In this document: positions 1 through 36,873 of the stretch, one piece after another
How the letters are laid out: every line of letters begins with the position of its first letter
Position numbering within the stretch: the stretch's first letter is position 1
Assembly (NCBI GenBank): GCA_019456285.1
Contig: VRUE01000005.1
Coordinates: 20,346 to 57,218 of the forward strand
Reading direction: 5' to 3'
DNA from: Solirubrobacterales bacterium
GTDB lineage: Bacteria; Actinomycetota; Thermoleophilia; Solirubrobacterales; 70-9
DNA length: 36,873 nt
Translations under genes and position numbers: made by a program
The notes under the pieces: model-generated
The model's input: only the letters and a program-made list of their open reading frames with translations
Databases searched by the model: none
What the model was told of the DNA's origin: nothing

Positions 1-2654
<2,654 letters not shown>

Positions 2655-2692
2655 GGGTCTGAGACCAGCCGATACGCGCCGGTCGCAGGCCC

Positions 2693-3697
2693 TCAGAAGT
2701 CGGTGTCGAGCCAGGGCATCGTCTTGCGGAGTTCGCCTCCGATCTCCTCGACCTGATGCCCTGAGGCCTCCTCGCGCATACGGTCGAAGCTCTCGCCGCC
2801 GGCGCGGTTCTCGGCGATCCACTCCTTGGCGAACTCACCCGACTGGATCTGGTCGAGGATCTGCTTCATCGCCGCCCGCGACTCCTTGCCGATCACCCGC
2901 TTGCCGCGGGTCATGTCGCCGTACTCGGCCGTGTTGGAGATCGAGTAGCGCATCCCCTGGATCCCCTTCTCGTACATCAGGTCGGCGATCAGCTTCAGCT
3001 CGTGCAGGCACTCGAAGTAGGCGAGGCGGGGGTCGTAGCCGGCCTCGACCAGCGTCTCGAAGCCGGCCCGGACCAGCTCGCTGGCGCCGCCGCAGAGGAC
3101 CGCCTGCTCGCCGAAGAGGTCGGTCTCGCACTCGTCCTTGAAGGTCGTCTCGATGATCGCCGCGCGGCCGCCGCCGATCCCGGCGGCGTAGGCGAGGACG
3201 AGGTCGTGGGCGTCGCCGCTGGCGTCCTGGTGGACAGCCATCAGGCAGGGCACGCCGCGCCCCTCCTCGTACTGGCGGCGGACCAGGTGGCCGGGACCCT
3301 TGGGGGCGACCATGCCGACGTCGACCCCGGGCGGCGGCAGGATCTGCTCGAAGTGAATCGTGAAGCCGTGCGCGAAGAGCAGCAGGCTTCCGGGGGCGAT
3401 CCCGTCGGCGATCTCCGCCTCCCAGACCTCCGCCTGCTTCTCGTCGGGCAGCAGGACCATGACGACGTCGCCGCGGCTGGCGGCGTCGGCGATCTCGAGG
3501 ACCTCCAGCCCGGCCGCCTCGGCTTTGGCGCGGCTGGCCGAGTCGGGGCGCAGGCCGACGACGACGTCGACGCCGGAGTCCTTCAGGTTGAGCGCGTGGG
3601 CGTGGCCCTGCGAGCCGTAGCCGAGGACGGCGACGGTCTTGCCCTGCAGCTTGGAGAGGTCGGCGTCCTTGTCGTAGAAGATGTCGTCGGTGCGCAT
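2693..3697 (-). CDS. ilvC: Ketol-acid reductoisomerase
   Basis: [42 protein letters not shown]...; [46 protein letters not shown]. Confidence 0.97.
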
Positions 3698-3708
3698 GGC
3701 CGGGCAGG

Positions 3709-5034
3709 CTACCGGAGCGCTCTGCGCATCAGCTTGCCCGACGGGGTTCGCGGCAGCGCCGCCGCCAGCTCGATCCGTTTCGGGACTTTGAAGCCGGCCA
3801 GCGCGGCGGCGCAGTGGCGGCGAAGCTCGTCGGGAGTCGCCGCGGAGCCGTCCTCGAGCACGACGATCGCGGTCACCGCCTGCTGCCACTCGGGGTCCTC
3901 GCGGCCGACCACCGCCGCGTCGGCGACCTCTGGGTGGCGCAGCAGCACCTGCTCGACTTCGGCCGGGACCACGTTCTCGCCGCCGCTGACGATCATGTCG
4001 TCGATCCGGTCTTCGACGTAGAGGAACCCCTCCTCGTCGATCCGGCCGAGGTCGCCGGTGTGCAGCCAGTCGTCGGCGTCGGCGTAACCGGGCGCCACCG
4101 TCGGCCCCTGGACGAGGATCTCGCCGTCCTGGATGCGCAGATGCGTGGTCAACAGCGGCCGCCCGGCGGAGCCCAGCTTGCGGCGAGCGTCGGCCGGGGC
4201 CAGCGTCGTCACCTGCGAGCAGGCCTCGGTCAGGCCGTAGGTTTGGACCACGGTGGCGCCGCGGCCGATCGCCTCTTCGAGCGGCTCCTTCGGCACCGGC
4301 CCGCCGCCGATCAGGATCGCCCGGGGACCGGAGAGGTCGGCATCGGCCTCCAGCAGCCGAGTCAACATCGTGGTGACGAGGGAGGCGACGGTGATGCCTT
4401 CCTCGCTCAGCGCCGCGGCCACCCGGTCGACGTCGAAGCCGTCGTGGATCACCGCGGTGGTGCCGTAGACCACCGAGCGCATCGCGATCCCAAGTCCGGC
4501 GACGTGGCTGAGCGGCAGGCAGCAGAGCCAGCGGTCCTGCGGGTCGACCCCGATGTTGAACGCCGACCCCACGGCGCTCCAGAGGAAGTTGCCGTAGGTG
4601 AGCCCGACCGGCTGGGGGGCGCCGGTGCTGCCGCTGGTCAACACCCGGCAGCTGACGTCGTCCATGTCGTGCTCGCCGAGCAACGGCAGGTCGGCCTCGG
4701 TCTGGGTGAGCTGGCCCGGATCGCCGAGGTCGACCGTCGGCTCCTCGGCGGCGATCACCGCAGCGTGCTCCTCGGCGGAGAGCTGCGGGCTGAGCGGCAG
4801 CAGGACCGCCCCGACCTTCGTCAGCGCGTGGATCAGCACCACCTGCTCGCGGCGCGGGTGCATGGTCAGCGCAGCGGTCGAGCCGCGGCGGACGCCGTGA
4901 GCGGCGAGACGCCGCGCCACCCAGGTCGCCTCCGCCTCCAGCTCGGCGTAGCTGACCTCGGAACCGTCCGCCACCAGGGCGGTGTGGTCGGGGCGGCTCT
5001 GGGATCTCTGGGCGAGCCAGTTGTCGAGTTTCAT
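3709..5034 (-). CDS. menE: o-Succinylbenzoate-CoA ligase (AMP-binding enzyme)
   Basis: ANL motifs [72 protein letters not shown]; adjacent to menB. Confidence 0.85.
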
Positions 5035-5139
5035 CGGATCGAGACGTTCACCAGGCGTCGCTGGCTATCGTTGCCCTTCGCATTCTTGCGGGCCGTCAGC
5101 CAGCGCGCGGTCCGCGACCAGCCCAGACCGGAGGAACGC

Positions 5140-6018
5140 TTGCCGCAACGCCATAGGGACGCCCCGCCCGAGCAGGACCTCTACGCGCCGATCGAGTGGC
5201 GCGTCGCCGCCGAGTACGGTGACATCCGCTACGAGACGGCGGACGGAATCGCCAAGATCGCGATCGACCGGCCCGAGGTGCGGAACGCCTTCCGCCCCCA
5301 GACCCTGGCCGAGCTGCGCGACGCCTTCGAGCGGGCCCGCGACGACCTCGAGGTGGGGGCGATCGTCTTCACCGGTGCCGGGACGGACGCATTCTGCTCC
5401 GGCGGCGACCAGCGGATCCGCGGCGACGACGGCTACATCGGCGACGACGAGGTCGCCCGGCACGGGGTGGGCCGGCTCGACGTCGGCGACCTGCACGTGC
5501 AGATCCGGCGCCTGCCGAAGCCGGTGATCGCGATGGTCGCCGGCTACGCGGTCGGCGGCGGCCACATCCTGCACCTGGTCTGCGACATGACGATCGCCGC
5601 CGACAACGCCTGCTTCGGCCAGACCGGCCCCCGGGTCGGCAGCTTCGACGGCGGCTTCGGCACCAGCCTGCTGGCCCGCAACGTCGGGGTGAAGCGGGCG
5701 AAGGAGATCTGGTTCCTCTGCCGCCTCTACGGCGCCGAGGAGGCGTTGGAGATGGGCCTGGTCAACGCGGTCGTGCCGGTCGACGACCTGGAGCGCGAGA
5801 CGGTCGCCTGGTGCCGGGAGATGCTCCACCTCTCCCCCCTCTCGCTGCGGCTGCTGAAGGCCAGCTTCAACGCCGAGGAGGACGGCCTCACCGGCCTCCA
5901 ACAGCTCTCCCACGACGCGACGCTGCTCTTCTACATGTCCGAGGAGGGACAGGAGGGCCGCAACGCCTACCAGGAAGGGCGCAAGCCGGACTTCTCCAAG
6001 TACCCGCGCCGACCATGA
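5140..6018 (+). CDS. menB: 1,4-Dihydroxy-2-naphthoyl-CoA synthase
   Basis: Crotonase fold; [99 protein letters not shown]. Probable TTG start after ggagg. Confidence 0.93.
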
Positions 6019-6938
6019 CCGCGGGGCGGGTGGGTCCTGGCGTCGGGGTGAGTCCGTTGCGGATCTGGGTTATGGCCGCGAGGCCGCGGACGCTGCCGGT
6101 TGCAGTGGCGCCGGTGCTGGTCGGGACGGCTGCGGCCGTTGAGTGGGCTGGGAAGTTGCCGCGGTTTGGGGCGTTTGTCGCCGCCTTGATCGGATCGGTG
6201 TTCATCCAGGTCGGGACCAACCTGGCGAATGACTATTCCGATGCGAAGCGAGGGGCGGACACAGCCGATCGATTGGGTCCAGTGCGAGTTACCTCCACCG
6301 GCTTGGTTGCGCCACGGCGGGTGCTGACCGCCACCTGGGCCGCGTTCGGCGTTGCGGTCGCCTGCGGGATCTACCTAACCGCCGTCGCAGGAATCGTGAT
6401 CCTCCTGGTCGGCGCGCTCTCGATCGCCGCCGGCATCCTCTACACCGGCGGGCCGCGACCCTACGGATACGAGGGCCTGGGCGAGATCTTCGCCTTCCTC
6501 TTCTTCGGCCTGGTCGCGGTCAACGGCTCATTCTATGTGCAGGTCGAGGAACTCGACGCGCTGCCGCTCGGCCTCTCGATCGCGGTCGGCTTCCTGGCGA
6601 CGGCGATCCTCGTCGTCAACAACGTCCGCGATCTCGAGACCGACCGCCGGGCCGGCAAGATGACCCTCGCGGTGCGGATGGGCCGCGCCAACGCGGTCGC
6701 GCTCTACCGGCTGCTGGTGCTCGGCGCCTACCTGACGCTGCCAATCGCCCTTCTCGCCGGCGAATCGAGCCTACTGCCGCTGATCGGCCTCGCCTCGCTG
6801 CCGATCGCGATCGGCCCACTGCGGACGATGTCGAACCGGACCGACGGACCGGCGCTGAACAGGGCGCTGGCCGCCACCGGCGCGCTGCTGGCCGCCTTCA
6901 GCCTGCTGGTCGCCGCGGGGCTGGTGCTGGCGGGATAG
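6015..6938 (+). CDS. menA: 1,4-Dihydroxy-2-naphthoate polyprenyltransferase (UbiA family)
   Basis: ATGA overlap with men[77 protein letters not shown]. Confidence 0.92.
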
Positions 6939-6973
6939 CCACTGAGCCGGCTTCGAAGTGGGAAGCTCTGCGC

Positions 6974-8041
6974 ATGCGCATCGCCTCAGTCGAGGTCACT
7001 CCCTACGCGCTCCCCCTCCGCGAGCCGTACGTGACCGCGGCGGGACGGCTGGAGCGGCGCGAGATGGTGCTGCTGCGGCTGCGCTGCGAGGACGGCCTGG
7101 CCGGTCTCGGCGAAGCGGTGCCGCTCTCGCTGCGCGGGGGGATGGCGCTGGCCCGCGTGGTCGATGAGCTGGAGCGGCTCGGCGACTGGGAGTCGTTGGA
7201 CGAGGCGACGCTGAGCGCCGCCGGCGCGGCCCTCTCGCCGCCGGCCCGCTGTGCGGCGCTGACCGCCCTGATGGACCTGCGAAGCAGGCGGGCGGCAGCC
7301 GAGCGCGACGCCCCCTCTGCCGATCCGCCCCAGCCGGTGCGTTGCAACGCGACCCTGGTCGCGGGCGAGCCGACCGCGGTCGCCGCCGACGCCGAACGCT
7401 GGGCCGGGGACGGCTTCTCCAGCTTCAAGCTGAAGCTGGGCAGCCGGGACGGGGACGACGTCGGCCAGGTGCGAGCGGTCCGCAGCGCGCTCGGACCCGG
7501 GGCGCGGATCCGCGTCGACGCCAACGGCGCCTGGGACGTGGCGACGGCGAAGCGAACGCTGGCGCAGCTGGAGCCGCTCGACGTCGAGCTCGCCGAGCAA
7601 CCGGTCGCGACTCTCGGGGAAGCCGCGGAGGTGGTCGGCACGACCTCGATCCCGATCGCCGCCGACGAGAGCGTCGAGAGCCGCGCCGACGCGGAGCGCG
7701 CGGTCGCGATCGGCGCCTGCGGGCTGGTCGGGCTGAAGCTCTCCAAGGTCGGCGGGCCGGAGGCGGCGATCGGGATCGCCGAGGTCCTGCCCTCTTTCGT
7801 CTCCAGCGCGCTGGACGGGGCGATCGGGATCGCGGCGTCCGCGCAGGTTGCCCAGACGCTGAGCGAGGCGGCCGGCCCCGGCGACCCGGGCCTCGCGCAC
7901 GGGCTGGCCACCCAGCGCCTCTTCTCCTCCACCGTCGCCTCCGTCGAGTGCGAGCTGCGCGGCGACATGCTGCACCTGCCCGAGGGCCCGGGCCTCGGGG
8001 TGGAGATCGACGAGGCGGCGCTGGACGCCCACCGGCTCTAG
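6974..8041 (+). CDS. menC: o-Succinylbenzoate synthase (enolase superfamily)
   Basis: MRIASVEVTPYALPLREPYVTAAGRLERREMVLLRLRCEDGLAGLGEA; FSSFKLKLGS; RIRVDANGAWD; LAEQPV; AADESV; LKLSKVGG. Confidence 0.88.
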   Translation: MRIASVEVTPYALPLREPYVTAAGRLERREMVLLRLRCEDGLAGLGEAVPLSLRGGMALARVVDELERLGDWESLDEATLSAAGAALSPPARCAALTALMDLRSRRAAAERDAPSADPPQPVRCNATLVAGEPTAVAADAERWAGDGFSSFKLKLGSRDGDDVGQVRAVRSALGPGARIRVDANGAWDVATAKRTLAQLEPLDVELAEQPVATLGEAAEVVGTTSIPIAADESVESRADAERAVAIGACGLVGLKLSKVGGPEAAIGIAEVLPSFVSSALDGAIGIAASAQVAQTLSEAAGPGDPGLAHGLATQRLFSSTVASVECELRGDMLHLPEGPGLGVEIDEAALDAHRL

Positions 8042-8206
8042 ATGGTTGATTCCACGACCCCGCACACCTGGATGACGCGCCTGGCGCTGCGCATCTCTGC
8101 GTCCTCGGGCTTGCCTTTGGCACCACCAAAGGCTGCGCCCTGCGTCCTTGATCTGCTTGGCCACGCGCGCCCCCAGCCACACGCGGCCATGGCATCAGCC
8201 ATCTAG
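8038..8206. repeat. Intergenic palindromic element, copy A (menC/menD gap)
   Basis: Outer arms ctagatggttgattcca...(t)ggcatcagccatctag are inverted with few mismatches. Apical stem gcctttgg-cacca-ccaaaggc. Boxes tctgcgtcctcggg and ccctgcgtccttgatctgcttgg. Confidence 0.85.
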
Positions 8207-9957
8207 TGGACCGCGCCAACGCCAACACCGCGCTCGCCTCCGCCTTCGTCGAGGAGCTGGCGCGCTGCGGCCTGCGGCACGCCGTCCTCTCGCCCGGCTC
8301 GCGCTCGGCGCCCCTGGCCGTAGCGCTGTGGCGCCGGCCGGAGATCGAGGTGACGGTGCTCGTCGACGAGCGCGGCGCCGCGTTCTTCGCCCTCGGCGCC
8401 GCCCAGGCCAGCGGCGCGCCGGTGGCGATGCTCTGCACCTCCGGCACCGCCGCCGCCAACTTCCACCCGGCGATCCGCGAGGCCGACGAGTCGGCGATCT
8501 CGCTGATCGCCCTGACCGCCGACCGGCCGCCCGAGCTGCGCGGGATCGGCGCCGGCCAGACGATCGACCAGGTGAAGCTCTACGGGTCGGCGGTCCGTTG
8601 GTTCTGCGAGGTCGGCACGCACGAGGCCGACGACGACGGCCTCCTCCACTACCGCTCGCTCGCCTGCCGGGCCTTTGCCGCGGCCCGCGGCGAGGCGCGG
8701 CCGGGCCCCGTCCACCTCAACTTCCCCTGGCGCGAGCCGCTCGCTCCGGCACCGGTCGAGGGCGCGGTGACGGCGACCGACCCGCTCGCCCTGGAGGGCC
8801 GCGACGCGCGCCCGCTGACCGCGGTCACGCCCTACGGCGCCGAGCCTTCCGAGCTCCTGCTCGAGGAGGTCGCGGCGCAGATCGGCAGCGCCCGCTCCGG
8901 AGCGATCGTCGCGGGACGGCAGCTCGACCCGGAGCTGCGCGAGCCGCTCGCCCGCCTCGCCCGCGCCGCCGGCTTCCCGATCCTCGCCGAGCCGACCTCG
9001 CAGCTACGCAGCGGGCCGCACGATCGCTCCCACGTGATCGCCTCCTACGACCTGCTCCTGCGCGACGGCGGGTTCCGCGAGCGGGTCGCGCCCGACCTCG
9101 TGCTGCGCTTTGGCGAGATGCCGACCAGCAAGCCGCTGCGCGCCTGGCTGGCGGAGTCGGGCGCCAACCAGATCGTCGTCGACCCGCTCGGCGGCTGGAA
9201 CGAGCCGACCCGCCGGGCGGCGGCGCTGCTGCGCGCCGACCCGGTCGAGCTGGCGGCCGGCTGGGCGGCGCGGGTCGAGGCTGGCGACCGCGAGGCCCCC
9301 GCGGCCTGGCTCGACGCCGAGCGGGCAGCGCGGGAGGCGATCGAGGCCGAGCTGGAAGGGCTCGAGGCGCCCACCGAGCCGGGCCTGCAGCTTGCGCTCG
9401 GCCGCGCCCACCGCGACGGCGACCTCGTCTACACCGCGTCGAGCATGCCGATCCGCGACCAGGAGGCCTTCCTGCCGGCCGGTGAGGCCGACACGCTCTT
9501 CCTCTGCAACCGCGGCGCCAACGGGATCGACGGCCTGATCTCCTCGGGCATCGGCGCCGCCCACGCCACCGGCAGGCCGACCACGATCGTCACCGGCGAC
9601 CTCGGCCTCCTCCACGACCTCGGCGGCCTCGCCGCGCTGCGCGAGGTCTCGACGCCGGTGCGGATCGTCGTCGTCGACAACGACGGCGGCGGCATCTTCC
9701 ACTTCCTCCCCCCGGCAGAGGCGCTCGACGGCGGCGAGTTCGAGGCGCTGTTCGGCACCCCGCAAGGGGTAGACGTCGCCAGGGCGGCGGCCCTCTTCGA
9801 CCTGCCGCACCAACGGATCGACTCGCTTTCCCAGCTCCCCAACGCCCTCGATGCGGGCACCGGCCTGATCGAGGTCCCCGTCGACCGGCAAACCAACGTA
9901 GACCTGCACCGCCGCCTGGCCGACCGCGTAGCCGACGCAATCCAGTCCGTCGCCTGA
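8206..9957 (+). CDS. menD: 2-Succinyl-5-enolpyruvyl-6-hydroxy-3-cyclohexene-1-carboxylate synthase
   Basis: GTG start; ANANTALASAFVEELARCGLRHAVLSPGSRSAPLAVAL; CTSGTAAANFHPAIREAD; CNRGANGIDGLISSGIGAA; VVVDNDGGGIFHFLP. Confidence 0.95.
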   Translation: MDRANANTALASAFVEELARCGLRHAVLSPGSRSAPLAVALWRRPEIEVTVLVDERGAAFFALGAAQASGAPVAMLCTSGTAAANFHPAIREADESAISLIALTADRPPELRGIGAGQTIDQVKLYGSAVRWFCEVGTHEADDDGLLHYRSLACRAFAAARGEARPGPVHLNFPWREPLAPAPVEGAVTATDPLALEGRDARPLTAVTPYGAEPSELLLEEVAAQIGSARSGAIVAGRQLDPELREPLARLARAAGFPILAEPTSQLRSGPHDRSHVIASYDLLLRDGGFRERVAPDLVLRFGEMPTSKPLRAWLAESGANQIVVDPLGGWNEPTRRAAALLRADPVELAAGWAARVEAGDREAPAAWLDAERAAREAIEAELEGLEAPTEPGLQLALGRAHRDGDLVYTASSMPIRDQEAFLPAGEADTLFLCNRGANGIDGLISSGIGAAHATGRPTTIVTGDLGLLHDLGGLAALREVSTPVRIVVVDNDGGGIFHFLPPAEALDGGEFEALFGTPQGVDVARAAALFDLPHQRIDSLSQLPNALDAGTGLIEVPVDRQTNVDLHRRLADRVADAIQSVA

Positions 9958-10116
9958 GCCTGGATCCACCGATCTCGCCGGCCTCTCCACTCCGCATCCC
10001 TTCGCCGGGAGCCAATTCCCTTCACCCAGGTAGTACCACTACCTGGGTGAGCGGGGATCGGCCCCCGACTCGGCCTGCGAAGCGGAGAGACTCGCCGACC
10101 CCGGTGGATCCAGGCT
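9957..10116. repeat. Long imperfect palindrome between convergent menD and menF
   Basis: 15-nt perfect outer arms agcctggatccaccg (9957-9971) / cggtggatccaggct (10102-10116). 13-bp perfect apical stem tcacccaggtagt-acc-actacctgggtga (10022-10050). Confidence 0.85.
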
Positions 10117-10130
10117 GAGACCTTGCTGAA

Positions 10131-10167
10131 ACTGCATTTACCCCCGCTGGGAGTGGGTAAATGCAGT
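10131..10167. terminator. Terminator-like hairpin between menD and menF
   Basis: actgcatttaccc (10131-10143) / gggtaaatgcagt (10155-10167): 13-bp perfect stem, 11-nt loop, in a convergent intergenic region. Confidence 0.6.
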
Positions 10168-10265
10168 CTCGGCAGAAAGGACGATGCTCAGTCGCCACAG
10201 CGGATGCGCCCCGCCTCGCGGCCGGGGCCGGGTTGCCAGACCGGGCTCAGTGACGCGAAAGGTCG

Positions 10266-11681
10266 CTACTCGGCCAGCAGCGGCAGCAGGGCGCCGAGCT
10301 TCACCTCGGTCTCGGCCAGCTCCGAGGCGGGGTCGGAGCCGGCGACGATCCCGACGCCCGCGTAGAGGTGCGCCGCGCGGTCACGCAGCAGGGCGCTGCG
10401 CAGGGCGACGCAGAACTCGCCGTCCTCGGTCGCGTCCATCCAGCCCACCGGTCCCGCGTACCAGCCGCGGTCCATCCGCTCGAGCTCCGCGATCGCCGCC
10501 GCGGCGCCGGGCCACGGCTCGCCGCCGACCGCCGGGGTCGGGTGCAGGAGGCCGGCCAGCTCGACCGCCGAGCGCGGTTCGGCGAGCTGGGCGATCACCG
10601 GCGTCGCCAGGTGCTGGATGTTGGCGACCTTGACGAGCTCCGGCTCGGGCGACCGCTCGACCCAGACCGCGTGCGGGCGCAGGGCGCGGACGATTCGCTC
10701 GGCGACGATTCGCTGCTCGTGCCGGTCCTTGTCGCTGCGCAGGAGCTGCTCGCCGAGGTGGTCGTCGACGGTCGGGTCGGAGCTGCGTCTGGTCGACCCG
10801 GCCAGCGCCACGGTGGAGACCCCGGCCCCGGAGCGCCGCACCAGCAGCTCCGGGCTGGCGCCGAGGAATGCCGCCTCGGGCGTGCCGCAGCAGAAGCAGA
10901 AGCAGGCGGGGAACTGCTCCCGCAGGGCGCCGAAGATCGCCGCCGGTTCGTGCGCCGAGGCCGCCGCGACCACGATCTCGCGGGCGAGCACCGTCTTGCT
11001 CAGCTCGCCGGACTCGATCCGCTCGGTGGCCGCGGCGACCGCTCGCTCGAAGTCCCGGGGCGGGCGGACGTTGCGGATCTCGGGCCGGTCGGTGGGGTGC
11101 GGGTCGAGCAGCGGCAGCGGGTCGAACCGCAGGCCGGCGAGCCGGGCGGCGATGCGGTCGCCCGTCGCGGCGGCATCCTCGCCGGGCCGCACGACCAGGT
11201 TGGCGGTCAGGAAAGCCTCGTCCCCGTTGCGGCAGATCGAGACCTCGGGCAGCGCCATCGAGGCCGGTGCGAAGGACGACCAGGCGGGCGATGCGGCGCC
11301 CTCCGGGTCGAAGGCGAAGCCCCCTGTCCAGACCGGGCCGGCGCCCGCCGGCAGGCCGGCCGGCTCTCTCGCGACGCTGTCCGAGCCGAGATCGAGGCAC
11401 TCGCGGGCGACATCGCCGAAGCGGCCCTCGCCACGCGAGATGGCCTCATGGGCCACTCCGAGCGCCGCCAGGGCGAAGTCGCGATCGGGCTGCTCCCAGC
11501 AGAACCAGCGATCCGATGCCAGGCGCGAGGCGAAGACGGCGGCGCAGGGATCCACCCCCTCCACCGGGACCGTGACGCTGACCAGCGTCCGCCGCCCCCG
11601 ACCCGCCGCCCGCTCAGCCCCCTCGCGCAGCCGAGCGAGAAGGCTGTCGGGTTTAGTGACTATCCGAAAACCCCCGCGCAC
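10266..11681 (-). CDS. menF: Isochorismate synthase
   Basis: Chorismate-binding motifs ERIESGELSKTVLAREIVV, FLGASPELLVRR, GSTRRS, HPTPAVGGEPWPGA, GWYAGPVGWMDATEDGEFCVALRSALL, YAGVGIVAGSDPASELAETEVKLGALL. The N-terminal start is uncertain and may lie in repeat copy B. Confidence 0.9.
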   Translation of the reverse strand: MRGGFRIVTKPDSLLARLREGAERAAGRGRRTLVSVTVPVEGVDPCAAVFASRLASDRWFCWEQPDRDFALAALGVAHEAISRGEGRFGDVARECLDLGSDSVAREPAGLPAGAGPVWTGGFAFDPEGAASPAWSSFAPASMALPEVSICRNGDEAFLTANLVVRPGEDAAATGDRIAARLAGLRFDPLPLLDPHPTDRPEIRNVRPPRDFERAVAAATERIESGELSKTVLAREIVVAAASAHEPAAIFGALREQFPACFCFCCGTPEAAFLGASPELLVRRSGAGVSTVALAGSTRRSSDPTVDDHLGEQLLRSDKDRHEQRIVAERIVRALRPHAVWVERSPEPELVKVANIQHLATPVIAQLAEPRSAVELAGLLHPTPAVGGEPWPGAAAAIAELERMDRGWYAGPVGWMDATEDGEFCVALRSALLRDRAAHLYAGVGIVAGSDPASELAETEVKLGALLPLLAE

Positions 11682-11819
11682 GCTTGGCGGCGGCGGACGC
11701 TGCGCGGATGCGTCGTCCTCAGTCGGCCGAATAGCGCACGACTATTCGGCCTCCCTGCGTCCTCGCCCCGCTTGGTCCGGCGCTCGCCAGCCACACACGC
11801 GGGTTTTCGGATAGTCACT
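11655..11819. repeat. Intergenic palindromic element, copy B
   Basis: 19-nt perfect inverted ends agtgactatccgaaaaccc (11655-11673) / gggttttcggatagtcact (11801-11819). Apical stem ggccgaatag-cgcacga-ctattcggcc. Boxes gtcctcagtcggcc and ctccctgcgtcctcgccccgcttgg. Confidence 0.9.
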
Positions 11820-11848
11820 TAGTGCCCTCTCTCACCGTGCTGACCGGA

Positions 11849-11976
11849 AAATGACGAGACCCAGGCGCCGCCAGGCAAGGACACAGGGAGGCCGACGAGG
11901 GGAACGCACTTGCTAGTGCGTGACCCGAGGAGGCCGACCGAGGACGCAGCACGGCGGCGATCTAAGGCCGTCATTT
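11849..11976. repeat. Intergenic palindromic element, copy D (opposite orientation to A-C)
   Basis: Ends aaatgacg / cgtcattt. Reverse complement carries gctgcgtcctcggtcggcc and ggcctccctgtgtccttgcc. Apical stem acgcact-tgct-agtgcgt. Confidence 0.8.
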
Positions 11977-12003
11977 AGGATGGCAGCGTCTGGGGCCGTC
12001 ATT

Positions 12004-12552
12004 TCAGGCGCTGCCGCGGACTATTGCTATCTCGCCAGTGCGGACCATCTCGATCAGGCCGTGGGGACGGATCATCCGCTCGAAGGCCTCGATCTTCTCG
12101 GCCGACCCGGTCACCTCGATCGTCATCGTGCGCCGCGAGACGTCGATGATTTTGGCGCGGAAGATCTCCGCGAACTGGATGATCTCAGCCCGGTTCTCGA
12201 CCGCCGAGGAGACCTTGAACATCGCCATCTCCCGGGCGACCGTCTCCTCCGGCTCCATGTCGCGGATCTTCAGCACGTTGATCAGCTTGTGGAGCTGCTT
12301 GGTGACCTGGCCGATCGGGTGGACCGCCCCGTCCAGGGTCAGCGTCACCCGCGAGATGTCGGGGTCATCGGTCGGCCCGACCGCGAGCGTGTCGATGTTG
12401 AAGCCGCGCCGCGCGAACAGCCCGGCGATCCGCGCCAGGACGCCCGGCTTGTTCTCGACCAGGATCGAGAGGATGTGCTTGCGTCCACTCAGCTGCCCGG
12501 GGACGCGCAGCTCCTCCAATTTGACCAGCTCCGGGGTCCCGGCCTCCATCAT
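12004..12552 (-). CDS. ilvN: Acetolactate synthase small (regulatory) subunit
   Basis: KHILSILVENKPGVLARIAGLFARRGFNIDTLAVGPTDDPDISRVTLTLDG; ACT domain. Start taken as MMEAGTPEL; the longer track ORF reads into repeat copy C. Confidence 0.95.
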   Translation of the reverse strand: MMEAGTPELVKLEELRVPGQLSGRKHILSILVENKPGVLARIAGLFARRGFNIDTLAVGPTDDPDISRVTLTLDGAVHPIGQVTKQLHKLINVLKIRDMEPEETVAREMAMFKVSSAVENRAEIIQFAEIFRAKIIDVSRRTMTIEVTGSAEKIEAFERMIRPHGLIEMVRTGEIAIVRGSA

Positions 12553-12649
12553 GACCCCCACGACGCTGCACATCTCTGCGTCCTCGGTCGCTCGCGTGCA
12601 GAGCACGCCACGCTCCCTGCGTCCTTGATCTGCTTGGTCGTGAAGGTCA
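12552..12649. repeat. Intergenic palindromic element, copy C (ilvB/ilvN gap)
   Basis: Outer arms tgacccccacga / tcgtgaaggtca. Apical stem gcgtgc-aga-gcacgc. Boxes tctgcgtcctcggtcg and ctccctgcgtccttgatctgcttgg. Confidence 0.8.
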
Positions 12650-12655
12650 CGACCC

Positions 12656-14335
12656 TCACCCGACCATATCTCGGGCCGCAGCGCCCGCGGGGATCATCGG
12701 GAAGCAGTTCTCCTCCGGGGAGACGCGCACGTCGAGCAGCACCGGCCCGTCGGTCTCCAGCGCCTTCGCCATCATCTCCTCCAGGTCGGCGGCGTCCTCG
12801 CAGCGCATCCCGGTCGCGCCGAACGCCTCGGCGAGCTTCACCCAGTCGGGACTGGGGCCCATCTCGACCGCGCTGTAGCGACGGTCCCAGAACAGCTCCT
12901 GCCACTGGCGGACCATGCCCATGTAGCCGTTGTTCATCAGGAAGACCTTGACCGGGATCTCCTCGTTGACGCAGGTGGCCAGCTCCTGGCAGTTCATGAT
13001 CAGGCTGCCGTCGCCGGCCAGGCAGACGACCGCCTCGCCCGGGCAGGCGATCTTGGCGCCCATCGCGGCGGGAAGGCCGAAGCCCATCGTCCCCAGCCCG
13101 CCGGAGTTGATCCAGCGGCGGGGCCTGTCGAAGCCGTAGTACTGCGCCGCCCACATCTGGTGCTGGCCGACGTCGGAGGTGACGATCGCGTCGCCCTCGG
13201 TCGCCCGGTGCATCGCCTCGATCATGAACTGCGGCTTGATCTCGCCGTCCTCGCCGGGCTCGTAGTGAAGCGGGTACTCCTCCTGCCAGGCGTGGATCTG
13301 CTTCCGCCAGGCGTCGAGCCGGGAGGGGTCGGTCTGCAGCGCCCGGTACTCGCGGGTCAGCTTCGGCAGCACCTGCTTGGCGTCGCCGACGATCGGGATG
13401 TGGACGGGGATGTTCTTGGAGATCTCCGCCGGGTCGATGTCGATGTGGATGAATTTGGCGGCCGGGGCGAACTCGGAGAGCTTGCCGGTGATCCGGTCGT
13501 CGAAGCGGGCGCCGATCGCGACGATCAGGTCGGCCTCGTCCATCGCGTAGTTGGCGGCGCGGGTGCCGTGCATGCCGAGCATCCCCAGCCACTGCTGGTG
13601 CGAAGCGGGGAAGGCGCCGAGTCCCATCACGGTCGAGGTGACCGGGAAGCGGTCGGCGCCGGCCAGCTCGCGCAGCTCCTCGGAGGCGTTGGCGTTGACC
13701 ACGCCGCCGCCCGTGTAGAGGACCGGGCGCCTCGCGTTGGCGAGCGCCTTGGCGGCGATCCTGATCTGTTTGACGTTGCCGCCGGTCGAGGGTTTGTAGC
13801 CGGCCAGATCGACCGGCTCGGTCCGCGGCGCGTACTCGATCTCCGCCCGCGAGAGATCCTGCGGGATGTCGATCAGCACCGGCCCCGGGCGCCCGGTCGG
13901 GGCGATGTGGAACGCCTCGTGGACGTACTCGGGGATCTGGCGCGGGTCGGTGGCCTGGAAGGAGTGCTTGACGAAGGGCAGCGTCGCGCCGAGGATGTCG
14001 GCCTCCTGAAAGCCGTCGGTGCCGATCAGCTCGGTCCGCACCTGCCCGGTGACGAACACGGTCGGGACCGAGTCCATCATCGCGTCGGCGATCGCGGTGA
14101 CCAGGTTGGTGGCGCCGGGACCGGAGGTGGCGAAGGCGACCCCGACCCGGCCGGAGGCCTTGGCGTAGCCCTCGGCGGCGTGGCCGCCGCCCTGCTCGTG
14201 GCGCACCTGGATGTGGCGGAGCTGGGCGTCGACCAGCGCGTCGTAGGTCGGCAGGTTGGCCCCGCCGGGGATGCCGAAGATGTGCTCGACACCCTCGGCC
14301 TTGAGGCTTTCCATCAACGCGTCCGCGGCTCTCAT
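12656..14335 (-). CDS. ilvB: Acetolactate synthase large subunit
   Basis: MRAADALMESLKAEGVEHIFGIPGGANLPTYDAL; RHEQGGGHAAEGYAKASGRVGVAFATSGPGATNLVT; GDGSLIMNCQELATCVNEEIPVKVFLMNNGYMGMVRQWQELF. Confidence 0.97.
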   Translation of the reverse strand: MRAADALMESLKAEGVEHIFGIPGGANLPTYDALVDAQLRHIQVRHEQGGGHAAEGYAKASGRVGVAFATSGPGATNLVTAIADAMMDSVPTVFVTGQVRTELIGTDGFQEADILGATLPFVKHSFQATDPRQIPEYVHEAFHIAPTGRPGPVLIDIPQDLSRAEIEYAPRTEPVDLAGYKPSTGGNVKQIRIAAKALANARRPVLYTGGGVVNANASEELRELAGADRFPVTSTVMGLGAFPASHQQWLGMLGMHGTRAANYAMDEADLIVAIGARFDDRITGKLSEFAPAAKFIHIDIDPAEISKNIPVHIPIVGDAKQVLPKLTREYRALQTDPSRLDAWRKQIHAWQEEYPLHYEPGEDGEIKPQFMIEAMHRATEGDAIVTSDVGQHQMWAAQYYGFDRPRRWINSGGLGTMGFGLPAAMGAKIACPGEAVVCLAGDGSLIMNCQELATCVNEEIPVKVFLMNNGYMGMVRQWQELFWDRRYSAVEMGPSPDWVKLAEAFGATGMRCEDAADLEEMMAKALETDGPVLLDVRVSPEENCFPMIPAGAAARDMVG

Positions 14336-14387
14336 CGGACGGCGATGGTACCAGCGGGCCTACGCCTGGCCAGCAGGGGTTTGGGGC

Positions 14388-15557
14388 CTACCTGGATAGG
14401 CTCTTGGCGGGGTTCCAGTGGGTGCGGGGGTCGATCGAGCTCTCGATCACGTGCTCCTTGTGCCGCTCGATCGCGTGGATCATCGACTCGACCAGCTCCT
14501 CGCCGAGCAGGGTCGGCTCCAGCCCGAGGTCCAGCAGCTTGGTGTGGACCGCGTTGTAGTAGTGCTTTTCCGGCTCGACCCGGGGATTGTCGTAGTGCTG
14601 GATCTCCACCGCGTAGCCGAGGTGCTCGCCGGCCTGCTTGACCAGCTCGGCCAGCTCGCCGACCGAGAACTGCTCGGTGAACTGGTTGAAGACGCGGAAC
14701 TCGCCGCGCTCGGCCGGGTTCTCGACCGCCAGCTCGACGCACTGGAGCGTGTCGCGGATGTTGAGGAAGCCGCGGGTCTGACCGCCGCTGCCGTAGACGG
14801 TGAGTGGGTGGCCGATAACCGCCTGCACGCAGAAGCGGTTGAGCACGGTGCCGAAGATCTCGTCGTAGTCGAAGCGGGTGACCAGCCGCTCGTCGCGCGC
14901 CGTCTCCTCGGTCTCGATCCCGTAGACGATCCCCTGGTTGAGGTCGGTGGCGCGCAATCCCCAGATCCGGCAGCCGAAGTGGAGGTTGGTCGAGTCGTGG
15001 ACCTTGGAGCAGTGGTAGAGCGAGCCGGGCAGCTTCGGGAACGGCAGGGTGTCGGTGCGGCCCTTGTGCTCGATCTCGATGAAGCCCTCCTCGATGTCGA
15101 TGTTGGGAGTGCCGTACTCCCCCATCGTCCCGAGCTTGACCAGGTGGCAGTCGGGGACGTGGTCGCGCAGCGAGAAGAGCAGGTTGAGGGTGCCGATCAC
15201 GTTGGTCTGCTGGGTCTCGACGGCGCGCTCGCGCGACATCATCGAGTAGGGCGCCGAGGGCTGCTCGCCGTAGTGGACGACTGTTTCCGGGCGCGTATCG
15301 GCGACAACCTCGTCGAGGAAATCGCCGTCCTCGACCGCGCCGACGTAGTGGTGGATCTGCTCTCCGGAGACCTCGTGCCAGGCGTCGATCCGCTCGTCGA
15401 GCCCGCGGATCGGGATCAGCGAGGCGGTCCCCTGCTCTCGATGCCAGCGACGGCGGGAGAAGTTGTCGACGACCGCGACCTCGTGTCCGCGGGCCGAGAA
15501 CCTCAGGGCCGTCGGCCAGCCCAGGTAGCCGTCGCCCCCGAGGATGAGAACGCGCAT
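14388..15557 (-). CDS. sqdB: UDP-sulfoquinovose synthase-like NAD-dependent sugar epimerase
   Basis: MRVLILGGDGYLGWPTALRFSARGHEVAVVDNFSRRRW; VVHYGEQPSAPYSMMSRERAVETQQTNVIGTLNLLFSLRDHVPDCHLVKLGTMGEYGTPNIDIEEGFI; RATDLNQGIVYGIET; LNRFCVQAVIGHPLTVYGSGGQTRGFLNIRDT; EFRVFNQFTEQFSV. These are hallmark SQD1/SqdB blocks. Confidence 0.9.
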   Translation of the reverse strand: MRVLILGGDGYLGWPTALRFSARGHEVAVVDNFSRRRWHREQGTASLIPIRGLDERIDAWHEVSGEQIHHYVGAVEDGDFLDEVVADTRPETVVHYGEQPSAPYSMMSRERAVETQQTNVIGTLNLLFSLRDHVPDCHLVKLGTMGEYGTPNIDIEEGFIEIEHKGRTDTLPFPKLPGSLYHCSKVHDSTNLHFGCRIWGLRATDLNQGIVYGIETEETARDERLVTRFDYDEIFGTVLNRFCVQAVIGHPLTVYGSGGQTRGFLNIRDTLQCVELAVENPAERGEFRVFNQFTEQFSVGELAELVKQAGEHLGYAVEIQHYDNPRVEPEKHYYNAVHTKLLDLGLEPTLLGEELVESMIHAIERHKEHVIESSIDPRTHWNPAKSLSR

Positions 15558-15621
15558 AGCCGCGGCAGGGTAGCGGACGGGGGGCGGCAGGGCGCGCAAC
15601 CGAGCGCCATAGCATCCGCCC

Positions 15622-17100
15622 ATGGCGAGCGGGCTTGCGGCGCGAAACGGGGGGCGGGCGGGCCTCGCCGCCCTGATCGCGATCCTGCTGCTGGGCCTGG
15701 GGCTGCGAGCCGCGTACGCCTGGGAGGGCCGGGCGCCCGTCTACGACGCGGTCGCCTACGGCCGCATCGCCGAGAACCTCGACGAGGGTCGCGGCTTCAG
15801 GCTGGGCAAGGCGGCGACCCAGCCGGCCGGCAACTACTCGCCGGGGCTGCCGCTGCTGGTCGCGGGCATGCACAAGGTCAGCGGCGGCGGCGAGCGCTTC
15901 GCCCGCCTCGCGCTGGCGCTGATCGGCGCCCTCTCGGTCCTCTTCGCCTACCTGATCGGCCGCCGCCTCTCCGGCCCGGCCGCCGGGCTGATCGGCGCCG
16001 GCGCGGTCGCGATCTACCCGGCCTTCCTCGAGTACCAGGGGATGCTGATGGGCGAGCCGCTGGCCGCCGCCCTGCTCTCGGGGGCGGTGCTGGCGATGCT
16101 CTGGGCCGGCGGTGAGGAGGGAGGGCGGGAGTCCCCGGCCGGCCGCTGGGTTTTTCGCCTGGGAGGGCGACGGCCGTCCGAGATCGTGGGTGAGGCGAAA
16201 AACAGGACGCCGCGTCCGCCCGGGGACCCCCACCCTCCCTTTGTCGGATGGTTGGTGCCGGGACTGCTGCTCGGGGGGCTGGCGCTGGTTCGACCGGAGT
16301 ACCTGGCGATCTCGTTGCCGGTTGCCGTTGTGGTTTTCGCGCGAGGGGGGCGGGATGAGTGGAGGGCCTGCTTGCTTCAGCCCGTGGTCATGCTCGTCGG
16401 GTTGGTGCTGGTCGTTGCCCCCTGGACGGTCCGCAACGCGATCGCCCTCGACCGCTTCGTGCCGATCTCGACCGGTGGCGGCCAGGTTCTCTTCGCCGGC
16501 GCCTACCTGCCGTCCGGCGGCGACCCGCAGCGGGTCGGCGAGGAGGTGCTGGAGCGCCATCCGGGGCTGCGGCGGCGGCTGGCGGCCGAATACCTGCCGC
16601 CGGGCGCCGCCCCGACGCTGGCCGCGGTGCTGGCCCGGGTCAGGCTCGAGCAGATCCTCGCCGCGCTGGCGGCCCAGCGCTACCCGAGCCTGAGCAGCGA
16701 CGCGGCGCTGGCGCGGCTGGGCCGCGAACGGCTCTGGGACGACGTCACCGGGCAGCCGCTCGACTACGCCGGCTTCGTCGCCGCCAAGATCGGCCGGATC
16801 TGGGCCCACGGCCCCCGCGATGTGATGCGAGAGCCGCTCTGGGCGGCGCTGCACTGGGCGCTCGTCGCCTTCGGCCTGCTCGGCCTGGTCGTCCTGGCGC
16901 GCCGGCGCCGCTGGGAGGCGCTTCTGCTGGCCACGATCCTGCTCTCGATCACCGCGCTCGGCGGGTTGCTTGTCGCCTCGCCGCGGCGGGTGCTGGTGAC
17001 GATGCCGCTGGTCGCTGCGCTGGCAGGAGTCGGCGCCAGGCAGGCCTGGGGCTACCTGAGCCAGGTGCGGAAGATCGCGTTGGCGAAGCCGAGGCCGTAG
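15622..17100 (+). CDS. GT39/ArnT-like multi-TM glycosyltransferase
   Basis: GT-C architecture with luminal acidic motif (YDAVAYGRIAENL), multiple TM segments, paralogous to the 18083-19426 product. Carries an extra ~39-aa Arg/Pro/Gly-rich segment. Confidence 0.8.
   Translation: MASGLAARNGGRAGLAALIAILLLGLGLRAAYAWEGRAPVYDAVAYGRIAENLDEGRGFRLGKAATQPAGNYSPGLPLLVAGMHKVSGGGERFARLALALIGALSVLFAYLIGRRLSGPAAGLIGAGAVAIYPAFLEYQGMLMGEPLAAALLSGAVLAMLWAGGEEGGRESPAGRWVFRLGGRRPSEIVGEAKNRTPRPPGDPHPPFVGWLVPGLLLGGLALVRPEYLAISLPVAVVVFARGGRDEWRACLLQPVVMLVGLVLVVAPWTVRNAIALDRFVPISTGGGQVLFAGAYLPSGGDPQRVGEEVLERHPGLRRRLAAEYLPPGAAPTLAAVLARVRLEQILAALAAQRYPSLSSDAALARLGRERLWDDVTGQPLDYAGFVAAKIGRIWAHGPRDVMREPLWAALHWALVAFGLLGLVVLARRRRWEALLLATILLSITALGGLLVASPRRVLVTMPLVAALAGVGARQAWGYLSQVRKIALAKPRP
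16117..16241. repeat. Palindromic element apparently inserted in frame in the GT39 gene
   Basis: Left arm agggagggcgggagtccccggccggccgctgggtttttcgcc pairs imperfectly with right arm ggcgaaaaacaggacgccgcgtccgcccggggacccccaccctccct. The encoded segment is absent from the paralogue. Confidence 0.75.
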
Positions 17101-18125
17101 CGGACCACGGCGGGCTTCTTGGAGTGGCCGTGGAGGCGGCGCTCGACCGTGATCGGGATCTCCTTGGCCGGGATGCCGCGCTTGATCGCCTCGATCATGA
17201 ACTCGGACGTATGGAACTGCTCCTGGCGGAGGACGAGCTGCGGCAGGACCGTGGCCCGCACCGCCCGATAGCCGTTCGAGCAGTCGGTCACATGGGTGCG
17301 GGTGATCAGCGAGACGAGGCGGTTGAAGAAGACGATGCCCAGCTCGCGGGCGAGGTGGTCGCGGTCGGCCCGGCCGAGGACGCGGGAGCCGTGGGCGACG
17401 TCGACCTCGCGCTCGAGGACCGGCTTGACCAGGCGCTCCATCTCCGCGGGCAGGTGCTGGCCGTCGGCGTCGAGGGTGACGACGACCTCGGCGCCGGAGT
17501 CGGCCGTCAGCCGGTAGCCGGTCCGCAGCGCCGCCCCACCGCCGCGGTTGATCACGTGACGGGCGACGATCGCCCCGTGCCGGGCGGCGACATCCCCGGT
17601 GCCGTCCCGCGAGCCGTCGTCGACGACGAGCACGGCGGTCGGCACGCCGCAGACCTCGTCCGGGATCAGGTCCAGAACGCAGCCGATGCTCTCCGCCTCG
17701 TCGTAGGCGGGGACGACGATCGCGATCTTGCCGCGGAAGCGCTCCGGGAGGCCGGCCTGGCGGAACTCCTCCCAGGCCAGCCCCTCGAGCACCGCGGAGA
17801 GCTGGCGCGAGTTGCGCCCCGCCTGGGAGATCGCCCGCAGGACGAGCAGGAAGAGGACGAAGATCGCGAAGACGGCGAGGCCGAGGATGCGGCCGCCGTT
17901 GCCCCTCTCGAAGGAGAAGGCCGAGAGCAGCTTGTCCGTCACTTCGGTGCCGGAGACGACCGCCAGCCCGAGCCCGGCCGCCAGCAGGATAAGGACGTCG
18001 ACGTTGCGCAGTGAGCGGCGGCGGAGGACGGCGAAGGCGACGATCCCGGCAGCGACGAGCAGGCCGGCGCTGCGAAGCGCGGTCAGCTCGGAGGGGAAGA
18101 TGCCTGCCAGGGGAGCCATGGGCAT
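17052..18125 (-). CDS. DUF2304-like membrane N-domain fused to GT2 (dolichyl-phosphate-mannose-synthase-like) glycosyltransferase
   Basis: N-terminal TM block LRRRSLRNVDVLILLAAGLGLAVVSG...; then IAIVVPAYDEAESIGCVLDLIP, VLVVDDGSRDGT, NRGGGAALRTGYRLT, VVTLDADGQHLPAEM, DCSNGYRAVR. Confidence 0.85.
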   Translation of the reverse strand: MPMAPLAGIFPSELTALRSAGLLVAAGIVAFAVLRRRSLRNVDVLILLAAGLGLAVVSGTEVTDKLLSAFSFERGNGGRILGLAVFAIFVLFLLVLRAISQAGRNSRQLSAVLEGLAWEEFRQAGLPERFRGKIAIVVPAYDEAESIGCVLDLIPDEVCGVPTAVLVVDDGSRDGTGDVAARHGAIVARHVINRGGGAALRTGYRLTADSGAEVVVTLDADGQHLPAEMERLVKPVLEREVDVAHGSRVLGRADRDHLARELGIVFFNRLVSLITRTHVTDCSNGYRAVRATVLPQLVLRQEQFHTSEFMIEAIKRGIPAKEIPITVERRLHGHSKKPAVVRYGLGFANAIFRTWLR

Positions 18126-19426
18126 CGAGAGAATAGGGCGGCGGAGCCCCTGACCAGCGCCGCAGCGGCAAGCGGAAAGATGAGTGTCATCAGGATCTCG
18201 TTGCGGCGGCTGGCGGCGAGCGACGCCGCGCCGACCCCGGTGACGATGACGATCGGCGTAGCCATCGCGACCAGCTCCCACCACCATCGCCGCCAGGCCA
18301 GCACCCCGAGGCCGGCCAGCGCCAGGACGACGATCGCGACCTGCACGACCCGGCCGGCGGTGCTGCTCATCGCCTCGCCGACACCCCCGCTCCACATCCG
18401 CCACACCTTGCGAGCGGTCATCCCGAGGTACCCGACCGGGTCCTCGCCGAAGTACCCCGAGAAGTTCTGCTTTCCGATCCTGCCCAGGGCCGAGTCCCGC
18501 GGCAGCTCGTGGTAGCGAGCGGCGACGCGGTCGAACAGCGGCGTCGGGTTGACCCGGTCCAGCGCTTCGGACCCGGGCTCGAGGCTGCGCCCCAGGTAGC
18601 GCTCCGCCAGCAGCGCCTTGACCCGCTGGTACTCGCCGTCGGCGGGCAGGAAGGTGCCGACGTAGAGCGCCTTGCCGCCGCCGGTCGAGATCGGCACCAG
18701 CCGGTCGAGGACGATCGCGTTGCGCGCCGCCCAGGGGACGATGGGAAGCAGAAGGGCGGCGGCGAGGAGCGTCGCGGCCGCGGCCCCCGGGCGCCAACCT
18801 CGCTCCCGGCCGACCCGGAGCGCCGCGAGCGCCGCGAAGGCGACCCCGACGACCAGGTACTCGGGGCGGATCAGCGCCGTCAACCCGAACAGGAGGCCGG
18901 GCAGCAGCCAGGAGCGCAGGCGTTCCTGGCTGCCCGCCCAGAGGAAGGCGAGGACGGCGGCCGGCAGCGTGAAGATCGCCGGCGGCTCGCTGAACAGCGC
19001 CCCGGTCGAGTGGATGAAGGGCGGGTAGACGGCGACCCCGAAGGCCGCGATCAGCCCGACCGACCGGCAGCTGATCCTGCGGCCCAGCAGGTACACGACG
19101 ACGATCGCGCCCACCCCCAGCAGCAGCTCGACGATCCGCGCCGTCCCTTCCCTGGCCCCCCCTGTCGCGCGAAAGGCGGCCGCGTAGAGCAACGGCGCCC
19201 CGGGCGACCAGTCGCTGGAGTCGCGGAAGCTCGGGCCCCCGTAGCTGCCTTCCTCGTAGAGCGCCTTGGAGAGCGCGTAGTAAGCGCGGGAGTCGTCGCC
19301 GGGCGGCTGCAGCGGCTCGACCACCCGGTAGGCGCGCAAGCCGAAGCCGAGCACGACGATCGTCGCCAGCAGGATCAGCGCGACGCGCCCGTGGCGCTCC
19401 AGCAGCAGCGGTCGCAGTCGGCTCAC
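18083..19426 (-). CDS. GT39/ArnT-like multi-TM glycosyltransferase (paralogue of 15622-17100)
   Basis: VLGFGLRAYRVVEPLQPPGDDSRAYYALSKALYEEG; LLGRRISCRSVGLIAAFGVAVYPPF; multiple TM segments; NAIVLDRLVPISTGGGKALYVGTFLPADGEYQRV shared with paralogue. Confidence 0.82.
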   Translation of the reverse strand: MSRLRPLLLERHGRVALILLATIVVLGFGLRAYRVVEPLQPPGDDSRAYYALSKALYEEGSYGGPSFRDSSDWSPGAPLLYAAAFRATGGAREGTARIVELLLGVGAIVVVYLLGRRISCRSVGLIAAFGVAVYPPFIHSTGALFSEPPAIFTLPAAVLAFLWAGSQERLRSWLLPGLLFGLTALIRPEYLVVGVAFAALAALRVGRERGWRPGAAAATLLAAALLLPIVPWAARNAIVLDRLVPISTGGGKALYVGTFLPADGEYQRVKALLAERYLGRSLEPGSEALDRVNPTPLFDRVAARYHELPRDSALGRIGKQNFSGYFGEDPVGYLGMTARKVWRMWSGGVGEAMSSTAGRVVQVAIVVLALAGLGVLAWRRWWWELVAMATPIVIVTGVGAASLAASRRNEILMTLIFPLAAAALVRGSAALFSRCPWLPWQASSPPS

Positions 19427-19698
19427 GGCCGGCGAACTTCAGCAGGATCGGGCAGATAGAGGTCCGTCCCGCAGCGCGGACAGACCTGGACGTAGAGCTT
19501 CACGGCCCTGTGGCAGGTCGGGCACTGCCGTTCGGGTTCGGTCTTCTCGGAGCGGTGGAGGATCACCGCGACCAGGCCGAGCAGCGGCAGCACCGTGCCG
19601 ACGATCAGCCACAGCCAGAACGAGCTGCCCTTGGCGCGGCCGATTATCCCGGTGGCGAGGCCGAAGGAGAAGGCGATGACGGGGTACTCGAGTCCCAC
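19423..19698 (-). CDS. Small membrane protein with C-terminal zinc ribbon
   Basis: Two TM segments then CPTCHRAVKLYVQVCPRCG. 4-nt overlap with the downstream GT39 gene. Confidence 0.75.
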   Translation of the reverse strand: MGLEYPVIAFSFGLATGIIGRAKGSSFWLWLIVGTVLPLLGLVAVILHRSEKTEPERQCPTCHRAVKLYVQVCPRCGTDLYLPDPAEVRRP

Positions 19699-19712
19699 GG
19701 CCCTATTGTCGC

Positions 19713-19823
19713 CTGTAGCGGCGTCACCACATGGCGCGGCATGATCCGTTCCAGCTCGCGGGCCGCCATCGCGCCGCCGAATCCCTCGCCGGCGATGACG
19801 ACGCCCCAGGCCACGCCGTCGAT
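19713..19823 (-). pseudogene. Possible N-terminal fragment of an FAD/NAD-binding oxidoreductase (type II NADH dehydrogenase-like)
   Basis: Minus-strand reading IDGVAWGVVIAGEGFGGAMAARELERIMPRHVVTPLQ resembles the GxGxxG Rossmann start VVIAGGGFGGxxAARxLERxLP; no continuation. Confidence 0.45.
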
Positions 19824-19825
19824 TA

Positions 19826-19858
19826 CGGCACTTTGTGACAGCGTGTTACAAAGTGCCG
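19826..19858. terminator. Strong hairpin, terminator-like
   Basis: cggcactttgtgaca-gcg-tgttacaaagtgccg: 15-bp stem (one G/T pair), 3-nt loop, just 3' of the minus-strand gene ending at 19871. Confidence 0.65.
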
Positions 19859-19870
19859 GGGCTGTGCCCC

Positions 19871-20122
19871 TTATTCACCCTCGTCAAGACCTCGGCCAGC
19901 TATCTGGCCTTCCAGCATGGCCTTGGCGACGTGCAAGAGACCCAAGCGGCTATGCGGGCGCCCATCGCTGGCTCGGACCGAGATGTTCGAGCCGTGCGGG
20001 CCTAAGACCTCAACGATGGTGACGACATCTCCGACCTGGCAGTCGTCGCCAAACCGGCCCTCAAGCGCCTCCATCTGCGCTGCCACAACCTGTCCGATCT
20101 TGGACTGATCCAATGCCATCAA
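19871..20122 (-). CDS. Small conserved-looking hypothetical protein
   Basis: MMALDQSKIGQVVAAQMEALEGRFGDDCQVGDVVTIVEVLGPHGSNISVRASDGRPHSRLGLLHVAKAMLEGQIAG...; preceded by gaaaggagc RBS-like sequence. Confidence 0.65.
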   Translation of the reverse strand: MMALDQSKIGQVVAAQMEALEGRFGDDCQVGDVVTIVEVLGPHGSNISVRASDGRPHSRLGLLHVAKAMLEGQIAGRGLDEGE

Positions 20123-20170
20123 AGCTCCTTTCGAATTGAAATGATCAGGAAGTCCGTCATCATATTACGG

Positions 20171-21610
20171 TCAGACGCCCAGCCTGTCCCTGATCAGGCG
20201 GTTGACCTCGGCGCCGTCGGCGCGGCCCTTGGTCTCCCTCATCACCGCGCCGACGATCGCGCCGATCGCCCTGCCGTTGCCGGCGCGGATCTGTGCGGCG
20301 GCCTCCGGGTTGGCGTCGACGGCCGTCGCGACGATCGCCTCCAGCTCGCCGCTGTCGGAGATCTGGGCAAGGCCCTCGCGCTCGACGATCGCGCCCGGCT
20401 CACCTCCCTCCGCGACCAGCGCGGCCAGCACCGTCTTGCCGCTGCCGTGCGAGATCCTCTTCTCCTGGACCATGACCACCAGCGCGGCCAGCGCCTCGGG
20501 CTCGACCTTCGAGCCCGTCGCTCCGGCCTCGCCGCCCTCCTGCCGCAGCGCCGCCGCCAGCTCTCCCGTCACCCAGTTGGCGACGACCCGCGGCTCGACC
20601 CCTGCGGCGGCGCCGGCGGCCCGCTCGAAGTAGACGGCGGCCTCCGGGTCGGCGGCGAGCTGCGCCGCCGCCTCCGGCGGCAGGCCCATCTCCTCGCGGT
20701 AGCGCTCGATCCGCGCCGCCGGCAGCTCCGGCAGCGACCCGCGGGCCTCGTGCAGCATCTGCTCGGTCGGCGCCAGCGGCACCAGGTCGGGCTCGGGGAA
20801 GTAGCGGTAGTCGTGCGCCTCCTCCTTCGAGCGCAGCGAGGTCAGCGTGACACCGCGGGGATCGAAGTGGAGCGTCTCCTGGACGACCGCCGCCCCCGCC
20901 CCGATCAGCTCCTGCTGGCGCGCCAGCTCCGCCTCGATCCCGCGCTCCAGGAAGCGGAAGCTGTTCATGTTCTTCAGCTCTGTCTTGACGCCCAGCTCCT
21001 CGCTGCCGGCCGGCCGCACCGAGACGTTGGCGTCACAGCGAAGGCTCCCCTCCTCCATGTTGACGTCGGAGACGCCGAGCTGGCGGACGGTGGTGCGCAG
21101 CAGCCGCGCCCACTCGCTCGCCTCGGCGGCGCTGCGCAGGTCGGGCTCGGTGACGATCTCGACCAGCGGCGTGCCGCCGCGGTTGAAGTCGACCAGCGAG
21201 GCGCCGGAGCCGTGGATCCGGCCCGACTCGCCGACGTGAATCATCTTCGCGGCGTCCTCCTCGAGGTGGACGCGGTGGATACGGATGTCGTCGAGCCGCC
21301 CGCCCGTCGCGAGCGGGATGTCGTACTGGCTGATCTGGTACGCCTTCGGGTTGTCCGGGTAGAAGTAGTTCTTGCGGTGGAAGATCGAGCGCGGCGCCAC
21401 CTCGCACTCCAGCGCCACGGCGATCTGCAGCGCGTAGCGGATCGCCTCCTCGTTGGGCGCCGGCAGCACGCCCGGGTGGGCGAGACAGACCGGGCAGGTG
21501 TGGACGTTCGGCTGGTCGCCGAAGGAGAGCTCGCAGCCGCAGAACATCTTCGTGCGAGTGGAGAGCTGGACGTGGATCTCCAGCCCGATCACCGCCTCCA
21601 GCTCAGCCAC
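20171..21610 (-). CDS. gatB: Asp-tRNA(Asn)/Glu-tRNA(Gln) amidotransferase subunit B
   Basis: [98 protein letters not shown]. Confidence 0.97.
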
Positions 21611-23042
21611 CGGCGCCCTCCCCCGGCTTGGCGTCGAACCCGATCTCCCGCTCCAGGGCGAACGCCGCCTCGAGCAGCCGCTGCTCGGCGAAGGCCGGGG
21701 CGACGATCTGGAAGCCGACCGGCAACCGCGGCCCGCCCCCGTCAGGCTCGGCGAGGCCGGCCGGGATCGAGATCGCCGGCAGGCCGGCGAGGCTCATCGG
21801 CACCGTGAAGAAGTCACTCATGTACATCGCCAGCGGGTCGTCGGTCTTCTCGCCGAGCCCGAAGGCGACCGAGGGCGAGGTCGGCGTGACGACGAAGTCG
21901 AACTCGGCGAAGGCGGCGGCGAAGTCGGAGGCGATCTTGGTGCGGACCCGCTGGGCACGGCCGTAGTAGGCGTCGTAGTAGCCGGAGGAGAGCACGTAGG
22001 TGCCGAGCATGATGCGGCGCTTCACCTCGGCCCCGAAGCCCTCGGCCCTCGTCTTCTCGTACATCTCGGTCAGGTCGCCGGCCCCCTCGGCCCGCATCCC
22101 GTAGCGGACGCCGTCGTAGCGGGCCAGGTTGGAGGAGGCCTCGGCCGGCGCGATCACGTAGTAGGCGGAGATCCCGTGCTCGGCGTGCGGCAGCGGCGCC
22201 TCGGTGATCGCCCCGCCGAGCCGCTCGATCGTCTCCAGCGTCGCCTCGAAGACCGCCCGCACCCCGGAGTCGATCGCGTCACGGGCCAGCTCCCCGGGCA
22301 CCGCGAAGCGCAGCCCCTTCAGGTCCTCGCGGCTGGGCGCCTCCACCCCGCCCTCGATCCCGACCGAGGTCGAGTCGCAGGGGTCGCGCCCCTGCAGCGC
22401 CGCCAGCAGCAGCGCCGCGTCGGTGACGTCGCGGGTCAGCGCCCCGCACTGGTCGAGCGAGGAGGCGAAGGCGATCATCCCGTAGCGCGAGATCGCGCCG
22501 TAGGTGGGCTTCAGCCCGACGATCCCGCAGAGGGACGCCGGCTGGCGGATCGAGCCACCGGTGTCGGTGCCGATCGCGCAGGGCGCCAGCCCGCCCCCGA
22601 CCGCCGCCGCCGAGCCCCCCGAGGAGCCGCCCGGGACCCGCCCCCGGTCCCACGGGTTGAGAACGGGCCCAAAAGCCGAGTTCTCGCTCGAGGACCCCAT
22701 CGCGAACTCGTCCATGTTGGTCTTGCCCAGCACCCGGGCGCCCGCCTCGCCGAGCCGCCGCACCGCGGTCGAGGTGTAGGGGGGCGCGTATCCCGCCAGG
22801 ATCCGCGACCCTGCCGTGGTCGGCACTCCCTCCGTGCAGAAGATGTCCTTGACGGCGACGGGAATCCCGGCAAGCGGCCCCCCCGTCCCCTCGACCCCGT
22901 CCTCGGCCCGCCACAGGTAGGCGTTCAGCTCGTCTCCGGCGGCGGCCGCGCGCCAGGCGTCGAAGTACTCGCCGGCGGCGATCTCCCCCGCCGCGATCCG
23001 GCCGGCCGCCTCGGCGACCGTCAGCTCCAGAAGCCCGCTCAT
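21603..23042 (-). CDS. gatA: Asp-tRNA(Asn)/Glu-tRNA(Gln) amidotransferase subunit A
   Basis: Amidase signature: [97 protein letters not shown]. Confidence 0.97.
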
Positions 23043-23332
23043 TGGGAGTCCGCCTGCGGTGAGGGGGCCCGGAAGGCGCCGTCGGCCGGATCGGGCGCCG
23101 GCTCCAGCACCACGTCCCTGGGCCAGCTCGGCCGCGGCCGATCGGGCCGCAGGACGTTCTCCAGCTCGACCACATGCGATGTCGGCTCGACTCCGTCCAA
23201 GTCCAGCTCGCCGATCCGATCCACATGCTCGAGGATCCCCGACAGCTCCCCCGCCATCTTCTCCACCTCGGCCTCATCCAGCCGCAGGCGCGCCAACCTC
23301 GCAACGTGCAGAACCTGCTCCCGATCGATCAC
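23039..23332 (-). CDS. gatC: Asp-tRNA(Asn)/Glu-tRNA(Gln) amidotransferase subunit C
   Basis: GTG start; [66 protein letters not shown]; 4-nt overlap with gatA. Confidence 0.93.
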
Positions 23333-23648
23333 GGTCGGGATTCTAGAGGCCTGATTTGGGTTATCCACGCACACGGATGACGCCGCATGCCGTCGCTGGA
23401 TCGCCACCAGCGGGTCCTGTCGCCGGGGTGGGGCGCCCTCCTTGCCCTGCGCGCTGCTCCGCCGGACGGGACAAGGCACCGGATTCCGCAATCGCTCGGC
23501 TCCGCGGGATCCAGGTAGGGGGTGGAGCGTCTTGTACTTTTTCGCCGCCAGAATCACGGCAGTCCGACGACGCCCACCGAAAAAGTTAAGCGGAACCCCC
23601 TGCCCGTAGCCCGCGCTGGCTGCCCGGCCAGTTATTGTCCGGCCGACC

Positions 23649-24092
23649 ATGCGGGGCGAGAAGGCAGAACGATTCGTCGCCCTGAGCCTGCGGCTCCTGG
23701 CCGTCAGCTTCGCGGTCGTCGGCATCCTCTTCATCGCCGTCCCCGGCGGCGTCCTCGAGACGATCTCCGACCTCGGCGACTCCCTCGGCAGCTTCACCCG
23801 GGCCCCCGCGACCACCGAGCAGCTCTGGCTGGCCCTCGCCTTCGCCTACATGGTGGTGATCACGGGCATCTGCCTCGTCGCCCAGGCCGACGTCGTCCGC
23901 TACCGCCCGCTGCTGCTGGTGCTGGCGGTCGGCAAGGCCGCGTCTTCGCTCGGCTCGCTCGGCTTCTACCTCTTCGACCAGGACGTCTTCGTCTACCTGC
24001 TGAACTTCCTGGTCGACGGCTTCCTGGCCCTGGCGGTTCTCTGGCTCTGGTCGCTGGCCGGCCGGGTCGGGCGCCCCGCCGCCCCCGGCTGA
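23649..24092 (+). CDS. Small multi-TM membrane protein
   Basis: MRGEKAERFVALSLRLLAVSFAVVGILFIAVPGGVLETISDLG... about 4 hydrophobic segments; directly upstream of the GMC oxidoreductase. Confidence 0.7.
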   Translation: MRGEKAERFVALSLRLLAVSFAVVGILFIAVPGGVLETISDLGDSLGSFTRAPATTEQLWLALAFAYMVVITGICLVAQADVVRYRPLLLVLAVGKAASSLGSLGFYLFDQDVFVYLLNFLVDGFLALAVLWLWSLAGRVGRPAAPG

Positions 24093-24152
24093 CAGCGCGC
24101 GCCGGGGCTCGCGGCCGCCGAGCAGCGCACCCTGAGCGCGATCTGCGAAGCG

Positions 24153-25994
24153 ATGGCGCCCGGCTTCGACGGGCTGCCGGCGGCGGAGCGCGACGTCGAC
24201 GTCTCCGGCCCGATCGCCAAACTCCTCACCTCGGCCCCACCGCGGGTCCTGACCCGGATCAGGCTCGCCCTGCGCGTCTTCGAGTGGCTGCCGTTCCCGT
24301 GGCGGTTCAGCCGCCTCGACCTCGCCGCCCGCGAGGGCTTCCTGCGCCGCATGGAGGGATCCGGCTCCGGCCTGCACCGCAAGCTGCTGCTGATGGCCAA
24401 GCTCTTCTCGACGTTGGGCTACGCGATCACGCCGCAGGTCGAGGCGCGGATCGGCATCGAGACGAGCTGTCGCCTCGCCGACGGCTCGCTGCCGCCGCCG
24501 GCCGGCTCGCTGGGCGACACGACACCGTCCGGCGACGGCGAGGAGTGCGACGTGGTCATCGTCGGCTCCGGCGCCGGCGGGGCGGTCGCCGCGGCGACCC
24601 TGGCCGAGGCCGGCCTCGACGTGCTCGTGCTGGAGGCGGGCGACCACTACGACCGCGACTCCTACCCGAGCGACCCGCTCGAGGCGCTCGCCGCCCTCTA
24701 CCGCGACGGCGGCTTGACGATCGCCGAGGGCCGCCCGCCGATCGCCGTCCCGGTGGCGAGGACGGTCGGCGGGACTACGGTGGTCAACTCCGGCACCTGC
24801 TTCCGCGCCCCCGACCCGATCCTCGACGAGTGGCGCGATCGCTACGGGGTCGAGTGGGCGCGCGACCTCGACCCCGACTTCGCCGAGGCCGAGGAGTTCC
24901 TGCGGGTGACCCCGCTCGACCCGGAGCGGATGGGGCGCAATGGCCAGCTCGCGATGGAGGGCGCGGCCGCGATCGGGGCGTCGGGCGGCCCGATCTCCCG
25001 CAACGCCGGCAGCTGCGTGCAGTGCAGCTCCTGCCCGTTCGGCTGTGCGATCGACGCCAAGCGCGGCATGCACGTCAGCTACCTGCCCCGCGCCGTGGCG
25101 GCCGGGGCGCGAGTACGCGCCGGCGTCGAGGCGCACCGCGTCCTGGTCGAGGGTGGCCGCGCCGCCGGGGTGCGGTGCGTGGCCGGGAGCAACGAGCGCC
25201 GGCGCCCCTACACGGCTCGCGCCCGCCTCGCCACGATCGTCGCCGGTGGAGCGCTGGGGACGCCGGAGCTGCTGCTGCGCTCCGGCCTCGGCGGAGGCCA
25301 GGTGGGCCGCAACCTCCACATCCACCCCGCCTGCTGGATCGGCGCCCGCTACGAGGAGGAGGTCCGCGGCTGGGAGGGCGTGATGCAGAGCTACTACGTC
25401 GACGAGTGGGGGCCGCAGCGCATCCTGCTGGAGGCGACCTCCACGCCGTTCGCCTTCGGCGGCGCCTGGCTGCGCGGCGCCGGGCGGGAGCACCAGAGGG
25501 CGATGCTCGACTTCGGCCGAATCGGCTCGATCGGCGTCCACCTCTCCGACGAGTCCGCCGGGCGGGTCGGCCTCGCCGGCGACGGCTCGCTTCGCGCCAC
25601 CTACAGGCTGACCGGCGAGGACGCGCGCCGCCTCTCCTTCGGCATCGCCCGCGCGGCGGAACTCCATTTCGCGGCCGGCGCGACGGAGGTCTATCCCAAT
25701 ATCGGCCGGGTGCCGGTGCTGCGGCCGGATCAGCTCGCCGAGTTCGAGGCGACCGCCTTCAAGCCCTCGGAGCTTCGCCTCGAGGCGTTCCACCCGATGG
25801 GGACGGCGCGGATCGCCGCCGACCCGCGCCAGGGCGTCTGCGCCGCCGACGGCTCGGTCAACGGCGTCGCCGGCCTCTACGTGGCGGACGCCTCCCTCTT
25901 CCCCACCTCGGTCGGCGTCAACCCGATGATGACCGTGATCGCCTTTGCAAAGCGGGTGGCCGCCGGGGTAGCCGACAGCCCCAGACCTGCGTAG
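24153..25994 (+). CDS. GMC-family oxidoreductase (long-chain alcohol/cholesterol oxidase-like)
   Basis: CDVVIVGSGAGGAVAAATLAEAGLDVLVLEAGDHY; GGTTVVNSGTCFRAPD; CVQCSSCPFGCAIDAKRGMHVSYLPRAVAAGA; HPMGTARIAADPRQGVCAADGSVNGVAGLYVADASLFPTSVGVNPMMTVIAFAKRVA. True start may be slightly upstream. Confidence 0.85.
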   Translation: MAPGFDGLPAAERDVDVSGPIAKLLTSAPPRVLTRIRLALRVFEWLPFPWRFSRLDLAAREGFLRRMEGSGSGLHRKLLLMAKLFSTLGYAITPQVEARIGIETSCRLADGSLPPPAGSLGDTTPSGDGEECDVVIVGSGAGGAVAAATLAEAGLDVLVLEAGDHYDRDSYPSDPLEALAALYRDGGLTIAEGRPPIAVPVARTVGGTTVVNSGTCFRAPDPILDEWRDRYGVEWARDLDPDFAEAEEFLRVTPLDPERMGRNGQLAMEGAAAIGASGGPISRNAGSCVQCSSCPFGCAIDAKRGMHVSYLPRAVAAGARVRAGVEAHRVLVEGGRAAGVRCVAGSNERRRPYTARARLATIVAGGALGTPELLLRSGLGGGQVGRNLHIHPACWIGARYEEEVRGWEGVMQSYYVDEWGPQRILLEATSTPFAFGGAWLRGAGREHQRAMLDFGRIGSIGVHLSDESAGRVGLAGDGSLRATYRLTGEDARRLSFGIARAAELHFAAGATEVYPNIGRVPVLRPDQLAEFEATAFKPSELRLEAFHPMGTARIAADPRQGVCAADGSVNGVAGLYVADASLFPTSVGVNPMMTVIAFAKRVAAGVADSPRPA

Positions 25995-26087
25995 AGGGCG
26001 TTGTCCTCAGTCGGCCGGCTTCGGGTCACGCACAGACAGTGCGCTCCCCTTGCCGGCCTTCCTGCGTCCTAGCCCTACTTGGCCTGG
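25981..26087. repeat. Intergenic palindromic element, copy E
   Basis: gtcctcagtcggccggcttcgggtcacgcac-agaca-gtgcgctccccttgccggccttcctgcgtcctagccctacttggcctgg: same boxes as copies A-D. Inner stem ggccggc...gccggcc. Confidence 0.8.
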
Positions 26088-26106
26088 AACCGTCGGTATG
26101 CCTCGA

Positions 26107-26688
26107 TCAGCTCGACGGGGGCGGAGGTGGTGGAGGCGGTGGCGAGGACGACGGTGGCGAGGGCGGGGGCGGCGGTCCGCCGCTCGGCCCGTCGCTCGGT
26201 CCGCCGCCGGAGAGGCGGTCCGCGGCGTCGCCGAACGAGGCGCCTTCCTCGCGCATCGCGCTGTACCCGCCGTAGGCGATCCCCGCGGCGGCGATCAGGC
26301 CGAGGAAGATGCCGAAGCTCAGCGTCGCGTCGACCGAGATCCCGCCGAAGCTGCCAAAGCCGGGCGGGGAGACGATCCGGAAGAGGATCAGCAGCACCGA
26401 GATGCCGCCGAGCACGGCGACCACCGAATTCATCGAGACCGGCGGCTCGAACGCCGAGTCGATGAGGCGGAGCACCGCCACGCCGATCGCGGCGACGATC
26501 GTGACGACGAGGACGACCGGGATGAAGTCGAGCGTGTTCCAGGCGCTGCCGCCCCCGGACGCGCTGCCCGAGAAGCCGCCGACACCCGAAACCTCGACTC
26601 CAAACCAGTTGAAGAACATGAATATGAAGAGCAGGACCGCGGAAACCGCGGCGATCTTCTCCCCTGTACCTAGCTTGTCAGCATCCAT
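26107..26688 (-). CDS. Multi-TM membrane protein with Pro/Ser-rich C-terminal tail
   Basis: MDADKLGTGEKIAAVSAVLLFIFMFFNWFGVEVSG..., ~5 TM segments, tail GPSGGPPPPPSPPSSSPPPPPPPPPSS. Confidence 0.7.
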   Translation of the reverse strand: MDADKLGTGEKIAAVSAVLLFIFMFFNWFGVEVSGVGGFSGSASGGGSAWNTLDFIPVVLVVTIVAAIGVAVLRLIDSAFEPPVSMNSVVAVLGGISVLLILFRIVSPPGFGSFGGISVDATLSFGIFLGLIAAAGIAYGGYSAMREEGASFGDAADRLSGGGPSDGPSGGPPPPPSPPSSSPPPPPPPPPSS

Positions 26689-26727
26689 CTGCGTATCCCT
26701 TCCGTCGGACTAGGGGTCGAGCCGACC

Positions 26728-27576
26728 CTACACCCGCGACCGGGCGGCTTTGAGGGTGTTGACGAGCAACATCGCGATCGTCATCGGCCCGACGCCCCCC
26801 GGCACCGGGGTGATCGCCGCGGCGACCTCGACGGCAGCGTCGAAGTCGACGTCGCCGCAGAGGCCGTCATCGGTGCGGTTCATGCCGACGTCGATCACCA
26901 CCGCCCCCGGCTTCACCGCGTCGGCGCCGAGCAGCCGCGGCACGCCGACCGCGGCGACGAGCACGTCGGCGCGTCGGCAGACCGCCGCCAGGTCGCGGCT
27001 GCGCGAGTGGCAGACGGTCACCGTCGCATCGGCCGCCAGCAGCAGCCGCGCGACCGGCACGCCGACCAACTTCGAGCGCCCCACGACCACCGCCTCGGCG
27101 CCCTCCAGCTCGACGCCCTCGTGACGGAGCAGCTCCATCGCGCCCGCGGGCGTGCAGGGGACCAGGCCGGGCGTGCCGTGGGCGAGCAGGCCGGCGTTGG
27201 CCGGGGTCAGCCCGTCGACGTCCTTGCCGGGGTCGATCGCGGCGAGGACCCGGTCGGGGTCGATCCGCTCGGGGAGCGGGAGCTGCACGAGGATGCCGTC
27301 GACGTCGTCGTGCAGGCCCAGCTCGGCGACCAGCTCGAGCAGCTCGTTCTCGGTCGTCTCCGCGGGGAGGCCGTGGTGGACGGAGCGCATCCCCACCTCC
27401 GCGCACGCCCTGTGCTTGTTGCGGACGTAGATCTCCGAGGCGGGATCGTCGCCGACGATCACCGTGGCGAGCGCCGGGGCGCGGCCCGCCTCGGCCTCGT
27501 GGGAGGCGACCTCGCGCGCCACCCGCTCGCGCACCGTGGCGGCCACCGCCTTGCCGTCGATGATTCGCGCCGCCAA
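26728..27576 (-). CDS. folD: Bifunctional methylenetetrahydrofolate dehydrogenase/cyclohydrolase
   Basis: [107 protein letters not shown]. Confidence 0.96.
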
Positions 27577-27580
27577 GCGG

Positions 27581-29830
27581 CTACCGCTTCCGGATCGGCG
27601 CGTAGTCGGCCATCAGCTTGCGCTCCGAGCCGTCGCCGGCGAAGCGGACGACGACCACCCCTTCCGGCTCGACCCCGGTGACGACCCCGTCGCCGAAGCT
27701 GGCGTGGACGACGTCGTCGCCGATCCGCAGCTCCAGCGCCGGGCCGGGGTCGATCGGGGTCGCGGCGCCCGCGCCCGACCGGGCATCCCAGCTTGCCGCC
27801 CCCGGCGCGCTGGAGTGCCGCTCGGTCAGCTCTGCCGGCAGCTCGTCGACGAAGCGGGACGGGAGGTTGCGCTCGGCCCGCCCGAACAGCCGCCGCTCGC
27901 GCGCCCAGGTCATGTAGAGCCGCCGCCGGGCGCGGGTGATGCCGACGTAGCAGAGGCGCCGCTCTTCCTCCTCGCCTCCCTCTTCCAGCGCCCGCAGATG
28001 CGGGAAGGCGCCGTCCTCGCAACCGACGACGAAGACCGTGTCGTACTCCAGCCCCTTGGCGTTGTGGAGGGTCATCAGGGTGATCAGCGACTCGTCCGGC
28101 CGCAGGCCGTCCTGCTCGGTGTAGAGGGAGATCTGCTGCAGGAACTCCTCCAGCGGGGTGGTCTCGCTCTCCCCCTCGGTCTCGCGGTTGCGGTCGAGCT
28201 CGGCGGCTACGCCGACCAGCTCCTCGAGGTTCTCGACCCGGCCCTCGGCCTCGACCGTCCGCTCCGCCTCCAGCGCCTCCAGGTAGCCGCTCTCGCGCAG
28301 GGTCGCCTCCAGCAGCTCGGCCACCGGGGCCGACTCGGCCCGGGCGCGCAGCTCCTCCATCGTCTCGTGGAAGCGGCAGACCGCCTTGACCGCCGCGGCG
28401 CCGAGCCCGGGCACCTCCTCGGCCCGCCCCGCCACCTCCCAGATCGGCAGGCCGGTGGTGTTGGCGTGGGAGGCGAGCCGGCCCTGGCTGGTGTCGCCGA
28501 TCCCCCGCCGCGGCGAGTTGACGATCCGCGCGAAGGAGACCTGGTCGGACGGGTTGACCAGGAGGCTGAGGTAGGCGACCGCGTCCTTCACCTCGGCCCG
28601 CTCGTAGAACTTGGCGCCGCCGATCACCTGGTAGGGCAGCTCGAAGCGCACCAGCGTGTCCTCCAGCACCCGGCTCATCGCGTTGGTCCGGTAAAAGACC
28701 GCGACGTCCTCCCGCCGCACCCCCTGCTCGGCGCCGAGGCGCTCGATCTCCCCCGCCACCCAGCGCGCCTCCTCGTGCTCGTCGGTCAGCTCGGAGAGCT
28801 GCACCGGCTCGCCGCCGGCGATCTCGGTCCAGAGCCGCTTCGGCCGCCGCTGGCGGTTGCGCTCGACGACCGCGCCGGCGGCGGAGAGGATCGTCTGCGT
28901 AGACCGGTAGTTCTGCTCGAGCTTGACCACCTCCGCCGCGGGGAAGTCGTGCTCGAAATCGAGGATGTTGCGGATCTCGGCGTGGCGGAATCCGTAGATC
29001 GACTGGTCCTCGTCGCCGACCACCATCAGGTTGCCGTGCCCGGAGCTGAGCAGCTGCAGCAGCCTGTACTGGGCGTGGTTGGTGTCCTGGTACTCGTCGA
29101 CCAGCACCTGGCGGAAGGTGCGGCGCCAGCGCTCCCGCACCTCCTCGAACAGCTCCATCGCGTTGACGGCGCGGACCAGCAGGTCGTCGAAGTCCATCGC
29201 GTTGGCGGCGAGCATCCGCTTCCCGTAGAGCCCGTAGACCTGCGCCGCCGTCTGCTCGAAGACGCTGCTCTGCGCCTGCTCGTATGCGGCCGTGTCGACC
29301 AGCTGGTTCTTGGCGCCGGAGATCTGGGCGCGGATCGCCCGCGGCGGGTAGCGCTTCGGGTCGATCTCCAGCTCCGCCATGCAGCGTTTCAGCATCCGCA
29401 GCGAGTCGGACTCGTCGTAGATCGTGAAGCCGCGCGAGTAGCCGAGCCGCTCGGCGTCGGCGCGCAGCATCCGCGCGCAGGCCGAGTGGAAGGTCATCAC
29501 CCACATCGCCCGCGCCGAGCGGCCGACCAGCGCCTCGACCCGCCCGCGCATCTCCGCCGCCGCCTTGTTGGTAAAGGTGATCGCCAGGATCTCCCCCGGC
29601 CGGGCGGCCCCGGTCGCGAGCAGGTAGGCGATGCGGTGGGTCAGCACCCGGGTCTTGCCGGAGCCGGCCCCGGCCAGCACCAGCAGCGGCCCCTCGCCGT
29701 GGCGCACCGCCTGGCGCTGGGGGTCGTTGAGGTCGGCCAGCAGCCGCTCGGCGCGGTCGGCGCCGGGCTCTGTGGGGGCGCCTGCGGCGGCGCCCGGCGC
29801 GTCCGGCGTCTCCGGCTCTGTCTGGAGCAT
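27581..29830 (-). CDS. pcrA: UvrD/PcrA superfamily I DNA helicase
   Basis: [121 protein letters not shown]-terminal [18 protein letters not shown]. Confidence 0.96.
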
Positions 29831-29871
29831 CACCCGCCGAGAATAGCCACGAGCCCGGCGGGGCCGGACGG

Positions 29872-30600
29872 TTAGCCGCCCGCCGAGGAGCGGCCGGTGC
29901 GGGAGCGCAGCCGGCGCTCCTCGCCGCCGCTCTTCTCCCCGCCGTCGAGGTCGGCGATCCGCCGCTCGAGGTCGGCGATCCGCTCCGAGAGCGCCTTGAT
30001 CGCCTCGGCGATCGGGTCCGGCAGGTGGATCCAGTCGGCGTCGGGCCCCTCGACCCGCTTCCCCTCCACCTTGACCGGGTGGCCGGGGTTGCCGACCACG
30101 GTCGCGCTCGGCGGCACGTCCTCGACGACGACGGTGTTGGCGCCGATCTTGGCGCCGTCGCCGACCGCGATCGGCCCCAGCAGCTTGGCGCCGGAGCCGA
30201 CCGTGACGTTGTCGCCGAGGGTCGGGTGGCGCTTGCCGCGCTGGAAGCCGGTGCCGCCCAGCGTCACCCCCTGGTAGAGCGTCACCCGCTCGCCGATCTC
30301 GGCGGTCTCGCCGATCACCACCCCGGAGCCGTGGTCGATGAAGAACTCGCCGCCGATCTTCGCCGCCGGGTGGATCTCCACCCCGGTCACCGCCCGCGTC
30401 AGGTGGGCGATCGCTCGCGGCGCCAGTGGCACCCCGGCCTCGCGCAGCGCCTGGGCGACGCGGTGCGCGAGCAGCGCCTGCACCCCGGCCCAGCTGGTCA
30501 GGATCTCGAAGGTCGAGACCCCCTGCGCCGCCGGGTCGCGATCGCGCGCCGCCGCCACATCGGCTTTCACCTCCGCCAGCACCCTCGTCAGCGCGCTCAT
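29872..30600 (-). CDS. cysE: Serine O-acetyltransferase
   Basis: Hexapeptide repeats: [72 protein letters not shown]. Confidence 0.95.
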
Positions 30601-31520
30601 AGTGCAAAGAAGGGTAGGGACACGTAACGCTCGCCCGAGTCGCAGACGATCGTCACCACCCGCTTCCCGGCCATCTCCGGCCGCGCCGCGACCTCCAGCG
30701 CCGCTTTGATATTGGCCCCGGCGGAGATCCCGGCGAAGATGCCCTCCTGCCGGGCGACGAGGCGCGCTGTCTCCAGAGCGTCCTCGTCGGAGACGGCGAT
30801 CGTCTCGTCGATCACCGAGCGATCCAGCACCTCGGGGACGAACCCGGCCCCGATCCCCTGGATTTTGTGCGGGCCGGGGGCGCCGCCGGAGAGGACCGGG
30901 GAGGCCGTCGGCTCGACCGCGACGACCAGCGTCTCGGGGCTGCGCTCCCGCAGCATTCCCCCGACCCCGGTGATCGTCCCGCCTGTGCCCACCCCGGCGA
31001 CGAAGGCGCCGACGCTGCCGTCGGTGTCACGCCAGACCTCCTCCGCGGTGGTTCGCCGGTGGACCTCCGGGTTGGCCGGGTTGGAGAACTGCTGCGGCAT
31101 GAACGCCCGGCGCTGCTCGCGGATCTCCCCGGCCAGCTCGACCGCCTCGGTCATCCCGCCCAGCGAGGGCGTCTCGCGCACCTCGGCGCCGTAGGCGCGC
31201 AGCAGCTTGGCGCGCTCGCGGCCCATCCCCTCCGGCAGGGTCAGGATCAGCTCGTACCCCCGCGCCGCGCAGACCATCGCCAGCGCGATACCGGTGTTGC
31301 CGCTGGTCGGCTCGACGATCACCGAGCGCCCGGGCTCGATCAGACCCTCCTCCTCGGCGGCGTCGATCATCGCCACCCCGATCCTGTCCTTCACCGAGCC
31401 GCCGGGGTTGAAGTACTCCAGCTTCGCGCAGACCTCCCCCGCCAGCCCCTCGCCGAGCCGCTGCAACCAGACCAGCGGCGTCTCGCCGACGACGGCCGAC
31501 GCCTCCGCCCCGATTCGCAT
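30597..31520 (-). CDS. cysK: Cysteine synthase
   Basis: TPLVWLQRL..., [76 protein letters not shown]; 4-nt overlap with cysE. Confidence 0.95.
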
Positions 31521-33262
31521 CAGCCGGCCCCCCGCCCTTCCCGCGCCGCCGCCACCGCGTCGGCAAAGGCCACCCCCCGCAGCGACCCGAGCCCGGTGGC
31601 GAGGTCGTAGCCCAGCTGGGCGGCGCCCCCCGCGGGCGAGCGGCCGAGCGGCGAGCGCGGGTGCGGGGAGCTGGTCCCCCTCACCACGTCCCAGAAGAGC
31701 GAGTCGTAGGAGGAGCTGCTCGCCAGCTCGTACAGCAGCGGGTTGAGCGCTCCCAGCGCCGGCCGGCCGGCGCGGCGCTCCTGCTCGGTGACCAGCGCCA
31801 GGGTCGCAGCCGTCAGGGGCGTCGCCGCGCTGGTGCCGCCGGAGCCTTCCCAGCCCTCGAAGCCGCCGAGGACCGCGAGGCCGGGCGTGAAGGAGGCCAT
31901 CGACGCCAGGTCCGGCGTCAGCCTGCTCGGTTCGCCCGGCTGCAGGCCGGAGTCGATCCCCGGCGCGCGCTGCCAGCCGGGCCGCGGCCATGCCGAGCTC
32001 GGCCCGCCGCCCGAGCCGGAGCCGTCGCGCCCTTCCTTGGCGAAGGTCGACCAGACGACCTGTTCGGTGAGGCGGTTCTGCGAGTCGAGGCCGATTTCCG
32101 TTCCCCCGACCGCGGTCACGTAGCGCGAGCCCGCCGGCCAGCTCGCCCCGGACCCGCTCTGGCAACCCAGGAAGCCGACGTCGCCGGAGGCCGCCAGCGC
32201 GCTGATCCCGAGCGCCGCCGCCGCTCGCAGCAGGTGCTGCCCGATCGCCAGTTCGCCGCGGCTGACTTCGGACTCGCAGGCTCCGTCGCTGATCGAGAGG
32301 ATGTCGGGCAGGCGGCCTCCCTGCCTGGCCGGGTCGAGGGCGCCGAGCATGAAGAGCGCGAAGGAGGCCTGGAAGGCGAGGTCCTGCGGCACGAAGACCG
32401 CCGTGACCCGCTGCAGGCCCGGGGCGATCGCCGCCAGCGCCTCGACGTCGAGATAGGTCTCTTCCGGCGCGGTGCTCGCCAGCCTCGTCCCGGGCATCGC
32501 GGTCTGACGGAAGCGCGGCGCCGGCAGCCCGAAGCACTTGGCCCAGGCGCGAACGGGCCCGGGATCCACCAGGGCGGGGCTCATCGTCGCGACCCGCACA
32601 CCGCGGCCTTCGAGGCCGCGGGCGCGCAGGCCGTCGACCCGGTAGGCGGCCGCGATCTGGTTGGGCGTGAACGCTCCCGATTCGAGCGCCCCCTTGCAGC
32701 CCCGCGGCGTGCCGGTTGCCGCGGCCCGCGCCACCCGGCTGCGGCGCGAGCGCCGTGCCGGGTAGACCTCGCCCGCGACCACCTGCCGCACCGCGCCCCT
32801 GAGTCGCCCTGGCACGCACAGCCCGTGGCGCGGCGGCCGCACCCCGCGAGCGCAGAAGAGCCGGCGGGCCGCCCCCTCGGTCAGCACCGCGATCGCGACC
32901 GCACCGGTCGGCCCGATCTTCGCGGACCTGCTGCCGCGCACCCGGCGCAGGAAGCGCACCGTCCGCCGGCGCACCCGGCGAGTGGCGCCGTAGGCGCGCC
33001 GCAGCTTCCCCAGGGTCGGGTACCGCCCGTATCCGCTCGACGCCGGGTCCGAGACGCTGCGCGCGAGGCGCGCCAGCCGCCGCTCGGGCCGCCGCAGCCC
33101 GAGCAGGACAACCCTGCGTTTCTCGACCCGCTGCGCGGCGGAGGGACTGGCGCTCGCGGCCGGCTCTCCCCCGAGGGCGGCCGGCGAGCCCGAAACCAGG
33201 CCAGCCGACAGCGCCGCGACGACCAGAGCCGCTCCAAGCCCGGGGCGCATCAGATCAAACAT
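31520..33262 (-). CDS. S53 (sedolisin/kumamolisin-like) serine-carboxyl peptidase with propeptide
   Basis: N-terminal signal-like segment, pro-domain, [30 protein letters not shown] (Glu/Asp), [11 protein letters not shown] (oxyanion Asp), [18 protein letters not shown] (Ser). Confidence 0.88.
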
Positions 33263-33280
33263 CCCCGAGCCGGGGGGAGC

Positions 33281-33400
33281 AACGCCTTCGCGTCGACGCC
33301 GGCGGCGATCATCGGGGGCGAAGGTGTGGCGGCACCCGTGCAGCGTAATGCGCCTCACGCCAGCCGCCTCCCAGGCCCGGTCGGCAACTGATCTCCCCGC
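33281..33400 (-). pseudogene. Frameshifted tyrosine recombinase (integrase) fragment
   Basis: Minus strand reads ADRAWEAAGVRRITLHGCRHTFAP then, in a shifted frame, MIAAGVDAKALL, matching the phage-integrase RAWxxAGLxxITLHxCRHTFASLMIAAGVxAKAL box. Confidence 0.7.
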
Positions 33401-33495
33401 CTCCGCGGCCAAAGCGCCGGGCCGGGTTCGGATTGCCCGAGGGCGAGGAATAGATCGGCAGACGGCAACCGGAATCTCGCGCGAAGCGGGAGCAA

Positions 33496-33798
33496 TCAAT
33501 AATCGAGATCGAACGCGGCCACGATCGCGTCGCTGAGGGCCGGCTCTTGACGGTCGAGTAGCACGCCGATCTGCGCTCCCACGGCATCGGCGGGGATGGT
33601 GGTGATGTTGTCGCAGCTCACAACCGAGGGCTCCGTGAGGCCGTTCGCCGCATCGACGCCCACCTCGCTGGAGAGCCCGCGGATGGTGGTGGTGATCGGC
33701 GCGACGGTCACCGTCCTGAGATGCGGCCGCACAGGCTCACGCGTGAGGATCAACACAGGCCGGGCCTTGTCGAGCTGTGCGACATGGATGGCCCGCAT
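33496..33798 (-). CDS. MazF/PemK-type endoribonuclease toxin
   Basis: DKARPVLILTREPVRPHLRTVTVAPITTTIRGLSSEVGVDAANGLTEPSVVSCDNITTIPADAVGAQIGVL: PemK/MazF signature. Confidence 0.9.
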   Translation of the reverse strand: MRAIHVAQLDKARPVLILTREPVRPHLRTVTVAPITTTIRGLSSEVGVDAANGLTEPSVVSCDNITTIPADAVGAQIGVLLDRQEPALSDAIVAAFDLDY

Positions 33799-34031
33799 CA
33801 GGCAAGGTCACGGGGCAGGCCGACCGCGTGCTCAGCGAGTCCTGCGAGCTCTGGGTCCGGACCGGTGCGGGCAAGGATCCGGGCATCGCGTTCTGCGCGG
33901 GCACGCCGACGCTCGCGCTCGAGCGCACGGGTGACGACTGCCGCCCGGCTCCGTCCGGCGCCGGAGTCGACGATCTCGTCGACGAAGTCGACAAGCTCCT
34001 CTGGGAGTCGAACAGCGATCTGCTTACTCAT
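33798..34031 (-). CDS. Ribbon-helix-helix antitoxin
   Basis: MSKQIAVRLPEELVDFVDEIVDSGAGRSRAAVVTRALERERRRARAERDARIL...; ATGA overlap with the downstream mazF-like gene. Confidence 0.87.
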   Translation of the reverse strand: MSKQIAVRLPEELVDFVDEIVDSGAGRSRAAVVTRALERERRRARAERDARILARTGPDPELAGLAEHAVGLPRDLA

Positions 34032-34187
34032 CCCATAATGGTAGCAGAATGGTAGCAACCATCGCTGCCTCTCTTCGCGCGGCGGAGCACCGCGATCTTT
34101 GCCGCTCCTCGTCCAACTGGGCAGCGGCCGCAGCGAGCTTTGGAACTGCCGGCCACCTCGCGCTCTGGTTCCTCGTCGGGAACCTGG

Positions 34188-34385
34188 CGCCATCACGCGG
34201 GTGACGCTGTCGCCCACGAAGCACGGCTTCTTGTTGCCCTCGACCTCCAGCGTGAAGCGGGTGACTGACTGCCACCAGCCGCCGCCTACCTCGTCGACCG
34301 AGACGACCTCGGCGCGGCCGCGGACTCGGGCGTCGACTGGCACCGGGGCTGGGAAGCGGATCTTGTCTCGGCGCGACCCCGGGTG
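34188..34385 (-). pseudogene. C-terminal fragment of a MaoC-like hot-dog dehydratase
   Basis: GSRRDKIRFPAPVPVDARVRGRAEVVSVDEVGGGWWQSVTRFTLEVEGNKKPCFVGDSVTRVM matches the C-terminal half of MaoC-like (R)-enoyl-CoA hydratases; the N-terminal half is absent. Confidence 0.7.
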
Positions 34386-34422
34386 TACGGTCACGATACT
34401 CCCCAACCGATGGAGGAATCCC

Positions 34423-34782
34423 ATGGCAACTGAAGTCAAGAACTTCGACTCCCCCGACGAGACCCGCCAGTTTGCGGGGAACGGCCAGGCAAAGGTCGTT
34501 CAGCTCGCCGGCCACGCGATCGCTGAAGGCACCTTCGAGCCAGGCTGGAAGTGGTCGGAGAACGTAAAGCCAATCGCCGGCACCGACTCATGCCAGGTGG
34601 CCCATGTCGGCTATGTGCTGTCGGGCAGCATGCGCATCTTCATGGACGATGGCACGGAGGCAGAGGTCAACGCCGGTGACGTGTTCGCTATCCCGCCAGG
34701 CCACGACGCCGAGGTCCCTGGCCCCGAGGCCTGCGTGATGGTCGACTTCGGCGAGATCGGCAACTACGCGAAACGGAACTGA
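34423..34782 (+). CDS. Cupin-domain protein
   Basis: ATG after ggagg; WSENVKPIAGTDSCQVAHVGYVLSGSMRIFMDDGTEAEVNAGDVFAIPPGHDAEVPGPEACVMVDFGEIGNYAKRN. Confidence 0.88.
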   Translation: MATEVKNFDSPDETRQFAGNGQAKVVQLAGHAIAEGTFEPGWKWSENVKPIAGTDSCQVAHVGYVLSGSMRIFMDDGTEAEVNAGDVFAIPPGHDAEVPGPEACVMVDFGEIGNYAKRN

Positions 34783-34796
34783 GTCCCCCGTCTTGT

Positions 34797-35007
34797 CTCG
34801 ACTTTCGTGACCTCACGCGGCGGCCCGGAGCGCCGGTAGCTGGGAACGGATGATTTTCGTCGTGGTGCGCCTGCGCCCCGCTCCTGCCAGAAATTCAGCT
34901 CGGATCAGCTCGCGACGCAGCGCGGCGAGCACGTCGAGCATCGAGGGATCGCGCTTTTGGGAGTACCAGGGCGCGATCCGCCGCCGGGTGAGGTCACGAA
35001 AGTCGAG
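34797..35007 (-). mobile_element. 211-bp TIR-bounded element, probable IS relic
   Basis: Inverted ends ctcgactttcgtgacctcacgcggcgg (34797-34823) and ccgccgggtgaggtcacgaaagtcgag (34981-35007), 26/27 complementary. Minus ORF LDFRDLTRRRIAPWYSQKRDPSMLDVLAALRRELIRAEFLAGAGRRRTTTKIIRSQLPALRAAA* looks like a transposase C-terminus. Confidence 0.6.
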
Positions 35008-35083
35008 CCCCTAATTGAGCACGCGCGAATCGCCTCGTGTAGTTGATCGATCCCACGGATCTGATCCGAGACAAGGCCCTCGC

Positions 35084-35111
35084 GGTTCAAAGACCGTCCA
35101 GTTAGGCCGAT
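35084..35111 (+). repeat. 28-nt direct repeat, left copy
   Basis: ggttcaaagaccgtccagttaggccgat; 27/28 identical to 35864-35891. Confidence 0.85.
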
Positions 35112-35281
35112 GTAGACAATAGCTTCCGACGCGTCTGGCACCCTGCCTGGATAGCCGAGTCGGCAGGGAAGAAGGCGTCGCTGGAGTTGATTGCGGCTCC
35201 GAAGATCGAAAGAGGATCTTGTCGTTCGCGCGGCCAGCTTCCGCCTTGCCCTCTTTCTGACCACCTGAGACACTGCAGGAG

Positions 35282-35503
35282 ATGAAGATGCTCGTTGTTG
35301 ACATCACCGCAGCTGACGCCGCCGGAGGGCGGCTTGGCCGCTACAAGGTCGTGGAGCGCCACGGCGACGGCTCCCTGCTTCTCGCCCCCGAGGCGGTGGA
35401 CGAGGTGATCGCAGAGACTGCCGAGCGGCCACTCACCGGCGACGAGTTTCTGGACGCCCTTGAGCGTCTGGACGCAGCCGCCTCTCAGCAGCCCCCGCGG
35501 TGA
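35282..35503 (+). CDS. Putative antitoxin-like small protein upstream of RelE-like toxin
   Basis: MKMLVVDITAADAAGGRLGRYKVVERHGDGSLLLAPEAVDEVIAETAERPLTGDEFLDALERLDAAASQQPPR; ATGA-type overlap with the next gene. Confidence 0.65.
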   Translation: MKMLVVDITAADAAGGRLGRYKVVERHGDGSLLLAPEAVDEVIAETAERPLTGDEFLDALERLDAAASQQPPR

Positions 35504-35799
35504 GCCCCACTTACGAGCTGCCTCCGGGCTTCGCCCGCGAGTTCGCACGGATGCCGCGCGAGCAGCGCCGTGCGTTCCGGGTCGCGGTCGAGAAACTGGT
35601 CGAGGCCCTGCGCAAGGGCGGCGACCCATCGAACTCGCTCCGGGTCAAGCGAGCCCAGGGCACCAAGGACGTCTGGGAGATGTCCTACTCGGGCGACGGC
35701 CGCGCTACCTTTCGTTACGGCGCCGAGGTGAAGCCGGGCGAGACGCACGTGGAGTGGCTGCGCGTTGGTGGTCACGAGATCCTCTCGCGACCGCAGTAA
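35500..35799 (+). CDS. RelE/ParE-superfamily-like toxin
   Basis: YELPPGFAREFARMPREQRRAFRVAVEKLVEALRKGGDPSNSLRVKRAQGTKDVWEMSYSGDGRATFRYGAEVKPGETHVEWLRVGGHEIL: RelE-like size, basic character and motif order. Confidence 0.72.
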   Translation: MSPTYELPPGFAREFARMPREQRRAFRVAVEKLVEALRKGGDPSNSLRVKRAQGTKDVWEMSYSGDGRATFRYGAEVKPGETHVEWLRVGGHEILSRPQ

Positions 35800-35863
35800 G
35801 GCTACGCTCGCTCAGCGGCCGGGGCTTTGGCGTGCAGCACGCGGATTCGCGCGGCGACGCCAT

Positions 35864-35891
35864 GGTTCAAATACCGTCCAGTTAGGCCGAT
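35864..35891 (+). repeat. 28-nt direct repeat, right copy
   Basis: ggttcaaataccgtccagttaggccgat; one mismatch to 35084-35111. Confidence 0.85.
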
Positions 35892-35930
35892 TTTTCTTTG
35901 ATCGGCTGGACAGGCGAATCGCAGCGCCGG

Positions 35931-36323
35931 CTACCAGATCGTCAGCGACCGTGGGTGGTCGTGGTCGCGGATGGCTCGATCCTTGGTGACTAGGTCGAGA
36001 CCGTGCTCGATGGCGGTTGCATAGATCAGCCGATCGGCGGGATCGCCCGGGAAGGACGCGGGCAAGCTGACGGCGGTGTCTGCGACCGCTGGGGTTACCC
36101 CAAGCGTGCGTAGCTGCGATGCCAGGCCCTGAAGCCAGGACCGGATCGGAACGGTGACGGCGATGCGCTCGTGTCGTGCCAGCCATGCCAGCTCGTACCA
36201 CGAGATCGTCGCAACCACAAGCTCATCCGCACTCTCCAGCGCTTTCCGGGCGGGAGCGCTGACGCGCTTCGGCTCCGCCGACCACCAGTGGACGACGTGG
36301 GTGTCGAGAAGGAGCGAGCCCAC
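35931..36323 (-). CDS. vapC: PIN-domain toxin (VapC-like)
   Basis: LLLDTHVVHWWSAEPKRVSAPARKALESADELVVATISWYELAWLARHERI...GDPADRLIYATAIEHGLDLVTKDRAIRDH. Confidence 0.92.
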   Translation of the reverse strand: MGSLLLDTHVVHWWSAEPKRVSAPARKALESADELVVATISWYELAWLARHERIAVTVPIRSWLQGLASQLRTLGVTPAVADTAVSLPASFPGDPADRLIYATAIEHGLDLVTKDRAIRDHDHPRSLTIW

Positions 36324-36326
36324 GCC

Positions 36327-36554
36327 CTACGCTGCGTTCCAACGTTCGCCAGTCGAGAACAGCTGCTCCTCGTCGACCGCCGTCATCGCCACGCCCTCGA
36401 ACGAGCCCTTCAGCGAGCGCGCGCCGGACGCAGGCACAAGACGGGCCACCGGACGGCCATGACGGGTGATCTCAATTTCCTCGCCGGCGGCAGCGTCGTC
36501 CAAGAGGCGAAGGATCTTCGCCTTCGCGTCGGTTGCGGTCACCTGTTTGAACAT
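36327..36554 (-). CDS. Phd/YefM-family antitoxin
   Basis: MFKQVTATDAKAKILRLLDDAAAGEEIEITRHGRPVARLVPA; immediately upstream of vapC. Confidence 0.92.
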   Translation of the reverse strand: MFKQVTATDAKAKILRLLDDAAAGEEIEITRHGRPVARLVPASGARSLKGSFEGVAMTAVDEEQLFSTGERWNAA

Positions 36555-36584
36555 ATGGTCAGTATAGCGGTCATAGCACTGGGG

Positions 36585-36749
36585 TTAAGCATCTCTCAGC
36601 CTTTGAGCTTCGATCTGACCTATCCGATCCGGAAAGACGTTGAACTTCTCGGCCACCTCCTCAGCGGTGTATCGCGCTTCTCCTCCGAGGCCGTGGCGGA
36701 GCTCCAAAATCCGATCGCCCCGATTTTCGGCTGGGACTTCCGGCCTCAT
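36585..36749 (-). CDS. 54-aa sigma-70 region 4-like HTH mini-ORF (intact small gene or relic)
   Basis: MRPEVPAENRGDRILELRHGLGGEARYTAEEVAEKFNVFPDRIGQIEAQRLRDA resembles (R)ERILxLRYGLxG-ETLEEVGxxFGVTRERIRQIEAxALRKL of sigma region 4.2. Shorter than the track's cut-off. Confidence 0.55.
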   Translation of the reverse strand: MRPEVPAENRGDRILELRHGLGGEARYTAEEVAEKFNVFPDRIGQIEAQRLRDA

Positions 36750-36759
36750 TCGAACCGCC

Positions 36760-36873
36760 TCAGTAAGGCGCCTGAAGGGCGTCGAACATCGGAAAGTGCT
36801 TGAGGTTCCGCGTTGCGACGGTGGCCTCGATCTGCTCGGCTGTTGCGGCGATGGCGAGGTCGGCGACGCCGAT
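36760..36873 (-). CDS. PIN-domain protein, C-terminal end (runs off window)
   Basis: Minus reading IGVADLAIAATAEQIEATVATRNLKHFPMFDALQAPY*: VapC C-terminal consensus (DxxIAATA...ATRNxxHF). Confidence 0.85.
   Translation of the reverse strand: MGVADLAIAATAEQIEATVATRNLKHFPMFDALQAPY

What the first reader, a model, noticed from the sequence alone, without database searches (positions are those of the whole stretch)
16111..16250. Palindromic element inserted in frame inside a GT39 glycosyltransferase gene
The GT39 at 15622-17100 reads ...VLAMLWAGGEEGGRESPAGRWVFRLGGRRPSEIVGEAKNRTPRPPGDPHPPFVGWLVPGLLLGGLALVRPEYL. Its paralogue at 18083-19426 reads ...VLAFLWAGSQERLRSWLLPGLLFGLTALIRPEYL. About 39 extra residues are encoded by an imperfect palindrome (agggagggcgggagtccccgg...gtttttcgcc / ggcgaaaaac...ccggggacccccaccctccct) that stays open in the reading frame. 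It falls in a loop between TM helices. This resembles, by analogy only, the Rickettsia palindromic elements that create peptide insertions in proteins.
Basis: partly seen in the sequence, partly recalled or inferred. Interest (0 to 1): 0.75.

Follow-up and report, generated by a model that had tools for sequence, protein, structure and literature searches.

The report
Repeated DNA hairpin inserted within genes
A hairpin-shaped DNA repeat, found at dozens of places in a small group of uncultured soil bacteria and mostly sitting just behind genes, has also been inserted inside genes without breaking their reading frames, adding about 40 amino acids to a sugar-transfer enzyme here and similar stretches to several other proteins.

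Summary
Confirmed, and larger than reported. The palindrome at 16113-16245, inside the GT39 gene (15622-17100), is one copy of a dispersed family of ~128-bp hairpins. R1/R2 models found copies in 14 genomes, all from two sister genera of one Solirubrobacterales family; about 20 lie in this genome, including a second in this window (23497-23621). The nearest GT39 orthologues (62-75% identical) lack the segment, and AlphaFold2 models it as a disordered loop between membrane helices.

Most copies (81 of ~125 intergenic) start within 60 nt of a stop codon, in sense orientation. Others sit in frame inside genes: dnaX linker, MMPL transporter (three species), an ABC-ABC linker (both genera), GT4, an O-antigen ligase. 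A separate 86-bp palindrome family also sits in frame in NuoC, RecG, Lhr, dnaX, and in the same loop of a GT39 paralogue in a sister species.

Arms change in complementary pairs at orthologous sites, with no excess of G.T over A.C mismatches and no U-tract, favouring DNA-level upkeep of the palindrome (template switching) over an RNA terminator. No Y1/RAYT transposase was found in carriers. The core resembles CGTC-tagged REPs (which include Rickettsia RPE-4 and RPE-6) but is larger. The mobilising enzyme is unknown.

The parts
15622..17100 (+). Host gene: GT39-like (Pfam PMT_2) membrane glycosyltransferase, 492 aa, carrying the insertion at about residues 164-208
   Evidence: Open frame; PMT_2 match E = 1e-6; orthologues at 62-75% identity on either side of the insertion
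16113..16245 (+). Type A palindromic element inserted in frame
   Evidence: R1 match 127 bits (R1 was built partly from this copy); blastn finds five other copies in the genome at E = 4e-5 or better; absent from orthologues
16116..16142 (+). 5' outer arm of the hairpin; sequence varies between copies but pairing is kept
   Evidence: Fold; covariation
16144..16214 (+). Conserved core: GCTGG-GTTTTTCGCC, loop, GGCGAAAAAC-AGGACG-CCGC; on the bottom strand CGTC tag, stem, CCA tail
   Evidence: Invariant columns of alignment A1; exact A-core pattern found only in Solirubrobacterales MAGs in a scan of about 85,000 species genomes
16216..16242 (+). 3' outer arm of the hairpin
   Evidence: Fold
23497..23621 (-). 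Second copy in the window, type B core (CTTAACTTTTTCGG..CGAAAAAGTACAAGACG), probably intergenic
   Evidence: R2 match 83 bits, E = 1e-13; gene calls place it between divergent genes
18083..19426 (-). Paralogous GT39 gene without the insertion (comparison for the empty state)
   Evidence: Translation; its likely G001 counterpart carries a different palindromic element at the same loop

Best explanation
The segment is a copy of a dispersed, non-autonomous palindromic DNA repeat (REP/MITE-like) confined to two related genera of Solirubrobacterales. Shown: it is multi-copy; it forms a ~128-bp hairpin with a conserved asymmetric core and variable complementary arms; it usually lies 0-50 nt behind a stop codon in sense orientation; and in several genes, including this GT39 gene, it sits in frame in a variable loop or linker and adds ~40 residues. 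Inferred: copies were spread by an unidentified enzyme acting on DNA. Insertions inside genes survive only where the copy is free of stops, keeps the frame and falls in a tolerant loop, so the GT39 insert is most likely a tolerated, disordered, translated segment rather than a new functional domain. Palindromy is kept by DNA polymerase template switching between the arms, which copies one arm onto the other and can invert the middle.
For: Multi-copy in own genome. Found only in genera g1 and g11: R1 in 8 of 151 genomes, R2 in 13 of 232 genomes of the order. Structure with compensatory changes; at nine orthologous site pairs 92 paired changes, 67 of them restoring Watson-Crick pairs, against 34-55 when the partner column is slid. 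GT39 orthologues without the insert. In-frame copies in other genes, kept across species: MMPL in three species, ABC linker in G000, G001 and G019. Sense orientation next to stop codons: 81 sense vs 16 antisense within 60 nt; g1 tandem junctions 21 vs 2. G.T 161 vs A.C 153 mismatches, p = 0.69. Flipped core at the MMPL site in G001, as spacer inversion by template switching predicts (PMC8604942). Insert modelled below pLDDT 50 at residues 166-197 and 199-204 in a model with pTM 0.84.
Against: No mobilising enzyme was found and no target-site duplication could be read, so transposition itself is not shown. No close relative with an empty site at high DNA identity was available. In the core alone G.T exceeds A.C (68 vs 30), so some RNA-level role of the core is possible. 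The bias towards one orientation behind genes is not explained by a DNA-only model unless insertion is itself targeted. Orientation counts include paired and orthologous copies that are not independent.
Confidence: 0.75

Rival explanations
1. The family is a set of transcription terminators or 3'-UTR stabilising hairpins kept by selection on the RNA; copies inside genes are accidents.
For: Copies lie 0-50 nt behind stop codons in sense orientation; very stable hairpins, median 42 Watson-Crick pairs; in g11 convergent junctions inverted pairs place one copy behind each gene.
Against: No run of T behind the hairpin (16.5% T vs 17.6% before it). RNA selection should favour G.T over A.C mismatches, yet arms have 93 G.T vs 123 A.C. 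Ten copies in g1 were called inside genes, in both orientations. No Rfam match.
Confidence: 0.3
2. The palindrome grew in place from short inverted repeats by repeated template switching, without any insertion of foreign DNA.
For: Paired arm changes and the flipped core suggest that such a process acts on these sites.
Against: The same core (GCTGGGTTTTTCGCC..GGCGAAAAACAGGACGCCGC) recurs at unrelated sites and in several species, which local growth cannot give.
Confidence: 0.07
3. The insertion is an assembly artefact: a repeat-induced misjoin in a metagenome-assembled genome.
For: Several contigs of these genomes end at copies, as expected if repeats break assemblies.
Against: The GT39 frame continues through the insert into conserved homologous sequence on both sides; orthologous in-frame copies occur in independent MAGs.
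Confidence: 0.04

Closest known systems
CGTC-tagged REPs (Di Nocera et al. 2013, PMC3733652), including Rickettsia RPE-4 and RPE-6
   Same: Unpaired CGTC at one foot in 91 of 129 copies; CCA tail in most type A copies; A/T pairs near the foot of the stem; mostly behind genes and in convergent or unidirectional junctions; inverted pairs; some copies inside genes, including replication and repair genes; no dedicated transposase found.
   Different: About 128 bp rather than 20-40; core loop about 30 nt rather than 4-5; nested in long outer arms that vary between copies; Actinobacteria are not mentioned in that paper.
Rickettsia palindromic elements (RPE), as reviewed in PMC10969869
   Same: Palindromes of similar size (~150 bp) inserted in frame in unrelated genes and also between genes; insert predicted compatible with protein structure.
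   Different: A different phylum and a high-GC host; no sequence relationship shown; strong preference for the 3' side of genes; conserved core inside variable arms.
ERIC and similar MITE-like intergenic palindromes
   Same: Similar size (ERIC size recalled, not tested), imperfect palindrome, genome-wide dispersal.
   Different: Variable arms with a conserved core; no target duplication or terminal boundary could be shown.
Coding palindromes of Nematomorpha mitochondria (PMC6649704, abstract only)
   Same: Long inverted repeats inside protein-coding genes.
   Different: Mitochondrial; there both arms are coding and no dispersed hairpin family with a shared core is described in the abstract.

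Membership tests
CGTC-tagged REP | Unpaired CGTC (or TGTC/CCTC) tag at one end | tested here: met
   CGTC 91, CGTT 18, CGGC 17 of 129 copies: majority only; CGTT and CGGC are not among the variants named in PMC3733652
CGTC-tagged REP | Short unpaired tail, mostly CCA | tested here: inconclusive
   CCA in 74 of 77 type A copies; type B mostly TAAG/TGAG (pattern count)
CGTC-tagged REP | Size 20-40 bp, loop 4-5 nt | tested here: not met
   Median model-matched length 128 bp; core loop about 30 nt
CGTC-tagged REP | Mostly behind coding regions, in convergent or unidirectional junctions | tested here: met
   g11 36 convergent, 30 tandem, 3 divergent
REP/RAYT system | Y1 tyrosine transposase (PF01797) in the genome | tested here: not met
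   None in the carrier genomes among the 61 genomes searched; some are incomplete MAGs
Rickettsia palindromic element | Palindrome inserted in frame in unrelated protein genes | tested here: met
   GT39, dnaX, MMPL, ABC, GT4, Wzy_C and others
Rickettsia palindromic element | Sequence homology to an RPE family | not tested
   No RPE model or named Rickettsia sequence was compared
Intrinsic terminator | U-tract directly behind the hairpin | tested here: not met
   T 16.5% behind vs 17.6% before the hairpin
MITE | Target-site duplication | not testable with these tools
   No closely related empty site available

The most novel reading that the evidence does not exclude
In two genera of soil Actinobacteria, several unrelated palindromic repeat families repeatedly enter the same tolerant loops of proteins (DnaX, an O-antigen ligase, GT39 paralogues) and also core proteins such as NuoC, RecG and Lhr, and template switching then keeps rewriting both arms together, so palindromes act as a recurring source of new protein segments outside Rickettsiales.
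Probability: 0.5. Interest if true: 0.75.

Novelty: new variant of a known kind. Interest (0 to 1): 0.62.

Why it matters
Palindromic repeats that insert in frame in protein genes are best known from Rickettsia, an obligate intracellular group. Finding them in high-GC soil bacteria, in core genes and conserved across species, would show that this way of adding protein sequence is more general. Orthologous copies with paired arm changes also offer a direct test of whether selection on RNA or DNA template switching maintains such palindromes.

Tried and rejected
Intrinsic terminator as sole explanation: no T-run and no G.T excess. Known RNA family: no Rfam match at gathering threshold or at E 0.5. 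REP mobilised by RAYT: no PF01797 in carriers. Spread by viruses: exact core pattern absent from viral contigs. Integron attC: considered because type B has a RYYYAAC-like CTTAAC and sits behind stop codons, but the conserved part is inside and the variable part outside, the reverse of attC as I recall it, and no arrays were seen; not formally tested. Growth in place from chance repeats: rejected by the shared core. A shared unpaired motif ACARGMC was tested as a family-wide tag: strong in type B (36 of 49 exact) and D (9 of 16), weak in type A (13 of 77), background 0.8%; not used in the argument. Another inverted repeat in the window (7647-7778, score 17 vs null maximum 15) lies in what reads as a conserved enolase-superfamily coding sequence and was taken as chance. 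A first attempt to hand in this report failed its format check.

Full report
Observation. The segment 16111-16250 lies in an open GT39 (PMT_2) frame, 15622-17100, and folds as a long imperfect hairpin. Compared with the paralogue at 18083-19426 it adds 39 residues. Folding alone is only moderately better than shuffles (z = -2.4), so recurrence was tested. blastn against the whole genome found five other copies at E = 4e-5 or better: behind glnA, between an SDR gene and aconitase, before prfA, inside dnaX and inside an MMPL transporter gene.

The family. Six copies align with an invariant core and complementary arms; RNAalifold gives 38 pairs, 12 with changes on both sides. A covariance model (R1) finds copies in 8 of 151 genomes searched, all in genera g1 (own) and g11 of one family. 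A second core type (B) gave model R2, with 21 of 34 pairs changed on both sides, and hits in 13 of 232 genomes of the order, again only in g1 and g11. The two sets together make 14 genomes. Only a subset of hits was fetched and analysed: 129 full-length copies after removing truncated, fused and duplicate ones. An exact type A pattern scanned against about 85,000 species genomes matched only records titled Solirubrobacterales, and none in viral contigs. The window holds a second, type B copy at 23497-23621.

Is the GT39 copy an insertion? Yes on the available evidence. The nearest orthologues (G019, G026, G033, G012, 62-75% identical on either side) lack the segment, as do more distant ones, though the loop varies in length. 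The G001 orthologue is cut by contig ends and cannot be judged, and G002 has only more distant homologues. AlphaFold2 models the insert with pLDDT below 50 at residues 166-197 and 199-204, between two membrane helices, in a model of pTM 0.84.

Other copies inside genes. A codon-position G+C test and alignments show in-frame copies in dnaX, MMPL (G000, G002, and G001 with the core flipped), an ABC-ABC linker (G000, G001, G019), a GT4 enzyme, a large protein without a Pfam match (two sites, shared with G002), and an O-antigen ligase of G001. The ABC insertion appears to predate the split of the two genera. For dnaX and GT4 the surrounding linker is variable in all relatives, so the exact empty state is less clear there than for GT39. 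My gene caller counted 10 intragenic copies in g1 and none among the g11 copies it scored; the G019 ABC copy was recognised later, so intragenic copies in g11 are rare rather than absent.

Where the rest lie. Among copies outside genes, 81 have a same-strand stop codon within 60 nt upstream and 16 an opposite-strand stop within 60 nt downstream; in g1 tandem junctions 21 are sense and 2 antisense; in g11 convergent junctions 35 lie nearer the sense stop and 2 nearer the antisense stop, p = 1e-8, not corrected for paired copies; g1 convergent junctions show no such difference (5 vs 5) and g11 tandem junctions are even (16 vs 15). In g11 many copies form inverted pairs in one intergenic region, which accounts for part of the antisense copies.

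How the palindrome is kept. At nine orthologous site pairs, using stems found with Watson-Crick pairs only, 92 pairs changed on both sides (67 restoring a Watson-Crick pair) and 95 on one side; with the partner column slid by 1-3 positions the figures are 34-55 and 176-227. These counts score each pair in both directions and so are not independent events. Mismatches in stems are 161 G.T and 153 A.C; in the arms alone 93 and 123, in the core 68 and 30. Selection on the transcribed RNA would favour G.T in the arms. This pattern, together with the flipped MMPL core (99 of 129 matches flipped vs 89 unflipped), fits arm homogenisation and spacer inversion by template switching (PMC8604942). That is an inference, not a demonstration; an independent second insertion at the MMPL site of G001 is not excluded.

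A further family. A G001 GT39 homologue, the likely counterpart of the in-window paralogue, carries at the same loop a different 86-bp palindrome (type D). blastn gives 7 matches in G000, 10 in G001, 4 in G019 and 1 each in G012 and G026; some are partial. Type D lies in frame in NuoC (G000, G001), RecG (G012), Lhr, a GT87-like protein below the Pfam cut-off, dnaX (G000, G019, G026), and in the O-antigen ligase of G000 at the loop where G001 has type A. Empty-site orthologues were not searched for the type D genes.

Comparison with known systems. By behaviour this matches Rickettsia palindromic elements (PMC10969869). By anatomy the core resembles CGTC-tagged REPs, which include RPE-4 and RPE-6 (PMC3733652): foot tag CGTC in 91 of 129 copies, CCA tail in most type A copies. 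Size and loop length do not fit, so I do not file it as a member. No Y1 transposase was found in carriers. Literature searches found no report of such elements in this order, but only open-licence papers are searchable.

Limits. The relatives are mostly draft MAGs, some incomplete. Gene calls are mine, not curated.

Noticed in passing
window 23407-23461 (-): 55-bp repeat, 93% identical to a stretch of G000 contig C97 (L395), next to the second element copy; contains the GACAGGACCCGC motif also seen in type D.
   Followed up: partly
L164 about 820-905; L379, L380, L384, L387, L393: Type D: an 86-bp palindrome family of g1 and g11, often in frame inside genes (GT39 paralogue, NuoC, RecG, O-antigen ligase, Lhr, dnaX).
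   Followed up: partly
L003 1379-1500: Three tandem copies of a repeat holding GAGGGGGTGTCCGGCCGGTCGC and CCGCGGGTCCTGTCAC directly upstream of the prfA-side element copy.
   Followed up: no
L097 near 4716, L086 near 4726: Stop-proximal hairpins with similar outer arms but another core (TTGCCTGACTGGC..GCCAGCGGCACAAAACGTT), possibly a further subfamily.
   Followed up: no
L079 4698-4777; L120 4954-5083; L123 572-729: A copy with its core deleted and two apparent fusions of inverted-pair halves, suggesting deletion within paired hairpins.
   Followed up: no
L110, L112, L107, L115 spacers between paired copies: Spacers of some g11 inverted pairs hold another hairpin of the kind GCGGTCGCAGTTC..GAACTGCGACCGC.
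   Followed up: no
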